Assembly: GCA_903911205.1 (NCBI GenBank)
Contig: CAIWCL010000286.1
Location: 1 to 34,190, forward strand
Direction of reading: 5' to 3'
DNA length: 34,190 bases
Source of the DNA: an uncultured bacterium
GTDB taxonomy: Bacteria > Planctomycetota > Phycisphaerae > Phycisphaerales > SM1A02
The notes beneath the pieces were generated by a model. That model was not told where the DNA came from. It searched no databases and saw only the letters and a list, made by a program, of their open reading frames with translations. Below, piece after piece: positions 1 through 34,190 of the stretch. The position numbers were made by a program, and so were the translations under genes. Each line of letters begins with the position of its first letter. The stretch's first letter is position 1.

Positions 1-2
1 GC

Positions 3-203
3 GCGTACGGACTCTCGATCCCCGTCTCCGACGGCGATCTCGGTGGCGCATCGCGCGTTGAAGCTGACATCTCCTTCTGGTTCTGCAAAGAAGGTGCCGC
101 GTACTTTGGATATCGCTTGGTCGGCGGGGATTTCGATGGAGACGTGATGGAACTCGACGGAAGCCTTCAGGGTTTGCGTGCGGGCATCAAGCTCATCTTC
201 TGA
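3..203 (+). CDS. C-terminal fragment of a probable outer-membrane beta-barrel protein
   Basis: The reading frame is open from the window edge and stops with TGA at 201-203, giving 66 visible residues. The 5' part lies outside the window. The fragment alternates polar and hydrophobic residues (for example ADISFWF, AAYFGYRLVGG, LRAGIKLIF) and ends in phenylalanine. Amphipathic beta strands plus a terminal aromatic residue are the classic C-terminal signature of proteins inserted by the BAM machinery. No family could be named from so short a piece. The next gene starts 17 nt downstream on the same strand, so the two could share a transcript. Outer-membrane location is inference from the strand pattern only. 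Confidence 0.55.
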   Translation, partial: AYGLSIPVSDGDLGGASRVEADISFWFCKEGAAYFGYRLVGGDFDGDVMELDGSLQGLRAGIKLIF

Positions 204-219
204 ACGATTCACGACCACC

Positions 220-807
220 ATGGCCGCATCTGATCCATCACCAAAGCCTTCGAAGCCGTCGCCGTCGCGCGTCACGCCCCTCACGCCTGCGACGCCGGCA
301 GCGCACGCCGCGTGGCAACCCAAAGCGAAACCTGCGACGCCGCACCAACCTGCTGCGACGCGGCCGCGGATTCCAATGCCGGGAGATGCCGTCCGCCTCG
401 GGAACGGTTGTTGGATCGCACCGTCGGCAATCGATTTCACATTCGTACGTGGGAGTGGCCCCGGCGGCCAACACGTCAATAAGACGAGCACCAAGGCTCA
501 ATTGCGCGTCTTACTTGCAGATCTCCACGGGCTCGACGACGCGGCACTCGCGCGATTGCGCACCCTCGCAGGCTCGCATCTCGTCGGCGAGGACGTCGAA
601 GAGGCGCTGCTGATCGCCGATCATTCCACGCGCTCGCAAGCAGACAATCGCGATGCATGTCTCGCACGTTTGAAGACACTTGTCTCGATGGCCGCAAAGC
701 GACCGAAAGTGCGCAAGGCAACCAAGCCAACGCGAGGCTCGAAAGAGCGGCGCCTCGAAGCGAAGAAGCGTGAAGGCGAGAAGAAGCGGCTGCGCCGCGA
801 ATTCTGA
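220..807 (+). CDS. arfB: ArfB/YaeJ-like peptidyl-tRNA hydrolase (ribosome rescue)
   Basis: This protein (195 aa) belongs to the class I release-factor family. Its GGQ loop is at residues 82-84 within GSGPGGQHVNKTSTKAQL, which hydrolyses peptidyl-tRNA. Like ArfB (E. coli 140 aa) it lacks the codon-recognition domain and ends in a strongly basic tail (about residues 160-195, rich in K and R); in ArfB that tail enters the empty mRNA channel of stalled ribosomes. The ATG at 220 was chosen over an upstream alternative start at 178 that lies inside the previous gene. No good Shine-Dalgarno is seen, so translation may be coupled to the gene ending at 203. Odd point: a Pro/Ala/Lys-rich, probably disordered extension of about 50 residues precedes the catalytic domain. 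It faces purM convergently with a 35-nt gap and no clear terminator. Confidence 0.85.
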   Translation: MAASDPSPKPSKPSPSRVTPLTPATPAAHAAWQPKAKPATPHQPAATRPRIPMPGDAVRLGNGCWIAPSAIDFTFVRGSGPGGQHVNKTSTKAQLRVLLADLHGLDDAALARLRTLAGSHLVGEDVEEALLIADHSTRSQADNRDACLARLKTLVSMAAKRPKVRKATKPTRGSKERRLEAKKREGEKKRLRREF

Positions 808-842
808 ACTCTTCGCGTGTTCGCGATCAAGCCTCCGAGCAA

Positions 843-2021
843 TTAGACGACGCGGCAGTCGCCCTTACCCTTGACGATCTGTCCAATAGGTACCGGATTT
901 TCGCCGAGTTTGCGGAGAATCTTCATCACCGTCGCGGCCATCTTCGGGCGCACGATGATCGTGTAGCCGATGCCCATGTTGAAGACGCGGAACATCTCCG
1001 AAGTCTCAACGCCGCCGTGTTGCTGCAGGAACGGGAAGATCGCCGGCGGAATCCACGCATCGGCGTGAATCTCCGCATCAACGTCTGATCCAAGCGCGCG
1101 ACAGACGTTGCCGGGCAGGCCGCCGCCCGTGATGTGTGCCATGCCGCTCACCGCTTCCTTCGCACCGAGCGCGTCGAGCATGCCGATCACTTCGCGCGCG
1201 TAGATGCGTGTCGGTTCGAGCAGCACGTCGATCAGTCGCTTGCCGCCGAGTTCCGCGTACTTCTTCGTATACGAAAGCCCCTCATCCGCGATGATGCGCC
1301 GAACAAGCGTGTAGCCATTCGAGTGGACACCGCTCGACGCAAGCCCGAGGACGATGTCGCCAACCTTCGGCTTCGGCTGCTTCGTCACACGCGCGTGCTC
1401 GATGACGCCGACGCAGAAGCCCGCGACGTCGAAGTCGCCAGGTGCGTAAATGTCGGGCATTTCCGCGCATTCACCGCCGATGAGCGAGCAGCCTGCGATC
1501 TCGCAGCCCTTCGCAACGCCCGCGATCATCGCGGTTGTGTTCGTCGGGTCGAGCTTCGACAAACCGAGATAGTCAAGGAAGAAGAGCGGCTCCGCGCCCT
1601 GCACGATCAGGTCATTCACGTTCATCGCGACGCAGTCGATGCCGACGGTGTCGTACATCTTGAATTCCGCCGCGAGGAGCACCTTCGTGCCGACGCCGTC
1701 GGTGCAGCCGACAAGGACAGGATCCTTGTACTTCCGCATCTTCTTCGAGCCGAAACCGGCAGGACCGTTCAAGCGGAACATCCCCGCGAACGCGCCGTGC
1801 AAACCAAGGACGCGCGGCGAATACGTCCGCTTCACGATGGGCACGATGCGATCGACGACTTCGTCGCCGGCATCGATGTCAACACCAGCTGCGGCGTAGG
1901 TCAGCGCCTTCTTCGGAGCCCGCGTCGCAGGCTTCTTCGAACGAGTCGCGACGGGCTTGGTACGCGGCTTGGACGCAGACTCTTTGGTGGCGGACTTCTT
2001 CGTCGATTTGGTGGCGGCCAT
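843..2021 (-). CDS. purM: Phosphoribosylformylglycinamidine cyclo-ligase with basic N-terminal extension
   Basis: PurM (AIR synthetase) closes the imidazole ring in the fifth step of purine synthesis, using ATP to convert FGAM to AIR in the cytoplasm. The 392-residue product has the family core: LTYAAAGVDIDAGDEVV near residue 40, GVGTKVLLA, NVNDLIVQGAEPLFFLDYL, GGECAEMPD and the C-terminal ITGGGLPGN. Typical PurM is about 345 residues. The excess is an N-terminal tail of about 38 residues made almost only of K, A, S, T, R and P. The ATG at 2021 has no Shine-Dalgarno, but a TACACT box lies 10 nt upstream. A start at the core would need no tail, but no better start was noticed there. No other purine gene is adjacent. 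Confidence 0.95.
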   Translation of the reverse strand: MAATKSTKKSATKESASKPRTKPVATRSKKPATRAPKKALTYAAAGVDIDAGDEVVDRIVPIVKRTYSPRVLGLHGAFAGMFRLNGPAGFGSKKMRKYKDPVLVGCTDGVGTKVLLAAEFKMYDTVGIDCVAMNVNDLIVQGAEPLFFLDYLGLSKLDPTNTTAMIAGVAKGCEIAGCSLIGGECAEMPDIYAPGDFDVAGFCVGVIEHARVTKQPKPKVGDIVLGLASSGVHSNGYTLVRRIIADEGLSYTKKYAELGGKRLIDVLLEPTRIYAREVIGMLDALGAKEAVSGMAHITGGGLPGNVCRALGSDVDAEIHADAWIPPAIFPFLQQHGGVETSEMFRVFNMGIGYTIIVRPKMAATVMKILRKLGENPVPIGQIVKGKGDCRVV

Positions 2022-2031
2022 AGGGGGCGCG

Positions 2032-2037
2032 AGTGTA
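2032..2037 (-). promoter_or_regulatory. Putative -10 box of purM
   Basis: On the minus strand TACACT lies 10 nt before the purM ATG, separated by a C-rich spacer, with no Shine-Dalgarno between. The same layout occurs before at least five other genes in this window, suggesting a leaderless or near-leaderless transcript. No clear -35 was identified. Confidence 0.4.
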
Positions 2038-2098
2038 ACGAAGGCGGATTGGTCCGTAGCACAGTGAGGGCACGCGCGATCGCGCCGCCTTGTGGAGG

Positions 2099-2227
2099 TT
2101 ACCCATCAGTCAGCCATAGAGAGCAAACGTAGAGAACTGTGAAAAATGCGGCCCAACTCGCCACCGACCAAGCCTTCTCACTCACAGTTGCCTGTCTTCG
2201 AACGAAGTGCTTCGCATCGCGATACAT
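2099..2227 (-). CDS. Possible small single-pass membrane protein (weak)
   Basis: This 42-codon ORF begins at ATG 2227 and ends 77 nt upstream of the purM start on the same strand. Its C-terminal half carries a hydrophobic stretch (ASWAAFFTVLYVCSLWL) long enough to cross a membrane, preceded by a charged N-terminal half. No family is recognised and no strong Shine-Dalgarno is seen (GGGTCGCGAG upstream). The frame stays open upstream to 2293 through the 35-bp direct repeat. Because any transcript would pass the purM promoter region, it may simply be leader sequence. Evidence is limited to the membrane-like segment. Confidence 0.25.
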   Translation of the reverse strand: MYRDAKHFVRRQATVSEKAWSVASWAAFFTVLYVCSLWLTDG

Positions 2228-2251
2228 CTCGCGACCCACGCCGTCCACAGT

Positions 2252-2321
2252 CACCCAAACCGTGCCGCGCAGCGACCCCGAATCACCACCCAAACCGTGC
2301 CGCGCAGCGACCCCGAATCAC
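2252..2321. repeat. Two perfect 35-bp tandem copies
   Basis: A 35-bp unit beginning CACCCAAACCGTGCCGCGC occurs twice head to tail (2252-2286 and 2287-2321). It lies in the purM-sucD spacer. Shorter CGCTCGTACCCGC repeats follow. Function unknown. Confidence 0.85.
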
Positions 2322-2546
2322 CCGCTCGTACCCGCCAACCACCCGGCACTGAGCACATGCCGCGCAAGCTGTGCGTCAACGCGCAGTTGTGACGCCCGTA
2401 CGCGGTGCCGGGTAAGCACCCGCTCGTACCCGCTTGTACCCGCCAGCTCGCCGGCACCGGTATTCCCCGCCGGGTTCTTGGTGTTCGCCGAGTTCGCGTC
2501 GGTCTGCCCCCGGATTCCGGTCGCCACAGCCCCTCCCGCGATCCGC

Positions 2547-2552
2547 TATCCT
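2547..2552 (+). promoter_or_regulatory. Putative -10 box of sucD
   Basis: TATCCT lies 10 nt before the sucD ATG, with only a C-rich spacer (CTCCCCCCCT) and no Shine-Dalgarno between. This mirrors the purM arrangement and suggests a very short or absent 5' leader. Confidence 0.4.
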
Positions 2553-2562
2553 CTCCCCCCCT

Positions 2563-3504
2563 ATGGCCATCCTTGTCGACGGAAACACGAAAGTCATCTG
2601 CCAGGGCATCACCGGCAGTGCAGGCGCCTCGCACACCAAAGGCTGCTTTGAGTACGGCACCAAGATGGTCGGCGGCGTCACCCCTGGAAAGGGCGGCCAG
2701 AAGGACGCCAACGGCTTGCCGATTTTTGACACCGTGCTTCAGGCCGTGAAGGCGACAGGCGCCGACGCCACGATGATCTTCGTTCCGCCCGCGGGTGCGG
2801 CCGACGCGATTCTCGAAGCAGCAGACGCCGGCATTCGTGTGATCTGCGCGATCACCGAGGGCGTCCCCGTGCTCGATATGGTGCGCGTGAAGGAAGCGCT
2901 GAAGGCGTATCCGAAGTCGACTCTGATCGGGCCGAACTGCCCGGGCATCATCACTCCGGCGAAGCGCCTCTCGGGCGAAGGACCGACTGCGAAGTTCGAA
3001 GGTGGCTGCAAGATCGGCATCATGCCCGGCTACATCCACACGCATCGCAAAGACGCGTCGACCGGCAAGGCCGTCGGCATCGTCAGCCGTTCGGGCACGC
3101 TCACCTACGAAGCGGTGTGGCAGACCTCACAACGCGGGATCGGCCAGTCGACCTGCGTCGGCATCGGCGGCGACCCGGTCCGTGGCCTCGGCTTCATCGA
3201 GGCGCTTGAACTCTTCAACAACGACCCCGACACCGACGGCGTCGTGATGATCGGCGAGATCGGCGGCACCGACGAAGTCGAAGCGGCCAAGTGGATCAAG
3301 GCCAACATGAAGAAGCCCGTTGCTGGCTTCATCGCCGGCCGCACCGCTCCCAAGGGGAAGCGCATGGGTCACGCAGGCGCGATCATCGGCGGCGCCGACG
3401 ACACCGCGCAGGCGAAGATCGAAGCGCTGAAGGCCTGTGGCATCGCGGTCGCAGAGAGCCCCGCGGACCTTGGTTCGACGATGGCGAAGGCACTCGGTCT
3501 CTAA
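2563..3504 (+). CDS. sucD: Succinate-CoA ligase, alpha (ADP/GDP-forming) subunit
   Basis: SucD is the CoA-binding and phosphohistidine subunit of succinyl-CoA synthetase, the substrate-level phosphorylation step of the TCA cycle. The 313-residue product starts [21 protein letters not shown], the CoA-binding fold. It contains [25 protein letters not shown], the GEIGGTDE signature and the phosphorylated histidine H270 in [12 protein letters not shown]. It is about 24 residues longer than E. coli SucD (289 aa), with extra residues including a [15 protein letters not shown] segment around 156-170. The ATG at 2563 is the family start; longer upstream ORFs are rejected. sucC, normally immediately upstream, is absent, so the beta subunit must lie elsewhere. 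A 109-nt gap separates it from the next gene. Confidence 0.96.
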
Positions 3505-3613
3505 ACCACGCGAGGCCGCAAGTTCAGCCATGTGCTCGTCCACGCGGCACCGATTCGCGGTCAACTTTCGCGCGCAATCCACGCCAACATCTTCGCTCGC
3601 ATATCGTGAGCGA

Positions 3614-4672
3614 ATGCGATCCACCCGATTCGTTCACGCAACACTCCTGCTAACGGCAGGAGTTGTTTTTGTCGCGCCGTACGCGCCCGCGCCGTCATCG
3701 AGCGTCGCGCACGCGCAAGCCGTTTCGGCCAACGCCGCCTCGAACACGCCCGAGAAAGCCGAGCCCTTCCGTATCGCGGTGATCGGCGCAAGCGCATCCG
3801 CGGGCTTCGGTTGCAGCATGCGCGAGAAGCGCGAGGACGGCGAGTACAGCGGTTCGTTCCGACTCGCCGACATGCTCAAACTTGCGTGCCCCGATCTTGC
3901 GATCGTGACGACGGATGCCTCAAGCGGATTCTTCTTCCTTTCACCGGTCGCAAACGGCGCGAAGGCCGCGAAGCGCGCGCGCGACTTCAATCCCGACTGC
4001 GTCGTCGCCCTCGACTTTCTCTTTTGGTACTGCTACGGCGACGATGCTCCTGATGGCGGCCCGTTGAAGTCGGAGGCCGACCGCCTCGTCAAACTCGAGA
4101 AAGGCCTCGCGGAACTTGCGACCTTCGAGGCACCCCTCGTTGTCGGAGATATTCCGGACATGTCGGGTGCCGTCGGCAAGATGCTCTCTGCGCGACAGAT
4201 GCCCGCACCCGACACACTCGCCAAAGCAAACGAGCGCTTTCGCGTCTGGGCGAAAGATCGCGCGAATGTCCGCGTCGTGCCGCTCGCGCGCATGCAGAAA
4301 CAACTCATGGAAGAAGGCGCACTCGAAATCGGTGCGGATCGACTGGAGTCGACGAAAGATGCGCCGCTCCTCCAGCGCGATGAACTTCATCCAACACCAC
4401 AGGGGCTCGCGGGCCTCGCGTGTGCGGTCGCGGACGAAGTGAAGGATGCCCTTCGCATGCGTGAAGCGTCGGAACCAACGAAGTCCGATGACGCGCCCAG
4501 TGCAACTCCGCAGCTCCCAACGGGGGACGCTCGTCTCGTGAAGGCGCGCGATTGCGAGCCTGATCCCGAGGGCACGGTGGCGCGCGCGAGAGAGACGCTG
4601 TCCCGACGCGCGACTCCCGCACCAAAGCCCGCTGCATCCACTCCGCCACCAGTCGCACCCGCTCCTCGCTGA
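3614..4672 (+). CDS. Secreted SGNH/GDSL-like hydrolase family protein
   Basis: This 352-residue protein begins with a signal peptide (MRSTRF, hydrophobic LLLTAGVVFVAP, Ala-rich cleavage region near residue 35). The mature part opens with IGASASAGFG, resembling SGNH block I with its nucleophilic serine. Near residue 258 it has DELHPTPQG, which fits the DxxH block V (catalytic Asp and His). A canonical block III GxND is not obvious; LDFLFWYCYGDD occupies the middle region, so activity is uncertain. The last 60 residues are Pro/Ala/Thr-rich and probably disordered. ATG 3614 was chosen because it places the signal peptide at the N-terminus; upstream alternatives lie inside sucD. An inverted repeat TCGCTC...GAGCGA sits just before the start. 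Substrate unknown. It converges on the next gene with a 7-nt gap. Confidence 0.65.
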   Translation: MRSTRFVHATLLLTAGVVFVAPYAPAPSSSVAHAQAVSANAASNTPEKAEPFRIAVIGASASAGFGCSMREKREDGEYSGSFRLADMLKLACPDLAIVTTDASSGFFFLSPVANGAKAAKRARDFNPDCVVALDFLFWYCYGDDAPDGGPLKSEADRLVKLEKGLAELATFEAPLVVGDIPDMSGAVGKMLSARQMPAPDTLAKANERFRVWAKDRANVRVVPLARMQKQLMEEGALEIGADRLESTKDAPLLQRDELHPTPQGLAGLACAVADEVKDALRMREASEPTKSDDAPSATPQLPTGDARLVKARDCEPDPEGTVARARETLSRRATPAPKPAASTPPPVAPAPR

Positions 4673-4679
4673 GCGCACT

Positions 4680-6725
4680 TCAGCGCAGTGACTCAATCTT
4701 GCCGCGCATCGTTTCGTTTTTCGTCTCGCGCGCGAGTCGCTCCATCGCCGCGCTCCAGCCTTCGGCGCCGAGTAATCGAACACCCGTCGCCTTCAGCATG
4801 AGGAGATCGACCGAAGGATCAGGGCCGCGCGGGTCTCGCGCGAGAAGCGCCACAAGTCGCGGATCTGCGAGTGTTGCAAGGCGCGGAGTTGCGAGTTGCC
4901 AAAGCATCTGACGAGCAATCCTGCTCGGCTTTGCAGTCATCGCGTATGCCACAGCGAAGCCATCGAGATCACGCGCGCGGAAGAGCGCACCGAGCGCATA
5001 CGAAGCCCCCGCTCGCGCGCTCTCCGTCGCGCCGCCTGTTCCACTTCCGATCTTCCACGCTTGGCGAACTCGCTCGTCTTCGCCCGCAAGTTCAAGCGCT
5101 TTGATCGCCTCGGCGAATTTCGCAGGATCCTTGGACTCCTTCCACTCCTTCAGCATGACCACCGCTTCGTCGCGCAACGATGCAGCGGTGTCTTCCGACG
5201 GCGCAACACGCTTGACTCCGATCTTTTTGGTCGACGCGAGCAGTGCAAGCGGATCGCCATAGCTCATCGTGCGCCACGGACGTGCGAGCGGGCCCTCAAA
5301 TTGCCGCGCGGCAATCGCAAACGGAATCATCGCGTCGGCGCGTTGCGCGAGCAGCGTTGGCGGGATGAACGCCATCAAGAGTGGCTCATAGACTGAGCCG
5401 AAGTACGCGTACGCACCCGCATCAAGAAACGCTCCGCCGATGCACTCGTCGCTCGCAGGGAACTCCAAACTGAACGAGTGCAAGAAGTGCACCATCGGCG
5501 GTCGATCGAACACAGGAACGTCGCGTGCGGTCGCCGTGCCTCCGGCCGCGAGGCCAAACTGCGTCGCGATGCCGTGCGAGTTCACAAAGAGTACGTCCGA
5601 ACCGAAGCCACCCATCAAGATCCGTCGCCAACCGTCGAGGTTCGACTGATCGCGACCCCACGATTGAACGACCATGCCTTGCGACTCGAGCGGCGCAGCT
5701 GCGCCTGCCGTGTCGTAATCGTTCCATCCTTGCCCCGCGTCATAGGTATGAAAGAGCCACGCACTCTGGCGTGGCGCGAAGAGGGACGCCATCGCGACGT
5801 ACGCGCTTCGCACCTCGCTACCGACGATGCCGGAACCCACCGACCACCACATGCCATCGCGATGGCGACCGAGCGTATTCAGCGTCGCGACCGGCTGGCC
5901 CGGAGCCGTTGGAAACGGACCACTTGGGATGTTCACCCTGAGCGCCTCGGGCAAGTCTGGATCGCATTTCCATGCGATCTCGCGGCAGATGGCAAATGCA
6001 TCGATGGCATCGCCGAGGCCCTGCCAAGGAAGTCCGGTTCGGTCGGCAGCCTTCTCAAGTTCGTTCGCAAGTCGTGCGAACGTCGCTGCATTCATTTTGT
6101 CGTTCACGCGACCGAAGTCATCGCTCGTCCAGTGAATCGGCGCACCGCGCCCGGCTGAAAGTGCGGCTGCAGCCGTCCATGCAGGATCATTCGCGTTCGC
6201 GAGAATCACCATCGGCGGCGCAAAACCACGCGCTCCGCACGCCGCAATGACGTCCACAGCGCCATCATTGATTGCCTCTGCGGCCGACGTCGCAATGAGT
6301 TTCTCGCGATCGCTCTGCACTTCCGGCATCGCCCCGACGGATGCACGCCGAATGACTCGCGATGGCTTGAAGCCACGCACAAAGAGCGGCGCGTACACAT
6401 CGTCTTCGATCAGAATCGGCCAACGCGCCTTCTCTGACCACCGCGAGAGTTCATCGAGATAGGTCCGCGCATCAGGAACAAGTACGACTTGGTCAATGAT
6501 CGGCCAGCTGCGTTCGAGTGCAGCAGCACGCATACCAAGCACGATGGGCCATGGCGTTTCCGTTGGCGCGGAGTTGCCCTCACCGATCCCCACGCCCGGA
6601 CCTTGTCCGTTCTGCGCGATCGCTGGGGTGCACGCGAAACACGCGGCAATCACCGCAGCGCGCGACAACGAAAAACGTGCGAACACATCGAGCGTCAACG
6701 ACCAGCGTGGCTGCGGATCAAGCAT
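4680..6725 (-). CDS. Large exported protein of unknown function, possible caspase-fold (clan CD-like) domain
   Basis: The 681-residue product has a signal peptide (hydrophobic AAVIAACFACTPAIAQ ending near residue 38). No family is recognised with confidence. Residues 75-130 contain a conserved-looking block (VVLVPDARTYLDELSRW, RWPILIEDDVYAPLFVRGFK). Residues 378-445 resemble the core of gingipain/caspase-like clan CD peptidases: a strand ending in His-Gly (VNSHG, H384-G385), about 33 residues to another strand (VHFLHSF), then an ECIGGAFLDAGAYAYFGS block like the siaE..L..G..a..Gs stretch that follows the catalytic cysteine. The expected cysteine position reads HSFS, so if homologous the site may be degenerate. 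The C-terminal third is helical and repeat-like. TATTCT lies 6 nt before the ATG. Confidence 0.6.
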   Translation of the reverse strand: MLDPQPRWSLTLDVFARFSLSRAAVIAACFACTPAIAQNGQGPGVGIGEGNSAPTETPWPIVLGMRAAALERSWPIIDQVVLVPDARTYLDELSRWSEKARWPILIEDDVYAPLFVRGFKPSRVIRRASVGAMPEVQSDREKLIATSAAEAINDGAVDVIAACGARGFAPPMVILANANDPAWTAAAALSAGRGAPIHWTSDDFGRVNDKMNAATFARLANELEKAADRTGLPWQGLGDAIDAFAICREIAWKCDPDLPEALRVNIPSGPFPTAPGQPVATLNTLGRHRDGMWWSVGSGIVGSEVRSAYVAMASLFAPRQSAWLFHTYDAGQGWNDYDTAGAAAPLESQGMVVQSWGRDQSNLDGWRRILMGGFGSDVLFVNSHGIATQFGLAAGGTATARDVPVFDRPPMVHFLHSFSLEFPASDECIGGAFLDAGAYAYFGSVYEPLLMAFIPPTLLAQRADAMIPFAIAARQFEGPLARPWRTMSYGDPLALLASTKKIGVKRVAPSEDTAASLRDEAVVMLKEWKESKDPAKFAEAIKALELAGEDERVRQAWKIGSGTGGATESARAGASYALGALFRARDLDGFAVAYAMTAKPSRIARQMLWQLATPRLATLADPRLVALLARDPRGPDPSVDLLMLKATGVRLLGAEGWSAAMERLARETKNETMRGKIESLR

Positions 6726-6731
6726 CCCTGA

Positions 6732-6737
6732 AGAATA
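6732..6737 (-). promoter_or_regulatory. Putative -10 box of the 681-aa exported protein gene
   Basis: TATTCT on the minus strand lies 6 nt before the ATG at 6725, the distance expected if transcription begins at the start codon. An inverted repeat CAGTC-TCGA-GACTG lies just upstream (about 6739-6752), next to the end of glpD. Confidence 0.4.
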
Positions 6738-6751
6738 TCAGTCGAGACTGA

Positions 6752-8329
6752 CTACGCAGGGAGATATCCCCGCGCAGTTTCGCGGAACTCGGCCGCACTT
6801 GCCGCACACTGTGCCTCCGTCCACTCCAGTTCCCGGCCGAGCAATCGCGCTGTTTCGTCCGCAATCTCGATCGAGGCTTTCGCATCGAGCAAGAGCGAAC
6901 GTGTCCGACGTGCTAGGACATCCTCAACGCTCCGCGCCATTTCGTTGCGCGCCGCGAAAATCACTTCCGACTGCGTCACAGGAAGAGAGGGATGCATCGG
7001 TGCGGCGTGGAAACGATCCGCGCGTTCAATTTTCTCGAGTTCCGCGCGATCCGATCCGTACATGCGTCGCGAATCGGGCAAACCCGCTTCAAGCCCCGCC
7101 GTTGTGTCGTAGCCATGCAATCGCAGCGTCTCCGTCACACATCCGCGCACTTCAAGTCCAGCGGTTTCCGCAACTGTTTCAACCGCCTCTTCGGCCATGC
7201 GCCGATAGGTCGTCCACTTCCCGCCCGTCACGGTTACCAAGCCGGAACTCGAAACCTCAATCGAATGCTCGCGCGAGACCTTCTTCGAACTCGTCTCGTC
7301 CGACGGACGCGCAAGCGGCCGAAGCCCGGCAAAGACGCTCAAAATGTCCTTCTGTGTTGGTTCCGCTGCAAGATATCGCGCGGCGTTGCGCAGAATGAAG
7401 TCCACGTCTTCGCTCGTCGCACGAGGCTCGAGCTCGACATCCTTCACTTCGGTGTCGGTCGTGCCAACGAGCGTACGGCCATGCCATGGAATGACGAAGA
7501 GCACACGACCATCGTCGGTATGCGGCACCATGATCGCGTGATCCGCTGGCAAAAACCGCCGCGGCAGGATGAGGTGCGTTCCGCGCGATGGTTCGAGGCT
7601 TACTTTCGCAGCCGGATCATCCATACGACGAACGCTGTCAGCAAAAACGCCCGTTGCGTTGACCACGATTGAGGCGCGAACACGGAATGTCTCCTGCGAC
7701 TCTTCATCGCGCACTTCCGCACCCACCACTTGTCCATCTTCTTTCACAAGCCCGATACAGCGCACGCGATTCACAACACTCGCACCGCGATCGGACGCGG
7801 TCCGCGCGAGCGCAAGCGCCATCCGCGCGTCGTCAAACTGCGCGTCGTGATACTCGATGCCACCGAGCAAGCCATCTTCGCGCACGCCAGGAATCGCACG
7901 AATCGTTTCCTCGCGCGAGAGCGACCGACTCTTGCCGAGATTGCGCTTTCCAGCGAGCGCGTCGTACAACTTGAGGCCCGTGCCGTAGAACGGACCTTCC
8001 CACCAGTGATACTTTGGCACGATGAAGGCAAGGTCGTGCACAAGATGCGGCGCGTTTTCGCAGAGAATCGCGCGTTCTTCGAGGGCTTCGGTCACAAGCG
8101 AGAAGTGCATTTCCGCGAGATATCGCACACCCCCGTGCACGAGTTTGGTGCTGCGCGAACTTGTCGCCTTCGCGAAATCGTGCGCTTCGATCAGTGCAGT
8201 GCGATAGCCACGCGACGCGGCGTCGACGGCGATACCAAGCCCCGTCGCTCCACCGCCAACAACAAGCACTTCAAAGTCGAGTGCCTTGAGTGATGCGAGT
8301 TGGGCCGAGCGTTCAAACGGTCGTTTCAT
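6752..8329 (-). CDS. glpD: Glycerol-3-phosphate dehydrogenase (FAD, aerobic type)
   Basis: GlpD oxidises sn-glycerol-3-phosphate to dihydroxyacetone phosphate at the inner membrane and passes electrons to the quinone pool. The 525-residue product has the FAD dinucleotide-binding motif VVGGGATGLGIAVDAASRG near residue 22, the following SSRSTKLVHGGVRYL segment typical of GlpD/GlpA, GTTDTEV, and TVTGGKWTTYRRMAEEAV, which closes the FAD domain. The ATG at 8329 was chosen because it has GGAG upstream and overlaps the glpK stop as ATGA, implying translational coupling. A longer alternative start at 8374 lies inside glpK. The pair is the standard glycerol catabolic unit. No glpF facilitator or glpR regulator is visible. 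Confidence 0.95.
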   Translation of the reverse strand: MKRPFERSAQLASLKALDFEVLVVGGGATGLGIAVDAASRGYRTALIEAHDFAKATSSRSTKLVHGGVRYLAEMHFSLVTEALEERAILCENAPHLVHDLAFIVPKYHWWEGPFYGTGLKLYDALAGKRNLGKSRSLSREETIRAIPGVREDGLLGGIEYHDAQFDDARMALALARTASDRGASVVNRVRCIGLVKEDGQVVGAEVRDEESQETFRVRASIVVNATGVFADSVRRMDDPAAKVSLEPSRGTHLILPRRFLPADHAIMVPHTDDGRVLFVIPWHGRTLVGTTDTEVKDVELEPRATSEDVDFILRNAARYLAAEPTQKDILSVFAGLRPLARPSDETSSKKVSREHSIEVSSSGLVTVTGGKWTTYRRMAEEAVETVAETAGLEVRGCVTETLRLHGYDTTAGLEAGLPDSRRMYGSDRAELEKIERADRFHAAPMHPSLPVTQSEVIFAARNEMARSVEDVLARRTRSLLLDAKASIEIADETARLLGRELEWTEAQCAASAAEFRETARGYLPA

Positions 8330-9864
8330 GCAGGACTCCCGAAGAATCGTACGGTATCGACTGCGCGGCTCCATCGTGCGCGAAGATGCGTTCGAGTCGC
8401 ACCATCGAGCATGGGTTCGAATCGCCGATCGAGACCGCCGGGGATGGCATTGAGTTGGGCCTCGTCGAGGCGGATGGTGTTCCCGCTGCCGTCCGCCGCA
8501 CGGAGCCCAAGCCGGGCGAGCCGCGCGGCGCCAAGCGCGGTCGTTTCAAGCGTTTGTGGGCGCTCAATGGCCAGATCTGCAAAGTCAGCACACGACTGCA
8601 TCAACAAATCGCTCGCCGCTGCGCCGCCGTCCACACGCAATACATGGATCTCAATACCACCTGCGCGAATCGCTTCGACGAGGTCGACCACTTCATGCGC
8701 CACACCTTCGAGCGTTGCACGAGCGATATGCGCCCGCGTCGCGCCGCGGGTCAATCCAAGCACCGCGCCTCGCGCGGACGCATCCCAGTGTGGAGCGCCA
8801 AGCCCAGCAAAGGCGGGCACCACGACAACGCCGGCGGTCTCCTTCACACTTGCCGCAAGCGCGTTCACTTCAACCGCGCGCGCAAAGAACTGCAGGCCAT
8901 CACGAAGCCACTGCACCGCACTGCCGCCGACAAAGACGCTGCCTTCGACGGCGAAAGTCGCTCTTCCCGCGACTCGCCATGCGACCGTCGCAAGCAGGCC
9001 TGTCGGCGGGGCAGGCTTCGTCTCGCCAGCGTTTGCAAGCAAGAAGCAACCTGTTCCGAAGGTGCATTTCGCGTCACCAGTTGCGTGTGCACCCTGTCCA
9101 AAGAGCGCGGCCTGTTGGTCGCCAGCGATGCCCGTTACAGGGATCGGGGAACCGACGTGCGACGCATCCGCAACGCCGAGCGCGCCCGCGCTGTCGACGA
9201 TCGCGGGAAGCGCCGCGCGCGGGACGCGGAACAGCGCACAGAGTGCGTCGTCCCACGCCGCCCCCTCCGGGCCGCCGATTCGCGCGAGCATCGTGCGCGA
9301 GGCGTTCGAAGCATCGGTCGCGTGCACCGTGCCCTTCGTGAGGTTCCAGAGCACCCATGCGTCGATCGTGCCCGCGGCGAGCTCTCCACGCTCTGCACGG
9401 GCGCGTGCACCGTCGACATGATCGAGGATCCACGCGAGCTTCGACGCACTGAAGTAGGGATCGAGCGTCAATCCCGTCGCCTCACGTACACGTTCTTCGT
9501 GGCCCGCCGCGCGCAGCGCATCCATGACAGGTGCCGTGCGTCGGTCTTGCCAGACGATGGCGCGATGTATCGGTCGACCAGTCGCCCGATCCCACACGAC
9601 GATCGTTTCACGTTGATTCGTGATACCGATCGCCGCTGGATTACGCCCGCCGAGATTCGCGCACGTGATCGCCTCTTTCATGCAGGCGAGGAGCGCCGTC
9701 CAGATCTCGTCCGCATCGTGCTCGACAAGTCCAGGTGCGGGAAAGTGCTGCGTGAACTCACGCTGCGCACTCGCGAGGACGCGGTCACCTTCGAACACTA
9801 TTGCACGCACACTGGTCGTGCCACAGTCGAGGGCAATGATGATGGACTCTGCATGGCTCTGCAT
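8326..9864 (-). CDS. glpK: Glycerol kinase
   Basis: GlpK phosphorylates glycerol to glycerol-3-phosphate with ATP, trapping it for GlpD encoded next. The 512-residue product is a FGGY-family kinase. The N-terminal phosphate-binding loop reads ALDCGTTSVRAIVF (usual form ALDQGTTS, here Cys replaces Gln), followed by GITNQRETIVVWD and RAIVWQDRRT. Around residue 150 come LDPYFSASKLAWILDHV and GTIDAWVLWNLTKG, then GDQQAALFGQ and the C-terminal LRVDGGAAASDLLMQSCADF. Length matches E. coli GlpK (502 aa). ATG 9864 fits the family N-terminus; an ATG at 9915 would add 17 residues. Stop and glpD start overlap (ATGA). The upstream same-strand gene ends 116 nt away, so co-transcription is possible. Confidence 0.95.
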   Translation of the reverse strand: MQSHAESIIIALDCGTTSVRAIVFEGDRVLASAQREFTQHFPAPGLVEHDADEIWTALLACMKEAITCANLGGRNPAAIGITNQRETIVVWDRATGRPIHRAIVWQDRRTAPVMDALRAAGHEERVREATGLTLDPYFSASKLAWILDHVDGARARAERGELAAGTIDAWVLWNLTKGTVHATDASNASRTMLARIGGPEGAAWDDALCALFRVPRAALPAIVDSAGALGVADASHVGSPIPVTGIAGDQQAALFGQGAHATGDAKCTFGTGCFLLANAGETKPAPPTGLLATVAWRVAGRATFAVEGSVFVGGSAVQWLRDGLQFFARAVEVNALAASVKETAGVVVVPAFAGLGAPHWDASARGAVLGLTRGATRAHIARATLEGVAHEVVDLVEAIRAGGIEIHVLRVDGGAAASDLLMQSCADFADLAIERPQTLETTALGAARLARLGLRAADGSGNTIRLDEAQLNAIPGGLDRRFEPMLDGATRTHLRARWSRAVDTVRFFGSPA

Positions 9865-9980
9865 CGCGCGAAACACTCCGCGCGCATCATGCGCGAGCGG
9901 ACGCACGGCTGCCATCGAGAAGACAGCCTCGCCGCGAAATCACGGTCGGAAAGTCGTGTCGCCCAGGGCCTCGCGAGGAT

Positions 9981-12695
9981 TCATGGAAAGAAACCTTCCG
10001 CGAACGGAGTCTGCCGGAGACGTCCGAGTTCCGCAGAGAAGGCGTACGCGATGATTCGCTGGAGGTGCCGCTCGTTCGACGCACCATCGACGGCCTGCAG
10101 CATCAGGAGCATGCGCCGTCCGTCCGCCTCAGTCGTCGACCCGCTCCGGCCTGGGGTGAACGGCTGTAGCGCGCCAGAGCCGAGACTGGTCTCGCACCAC
10201 CTCTTCCACCACTCCTTCCAAGACGCGTCGAGCGACTGCGCATCCGCGCCCGCGCCGTCGATCGAAGGAAGTCCGGCAAGAGGCTCCTCGAGCACCGTCT
10301 GCTCGCATCGATCGAGCCGTGCGATGAGCGCGGCGTCGTCGCCAGCCACCGCGCGCAGCACGCGGATCGTCCGCGACGCGGACATCGTCCCCGTCGACGC
10401 GCACCCCGATAGCCTCTCCACCATCCGTAAACTGAAGCGGAGGCGTGCGATCGCATCAAGTTCGATCGACCACGCTGCGTCGAGAAAGATTGGCGCCGTC
10501 ACGAGTCGTATCTCAAACGCAAGTCCGCCACGCGCGTCTTCAACGAGACCTCCACGCTCGACGACATCCATGCGCCCCTCCTCCGCGCCCGTCCGCGCCT
10601 TAAATGCCGCGCGCGCGTCGAGTTCTGCGCGTTCGTCTTGCAACGCTGCATCCCGGAAGCGCTCGGCAAACGCAGGCAGATCCGCGACGAGCTCGTCGAT
10701 CGCAGGGAGCGCCGCGACGAACAGCTTGCGCTGATCAACGACACCGATTCCCGCCGCCGTCGCAATCGCGAGAATGTCGTCGGGGATCCTCGTTCCGATG
10801 ACCGCATCCGATCGACTGAGGAAATAGTCCATCCTCTCAAGCGAAAGAACCGCCGCTGCCGCGCTCTGTTTGGGTAGATCGAATGCGCCGCGCAGCGTCT
10901 GCATGCGCGATGTATGGAACGCGTTCTCCCGAGCAATGTCGTCGGGCAGAGTCCGCCAGACCGTCGCATCGACTTCGCCGAACGCGTCTAGACCACCCCG
11001 GGATCGACGCGCCAACACCTCGGCTGCAGTCGGCTCCGACGCAATGAACGCTGCGAGCACCGCCTCGATTTCATCCTTCGGTCGGTCGATGCCATCGAGA
11101 CGCAACGCGCCGACCGCACGACGAAGATCCGTTGCCGGAAGACGACATGTTGGGTTCAGAACCTCGCCGCCACTCTCCGCGGGCGCACTTTCGGTGTAGC
11201 CCTGTCGGATCAATCGCACCGAGTCCTTCTCTGACTCATCCTCGTGTGCCATCAAGTTCTCTTCGGAAGCCGATCCGAATCGGCGCCAGTCGGTACGCAA
11301 TTCCGAATCGTCCGCGAAGCCTGTATCGGCAATCCGCGCGACGTCATTGGCTTCTGCGCGCCCGGGCGTACCCTCGCGTTGCACGATGCCCGAGATCCGT
11401 GCAACGCGCACCGCGAACTCTTCGGGCGACGATGCTTGCATCGCGTTCTTGAAGGTCCGGACCAGTGCCTCCGTGAACGGATGCTCGCCGCGCAGCATTG
11501 CATCCCGCGCGCGCGCGTCGGCTTCGCTGCCCGTGAAACCGGCGGTAAAAGCGCGATCCTCGGCGAGAAACGCTCGGTACGCGGCAACGCTCGCCATGAC
11601 GAAACGGTGCCGTTCCTCGCGCACGGCGCGCTCCGCGGCGGCATCCCCTTGCGCCGCGGCTGCATCCCGCGATCGGTCCTTGCGCAACCCGCGCAGAACC
11701 CTCTCCAACTCCCGCCACGGCTCGGTGATCGCGCTCGCGAACCCGCCGTCGCGGCACGCGTTCGCGATGAGCTCGACGCGCAGCGCGTCGGCAGCGTCGA
11801 GACTGACCTCAGCCTCGACGCGGTCGGCAAACGCGAGGTTCGCCGCGAGATTGGCACGCGCAAGACGCGCGATCGCACGCAGGGCGTCGTCGGCGGCCTG
11901 TGCTTCCGCGCGGCCCAACTCCGCGTCGTACAGGACCGGAGCGTGCTGCTCGACGGCGGCAAGCTCGAACCCGATCCGACGAAGCTCGCGATGCTCGCCG
12001 AGGATCCGCGGCCACTCGACCGCGAGCAGCGCATCAAGCGCGACCCGACGCTCTTCCGGCACGCGCTGGTGGATGCGTGGATGACCCACCGCAACGGCGA
12101 GATCGACGCACGGCGTCGTCAAGATCGGGAGTCGGTCGATGGAAAGCGATGTGCCGTCGGAGAACGCGACGCGATGCGCGATACGACCACGGAAGTTCGC
12201 CTGCGCGATTGCATCGAGCGCGGAGGGCGCACCGGTGGCCACGCAGGCCTCGATGACGCGCGTCACGAGCGCCTCATGAAGTACATCAGACGCTGCCCAC
12301 GCGTCCGCGAGTGCACGGCTACCCGCCGCGTCATCAGCCTCAGCCGCGGCGTCAGACATCCGACGCGACTTCGGTGGGAGTCGAACGCTCCAATCCGCGT
12401 CAAACGCGGTATACGCATCGCCAATCGCGGCAAGCGCATCGCCGCCCGCATCGAGCGTGCGCGTCGCCTCGTAGAGAAGTTCGACGAGCGTGATCGACTG
12501 CGGCATCTGGTCGAGCGAGGTCAACTGTCGGCGGAACTGCGCCGATGCCGCAACGGAGTGCACCAACGTCGCGCGCGTATCCCCAGCAGAAGCTGGATGG
12601 TGAAGCGCACCAACCGTCGCCGCCAACAGGGTCAGCGCAACGAGGCGCGATCGCTCGTTCAGAAACGGAGCAGCACAACCGCTCTCAATCATCAT
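9981..12695 (-). CDS. Large exported protein of unknown function, downstream member of a paralogous pair
   Basis: The 904-residue product has an N-terminal signal-like segment (RLVALTLLAATVGALHHPASAG, positions about 17-38) and no recognised domain. The rest is predicted to be almost wholly alpha-helical, rich in Ala, Arg, Glu and Asp. A block around residues 625-690 (LSLERMDYFLSRSD, PDDILAIATAAGIG, ALPAIDELVADLPAF) matches in order and spacing a block in the neighbouring gene (LRFERTDLAASRAS, PLGRLLASASIDPG, AKAELNAIAVSLPQR), so the two are probably ancient tandem paralogues. Its ATG at 12695 overlaps the stop of the upstream gene by 11 bp, implying coupled translation and a stoichiometric pair. 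Function and localisation beyond export are unknown. Confidence 0.75.
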   Translation of the reverse strand: MMIESGCAAPFLNERSRLVALTLLAATVGALHHPASAGDTRATLVHSVAASAQFRRQLTSLDQMPQSITLVELLYEATRTLDAGGDALAAIGDAYTAFDADWSVRLPPKSRRMSDAAAEADDAAGSRALADAWAASDVLHEALVTRVIEACVATGAPSALDAIAQANFRGRIAHRVAFSDGTSLSIDRLPILTTPCVDLAVAVGHPRIHQRVPEERRVALDALLAVEWPRILGEHRELRRIGFELAAVEQHAPVLYDAELGRAEAQAADDALRAIARLARANLAANLAFADRVEAEVSLDAADALRVELIANACRDGGFASAITEPWRELERVLRGLRKDRSRDAAAAQGDAAAERAVREERHRFVMASVAAYRAFLAEDRAFTAGFTGSEADARARDAMLRGEHPFTEALVRTFKNAMQASSPEEFAVRVARISGIVQREGTPGRAEANDVARIADTGFADDSELRTDWRRFGSASEENLMAHEDESEKDSVRLIRQGYTESAPAESGGEVLNPTCRLPATDLRRAVGALRLDGIDRPKDEIEAVLAAFIASEPTAAEVLARRSRGGLDAFGEVDATVWRTLPDDIARENAFHTSRMQTLRGAFDLPKQSAAAAVLSLERMDYFLSRSDAVIGTRIPDDILAIATAAGIGVVDQRKLFVAALPAIDELVADLPAFAERFRDAALQDERAELDARAAFKARTGAEEGRMDVVERGGLVEDARGGLAFEIRLVTAPIFLDAAWSIELDAIARLRFSLRMVERLSGCASTGTMSASRTIRVLRAVAGDDAALIARLDRCEQTVLEEPLAGLPSIDGAGADAQSLDASWKEWWKRWCETSLGSGALQPFTPGRSGSTTEADGRRMLLMLQAVDGASNERHLQRIIAYAFSAELGRLRQTPFAEGFFP

Positions 12696-15294
12696 CGCGT
12701 ATCCACGGGTTCATGTTGTCATCGTCGCCCGTTGCGCTCTCATCTTCCACTACAAGCCCGGGGACCGATGTCGCCAAGTCAACGCCGAGGACTCGACGCA
12801 ACTCAGCAAGGACCTTCTCTGTGCGCTCTTTGCGATTGAATCGCGCCTTCTCGACCGCTTCCGCGCGCTTCTGATACTCAGCCCACGTCGCTTCGTCGGC
12901 GGCTCCCGTCATCGCGAGGTTGGGAGGCATCACCATCTCGCCGCTGAGTTTCTCGTACACCGCCGCATACTCAGCTTCGAGCGCGATGATGCGCGCACGC
13001 TGATCATCGGTCAGCCCCGGCAAGCGCTGGGCTGCATCGAGTTGCGACTGCGCACTGTCTGATCGCTTGTAGACGTCGGGATAGGCAGTCGCGAGAAGCG
13101 TCCGTCGGAATAGTCCGGCGACCGCAGCATCTCCCGCATGCGCATTGAACGCGTCAACGAAAGTCTTCGTAAGCAGCTCACCAAACGCGCGATCCAAGCG
13201 CTGCTCCTGCAGCAGGAATTCACCATACTCGCGCGACGCACGCTCTACTGCGGCCTGATCGCGCGATGCGAAGACGCGCTCGGTGGCCTGTCGACGACGC
13301 GAGAGTTCCATCCGATCCTGAACACGTTGCGGCAGCGATACCGCGATGGCATTGAGTTCGGCCTTGGCCCCCTCGAGCACGGCACGCGCGACCCCTGGAT
13401 CAATCGATGCCGACGCGAGGAGCCGACCGAGCGGCAACGGAAGGCCAGAACTCCCGGCCATGCCGCTTGCGCGCGATGCGGCGAGATCGGTCCGTTCGAA
13501 ACGAAGCAGCATCAGGAGTGGATCGTCTCCTGCAAGACCAAGCGCGCTCGCGAGATCGGTGTACAGCTTCTCATCGAGTTCAAACACAGCCCGTGCGGCC
13601 TGGAGACGTGCCTCGTCGTATGTGCGAACTGCGCTTTCGTCATAGGTGATGCCACCCTCTCCGTTGGTGGACATGAGCTTTTGCCCCGATTCCTCAATTC
13701 GCACCGCGATCGGACTCATCTGGGCATCCCAGTGCGAAGTCTTCCAACCGTCGACAATAGCCTCGATCACGCTCTGAGCGGTGCTATCGAGACCGATCGT
13801 TCGCGCGACACGAACAATGTCCGCCGCGGTCAGTGCATCGGGCGTGGTCGCAAGGCCACCGTTGACAAACATCGAACGCTGCGCTGCCGCAGTGACCTCC
13901 GCGCCGGCGTCCGTTTCTGCGTCCGGCTTCGTCGCGTTTGCGACGCGGAAGAACTCCGACTCGGTTCCGTCCTCCTCGTAGCCCGTGAAACTCGTCACGT
14001 ACGTCGGCGCCTTCTCGCCAAGTTTCGCGGCGATTTGCTTCAGCGCGTTGTTTCCGACCTCGCGAAGTTGTCGTCGCGCCGACTCCAGCGCTTCAGACTC
14101 TCCCGACATGCCGAACATGCTCATTTGGGATGGAGCATCCAACGCAAGTTCCGCGACCTTCTCGCTCGCTTGCGCTTGCTCGCGACGCCACGACGTGAGG
14201 ATGCGAGCGATCTCTGCCTTCACTTCAGGCGTGATGTCGGGATCACGCTCGATGCGGCGACCAAGCGTGCGCATGCCGGGACGCGACCCACCGCTCATGT
14301 TGAAGCCGACGCTGTTTGCCGCCGCATCAGCCACATCGAGACGCAACGAAAGTCCCGCGTCTTCAGGAAGCAACGCGGCCAGTGCGGCGACACCGGCGCG
14401 ATTTGCCTCAAAGTTCGACTTGACCGACTTGCGTACATCTGCGCCGAGCGCCGCGAGTTTCTCCATCATCGCGCGCTGCTGTTCTTCGAGCGCCTTCATT
14501 GAATCGGGCATCGAATCGGGATTCGCAGGATCTACCGAACCCGCCGCCGCCTGCATGGATTCCTGCATCGACATCATGATGTCGAAGAATCCGACGAGCG
14601 CCTTTCGAACGTCCGCGTTGTAGGTGCGCGCCTGCGACAACGTGCGTTGCTCTTGCGAACGGAGCGCGGCGTCGAACGCTTCACGGTTTTCCGCGGCAAC
14701 CTTACCAAAGTACTCCTCACGAATTGCCCGGGCGGGGAGATCGATGAACCCCGCGCCGCCACCAAGCATCATTGGCGCAAACTGCACGATGCCCGAGAGC
14801 AAGCGCTGGCGCTCGCGCGTCTCGCGCACACGCTGCATGCCGCCGCGGCGAGATTCTGCGAGAAGTTCGGTGGCAGACGCGAAGAACTGGTTGTCGGCCT
14901 CGGAAATCTTGTCTTGCAAGCGATCGAGATTCCGCAGGAACTTCTCATACTCATCTTTCGAAGGCTGACGACCGCTCATCGAGTTCATCATCGTCGAGGC
15001 TTCAGGTTCAATCTCCGCGCGATAGCGATCGAGGTACGACTCATGAAGCCGATCAATCGCCGCGGCTTCAGCATCGGTGGGCGAGACATAGGCTTTCAGA
15101 AAACGTTCGAGTCGCTGCGTGGTGATTGGCCCGCCGACGATGTCGCGGCTTGACTGCGCGGCCGCGGGAAGTGCCACGAGCACCGTCCCAAGGGCCGCGA
15201 TCATTGCAAGCGTTGCGCGAGCGCGCCGACGAACAGCGCAGAGGTGGGAATCGAGGCGAAGCGTGCGCGATACCCAGCGAGAAACCGTGCTCAT
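12685..15294 (-). CDS. Large exported helical protein of unknown function, upstream member of a paralogous pair
   Basis: This protein (869 aa) has a long n-region then a hydrophobic signal segment (ATLAMIAALGTVLVALPAAAQ, about residues 27-47) with an Ala-x-Ala cleavage site. The mature protein is rich in Ala, Arg, Glu and Gln with heptad-like stretches, for example residues 60-140, 740-765 (DDQRARIIALEAEYAAVYEKL) and 785-830, suggesting extended coiled coils. No known domain is recognised. The C-terminus is acidic (about 25 residues rich in Asp and Glu). The start at ATG 15294 is supported by AGGAG six nt upstream; a TTG two codons earlier is less likely. It overlaps the next gene by 11 bp and shares a conserved block with it. 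Hypothesis only: the two act together in the periplasm or cell envelope. Confidence 0.75.
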   Translation of the reverse strand: MSTVSRWVSRTLRLDSHLCAVRRRARATLAMIAALGTVLVALPAAAQSSRDIVGGPITTQRLERFLKAYVSPTDAEAAAIDRLHESYLDRYRAEIEPEASTMMNSMSGRQPSKDEYEKFLRNLDRLQDKISEADNQFFASATELLAESRRGGMQRVRETRERQRLLSGIVQFAPMMLGGGAGFIDLPARAIREEYFGKVAAENREAFDAALRSQEQRTLSQARTYNADVRKALVGFFDIMMSMQESMQAAAGSVDPANPDSMPDSMKALEEQQRAMMEKLAALGADVRKSVKSNFEANRAGVAALAALLPEDAGLSLRLDVADAAANSVGFNMSGGSRPGMRTLGRRIERDPDITPEVKAEIARILTSWRREQAQASEKVAELALDAPSQMSMFGMSGESEALESARRQLREVGNNALKQIAAKLGEKAPTYVTSFTGYEEDGTESEFFRVANATKPDAETDAGAEVTAAAQRSMFVNGGLATTPDALTAADIVRVARTIGLDSTAQSVIEAIVDGWKTSHWDAQMSPIAVRIEESGQKLMSTNGEGGITYDESAVRTYDEARLQAARAVFELDEKLYTDLASALGLAGDDPLLMLLRFERTDLAASRASGMAGSSGLPLPLGRLLASASIDPGVARAVLEGAKAELNAIAVSLPQRVQDRMELSRRRQATERVFASRDQAAVERASREYGEFLLQEQRLDRAFGELLTKTFVDAFNAHAGDAAVAGLFRRTLLATAYPDVYKRSDSAQSQLDAAQRLPGLTDDQRARIIALEAEYAAVYEKLSGEMVMPPNLAMTGAADEATWAEYQKRAEAVEKARFNRKERTEKVLAELRRVLGVDLATSVPGLVVEDESATGDDDNMNPWIRDDD

Positions 15295-15408
15295 GCTCAA
15301 CTCCTATAGCTGTCCGTGGCGAGAAACTCCGCGCACCGTACTTCAACCTCCGCTAAACACGTTCGGGAGAGCGTGTGAGATGTTCAAAAAACTTCGACCA
15401 AACAAAAA

Positions 15409-15437
15409 CAACCCGTCTGCCTCACGGCGACGGGTTG
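15409..15437 (-). terminator. Rho-independent terminator of the DinB-fold gene
   Basis: A perfect 9-bp stem (CAACCCGTC / GACGGGTTG) with an 11-nt loop is followed on the minus strand by TTTTTGTTTGG. It lies 24 nt beyond the DinB-fold stop codon. Confidence 0.8.
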
Positions 15438-15460
15438 CATGCGTTTCAGAAGACGGAAAC

Positions 15461-15994
15461 TCAGTGCGCTGAACCGAGTCCAGCAGCGCGGCGCCACGTC
15501 GAAATCTGCCCGAGGTGCATCATGTTGTGCCCGCCGCAGAGGAAGTTCACCGCACCGCCGACGGTCGGGAACATTTCCTTGAAGCGCCCTTCGGCCGGAT
15601 TCTCACGTGCGAACACCGCGTCATCGACCTCGGGGAGCGCCTTGAGCACGGCCGACCAGCCCTGCGCGAACGTTGCACAAAGCACGTCCTTCGACGGATA
15701 GCGCCCATCTTGAGCGACGCAGGGCGCACCGTTCTTGAAGTGCTCATCACCGAAGGGCATCGAAATCTTGAGGTCCGCGCGATCGATCATTTCGAGGACA
15801 CGGTTTGCATAGATCGCAAGGTGACCGACGCAAAACGCTGGGTGGTTCATGTCCTTGGTCGGCATCTCGCAGAAACGCTCTGCTGGGATGGTCTTGACGA
15901 GATCGTCCGAGTAGCGAAGCGAGAGCGCGAGGCTCGTGGCGATCATGGAACCGATAGTGTTTGCCGTAGTGGTGGAGTTGGTCGATGTAGTCAT
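15461..15994 (-). CDS. DinB-fold metal-binding protein
   Basis: The 177-residue product fits the DinB/YfiT-like superfamily of four-helix-bundle proteins, many of which are metal-dependent thiol transferases. The histidines expected to bind the metal are seen in NHPAFCVGHLAIYANRV (about residues 53-69) and in the C-terminal signature GGHNMMHLGQISTWRRAAGL (about 154-173). The middle holds an FPTVGGA-type helix. The N-terminal 15 residues are Thr/Ser/Asn-rich. Substrate cannot be told from sequence. ATG 15994 has no Shine-Dalgarno, but TACACT lies 9 nt upstream. It is followed by a strong terminator, so it is probably a single-gene unit or the end of the 16.9-kb operon. Confidence 0.75.
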   Translation of the reverse strand: MTTSTNSTTTANTIGSMIATSLALSLRYSDDLVKTIPAERFCEMPTKDMNHPAFCVGHLAIYANRVLEMIDRADLKISMPFGDEHFKNGAPCVAQDGRYPSKDVLCATFAQGWSAVLKALPEVDDAVFARENPAEGRFKEMFPTVGGAVNFLCGGHNMMHLGQISTWRRAAGLGSAH

Positions 15995-16003
15995 GGGCCG
16001 CGG

Positions 16004-16009
16004 AGTGTA
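16004..16009 (-). promoter_or_regulatory. Putative -10 box of the DinB-fold gene
   Basis: TACACT on the minus strand lies 9 nt before the ATG at 15994, with no Shine-Dalgarno between. It is identical in sequence to the purM box, with almost the same spacing. Confidence 0.4.
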
Positions 16010-16024
16010 CGGGAGGGCGTCAAC

Positions 16025-16222
16025 TCAGCCACGTCCGATCCACCACAGCGCGAACATCGTCACGAGACACAGCCCTGCGAGCACGCCGAGAATCCAACGG
16101 TGTCGCCGGAAGTCGGCCTGCTCCCGTGGCGATGCTCCGAACCCACTGCGGTGGGACCGGCGCAAGCCATTCCACAACTGTGCAAGAAGATCGACCATCA
16201 GTTCGAGGATCGACCCGATCAT
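16025..16222 (-). CDS. Small single-pass membrane protein, unknown
   Basis: This 65-residue ORF starts MIGSILELMVDLLAQLWNGL, an amphipathic or hydrophobic helix. A basic linker with FRRHR follows, and it ends in a clear membrane segment (WILGVLAGLCLVTMFALWWIG, about residues 43-63). A GCGGGAG Shine-Dalgarno six nt before ATG 16222 supports translation from this Met rather than from the longer ORF to 16333. It lies 91 nt downstream of the YbjN-like gene on the same strand and 30 nt upstream of the DinB-fold gene. The Arg-rich stretch before the membrane helix suggests a cytoplasmic N-terminus by the positive-inside rule. Function unknown. Confidence 0.6.
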   Translation of the reverse strand: MIGSILELMVDLLAQLWNGLRRSHRSGFGASPREQADFRRHRWILGVLAGLCLVTMFALWWIGRG

Positions 16223-16313
16223 CCGCGACTCCCGCCTGAGGCCGAGCCCCGTGCACGCGCGTCGGCCGACGCAGTGGGCGACGCGTGCCACCGCATCGTT
16301 CGCACGCAGTCGC

Positions 16314-16919
16314 TCAAAGCCCGTGCTCCTCAAGCAACTTGCGCAAGCCCTCCACCCCGCCAGCGGCCTTGATCAGATCGGCGAGTTCGCGCTTCTCGCG
16401 CGGCGAGCGTGACTTTCGTCGCCGCGGTTCCTGCGTCTTCTTCAAGACGCGCGCATCGACTTCCGTGAAATCGATTTTGCCGGTAGTACCCGCCTCGCGG
16501 ATGGCGGTGTCGAACTGATCCACCGTCCATGCGACGAGTGTCAGCATGCGTCCGAGCTGCGGGCTCGTCACAACGCCGTCCTCAAGCGGAAGATCACAGA
16601 TCACGCGAACCTCACCGTCCGACTCATCCAGCACGTAGCTCGCGACACGAACACGCCAATTCGCCGCAAGCATCGCCTCGCACATCGCACCACGATGTTC
16701 GAACGACTGCGTGGTGTAGACCTCCGGAACGCAGATTCGGAGCATCTGCCCGTTGTCCTGCAACATGACGTGGAGAAGGAGACTTTTCTCTCCATCATGC
16801 GGATCGACATAGTGTTGGGTTGGCACCGCGACCACGAGTTCAGAGTGTTCCCGTGAGGCACGGAAGTCGCATCCGATTTCCGCGATGCGTCCCACGAGTT
16901 CAGCGAAAGTCATGGACAT
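16314..16919 (-). CDS. YbjN-like (CesT/T3SS-chaperone fold) domain protein
   Basis: The 201-residue product resembles YbjN-type proteins, whose fold is shared with type III secretion chaperones. It has an N-terminal helix (MTFAELVGRIAEIG), alternating strands (SELVVAVP, LLLHVMLQDNGQMLRICVPEV), a helix with AMLAANWRVRVASYVLDESDG, a strand VICDLPLEDGVVT and a long helix (RMLTLVAWTVDQFDTAI). The C-terminal 45 residues are a separate basic segment (RRRKSRSPREKRE) followed by a short amphipathic helix (DLIKAAGGVEGLRKLLEEHG), not part of the core fold. AAAGGGG lies 9 nt before ATG 16919. No secretion apparatus is nearby, so a type III chaperone role is not implied. Family assignment is by pattern only. 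Confidence 0.55.
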   Translation of the reverse strand: MSMTFAELVGRIAEIGCDFRASREHSELVVAVPTQHYVDPHDGEKSLLLHVMLQDNGQMLRICVPEVYTTQSFEHRGAMCEAMLAANWRVRVASYVLDESDGEVRVICDLPLEDGVVTSPQLGRMLTLVAWTVDQFDTAIREAGTTGKIDFTEVDARVLKKTQEPRRRKSRSPREKRELADLIKAAGGVEGLRKLLEEHGL

Positions 16920-17467
16920 GGTGTTGAACCCCTTTCTGAAATCCCGTTCGTGTATCCGATTCGCGGATCAACCTGAACGACCCCTAGTGCCCCGCCGACT
17001 CAAGCACCCTGTTCATTCCTACTCGCTCACAAGACCCGTCATCAAACTCCTCAGATGAAATCTTCGGATGAATTCTTTGGGGCAACGATTGTGAAACCCG
17101 ACTTCAAGGATTTTTCGCGAGTTTCGGACGAGAAATTTGGGTTGGCGCAGGTTCCTACTCAGCGCACGGTCTGCACGACTTTTTGCACGAACCTCTGAAC
17201 TGAGCGCGACAACCTTGGAAGATCAATCGGCGTCATCTACACGGATGCCGCACCGCGCAGAACCCGCAAATCGAGTGTAGCTTCCAACAGATCCGAGCCA
17301 AGTGGGATCCACGATCGGCGTACGAAATGAGGGCGGCCCAAGCCTCCCCCAGAGCACGACGCTCGGGAGCTCTCTCCTTCAATTCCGGGGTGCTGTGAGC
17401 GCGTTTCCCGGCACGGGAGCCAAACAAGTGGCACCCCAATCTCGACGCGATCCACCCGAGATGAGAC
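16920..17467. other. 548-bp spacer, no gene seen
   Basis: Upstream of the YbjN-like gene and downstream of the ThiF-like gene. The stretch 16990-17200 is less GC-rich than its surroundings. Short ORFs here on both strands (such as 17237-17455 minus and 17302-17565 plus) lack family features or start signals. The spacer presumably contains the promoter of the YbjN-like gene; no box was clear enough to call. Confidence 0.5.
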
Positions 17468-18670
17468 TCACCCGAGAACCCGTGCGATCAGGCCGCGTGC
17501 GACTTCTGGGTCCGGCGTCCCTCCAACAACGACCCGCGTCGCATCTTTGGATGCCACAAGATTGAGGCTCCAAGCGACACCTCCATCTTGCCAGTGCACG
17601 GACAACGTCGAGGAACCCTCGTAGTCAAATCGCTCGACCTTCCCGAGCAATTCGAAGCGCGTCACAATGCGCGAGATTCCCTCGGACTCGAGTGCCCCGC
17701 CGATCGGAACTTCAACCGCGTTGCGTCCGCAGAGCGTACGGGCTCGCCGCTTGATCATCCCCGCCCCATCGAGAAACTCAAACCGGCCCGCCGCGCAGCA
17801 CCGACAGTCCGGATCGCGCGCTTCTTGTAGCGTCGAACAACTGAACGATCCGGCCGAGAGATCAAAGCGATACAGCGCGTGAACAAAGTCATTTCGCGAT
17901 GCAGTCGGATCCGCCGCGGCCAAGCGCAGTACCAGCGACGCTTCGAGAGATCCCACAATCCCCGTGGAAGCCGCGAGAACACCAACAGTGTCGCACGTCT
18001 CAACTTCACCAGGCGTTGGCGGTTCCGGCGCGATACATCGAAGGCATGGCGTCACCTGCGCGAGTCCATAGGAGATCCGGCTCGACGATGGCGCGCGATC
18101 GTTCACGAGCGAAGGAGCCGCAATCGGAGCAGCCACGACCGGATCGAACTCGGGTTCTACGCGCGTGACACCCGTCACCGGCAAGAGCAGTGCCGCCATC
18201 CCGCGGAATCCGACCGCTCCGCCGTAGACAAACGGCAAACCAAGAGCAACCGAACAATCGTTGAGGACGTAGCGCGTTTCGAAGTTGTCGAGGCAGTCGA
18301 CAAGAATGTCGTGCTCGTCACAGATCCGTCTCGCATTGTCACCTCGAATGTCATCGACCACCGCACGGACACGAGCGTCTGAACGAATCTGCAAGAGCCG
18401 GGCCTTCGCTGCCTCAGCCTTCGGGGTTCCTCGATCTGCATCACGCTCTGCGAAGAGCGTCTGACGCTGTAAGTTCGACCGATCGACGATGTCACGATCG
18501 ACGATCGTCACGGTTCCAACGCCCGCACGGACAAGTTGCTCGGCAACGACCGTACCTAGCGCACCACAACCCGCGATGAGCACTCGCGACGCACCAAGCC
18601 GACGCTGCCCCCGCTCGCCGAATCCGGCGAGTCGCATCTGTCGTTCGTAACGATCGAGAGAGTTTTCCAC
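17468..18670 (-). CDS. ThiF/MoeB/HesA-family adenylyltransferase (E1-like)
   Basis: E1-like enzymes of this family adenylate the C-terminal glycine of ThiS, MoaD or similar small carriers so sulfur can be loaded. The 400-residue product (GTG start) has RYERQMRLAGFGERGQ (residues 7-22), the ATP-binding GCGALGTVVAEQLVRAG (34-50), VDRDIVDRSNLQRQTLF (57-73) and DCLDNFETRYVLND (125-138). A zinc site is likely formed by C209/C212 (CLRC) and C289/C292 (CRCC). The C-terminal 100 residues form an extra domain with LCGRNAVEVPI and a final TPDPEVARGLIARVLG. An insertion of about 35 residues (170-206) precedes the first CxxC. The substrate carrier is not encoded nearby. A -10-like TAACCT sits 8 nt before GTG. 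Confidence 0.85.
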   Translation of the reverse strand: MENSLDRYERQMRLAGFGERGQRRLGASRVLIAGCGALGTVVAEQLVRAGVGTVTIVDRDIVDRSNLQRQTLFAERDADRGTPKAEAAKARLLQIRSDARVRAVVDDIRGDNARRICDEHDILVDCLDNFETRYVLNDCSVALGLPFVYGGAVGFRGMAALLLPVTGVTRVEPEFDPVVAAPIAAPSLVNDRAPSSSRISYGLAQVTPCLRCIAPEPPTPGEVETCDTVGVLAASTGIVGSLEASLVLRLAAADPTASRNDFVHALYRFDLSAGSFSCSTLQEARDPDCRCCAAGRFEFLDGAGMIKRRARTLCGRNAVEVPIGGALESEGISRIVTRFELLGKVERFDYEGSSTLSVHWQDGGVAWSLNLVASKDATRVVVGGTPDPEVARGLIARVLG

Positions 18671-18678
18671 GGTGCGCG

Positions 18679-18710
18679 AGGTTAGCCGAGGCGCGGCCTT
18701 CCCGTATGCT
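18679..18710. promoter_or_regulatory. Divergent -10 boxes for the ThiF-like and DUF374 genes
   Basis: TAACCT on the minus strand (18679-18684) lies 8 nt before the GTG at 18670. TATGCT on the plus strand (18705-18710) lies 8 nt before the GTG at 18719. The boxes are 20 bp apart, so each box falls roughly in the -35 zone of the other. Neither gene has a Shine-Dalgarno. Confidence 0.4.
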
Positions 18711-18718
18711 TCGCGCAG

Positions 18719-19444
18719 GTGCACGCAACGCCGCACAACGCCAGCTCCCCAACACCGGGGCTCCACAAACTGGACACCGCGCCCTGGCGCGCTTCGTATT
18801 CCAAGCGGTTGCAAGTAGAACTCATTGCCCGCCTGGGTTACCCGCTCCTCTCTCGATGGGGCTCGACCTATCGCTTTCGCCTCGAAGGGGGCGAGCATCT
18901 TGAGCGGGCGTTCACCCTTGGGAATCCAATCGCCTCGTTCTGGCACGGCCGAATCGTGCCAACACTGATCTACTTCCGCGATCGAGACGTGGCTGCCATG
19001 GCGAGCGAGAGTTTCGATGGGGAGTGGATCTCTCGGCTTCTCACCCAGTTCGGATACCGCACCGTACGCGGATCGAACTCTCGTGGCGCGCGACGCGCGA
19101 TGCTCCAGATGCTTCGCGACGTCCGCGATACGCCGGTCGCATTCACCGTTGATGGCCCGCGCGGCCCGAACCGCGTCGCACACCCGGGCGCAACATGGCT
19201 CTCGCGCGCAACAGGCAATCCGATCTTGCCCTTCCACATGGAAGCCGATCGATTCTGGACTCTGCGCCATTGGGATCGTTCGCAAATTCCAAAGTTCGGT
19301 GCACGAGTCGCGGTGGTCGTCGATGATCCATTCATCGTTCCAAGCGATGCCGATCACGACACGCTCGAACAATTTCGACTCCGACTTGAAGCCTCGCTCG
19401 CTCGGTGTGAAGTTCGCTGTCATGCGATGCTCGCGGGCGCTTAG
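18719..19444 (+). CDS. DUF374 / lysophospholipid acyltransferase-like protein
   Basis: The 241-residue product matches the DUF374 branch of the LPLAT superfamily, thought to acylate lipid A-like or phospholipid precursors at the inner membrane. Visible family motifs are the catalytic-type His in ASFWHGRIVPTLIYF, then MASESFDGEWISRLLTQFGY, TVRGSNSRGARRAMLQML, TVDGPRGPNRVAHPGA and MEADRFWTLRHWDRSQIPK. These agree with DUF374 in order and spacing. GTG 18719 was chosen as the first start that includes the full N-terminal helix; it lacks an SD and has TATGCT 8 nt upstream. The antisense frame is open throughout and links two minus-strand genes, but is judged a shadow. It converges with the next gene about 53 nt away. 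Confidence 0.85.
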   Translation: MHATPHNASSPTPGLHKLDTAPWRASYSKRLQVELIARLGYPLLSRWGSTYRFRLEGGEHLERAFTLGNPIASFWHGRIVPTLIYFRDRDVAAMASESFDGEWISRLLTQFGYRTVRGSNSRGARRAMLQMLRDVRDTPVAFTVDGPRGPNRVAHPGATWLSRATGNPILPFHMEADRFWTLRHWDRSQIPKFGARVAVVVDDPFIVPSDADHDTLEQFRLRLEASLARCEVRCHAMLAGA

Positions 19445-19497
19445 GTGGGCGCCCGTCGGTCTGGCACCGACGTGAACAACGGATGTTGCGCTCCTGT

Positions 19498-20938
19498 TTA
19501 TGGGCGATGCACCAACATCATGCACGGGCGAACGAACGCCCAGCGGCTTGATTCCAAACGGTGCATCGCGAATTCTCCTCGACGGCGTGGGACTTCGCGA
19601 AGAAGGCCGAGCGGTTCCTGCAGTCGGTCGTACGCCACACGCACGACGCCAGTCATCAAGCCGCTCCGCACTCACGCGGACACGGCGCTTCGCGAACTGT
19701 AGTTCACCGTCGCTGTCGATACAGACCGCGTCGAAAAGCTCTACCTCGATCGTGTGTGTGACACGAAGGCGCTCGGCCAACGCGGCACACACGTATCCCC
19801 TGTTTCGCGCCGCACGGATCTCCGCAAGTACTCGGTCATACGGTCGCTCGGTACCCGTGAGTGGCGATACGCCGTCTTCTCCAAGTGGCCGGGGATCCAT
19901 GGTGGACGCGGTATCCGGATCCCAACCCGCCGACGCAAGCCGTGTCGCACGAGAGAGCCGAATGATCGCCATCCCCTCCGAGTCCGCGTGCCGCGCAAGG
20001 ATGGCGTGCACAACATCAAGCCGAGCAAGCCACGCGCGCGCGACCGCACACGATTCTCGAAACTCCGCTTCAGCCTCGCGCACTGCGGACTTCGCAGAAG
20101 GCGACGCACGGACGCCGATCCGCAGTCGCCCCACTTTTTCGAGCAGGCGCTGTCGTACTTGATCGGATCCAGGATGGATCGGCGGAGGCGGCAGCGCATC
20201 GACGATTTGGCGAATGACCTCTGCGGGAAGCGGACCGGCGGGACCGAGCCCATCCTCGGCTTGCGCGAGCATCGCGCGATCGAGCGCGCCCAGCAGCGCG
20301 TGCTTGACCACGAGTGCACACGCCCGATCAAGATCCTCGTCGCGCTGAAGACTCGCACTCCGCAACGAAACTCGGCGTTCTCGCACCGCTTCTTCGAGAC
20401 CCGACGTACCCGACGACTCTACTGTGTCTGATTGCTTCACCCTTGGCGCTGCCGTGCGCCCCGCGCGGAGTGCGGCCCAAACGCCCCGCGGCGGCGTAGG
20501 GCCATCCTGGATGAGTGCCGCCAAAATCTCCGAGCGATCGAGTTCGATGGGGGCCTCGATGGTCGGGGTAATTGCGTCGCTCCACGCGGCGATCCGAAGC
20601 GCCTCGGCGGCATGCGACGACATTTCAACTGCAAGCGCGCGAAGCCGCGAATCGCGTCCGCCTGAAGCAGGCATCGTCCGCGCAACAGCAATTGCCGAGC
20701 CTGCTCGCGAGGGAATAGAGACACGAACTGGCGCGGTGACCTGCCCCGCCGCGAGCGTAAAGACCTGCCCCGCGGACAACCCTGCGACGCCATTGGCGCC
20801 GAACGCTCCAATCAACACGCGGATGCAGACCACGAGCCCTCGACGCGCCGTCGGACACAACCTCACGGCACCATCCCGAAATCGGCGACGTAGGCGCTGT
20901 GTGATTCCATGCAAAAACCCAAGCTTTCGATGCTTCAT
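19498..20938 (-). CDS. Exported protein of unknown function, probable 3' frameshift
   Basis: From ATG 20938 (GGAACGGGGCGGGA upstream) the frame encodes a basic N-terminus, a hydrophobic signal or anchor (GLVVCIRVLIGAFGANGVAG) and about 400 further residues without a recognised domain, rich in Ala, Arg and Glu and mostly helical. In this frame there is no stop until 17468: it would run through the antisense of the DUF374 gene into the ThiF-like gene. Between 19671 and 19498 the +1-shifted frame gives a more natural sequence (VAYDRLQEPLGLLREVPRR) and ends in TAA at 19498-19500, a sensible convergent end. I therefore infer a frameshift or assembly error within about 19600-19671. Function unknown. 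Confidence 0.5.
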
Positions 20939-21275
20939 TCCCGCCCCGTTCCTTGTGTGATGCGAAACCGTCCGTCGATTCCGTTTCGATCGAATGCGCG
21001 CCATTCGCGCGTCCATGTATCGAAATCTAACGTGGCCTCAGGAGCGACCTTCGATCGGTGGCAAAAGTTCCAGCGTAAAAAATTCGGAGGAAAAATCGTT
21101 CACGATTTTCCGCACACCGCACATCGGTTTCAAAATGCGGCGCAGCGCGCAAGCGCGTATGTGAACTCGTGCTTGAACTCGTGCTTGAACTCGTACTCGT
21201 ACTCGAACTCGAACTCGAACTCGTACTTGAACTCGTGCTCGAACTCGTGCTCGAACTCAGGGCCGCCTTGCGCTC
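20939..21275. other. 337-bp spacer with weak terminator and hexamer tract
   Basis: This region lies between the kinase stop and the unknown exported gene, both on the minus strand. It holds a hairpin at 21089-21111 (GGAAAAATCG-TTCA-CGATTTTCC) followed on the minus strand, after six nt, by TTTTTT; this could be a weak terminator for the kinase operon. It also contains the hexamer tract listed separately. No gene was recognised. Confidence 0.5.
21163..21258. repeat. Sixteen-unit hexanucleotide tract (GAACTC / GTRCTY)
   Basis: Ninety-six bp of uninterrupted 6-bp units, GAACTC alternating with GTGCTT, GTGCTC, GTACTC or GTACTT, ends 17 bp beyond the kinase stop. On the minus strand the unit reads GAGTTC/GAGYAC. 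It is a slippage-prone tract of length divisible by three. No start codon or SD was found to make it coding. Confidence 0.9.
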
Positions 21276-22946
21276 TCAGACGATCGCACTATCGCGGCGC
21301 GGAAACTGATTCAGCAGTTCGCGCAGCACCACGAGAAGATCAGGCGGCGCGAATGGCTTCGGCATGAATCGTTGATGCGCAGCGAGTCGTCCCTGGCGCA
21401 ATGCCGGATCCTCGCTGTATCCCGACATAAATACTGTCGGCGTGAGACCGCAGGATTGCTCGATCTTCGCAGCCAGTTCCGGACCAGTGAGGCCCGGCAT
21501 CACCACATCCGTCACCACGAGATCAAAGGGCCGTCCTACCGTCGCGAACTTGAGTGCGGCTTCGGAAGTGAGACTGGACGAGACTTGATACCCAGCCTGC
21601 GAGAGCACGCGTTCAAGGAGTTGCCGCACCATCGATTCGTCTTCCACGAGGAGCACGCGTTCGCCGCGACCACCATGTGCGACAACGGGCGTCGGCTGCG
21701 TCGTCTCCGCGACACCAATGATCCGCGGGAGGAATACTTGAAAGGTTGTTCCAACACCCGGCGCGCTTTCGACGGTGATCTTTCCGCCGAGCTGTTCGAC
21801 AAGTCCATAGACCGATGACAGTCCGAGGCCCACGCCCTTCCCAACTTCCTTCGTTGTAAAGAATGGCTCGAAGATTCGCGCTTTCGTGGCCTCATCCATC
21901 CCGACGCCGTCGTCGCTTACGCGAAACTCGACGAAGTCTCCGGAGCGCAACGACTCGCTCGGTGCAGCCGTTGGAGGACGCGCTTCGATGCGCACGTGTC
22001 CACCCTTCGGCATTGCGTCGCGCGCGTTCAAAACGAGATTCATGAGAATTTGCTTGAGCGCGGCGCTATCTGCCTGCGCGCGTCCCGCGTCTGGATGCAC
22101 TTCGCAAAGTAGTTCCACACGCTCGCCGAGAAGAGGCTTTGCGAGACGTTCGAGTTCAGACACCTCGCGGCGCAAGTCGAGCGACTCAATACGCAACGGA
22201 TGCTGACGACTCATTGCGAGCAGCGCACGTGTGAGTGAGGCCGCGTGATCCGTCGCGAGTCGGATTTGCTCAAGGCTGTTCCGAACCTGCTCACCCGCGG
22301 GCGTTCTCGACATCGCCAACGCGGTGTAGCCGTGAATCGCCATCAAGATGTTGTTGAAGTTGTGCGCGATGCCGCCGGCAAATCGGCCCACAAGTTCCAT
22401 CTTCTGGATCTGGCGAAGTTCCTCTTCGAGCTGACGCTGCTTCGCCATTTCACTCCGCAATCGCGCCGTGAGTTCGCGCAGATCGCGATTTGTCGAATCC
22501 TGCGTCTGCAGCAAGATGAGAAAATCTCCGCGTGCATCGTGCGGCGGAAAGTCCTGCATCGTCAGACCAAGCGCCGCGAGATCGGAGATGTTGGTGAACC
22601 AGGGTCCACCGACAAAGAGCAACCGATCGCCACCATCATCGCCACCGACGCGCACGAACTGGCCACGCAGTTTGAACAACGGGCGCGTCGCGATCGACAG
22701 CAAGAAAATCGCGCCGTCGTGCGACGAAATCGCATCAAAGTCGACCAAGTCGGTCGGACGCTCGACGACGAAATGCGCCGCGAACGCATTCCCGGGCTGT
22801 AACTCTGGAAGCGCCGTCCGCCAACGCGGGCCATGCGCTGTCACGCGCATTGAGCGATCGATCGCGATGAAAAACGGAAACAGTGTGCGGACGAGAGACT
22901 CGTCGCTGCCCTTTCGAACGGGGCTGCTTTCGGAACCATCGCTCAC
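21276..22946 (-). CDS. HNOBA-domain hybrid histidine kinase (partner of H-NOX)
   Basis: The 556-residue product (GTG start) has four parts. Residues about 20-152 match the HNOBA domain known from soluble guanylate cyclases: [48 protein letters not shown] and [19 protein letters not shown] coiled coil follows (about 153-185). The HisKA phospho-acceptor is H195 in [11 protein letters not shown], and the HATPase has the N box (N307, LVLNARDAM), DDGVGMD and [15 protein letters not shown]-terminal receiver (425-545) has phospho-acceptor D480 in [10 protein letters not shown]. There is no membrane segment and no DNA-binding output. GTG 22946 overlaps the H-NOX stop as GTGA and has AAGGA nine nt upstream; a TTG at 22970 is an alternative. 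The next response regulator in the relay is not in the window. Confidence 0.9.
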
Positions 22947-23503
22947 GAAGTTGCGTCCTTGGCGCGCCAACGCACACGGAATCGATCATGCGGCCGCGTT
23001 CCATCGACGCGCTCCCATGTTGCCTCAACCTCAAGACCGAACCGATCGCCAAGCCCTTTCAGAAGACCAACGACAAGCGGAGCGAGCCCGGGTCGTTCGG
23101 AGTAGTAGTGAAGGACAAGCGCTTGCGCTTCTTGTTCACTCACCGAAAAACTCGGTGGCATGAGATGAGGGAACGACAACTTCACGCGCGTGTGCAGTTG
23201 ATCGAGATTGCCCAGAAACTCTGGCAAGGTGCTTCCCGCACTTTTCATCAACTCGCCGTAACCCGCCTCGGCCGTGTAGACAGTCCAGAAACGCCCGAAC
23301 TCTTCGAGAATCGCTTCTGCGGTTGCACCAAGTTCTTCGGTTGCCGCGCCGACGAGGTCGTAGGTCGTCTTATCCGGATACTGCTCCATCGAGACGAATG
23401 GTTCGTCGGGAAGCCCGGCTCTTGCACGAATCCGCGACCAAGCCGCGTCTCCGAAGCGTGTGCGAACGAGCCCCTCGACGGCCTTGTTGATGAGTCCGTA
23501 CAT
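22943..23503 (-). CDS. H-NOX (haem-nitric oxide/oxygen binding) sensor protein
   Basis: The 186-residue stand-alone H-NOX starts MYGLINKAVEGLV as in the family. The proximal haem ligand is H104 in LDQLHTRVKLSFP, and the haem-propionate motif Y-x-S-x-R is Y133/S135/R137 in HYYSERPGLAP. No tyrosine follows the motif where O2-binding H-NOX proteins carry their distal tyrosine, so a NO-selective sensor is predicted. Bacterial H-NOX proteins typically regulate a kinase or cyclase encoded beside them; here the neighbour carries HNOBA, the natural partner domain. A four-nt stop/start overlap (GTGA) indicates tight co-expression. The start at 23503 has TAAGGT six nt upstream, which could act as a -10 box or, through AAGG, as a weak Shine-Dalgarno. 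Confidence 0.95.
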   Translation of the reverse strand: MYGLINKAVEGLVRTRFGDAAWSRIRARAGLPDEPFVSMEQYPDKTTYDLVGAATEELGATAEAILEEFGRFWTVYTAEAGYGELMKSAGSTLPEFLGNLDQLHTRVKLSFPHLMPPSFSVSEQEAQALVLHYYSERPGLAPLVVGLLKGLGDRFGLEVEATWERVDGTRPHDRFRVRWRAKDATS

Positions 23504-23509
23504 GGGCGT

Positions 23510-23515
23510 ACCTTA
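23510..23515 (-). promoter_or_regulatory. Putative -10 box of the H-NOX/kinase operon
   Basis: TAAGGT lies six nt before the H-NOX ATG on the minus strand. Two terminators lie between it and rpsG, so the H-NOX operon needs its own promoter. Its AAGG could instead be an SD. Confidence 0.3.
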
Positions 23516-23570
23516 ACTCTGCAGGCTCACCAAGGCGGATGTCGCCCGGCTTTTCAATCCCAAATCTCTG

Positions 23571-23623
23571 CGGTCGCCGCTGCGGCGGCTCCCTCTCGCG
23601 TCATCGACGCCAGAGCGAGCAAA
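23571..23623. repeat. Dispersed repeat copy A
   Basis: CGGTCGCCGCTGCGGCGGCT then CCCT, about a dozen variable bases and CGCCAGAGCGAGC. The same element occurs at 33534-33586 and, diverged, at 33619-33672. The 5' part can fold on itself (GCCGC/GCGGC). Confidence 0.75.
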
Positions 23624-23657
23624 GGCCCGCGGTCGCGGCGATGCCGCCCCGCGGGCC
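23624..23657 (-). terminator. Second (distal) terminator hairpin after rpsG
   Basis: On the minus strand, arms GGCCCGCGG / CCGCGGGCC enclose an inner GCGGC-GAT-GCCGC hairpin and are followed by only TTTG. It is nearly a copy of the proximal hairpin at 23679-23712, with paired changes in the stem that keep pairing intact. Confidence 0.65.
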
Positions 23658-23678
23658 AGTTGCGAGCGCCAAGAAAAA

Positions 23679-23712
23679 GGCCCTCGGTCGCGGCGATGCC
23701 GCTCCGAGGGCC
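23679..23712 (-). terminator. First (proximal) terminator of rpsG
   Basis: On the minus strand, a 9-bp stem GGCCCTCGG / CCGAGGGCC with an inner GCGGC-GAT-GCCGC hairpin is followed by TTTTTC. It lies 23 nt past the rpsG stop. Good intrinsic terminator. Confidence 0.8.
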
Positions 23713-23735
23713 AGTTGCGAGCGCTCAATACTGCT

Positions 23736-24251
23736 TTACCAGGCGAAGTGCGCGAAGGCCTTGTTCGCATCCGCCATGCGGTGCGTGTTTTCCTTCGTGG
23801 TCACAGCCTTGCCTTCGTTCTTGGCGGCATCCCAGAATTCCTTCGCGAGACGGAGGTGCATCGGGCGGCCCTTCTCTTCGCGCGCGGCTTCGATGAGCCA
23901 ACGGAACGAGAGCGACTGCTGACGACGCTTATTCAGTTGCATCGGAACTTGGTAGTTCGCACCACCGACGCGCTTCGAACGGACTTCGACCGCCGGGCGC
24001 ACGTTCTCGAGCGCGAGGTGGAAGAGTTCGATCGCAGAGCGTGGCATCGACTCCGCCTTTTCCTTGTCCGCAGCGCGCTCCTTGTCGAGGCGCGTCTGGA
24101 TCGCCTCAAGGGCGCCGTAGACGCAACGCTGCGCGGTAGCTTTCTCGCCGCCGATCATGACGCAGTTGATGAACTTCGACAGGATCTTGTCCTGGAAGCG
24201 CGGATCGGGTTTCAGCCAGTAATCGTCGGGACGCTTGTAGTGACGTGCCAT
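23736..24251 (-). CDS. rpsG: 30S ribosomal protein S7
   Basis: S7 nucleates assembly of the 30S head on 16S rRNA and lines the E site. The 171-residue product has FINCVMIGGEKATAQRCVYGALEAI, LALENVRPAVEVRSKRVGGANYQVP, SFRWLIEAAR and the conserved C-terminus MADANKAFAHFAW. An insertion of about 20 charged residues (DKERAADKEKAESMPRS) separates helix 2 from the LENVRP region compared with E. coli. AGGAG upstream fixes ATG 24251; a longer ORF to 24299 is rejected. rpsL lies 270 nt upstream, a wide gap with two strong hairpins. After rpsG two terminators follow, so fusA and tuf, the usual next genes of the str operon, are missing here. Confidence 0.97.
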   Translation of the reverse strand: MARHYKRPDDYWLKPDPRFQDKILSKFINCVMIGGEKATAQRCVYGALEAIQTRLDKERAADKEKAESMPRSAIELFHLALENVRPAVEVRSKRVGGANYQVPMQLNKRRQQSLSFRWLIEAAREEKGRPMHLRLAKEFWDAAKNEGKAVTTKENTHRMADANKAFAHFAW

Positions 24252-24357
24252 TGAGAACACTCCTGTGGCTGACGGCGTCGGCCTGCAGGCCTCGGCCACT
24301 CTTCACCGCGGATGGGAGATGGACATTCCCGTGCGTTCGGATCCGCGATTACTCAGC

Positions 24358-24379
24358 GTTCTAGAGCCACCTCTAGAAC
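24358..24379. other. Perfect hairpin in the rpsL-rpsG spacer
   Basis: GTTCTAGAG-CCAC-CTCTAGAAC forms a perfect 9-bp stem with a four-nt loop. In S7 operons of other bacteria the rpsL-rpsG region can be a translational repressor site for S7; whether this hairpin serves that role is inference. Confidence 0.5.
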
Positions 24380-24392
24380 TATGTCGTGAAAG

Positions 24393-24422
24393 CTGCGGCA
24401 CGCGCGTCAACGCGTGCCGCAG
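24393..24422 (-). other. Strong GC hairpin after rpsL
   Basis: CTGCGGCACGCG / CGCGTGCCGCAG forms a perfect 12-bp stem with a six-nt loop. On the minus strand it is followed by CTTTC, too few Ts for a classic terminator, so partial termination, RNA end protection or a ribosomal-protein binding site are all possible. Confidence 0.55.
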
Positions 24423-24521
24423 ATTGGTTCAGCAGTTTGCAACGATCACACGTGCGGAGGAGTGAGGATCGATCGAAACTTCGATCGCATCATCAGCCTC
24501 GCGTCACGCGACGAACGCGCA

Positions 24522-24914
24522 TCACTTCTTCTTTGTGGCAGCAGCGGCCTTCTTCTTGACGCCGTACTGCGAGCGGCCCTTCTTGCGGCCGTCCACACCG
24601 AGGCAGTCAAGCGCGCCACGCACAACGTGGTAACGCACACCAGGAAGATCGCGCACACGACCACCGCGCACGAGCACGATGGAGTGCTCCTGCAGGTTGT
24701 GGCCTTCGCCACCGATGTAGGCCGTGACTTCCTTGCCGTTCGTGAGACGCACACGGCAAACCTTGCGAAGCGCGGAGTTCGGCTTCTTTGGGGTCACGGT
24801 GCGAACCTGAAGGCAGACGCCGCGACGTTGCGGGCACGCGCCAAGGTCCTTGACCTTGGACTTGGAGGCCTGCACAACGCGTGGCTTACGAACGAGCTGA
24901 TTAATCGTGGGCAT
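24522..24914 (-). CDS. rpsL: 30S ribosomal protein S12
   Basis: S12 sits at the decoding centre and controls translational accuracy. The 130-residue product is canonical: [69 protein letters not shown]. The C-terminal tail is Lys/Ala-rich ([11 protein letters not shown]). In the loop that reads [11 protein letters not shown] in E. coli the sequence is [11 protein letters not shown], so Lys87 (E. coli numbering) is arginine, encoded by CGC; the other streptomycin-related lysine in TPKKPNSA is kept. ATG 24914 fits the family start; only a weak GAG precedes it. rnhA ends 117 nt upstream on the same strand. Confidence 0.98.
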
Positions 24915-25031
24915 GCGGTAACTCGTGAACTCTTGAAAGTTGGATCGACAAGCGTAACGACCGCCGCGGCGCGGCGCAAGGTGCTAGGGCAGGATGCGAG
25001 AGAACCCCGCAAAACAAGCGACTTTCCGAAC

Positions 25032-25472
25032 TCATCGATACTGGTCGATAACCGCGACCGCCAACCGGTCGCACCGTTCGTTCTCAGGATGGCCCACATG
25101 CCCGCGCACCCATTCCGCCTTGATGCGATGGATCCCGCGGAGTCGGTCAAGCTCCTGCCAGAGTTCGACGTTGAGGACCGGTCCCTCTTTCCGTCGCCAA
25201 CCTCGGCGCTTCCAACCGTCCATCCATTCATTCAGCCCCTTCACGAGATACTGCGAATCGCTCACCAGCCGCACCGTGGAAGGCCGCTCCAAGCGCTTCA
25301 AGCCCTCAATTGCACCGAGAAGTTCCATGCGATTGTTGGTCGTCGTGCGCTCGCCACCCGCGCCTTCTGTCTCGATGCCCGCGACACGAAGCACGAAACC
25401 CCAACCGCCCGGACCGGGATTTCCCGAGCACGCGCCGTCGGTGAAGAGTTCAACGTCAAAGCCTGTTGCCAT
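25032..25472 (-). CDS. rnhA: Ribonuclease HI
   Basis: RNase HI cleaves the RNA strand of RNA-DNA hybrids, removing R-loops and primers. The 146-residue product keeps the four metal-binding acidic residues: D12 (LFTDGACSGNPGPGGWG), E50 (TTNNRMELLGAI), D72 (LVSDSQYLVKGL) and D135 (NERCDRLAVA). It also keeps the active-site His (H125, WVRGHVGHPENERCD) and the basic handle region (GWKRRGWRRKEG). Length fits E. coli RnhA (155 aa). ATG 25472 is the family start; the longer frame to 25580 is rejected. No Shine-Dalgarno is seen, but TACCTT lies seven nt upstream. It is divergent from rpmF. Confidence 0.96.
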   Translation of the reverse strand: MATGFDVELFTDGACSGNPGPGGWGFVLRVAGIETEGAGGERTTTNNRMELLGAIEGLKRLERPSTVRLVSDSQYLVKGLNEWMDGWKRRGWRRKEGPVLNVELWQELDRLRGIHRIKAEWVRGHVGHPENERCDRLAVAVIDQYR

Positions 25473-25479
25473 GAGGCAG

Positions 25480-25485
25480 AAGGTA
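25480..25485 (-). promoter_or_regulatory. Putative -10 box of rnhA
   Basis: TACCTT on the minus strand lies seven nt before the SD-less rnhA ATG, another case of the close -10/start layout. Confidence 0.3.
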
Positions 25486-25592
25486 CTCTGCGCGATCAAC
25501 GCGCGGCGCGGCATGAACCAAGTTATTGCCCAACTGCGTGCACAACGACAGAGTTTCATCAGCTTGACCAACGCTCGCAACGCGCGTGAACC

Positions 25593-25620
25593 TTGACAGG
25601 TGCGCGGCTTTCTCTAGACT
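25593..25620 (+). promoter_or_regulatory. Sigma70-type promoter of the rpmF-plsX-fab cluster
   Basis: A perfect -35 TTGACA (25593-25598) and -10 TAGACT (25615-25620) are separated by 16 bp. The start would fall near 25627, giving a leader of about 70 nt before rpmF. A pyrimidine-rich tract follows the -10. This is the best-looking promoter in the window. Confidence 0.75.
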
Positions 25621-25695
25621 GTCCCTTCCCCCTACGCCCGACCGATGCTCGGTCCGGCGACGCGGCAACGCCGCGAGATAGTCAAGAAGGCAACT

Positions 25696-25881
25696 ATGGT
25701 TCCTCCATTCCGCTGCTCCCCCGGTCGTACCCGTCGTCGTCGTTCGCACCAAGCGATCAAGGCTTCGCACACGACACTTTGCCCGAACTGCGGCGCTGCG
25801 AAGCGTTCGCACACCGCTTGCTCCTCGTGCGGCTACGTCCGCCCGGGCCTGCAGATCAAGACAAGCAAGCCGACCGCGTAA
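25696..25881 (+). CDS. rpmF: 50S ribosomal protein L32 (zinc-ribbon type)
   Basis: L32 is a small 50S protein. The 61-residue product has the basic RTRRRRSHQAIK segment and a four-cysteine zinc ribbon: LCPNCGAAKRSHTACSSCGY (CxxC ... CxxC). AAGG lies just before ATG 25696; a longer frame to 25645 is rejected. The extreme N-terminus (MVPPFRCSPG) departs from the usual MAVPKRKTSK pattern, which could be lineage divergence or a local sequence error. rpmF-plsX-fabH is a widespread gene order linking ribosome supply to lipid synthesis. A good promoter lies 75 nt upstream. Confidence 0.93.
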   Translation: MVPPFRCSPGRTRRRRSHQAIKASHTTLCPNCGAAKRSHTACSSCGYVRPGLQIKTSKPTA

Positions 25882-26282
25882 TGCGCGGAAAGCGCGGAAA
25901 GCGCGGTGACACGCGCGGTGACACGCGCGGTGTGCGAGTGTGCTGCGGGAGATTCCGCTCGATCGCCGCATGATCGTTGTTGCAGTGCTGGCGTGTCGAG
26001 GCGTGTCTCAGACTCATGTTTCAGACACGTGTGGGGCGAGTTGTTCGCAACGCGTTTCTTGCTCGTCGCGGCCGCACACTGCGCACTGAACACGCCATTT
26101 TGTCGCACGCGCACCCCTGCGCTGCTCTCTCCCGACTGAAACGGATCTGACCTTTCGGAAACGTTTCTCCTTCACGCGCCGCCTCGCGGCGCGTGTTCGT
26201 TTCGATCCCGTAAAGTACGTATCCCTCGCGAACCCGCCGCTCCTCGGCGAATCACTCGCGAGCAACTCCGAAGGATTCACGC
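25882..26282 (+). other. 401-bp rpmF-plsX spacer with repeats and a GC hairpin
   Basis: No gene is recognised. From about 25883 short tandem units occur: GCGCGGAAA twice, then GCGCGGTGACAC two and a half times to about 25932. At 26173-26195 a perfect 10-bp stem (CACGCGCCGC-CTC-GCGGCGCGTG) is followed by TTCGTTTCG. Its position 87 nt before plsX suggests an attenuator or a leaky terminator separating rpmF from the lipid genes. GAAGGA seven nt before the plsX ATG is the Shine-Dalgarno. Confidence 0.55.
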
Positions 26283-27311
26283 ATGCGTATCGGTGTCGAT
26301 GTGATGGGCGGCGACAATGCGCCCGACGAAATCCTCAAGGGATCATTCGCTGCTTTGGCGAAGCTCCCGCCTGAGGACACGCTTGTCCTCTTTGGCAAGG
26401 GCGACATCATTGAAGAAGCGATCAAGGATCGCGGTATCGCCAAGAGCGGCTCCGGCGCAAAGGTTGAAGTCATCCATTGCAGCGAAGTCATCGAGATGGA
26501 TGACGCGCCCGTTGAGGCGGTTCGCTCGAAGCGCGACAGTTCGATTTCGCGCGCGGCGGAGTACGCAAGTCCTCGCCATCCGAATCGCATTGATGCGTGG
26601 ATTTCCGCAGGAAACACTGGCGCTTGTGTGACCGCAAGCCAGATGTACATGCGACGTCTTCCGAACGTCATTCGTCCGGGCATCGCCGTCACGGTTCCGA
26701 CGTTTGCCGGACCGATCGTCCTCATCGATGTCGGCGCAAACATTGAGCCAAAGCCTGTTCACCTCGCACAGTACGGCGTGATGGGCGACGCGTACGCGCG
26801 TGGCGTCCTCGGCATTAAGAATCCGCGCGTCGCAATGATGAACGTCGGTGGCGAAGAGCAAAAGGGTACCGCAGAGATGAAGGTCGCTCGCGATCTTCTC
26901 CGCGGCGCTGAAGGCCTGAACTTCATCGGATACGTCGAAGGTCGCGGTGTCTTTGACGGTGAAGCCGATGTCGTCATCACCGATGGCGTTGTTGGCAACG
27001 TCATGATCAAACTTGCAGAAGGCCTGTCGAAGGGCCTTTTCCAGGCGATTGCTGCCCAAGTTCTCGAAACCGATCCAGAACTCGCCGTGCGGCTTGAGCC
27101 AGTGGTGAAGGCGATTTACGCCAAGCACGACTACCACGAATATGGCGGCGCACCGCTTCTTGGCGTGAACGGCACCTGTCTCATTTCGCACGGTTCGAGC
27201 GTGTCACGCACCATGATGAACGCGGTCCTCCGCGCTCGGCAGTTCGTGCTCACTGGCCTCAACGACATCATCAACACTCGCCTCGAGACGATCCAAGAGC
27301 CCACCGCATGA
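26283..27311 (+). CDS. plsX: Phosphate acyltransferase PlsX
   Basis: PlsX converts acyl-ACP to acyl-phosphate, the donor that PlsY uses to acylate glycerol-3-phosphate, and so links fatty-acid synthesis to phospholipids. The 342-residue product shows RIGVDVMGGDNAPDEILKG at the N-terminus, AWISAGNTGACVTASQMYM, GPIVLIDVGANIEPKPVHLAQYG, NVGGEEQKGTAEMK, NFIGYVEGRG, VITDGVVGNVMIKLAEG and the late GAPLLGVNGTCLISHGSS. Length and motifs are standard. A GAAGGA Shine-Dalgarno sits seven nt upstream. Its stop overlaps the fabH start as ATGA, so the two are translationally coupled. Confidence 0.98.
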   Translation: MRIGVDVMGGDNAPDEILKGSFAALAKLPPEDTLVLFGKGDIIEEAIKDRGIAKSGSGAKVEVIHCSEVIEMDDAPVEAVRSKRDSSISRAAEYASPRHPNRIDAWISAGNTGACVTASQMYMRRLPNVIRPGIAVTVPTFAGPIVLIDVGANIEPKPVHLAQYGVMGDAYARGVLGIKNPRVAMMNVGGEEQKGTAEMKVARDLLRGAEGLNFIGYVEGRGVFDGEADVVITDGVVGNVMIKLAEGLSKGLFQAIAAQVLETDPELAVRLEPVVKAIYAKHDYHEYGGAPLLGVNGTCLISHGSSVSRTMMNAVLRARQFVLTGLNDIINTRLETIQEPTA

Positions 27312-28318
27312 AAGTGGCTCTCCCAGCAGGTTTCTGCGGTGTTCGTATCTTGGGCACGGGCTCCATGGTGCCCGAGCGCCGTCTGACGAACGACGATTTC
27401 TCTCGCATGCTCGATACGAGCGACGAGTGGATCACGCAGCGCACGGGCATCAAAGAGCGCCGCGTGCTCGATCTGCGGACGCAGGGCTGTTCAACCCTGG
27501 CGCAAGCCGCGCTCGAACGCGCGATTGAGAACGCCGGAATCAAGGCCGAAGATCTTGATCTTGTCATCGTGGCCACAGTCACGATGGAGATGACCTGTCC
27601 TTCCGTCGCGTGCAAAATCGCGGGCGCGGTCGGCGCAAAGAACGCCGCGGCTTTCGATCTCGTCGCCGCCTGTAGTGGATTTGTGTACGCACTCAACGTC
27701 GCAGAAACCATGGTTCGATCCGGCCGAGTGCGCACGTGCGCGGTGATCGGCAGCGAGGCGATGAGTTCGATCTTGGACTACACCGATCGCACAGTGTCGA
27801 TTCTCTTCGGCGACGCGGCTGGCTGCGCGATCATTCAAGCGGATACCGATTCCACAAAGGGCTGCATCTATCAACACATGGGGGCCGACGGCATTGGCGG
27901 TCACGCGCTGTACATCCCCAAGCGCGAATCCGACGTCCCCGCGGACGATCTCGACAACCCGATTCGCTTGGGCTACCTCCGCATGAACGGCAAGGAAGTC
28001 TTCCGTTTCGCGGTGACGAAGTTCAAAGAAGTCATGGAAGATGCCTTCGCGAAGACTGGCCTGACGCCGGACGATGTCAGTCAAGTGATCTGCCACCAGT
28101 CCAACGTGCGCATCATCGACGCCGCGCGCGAGAAACTCGGGATTGACCCATCAAAGATCTACGTGAACATCGACCGCTACGGCAATTCGAGCGCGGGCAG
28201 CGTTCCGCTTTGCCTCGACGAACTGTGGCGCGCAGGCAAGATCACCAAGGGAAAGCCTTTCATGATGGTCGCGTTCGGCGGCGGATTGACGTGGGCTTCT
28301 TCGGTGTGGAACACCTAA
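27308..28318 (+). CDS. fabH: Beta-ketoacyl-ACP synthase III
   Basis: FabH starts fatty-acid chains by condensing an acyl-CoA primer with malonyl-ACP. The 336-residue product has the thiolase fold with catalytic Cys122 (FDLVAACSGFVYALN), His in VICHQSNVRIID and Asn in RYGNSSAGSVPL. Also seen: ILGTGSMVPERRLTN, TSDEWITQRTGIKERR and the C-terminal FGGGLTWASSVWNT. The start overlaps the plsX stop. The last codons (from GCT TCT TCG to TAA) form the first copy of a 28-bp minisatellite that continues into the spacer, so the gene's 3' end has been duplicated four more times. Chain-length preference of the primer cannot be judged. Confidence 0.98.
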   Translation: MKVALPAGFCGVRILGTGSMVPERRLTNDDFSRMLDTSDEWITQRTGIKERRVLDLRTQGCSTLAQAALERAIENAGIKAEDLDLVIVATVTMEMTCPSVACKIAGAVGAKNAAAFDLVAACSGFVYALNVAETMVRSGRVRTCAVIGSEAMSSILDYTDRTVSILFGDAAGCAIIQADTDSTKGCIYQHMGADGIGGHALYIPKRESDVPADDLDNPIRLGYLRMNGKEVFRFAVTKFKEVMEDAFAKTGLTPDDVSQVICHQSNVRIIDAAREKLGIDPSKIYVNIDRYGNSSAGSVPLCLDELWRAGKITKGKPFMMVAFGGGLTWASSVWNT

Positions 28319-28440
28319 AGGGGCTTCTTCGGTGTGGAACACCTAAAGGGGCTTCTTCGGTGTGGAACACCGAAAGGGGCTTCTTCGGTGTGGAACACCT
28401 AAAGGGGCTTCTTCGGTGTGGAACACCGAAAGGGGCTTCC
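28293..28440 (+). repeat. Five-copy 28-bp minisatellite grown from the fabH 3' end
   Basis: The unit GGGCTTCTTCGGTGTGGAAC plus ACCTAAAG repeats at 28293, 28321, 28349, 28377 and 28405, with a partial sixth at 28433. The first copy includes the fabH stop codon. Each unit folds as TTCGGTGT-GGA-ACACCGAA; copies 3 and 5 pair perfectly, whereas copies 1, 2 and 4 keep TAA and have one mismatch. The period is not a multiple of three. Confidence 0.95.
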
Positions 28441-28540
28441 TTCAATTGGGACACATGACGCGTGCGCGCGCGCACGCGTGTAGAAATCTCGTCAAGGCGT
28501 AGAACGCACAGAGCACGCACGTAAAACTCACGTTGAACAC

Positions 28541-29494
28541 ATGAACAAGATCGTTTTCCTCTGCCCCGGACAAGGCGCACAAGCGGTCGGCATGGCGAAG
28601 GCCTGGGCCGACGCAAGCCCCGCTGCACGAAGCGTCATCGAAGAAGCGGACCGCATTTTCGGCGCAGGCCCTGACGGCCGTTTGCTCAGTGACATCGCGT
28701 TCCACGGTCCGATGGATGTCCTGAGCCGCACCGACCTCTCGCAGCCGGCGCTGTACACCGCCGCGGTTGCATGCCATCACGCGCTGCCTGTGGAAGTGCG
28801 CAGCCTCGCAGTCCGCGCGACCGCAGGCCTCTCGCTCGGCGAGTACACCGCACTCCACCTCGCGGGGGCGTTTGACTTCGAGACGGGCCTCCGACTCGTG
28901 ATGCGTCGCGGCCAATTGATGCAGCAGGCGGCCGAAGCGTCGAAGGGTGGCATGGTCGCCCTTATCGGCGCCGACGAAGCACAGGCAAACGAAGTCTGCG
29001 CGAAGGCGCTTGTGGGTGCCGCGCCCGGCGAGTGCCTCGTCCCCGCGAACTTCAACGCCCCCGGCCAAATCGTGTTGTCGGGTTCGATCGAGGCATGCGA
29101 CCGAGCGGTCACCGCGTCGGATGGCATCTGCCGCGCAACCAAACTGCAGGTCGCAGGCGCCTTCCACAGCCCACTCATGGCTCCGGCGGCCGAGAAGTTG
29201 GCCGAGGCCCTCGCGGGAGTTTCGATCCAACCGCTCGCCACGGAGGTCTGGTCGAACGTCACCGCCCAACCGCACGATGCTTCGAATCCGGAACTTCTCC
29301 GCAAGCTGCTGGTGGAACAACTCGTTTCCCCGGTACGATGGGCGCAGTCTTGTGCGAATATGCTCGCGGCGATGACCGCCGACGGGACACGCGCGGAGAC
29401 CGCGTTCCATGAACTCGCTCCAGGCTCCGTGTTGAAGGGCCTGATGCGACGAATCGATAAGACCTGCGAGGTACTTCCCCATGATGCGCCGTAA
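28541..29494 (+). CDS. fabD: Malonyl-CoA:ACP transacylase
   Basis: FabD loads malonyl groups from CoA onto acyl carrier protein. The 317-residue product begins NKIVFLCPGQGAQAVGMAKA and has the nucleophile Ser98 in ATAGLSLGEYTALHLAG, the partner His209 in VAGAFHSPLM, an Arg in MRRGQLMQ that holds the malonyl carboxylate, and PANFNAPGQIVLSG. Length is near E. coli FabD (309 aa). No Shine-Dalgarno precedes ATG 28541, and the minisatellite ends about 100 nt upstream, so expression from the fabH transcript may depend on that region. The 3' end overlaps the lipoprotein gene by 14 bp. Confidence 0.97.
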   Translation: MNKIVFLCPGQGAQAVGMAKAWADASPAARSVIEEADRIFGAGPDGRLLSDIAFHGPMDVLSRTDLSQPALYTAAVACHHALPVEVRSLAVRATAGLSLGEYTALHLAGAFDFETGLRLVMRRGQLMQQAAEASKGGMVALIGADEAQANEVCAKALVGAAPGECLVPANFNAPGQIVLSGSIEACDRAVTASDGICRATKLQVAGAFHSPLMAPAAEKLAEALAGVSIQPLATEVWSNVTAQPHDASNPELLRKLLVEQLVSPVRWAQSCANMLAAMTADGTRAETAFHELAPGSVLKGLMRRIDKTCEVLPHDAP

Positions 29495-30266
29495 TCGCTT
29501 CATCCTCACGCTCTCCGCGCTCGCCGCGTCGGGCGCACTCGTCGCTTGCGGCGAAGAGCCACCACCGGTCGTGACGGCTCCCCCGCCGCCGCCGAAGCCG
29601 ACCGCACCTCCTCCGCCGCCGGTGACTCCGATTTCGGAACTCATGGCCAAGCACGACATCGACCAGCGCGTCAACCTCCCCGAGAGCGACGCCCCCGCGA
29701 CCGATGTCGAGCGCGTGGCGGTGCTCAAGTTCTATGACGCGTTCGCGCGCGGCAACGTCGAGTCGTTGAAGGGCATGCTCTCGAGCGTGGACCAGTCCGA
29801 ACTCGATCGCCTCGTCGAAACAGGCGCGTTCAAGACCTCGACCGATTCCATCACGCGCATCGATGTTCGCTGCGGTCGCCAGGATTCCGATCGCTGCTCG
29901 CTCGCGGTCTTCCACGTCGGCGAAGGCTTCGAACCGCAGCTCTGGACCTACACCGCGGGCTCGACGAGCGCCGAGTTCGACTCCGTTCCGTCGCCACCGA
30001 ACATCATGAACCAACTCAGCGGCGATGATCACATTGCTGTGTGGTACGACATCGTGAGCAAGGAACTCGCCAAGGCGAACGAGCCTGATGTTGTGCTTGA
30101 GATTCCGCAAAAGGACTTCACGGAAGTCGAAACCGCTTCGAGCGAAAACGGTGGAGGCGAGTCGCCGGGACCAACGGCGCCGTCGACCCCCGGCGGAGCC
30201 CCTGGCAAGCGCGCTCCGGGCGCCCCGATCAAGCCACCGAAGCCGCCAGGATTCGGTCAGCAGTGA
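29481..30266 (+). CDS. Proline-rich lipoprotein of unknown function
   Basis: The 261-residue product has a lipoprotein signal peptide: MMRRNRF, hydrophobic ILTLSALAASGALVA and lipobox LVAC with Cys23, followed by a Pro-rich linker (residues 27-50, runs of five prolines). The middle domain (about 55-215) has a helix with ERVAVLKFYDAFARGNVESL, reminiscent of NTF2-like or DUF4440 folds, but no family is named. The C-terminus is Gly/Pro/Ser-rich and disordered, ending in KPPGFGQQ. GAGGT precedes the start, which lies inside the fabD 3' end. Its place inside a fab cluster is unusual and may only reflect co-transcription. Envelope location is inferred from the lipobox. Confidence 0.7.
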   Translation: MMRRNRFILTLSALAASGALVACGEEPPPVVTAPPPPPKPTAPPPPPVTPISELMAKHDIDQRVNLPESDAPATDVERVAVLKFYDAFARGNVESLKGMLSSVDQSELDRLVETGAFKTSTDSITRIDVRCGRQDSDRCSLAVFHVGEGFEPQLWTYTAGSTSAEFDSVPSPPNIMNQLSGDDHIAVWYDIVSKELAKANEPDVVLEIPQKDFTEVETASSENGGGESPGPTAPSTPGGAPGKRAPGAPIKPPKPPGFGQQ

Positions 30267-30328
30267 GTGGACCGCGCGTGTTCAACACGCGCCCACACGC
30301 GAGCGGGCCTCAACAACCGAATCACGAC

Positions 30329-30360
30329 CACGCAAGCCGTCGCCATCGACGGCTTGTGTG
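30329..30360 (+). terminator. Long hairpin after the lipoprotein gene
   Basis: CACGCAAGCCGTCG-CCAT-CGACGGCTTGTGTG gives a 14-bp stem with one G-U pair, 62 nt after the lipoprotein stop. It is not followed by a T run. Its 3' arm is the first unit of the 16-bp repeat that follows. It could be a terminator relic or RNA-end structure. Confidence 0.5.
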
Positions 30361-30452
30361 CTTGATGGCTTGTGTGCTTGATGGCTTGTGTGCTTGATGG
30401 CTTATGTGCTTGATGGCTTGTGTGCTTGTCGGCTTGTGTGCTTGATGGCTTG
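30348..30452 (+). repeat. 16-bp minisatellite (GATGGCTTGTGTGCTT) before fabG
   Basis: Six full units plus a partial seventh, beginning at 30348, 30364, 30380, 30396, 30412, 30428 and 30444, with single changes (GAC, TTATG, GTC). The repeat grows from the 3' arm of the hairpin at 30329-30360, so the single 5' arm could pair with any of several copies. It ends next to a GCGCGC-type hairpin near 30450. Confidence 0.9.
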
Positions 30453-30538
30453 CGCGCGTTTTTGAGCGCGCGTGCGCGCCCCTTGCACCGCAAGGTTCAC
30501 GCCGCGGATCGAGACGCGACGTCATTCGATGCTTCCGC

Positions 30539-30598
30539 TAGACTCGCCGCCCGCGCTGCATGCCGCAGCGCCTCGCTGCAAGCCGCAGCGCTTGGAGG
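30539..30598 (+). promoter_or_regulatory. Putative promoter, two hairpins and SD before fabG
   Basis: TAGACT (30539-30544), the same hexamer as the rpmF -10, is followed by two small hairpins (GCGCTGC-ATGCC-GCAGCGC at 30553-30571 and CGCTGC-AAGCC-GCAGCG at 30574-30590) and a strong SD GGAGG at 30594-30598. No clear -35 was seen. Confidence 0.4.
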
Positions 30599-31341
30599 CT
30601 AGAGTCATCGACAAGCGTGTCGCCATCGTCACCGGAGCGAGCCGAGGCATCGGCCGAGCCATCGCTGAACGTCTCGCCAAAGACGGACGTCATGTCGTCC
30701 TCGTCGCGCGCAGCGCGGAAGGTCTTGCAGCGACCGACGCAGCCATCAAGGCTGCTGGCGGTTCGTGCGAGATTCGCCCTTGCGACATCGCAAACGCAGC
30801 GGATGTTCAAGCGCTCGTCGATGGTGTTGCCGAAACGCATGGACGCCTCGACATTCTCGTCAACAATGCGGGCATTACCCGCGACACACTGCTTCTCCGC
30901 ATGACGGACGAACAGTGGGACGAGGTGCTCAATGTCAACCTCCGATCGGTCTTCGTCGCGTGCCGAGCGGCGCTGCGCCCGATGATGCGCGGCAAGTTCG
31001 GTCGCATTGTCAACATCGGCAGCGTTTCTGGCCTTTCCGGCAACGCAGGACAGGCGAACTACGCCGCTGCGAAGGCCGCTCTTGTTGGATTCACCAAGAC
31101 CGTCGCGAAGGAAATGGGCGCGAAGGGCATCACCGCAAACGTCGTCGCACCGGGCTTCATCGAAACGGACATGACGGACATTCTCGGCGACACGGTGAAG
31201 ACCGCAGTCCTCCCGAACATCCCCGTTCGCCGCTTCGGAAAGCCGGAGGAAATTGCTTCCGCGGTCGCGTACGCGACCAGCGACGAAGCAGGCTTCTTCA
31301 CCGCGCAGACCATTGTGGTCGACGGCGGCATGGCCGCGTAA
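30592..31341 (+). CDS. fabG: 3-oxoacyl-ACP reductase
   Basis: FabG reduces 3-oxoacyl-ACP with NADPH in each elongation round. The short-chain dehydrogenase fold is clear: VAIVTGASRGIGRAIAERL (cofactor site), DILVNNAGITRDTLLLRM and the catalytic Ser140-Tyr153-Lys157 (numbered from GTC 30604) in IGSVSGLSGNAGQANYAAAK, with C-terminal AQTIVVDGGMAA. The start is unresolved. The protein should begin at the codon before IDKRVAIVTG, which is GTC at 30604, five nt after GGAGG, and this would give 245 aa (E. coli 244). No standard start is there. The in-frame choices are TTG 30592, given here, or ATG 30529, which lies before the presumed -10 box. Sequence error or a non-standard start are both possible. 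Confidence 0.93.
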   Translation: MEARVIDKRVAIVTGASRGIGRAIAERLAKDGRHVVLVARSAEGLAATDAAIKAAGGSCEIRPCDIANAADVQALVDGVAETHGRLDILVNNAGITRDTLLLRMTDEQWDEVLNVNLRSVFVACRAALRPMMRGKFGRIVNIGSVSGLSGNAGQANYAAAKAALVGFTKTVAKEMGAKGITANVVAPGFIETDMTDILGDTVKTAVLPNIPVRRFGKPEEIASAVAYATSDEAGFFTAQTIVVDGGMAA

Positions 31342-31623
31342 GCCAGCACCGCGGACCCGCTCGTGGACGCAGTTCCTGCGCACACGAGCGGCAGGCAGGG
31401 CAAGCATCGAGCCTTTTCGCTATATTCCGCCCCCCTCGACGGCGGCAGTTTCCGAACCTGCCACCGACCAAGACGAGTCTCGAAGTGATCGACCGGCGCA
31501 GTGACTGTCCGGCGAGTCAAGACAGACAACAGACAAGCCACAACGCGTGCGATCCTCGGTGATCCTCGCCATCTGAACAGCCCACCAATCGCCCCACTTC
31601 GGGGCCTTACGAAGGAGTAGACC
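31342..31623 (+). other. 282-bp spacer before the first acyl carrier protein gene
   Basis: No gene is seen. A TATATT box at 31421-31426, after CCTTTTCGC and before a C-rich tract, is a likely -10 for the ACP-fabF unit; ACP genes are often transcribed at higher level than their neighbours. The leader would be about 190 nt. GAAGGAG (31612-31618) is the Shine-Dalgarno. Confidence 0.4.
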
Positions 31624-31872
31624 GTGACCGACGCTGAGATCGAAAAGAAGGTCATCGACATCGTTGCCCAGCACACCGATGCGGAGCCCGAGTCGATCAC
31701 CCGCGAGACGAGCTTCACCAACGACCTGAACGCCGACAGCCTCGACATCGTCGAGTTGCTCATGGAGTTCGAGGCGCAGTTCGGCACGAAGATCCCGGAC
31801 GAGCAGGCGGAGAAGATCCACACTGTCGGCCAGGCGATCGACTTCATCAAGGCGAACCGCCCGCAGGGCTGA
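31624..31872 (+). CDS. acpP: Acyl carrier protein
   Basis: ACP carries growing acyl chains on a phosphopantetheine arm. The 82-residue acidic product has the attachment Ser39 in the DSL motif (NDLNADSLDIVELLMEFE), the helix I sequence DAEIEKKVIDIVAQH and the last helix TVGQAIDFIKAN. The GTG start at 31624 has GAAGGAG six nt upstream, a strong site fitting high expression. A second, diverged ACP follows 91 nt downstream. Position between fabG and fabF is the usual fab order. Confidence 0.97.
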   Translation: MTDAEIEKKVIDIVAQHTDAEPESITRETSFTNDLNADSLDIVELLMEFEAQFGTKIPDEQAEKIHTVGQAIDFIKANRPQG

Positions 31873-31963
31873 AAGGTGTGCCGCCTGTCGAAAGTGGCAT
31901 GATCGTGCGCCAAAGGCATTTGGTCGCGCGCTCTCTGTGAACTCTCGCAGGTGGACGAAGTCC

Positions 31964-32221
31964 ATGTCGGCTTCACTGTCTGAATCCGAGATTGAGGCGA
32001 AGGTCCTGGAGGCCATCGCAGATCAGCTGGGCGTTGCCCGGTCGGATATCACTCGCGCAAGCGAATTCGACAAGATCTGCGACAGCCTCGACAAAGCCGA
32101 GTTGATGATGGAGTTTGAGGATCTCTTCGAGATCTCTATCACCGACGAAGCCGCGAGCAAACTCACCACGGTCGCCGACGCGATCGAGTTCATCCAGCGC
32201 ACGCTTGCAGGCGGTCGCTGA
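31964..32221 (+). CDS. Second acyl carrier protein-like protein
   Basis: The 85-residue acidic product has the ACP four-helix pattern: SEIEAKVLEAIADQLG (helix I), the attachment Ser41 in CDSLDKAELMMEFEDLF, then ISITDEAASKLTTVADAIEFI. Loop 1 differs from canonical ACP (ITRASEFDKIC instead of FxxDLGAD), leaving a cysteine just before the DSL serine region. ATG 31964 is chosen over an upstream GTG at 31937; only a weak purine-rich site (GGTGGACGAAG) precedes it. It ends 11 nt before fabF, so the two are likely co-translated. Whether it serves bulk fatty-acid synthesis or a special acyl chain is unknown. Confidence 0.88.
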   Translation: MSASLSESEIEAKVLEAIADQLGVARSDITRASEFDKICDSLDKAELMMEFEDLFEISITDEAASKLTTVADAIEFIQRTLAGGR

Positions 32222-32232
32222 GGGACGCACCG

Positions 32233-33489
32233 ATGAAGACCATCACGCTCCGCCGAGTCGTCGTCACCGGAATCGGCGCCATCTCGAACCTCGGGTCGAC
32301 TGCGACTGCCACGTGGGCAGCGATGAAGGCTGGCAAGTCCGGCATCTCGCCCCTGCGGAGCTTCCCGCAGAACGAAGACTGGAGCGTCCGTTTCGCGGGC
32401 GAAATCCACGACTTCGATCCATCGCATGTCGTGGACGGACGCGAGCAGAAGCGCATCGATCGCGTGGCACTTTTCGCCATGGTGGCGGCGCATGAGGCGG
32501 TGCAAGACTCGGGGCTCGACCTCAAGAATGCGGCCGACCCCTACCGAAACGGCACGATCATCGGATCCGGCATCGGTGGCGTCCTCACGATGGAGGAAGG
32601 CCACACGAAGCTGCTCCAGACTGGCCCGCGTCGCGTGAGCCCGTTTGTTGTGCCGCGCCTCATGGTGAATGCCGCTCCGGGGAACGTCTCGATTCAATTC
32701 AATCTGCGTGGACCAAGCACCGCGGTCGCTTCGGCCTGCGCGTCGAGCGGTCACGCGATGGGTATCGCAATGCAAGCGATTCAGCGCGGCGACTGTGACG
32801 TCATGGTCGCAGGCGGCGCTGAAGCGGCCATCACGCCGCTCACGCTCTCAGCGTTTGCCTCGATGAAGGCGCTTTCGACGCGCAATGATGATCCGGCTCG
32901 GGCCTCGCGCCCCTTCGATAAGGATCGTGACGGATTCGTCCTCTCCGAAGGCGCAGCGATCGTGGTGCTCGAAGAACTTGAGCATGCGAAGAAGCGCGGC
33001 GCGCGTATCTACGCAGAACTCGCGGGCTACGGCGCGACGGGCGACGCGTTCCACATCGCGGCCCCGGACGAACAAGGCTCAGGCGCGTACAAGGCGATGG
33101 AAACTGCACTGCGTGACGCTGAACTGACCGTCTCGGATGTCGGGTACATCAACGCCCACGGCACGTCGACGCCACTCGGCGATAAGGCGGAAGTCGGCGC
33201 GGTGAAGCGCCTCTTCGGCGATCACGCGTACAAGGTGGCGATGAGTTCAACCAAGTCGATGACCGGCCACGCGCTCGGCGCCGCCGGCGGGATCGAGACG
33301 ATTCCGACCATCATGGCGATCTACGAGGGCATACTTGCCCCGACGATCAACCTCGACAACGCCGACGAAGGCTTCGACCTGAACTTCGTTCCGAACGTCG
33401 CGCAGGAGGCCCGAGTGAATGTCGCGCTGAACAACACGTTCGGCTTCGGCGGTCACAACGTCAGCCTTGTGTTCAAGCGATACTCGTGA
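32233..33489 (+). CDS. fabF: Beta-ketoacyl-ACP synthase II
   Basis: FabF condenses malonyl-ACP with growing acyl-ACP and is important for chain elongation and temperature response. The 418-residue product has the Cys-His-His triad: Cys169 in STAVASACASSGHAMG, His309 in NAHGTSTPLGD and His346 in STKSMTGHALGAAGG. Also seen: RRVVVTGIGAISNLG, GSGIGG, RPFDKDRDGFVLSEGA and the C-terminal NNTFGFGGHNVSLVFKRY. Length matches E. coli FabF (413 aa). GAGGG lies nine nt before the ATG. It closes the fatty-acid cluster; a repeat-rich spacer follows. Confidence 0.98.
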   Translation: MKTITLRRVVVTGIGAISNLGSTATATWAAMKAGKSGISPLRSFPQNEDWSVRFAGEIHDFDPSHVVDGREQKRIDRVALFAMVAAHEAVQDSGLDLKNAADPYRNGTIIGSGIGGVLTMEEGHTKLLQTGPRRVSPFVVPRLMVNAAPGNVSIQFNLRGPSTAVASACASSGHAMGIAMQAIQRGDCDVMVAGGAEAAITPLTLSAFASMKALSTRNDDPARASRPFDKDRDGFVLSEGAAIVVLEELEHAKKRGARIYAELAGYGATGDAFHIAAPDEQGSGAYKAMETALRDAELTVSDVGYINAHGTSTPLGDKAEVGAVKRLFGDHAYKVAMSSTKSMTGHALGAAGGIETIPTIMAIYEGILAPTINLDNADEGFDLNFVPNVAQEARVNVALNNTFGFGGHNVSLVFKRYS

Positions 33490-33494
33490 TTTGG

Positions 33495-33672
33495 GCGGTC
33501 GCCGCTTGCTTGAGCGGTCGCCGCTTGCTTGAGCGGTCGCCGCTGCGGCGGCTCCCTTTGGTGAGAGCAACGCCAGAGCGAGCGAAAGCGAAGCGAGTCG
33601 CGAGCGCTCAAACCGTCGCGGTCGCTGCTGCGGCGGCGACCTCAGGTGAGAACAACGCCAGAGCGGTCGAAG
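33495..33672. repeat. Tandem 19-bp units and two dispersed repeat copies
   Basis: GCGGTCGCCGCTTGCTTGA occurs at 33495 and 33514 and leads into copy B (33534-33586) of the element also found at 23571-23623. A diverged copy C follows at 33619-33672. All share CGGTCGC-GCTGCGGCGGC and end in CGCCAGAGCG. The spacer carries no recognised gene. Confidence 0.8.
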
Positions 33673-33779
33673 CGCCACATTCCCGCATTCCCGGCGAACG
33701 AGAACCACCGCCGAGCGGATTCTCCCAAAGCCCCCAACGATGCCAAAGGCGTCGCGGTTGGTTGGCCGATAAGAGCCCT

Positions 33780-34046
33780 ATGGCGAACGACCTTGCCCGC
33801 ATCCTCCGGCTTGAGGTTCCGCTGATCGTACAGATCGCGGAACGTCGCATGCCGCTTTCCGAGGTGACGGCCCTCACGCACGGCTCGATCATCGAGCTTC
33901 CGAAGCAAATCGACGAGGAACTCGACGTCCTGGTCAACAACAGTCGCATCGGATCGGGGCGTGCCGTCAAGGTTGGCGAGAATTTTGGCGTTCGCATGAC
34001 GCAGGTTGGTGCCGTGACCGATCGAGTCGCGGCGCTCGGCGGTTGA
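33780..34046 (+). CDS. fliN: Minimal FliN/SpoA-domain protein
   Basis: The 88-residue product is almost exactly one SpoA domain, as in the FliN subunit of the flagellar C-ring switch or type III sorting-platform proteins. It shows LRLEVPLIVQIAERRMPLSEV, LTHGSIIELPK, ELDVLVNNSRIGSGRAVKVGENFGVRM and a final QVGAV strand. It lacks the N-terminal extension that takes typical FliN to 100-140 residues. ATG 33780 is preceded by AAGAG. No other flagellar gene is in the window, but the contig continues past 34190. FliN is favoured over a secretion homologue only by sequence resemblance. Confidence 0.8.
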   Translation: MANDLARILRLEVPLIVQIAERRMPLSEVTALTHGSIIELPKQIDEELDVLVNNSRIGSGRAVKVGENFGVRMTQVGAVTDRVAALGG

Positions 34047-34104
34047 CGCTTCAACCGTCTTCGTCCCTGCCGCGAAACCTCGCCTTCGACGCTTCCACGT
34101 TCTC

Positions 34105-34190
34105 CAAGATTTGTCCCTCACAATACCTCACAAAGTCCTTGAATTGAAACTCTGGTAATAAATCCTTTGGTTGTATATTTTATCTTATAA
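34105..34190. other. AT-rich window end
   Basis: The last 85 bases shift abruptly to AT-rich sequence (GTATATTTTATCTTATAA at the very end), unlike the GC-rich rest of the window. No gene is visible. It could be a promoter region, the edge of acquired DNA or a contig-end artefact. Confidence 0.5.

Follow-up and report, generated by a model that had tools for sequence, protein, structure and literature searches.

A predicted nitric oxide sensor composed of an H-NOX protein and an HNOBA-containing hybrid histidine kinase next to ribosomal protein genes in an uncultured planctomycete

The H-NOX and kinase genes

The window, i.e., the whole stretch of DNA that was analyzed, consists of 34,190 nucleotides from an uncultured planctomycete (contig CAIWCL010000286.1 of assembly GCA_903911205.1). 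It encodes a stand-alone H-NOX protein and a hybrid histidine kinase, which are preceded by two ribosomal protein genes (Table 1). As originally predicted, and confirmed on the sequence, the TGA stop codon of the H-NOX gene and the GTG start codon of the kinase gene share bases on the same strand (GTGA). The span first given for the pair, 21276-23515, does contain both genes, but its upper end lies 12 nucleotides before the H-NOX ATG. An alternative TTG start for the kinase is present at 22970 and would produce a protein of 564 amino acids.

Table 1. Genes and protein domains at the locus, in order of transcription
Feature	Position	Strand	Remarks
Ribosomal protein S12 (rpsL)	24522..24914	minus	Named by eye from the sequence; upstream of rpsG
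Ribosomal protein S7 (rpsG)	23736..24299	minus	Pfam Ribosomal_S7, 170.7 bits; directly upstream of H-NOX, 232 bp gap
H-NOX (HNOB) protein	22943..23503	minus	ATG start, 186 aa; Pfam and alignment
Hybrid histidine kinase	21276..22946	minus	GTG start, 556 aa; overlaps the H-NOX stop codon (GTGA)
HNOBA (H-NOXA/PAS) domain and following helix	22404..22898	minus	Kinase residues ~17-181; Pfam
HisKA domain	22203..22388	minus	Kinase residues 187-248; phospho-acceptor H195 in HNFNN
HATPase_c domain	21723..22070	minus	Kinase residues 293-408; N307, D345, G347, G349, G371, G373
Receiver domain	21327..21656	minus	Kinase residues 431-540; D480, K530, acidic E435/D436

The first gene product is an H-NOX protein by Pfam, with the HNOB profile (PF07700) matching residues 2-161 at 167.7 bits (cut-off 25.5) and profile positions 1-161 of 163 being covered; NCBIfam has no family above cut-off for it. 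The heme ligand and motif that had been named for this protein, His104 and Y133-x-S135-x-R137, are correct. H104, Y133, S135 and R137 align with H102, Y131, S133 and R135 of the Tt H-NOX and are invariant in all 20 rows of an alignment drawn from the planctomycete phylum. The closest solved H-NOX structure is Nostoc Alr2278 (E 2.5e-54). Among the best 80 of at least 576 relatives from named genomes, the nearest are 90 and 92% identical and come from MAGs labelled Planctomycetaceae (L109/L110), the taxonomic labels of MAGs being unreliable.

The second gene product has an HNOBA domain at its N-terminus (PF07701, 71.9 bits, cut-off 23.4) fused to HisKA (29.0 bits, cut-off 26.9), HATPase_c (92.5 bits, cut-off 26.4) and Response_reg (65.8 bits, cut-off 30.2) domains, which is the arrangement the original prediction described. 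The HNOBA domain had been placed at residues 20-152 and is significant there, but the match consists of two stretches that together span a wider region, about residues 17-181, because they continue into the helix that follows the PAS fold. The closest solved relatives of this domain are the PAS domain from a histidine kinase of Nostoc punctiforme (2p04/2p08, E 1.6e-13) and, next, the beta1 subunit of soluble guanylate cyclase (sGC; 6jt0_B, E 5.2e-12). A chance match to a PAS domain was considered and is ruled out by the score together with these specific relatives.

The Pfam scores of both proteins are far beyond chance, and no cyclase family appears among the matches of either one up to E 1. 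The kinase has its phospho-acceptor, its N and G boxes and the Asp and Lys of the receiver (Table 1). The residue following H195 is N rather than D or E; among 59 kinase relatives whose core match exceeds 190 residues, the H-box reads HNFNN in 10, HDFNN in 22 and HEINN in 11. NCBIfam has no model at cut-off for the kinase among the 25 of 151 matches listed, the best being CckA models. In the genome assembly (393 contigs, 96.86% complete), HNOB and HNOBA matches occur only at this locus.

Relatives of the pair

In a sample of 392 genomes of the phylum, HNOB is present in 42 and an HNOBA match in 22. The HNOBA gene adjoins an H-NOX gene in 20 of these 22, the locus here included (the copy in genome G360 is in pieces). 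Of the remaining two, G037, whose contamination is 8%, encodes an HNOBA kinase (78.6 bits) while its genome lacks any H-NOX match. The match in the other, G223, and that in G177 C75 were rejected as complete HNOBA domains, since they are limited to profile positions 160-216 and 181-216, respectively, which correspond to the helix.

The pair is also found in many named genomes. The 80 best of the at least 576 confirmed H-NOX relatives were kept, and in 79 of them H-NOX has an HNOBA gene beside it on the same strand; in the other one, L131, the contig ends inside the H-NOX gene, which is too short to be among the 81 H-NOX rows aligned or in the tree described below. Because the loci were chosen by one pattern made from an alignment of HNOBA-partnered H-NOX rows, this number illustrates breadth and is not an unbiased rate. 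The record labels include Cyanobacteriota, Pseudomonadota, Acidobacteriota, Verrucomicrobiota, Chloroflexota, Bacteroidota and Gemmatimonadota. The HNOBA gene is cut by a contig end in eight of the 80 loci. The gene order is reversed in L139 and L186, with HNOBA before H-NOX, and in L145 the H-NOX gene lies between HNOBA genes.

The proteins in which HNOBA lies next to H-NOX display five output architectures. Besides the plain kinase, there is the kinase with a receiver, as here, in at least 34 of the 80 loci; this is a lower bound, because the receivers of L151, L158 and L171 escaped comparison with the receiver here. These three loci have the third architecture, a kinase and receiver followed by an Hpt domain. 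The fourth is GGDEF-EAL, found in L145 and L148 by Pfam and in L153 by eye, and the fifth is a SpoIIE phosphatase with an HATPase_c_2 domain (L063, in genome G107). A separate receiver gene follows the kinase in L078, L079, L080, L154, L157, L160 and L175. These swapped outputs are the best comparative evidence that it is HNOBA, and not the kinase core, that goes with H-NOX. None of the papers found in the open-licence literature searched appears to deal with H-NOX and SpoIIE or partner switching, and no paper there has 'H-NOX' together with 'Planctomycetes', which is weak evidence of novelty.

The pair is a planctomycete member of a kind already known from Nostoc, where Alr2278 and the N. punctiforme HNOBA kinase (2p04, 2p08) likewise represent a stand-alone H-NOX and an HNOBA kinase; cyanobacterial loci, including those of Nostoc species, have the same adjacency. 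Iyer, Anantharaman and Aravind reportedly named HNOB and HNOBA in 2003 and pointed to such gene pairs. The kinase here differs from most of the cyanobacterial HNOBA kinases compared in having a fused receiver, which was not found in those. The beta subunit of animal sGC has the same order of H-NOX, HNOBA/PAS and following helix, and counterparts of its D102, R258 and K307 are kept here, but sGC beta is one polypeptide with a cyclase, whereas the window encodes two polypeptides with a kinase and a receiver. Where H-NOX partners combine HNOBA with GGDEF, the HNOBA domain is shared with the kinase here and the output is c-di-GMP turnover instead of phosphotransfer.

To our knowledge, the HnoK kinase of Shewanella has no HNOBA domain. 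Stand-alone H-NOX proteins also regulate histidine kinases in the Shewanella HnoX-HnoK-HnoB/HnoD circuit and in a Vibrio circuit, according to passages in PMC8846402 and PMC6759604, respectively. The regulators of those circuits are known, whereas the only receiver noticed at the pair here is the one fused to the kinase.

Ligand, docking and signal output

We consider it probable that the locus encodes the front end of an sGC beta subunit, split into two proteins and wired to a hybrid histidine kinase rather than to a cyclase. The proposed chain from NO to phosphate joins the observed domains, residues, gene overlap and pair conservation to a predicted heme, ligand, docking and direction of effect. 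The separate H-NOX protein would bind heme via H104 and then take up NO, which would break or weaken the Fe-His bond and shift the helix that carries H104. The HNOBA/PAS domain of the kinase dimer, on which the H-NOX protein would be docked, would feel this shift, and the helix after HNOBA would relay it to HisKA, thereby setting autophosphorylation at H195. The phosphate would then move from H195 to D480 of the fused receiver.

In Tt-type O2-binding H-NOX proteins, the distal Tyr140 together with Trp9 and Asn74 stabilizes O2, and these three residues define the subgroup. The H-NOX here lacks the set; in the alignment the corresponding residues are L143, V9 and W73. Across the 20 rows from the planctomycete phylum, the residue in the Tyr140 column is always L, M or F, and the W73 column is W throughout. 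The distal L143 corresponds to M144 in the Nostoc protein. NO is therefore the likely ligand judging from these residues, as had been predicted. The H-NOX of some species binds O2 or responds to oxidation, as a passage in PMC7108781 describes, and the protein here could in principle sense O2 or redox state while working through the same kinase, but the replacement of all three Tt residues and the absence of Tyr from the Tyr140 column in the aligned rows make this quite improbable. The genome has no match to a Cu nitrite reductase, so no NO source of its own was seen in it. A search for NnrS also had no match, and neither did its controls.

The original prediction regarded HNOBA as the surface on which H-NOX docks. 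This proposal is partly supported, by the gene neighborhood, three of five sGC contact residues and one structural model; the other two residues and a second model speak against it. In sGC beta, D102 and D106 of the H-NOX helix are described in a passage of PMC8196705 as contacting R258, R305 and K307 of the PAS domain. Three of these five residues are kept across the H-NOX and the kinase here. D102 corresponds to D101 (D in 74 of 81 H-NOX rows), R258 to R63 of the kinase (R in 71 of 82 HNOBA rows) and K307 to R94 (K or R in 81 of 82). In contrast, D106 corresponds to T105, which is not conserved with sGC (T or A in 69 of 81 rows), and R305 to K92, at a variable position. R63 and R94 are well, though not exceptionally, conserved, as they rank 23rd and 30th among 165 columns. 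Of the two HNOBA proteins whose genes have no H-NOX neighbor, one has retained R258 but not K307 and the other K307 but not R258, which proves nothing.

Two comparisons were made between the partners, using 74 pairs from loci with a single H-NOX row and a single HNOBA row. No co-variation of D102 and R258 was seen in these pairs (both residues in 58, D only in 9, R only in 5 and neither in 2). The distances among the H-NOX proteins correlate with those among their HNOBA partners (r 0.88, compared with at most 0.14 in 2000 permutations), a correlation that shared descent alone can produce.

AlphaFold models were obtained for the H-NOX/HNOBA chains of two natural relatives, L149 and L145, each with 73 alignment rows; the chains are joined by reading through the stop codon, which forces the domains together, and the models come with no pairwise error. 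The L149 model, from a pair of the same architecture (390 aa, pLDDT 89.4, pTM 0.69), aligns with NO-activated sGC beta (8hbh_B) over 365 residues (Z 33.9, rmsd 5.5), and its TM-score is 0.77 (normalized to the query) for this activated form versus 0.64 for the resting form (6jt0_B). The L145 model (388 aa, pLDDT 91.2, pTM 0.63) does not have the sGC arrangement, with TM-scores of 0.43-0.47 and an rmsd of 13-17 against human sGC beta; VIA-align still gives Z 24-27, at an rmsd of about 13. The domains match well only singly.

H-NOX is thought to touch HisKA or the ATPase domain in kinases that lack HNOBA. The same might happen here if HNOBA were only a PAS dimerization domain, a role in keeping with the modeled L145 arrangement and with passages in PMC8196705 and PMC2828450 that describe the HNOBA/PAS domains of sGC and of the Nostoc kinase as dimerization elements. 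This seems unlikely to us, as HNOBA stays while the output changes to a SpoIIE phosphatase, GGDEF-EAL or different kinases, H/D exchange on sGC, as reported in a passage of PMC3765656, has the PAS domain contacting the heme-linked H-NOX helix, and the L149 model suggests the sGC arrangement. HNOBA as the docking domain of H-NOX is the likely reading.

The step after D480 is more difficult to follow. The receiver had been predicted to pass phosphate to an unlinked phosphotransfer protein, and the genome search, in which about 3% of the genome may be missing, provided no candidate. The Pfam Hpt model at E 0.1 finds three domains, which lie in two large chemotaxis-type kinase frames; one frame also has CheW and H-kinase_dim domains, and the other has HATPase_c within the scanned stretch, its contig also carrying a CheB gene. 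No free-standing Hpt protein is found in the genome by this model, Hpt models being known to miss some true members. The ChpT-type model (PF10090, cut-off 22.9 bits) matches seven places. Four of these are in frames that also match the kinase here, including the kinase itself, which is the sole one over the cut-off; the remaining three score 12.0 to 16.7 bits.

A four-step phosphorelay, in which D480 receives phosphate from H195 and hands it to a histidine phosphotransfer protein, which passes it on to a distant response regulator, would suit the hybrid architecture of kinase and receiver, and in three relatives (L151, L158 and L171) the HNOBA kinase itself ends in an Hpt domain. Such a relay is a doubtful proposition here, given that the Hpt domains found are confined to the chemotaxis-type frames and that the PF10090 matches are either kinase-like or below the cut-off. 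Because no free Hpt was found, our guess is that the output consists of direct phosphotransfer to an unlinked response regulator, or of competition with one. The genome has 22 receiver matches, including the kinase here, and Pfam was run on 18 of the 21 others, i.e., all but three in long frames (L092, L094 and L099). Five of the 18 are receiver-only proteins, and the outputs of the others include sigma-54, OmpR-type, LuxR-type, GGDEF, HD, SpoIIE, CheB and HTH_17.

Ribosomal neighborhood and significance

As indicated in Table 1, the pair follows the genes for S12 and S7, and the kinase gene has a frame bearing ThiF downstream of it. S12 also adjoins S7 in relatives, as judged by comparison with the S12 sequence here. 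An S7 match is present in 58 of the 61 genomes of the family, and 30 of these loci were compared. H-NOX follows S7 in four of them, the locus here included, and a ThiF gene is within about 1.5 kb of S7 in 14; two loci, L223 and L226, end within 300 bases of S7. Among the 80 named loci (the best of at least 576), S7 is located 118-826 bp upstream of the first H-NOX gene on the same strand in 15, and it could be cut off in eight more because these start within 900 bases of H-NOX.

A tree of the H-NOX proteins (82 rows) has 17 S7-linked rows within one group of 26 rows, whose support of 89/78 is below the mark for a firm branch. These 17 rows represent the locus here and 14 of the 15 named loci, of which two contribute an additional H-NOX. 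Except for one Limnohabitans and two unlabelled rows, this group is labelled as planctomycetes. The S7-link label requires five changes on the tree. The simplest reading is that the pair was inserted once between S7 and ThiF and that losses or moves came later. The promoter and terminator scan is uninformative, with 1 and 5 sites compared with 0.7 and 5.4 in shuffled sequences, and the same scan, being no better than shuffles, finds nothing resembling a terminator between rpsG and H-NOX on the minus strand. No account of H-NOX linked to rpsL/rpsG is among the matches listed in the open-licence literature, which is weak evidence that the linkage is new.

How the NO signal passes from H-NOX to the next domain of sGC is unsettled, and a passage in PMC8196705 states that structures of bacterial H-NOX proteins with their cognate partners would give more insight. 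In pairs such as this one, the front end of sGC is divided between two proteins and kinase activity offers an easy read-out, which makes the H-NOX/PAS contact testable residue by residue, and the many genomes that have the pair provide a large natural set for studying that contact.

The ribosomal linkage and the variety of outputs deserve further attention. A tentative reading, which we rate as possible but rather less than probable, is that the NO sensor belongs to the ribosomal str operon and that HNOBA is a dedicated plug for H-NOX. For the first part, the pair may have been inserted between rpsL-rpsG and the ThiF gene, and retained at that site, in planctomycetes of one group that come mostly from lakes and ponds, judged by the record names. 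If the second part is true, HNOBA would have been fitted to kinases, phosphorelays, c-di-GMP enzymes and a phosphatase of the SpoIIE type fused to an anti-sigma-like ATPase domain, and sGC would be one case of many. If the first part is true, the sensor would be made in step with the ribosomes, and its report of NO stress may scale with growth.

Gene order and copy number

The arrangement of the H-NOX and HNOBA genes varies among the loci. For example, a single HNOBA kinase is preceded by two tandem H-NOX genes in L112, L115 and L067, and the order is reversed in L139 and L186, where the HNOBA kinase precedes H-NOX. In two cyanobacterial loci, L145 and L156, HNOBA genes lie on either side of a single H-NOX gene. 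The downstream one encodes a kinase in both loci and the upstream one a GGDEF-EAL protein in L145, the only one of the two in which the upstream protein was scanned for domains.

HNOBA with other partners

In genome G107 of the phylum sample, the neighbour of H-NOX is a protein that combines HNOBA with a SpoIIE phosphatase and an HATPase_c_2 domain (L063). A further HNOBA-SpoIIE protein (L081) is about 22 kb away, with no H-NOX found in the surrounding 20 kb. Another genome, G037, has an HNOBA kinase (L065, contig C294) and no H-NOX match. This kinase has lost the counterpart of K307, one of the sGC PAS-domain contact residues, and its gene is arranged divergently to a receiver gene, which by eye resembles the sigma-54 type.

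Split matches and long frames

Two H-NOX matches in genome G360 (L068, on contig C5, and one on contig C3) are spread over different frames, one with an internal stop, and so they are probably decayed or misassembled copies. In L071 (G129, contig C288), too, the HNOBA matches are divided between two frames. Three receiver proteins come after the kinase there, and the first of them carries an HDOD domain.

In the ThiF-bearing frame of the window, Pfam at E 1e-5 gives no match over the long front part, which may be non-coding.

Coordinates of the features discussed (Pfam matches at E 1e-5 for the window frames)
Feature	Location	Strand	Pfam match
681-aa frame	window 4680-6725	(-)	none
904-aa frame	window 9981-12695	(-)	none
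871-aa frame	window 12685-15300	(-)	none
1182-aa frame	window 17468-21016	(-)	ThiF, residues 790-1073 only
rpsL-rpsG before H-NOX	window 23504-24914	(-)	
HNOBA-SpoIIE, G107	L063:7839-9581	(-)	
HNOBA-SpoIIE, G107	L081:7473-9278		
Split H-NOX match, G360	C3:170014-170494		

Linkage to ribosomal genes

H-NOX is immediately preceded by rpsL-rpsG in the window and in 15 named loci, among the best 80 of 576 H-NOX relatives. On the H-NOX tree, the linkage is seen repeatedly within a single group.
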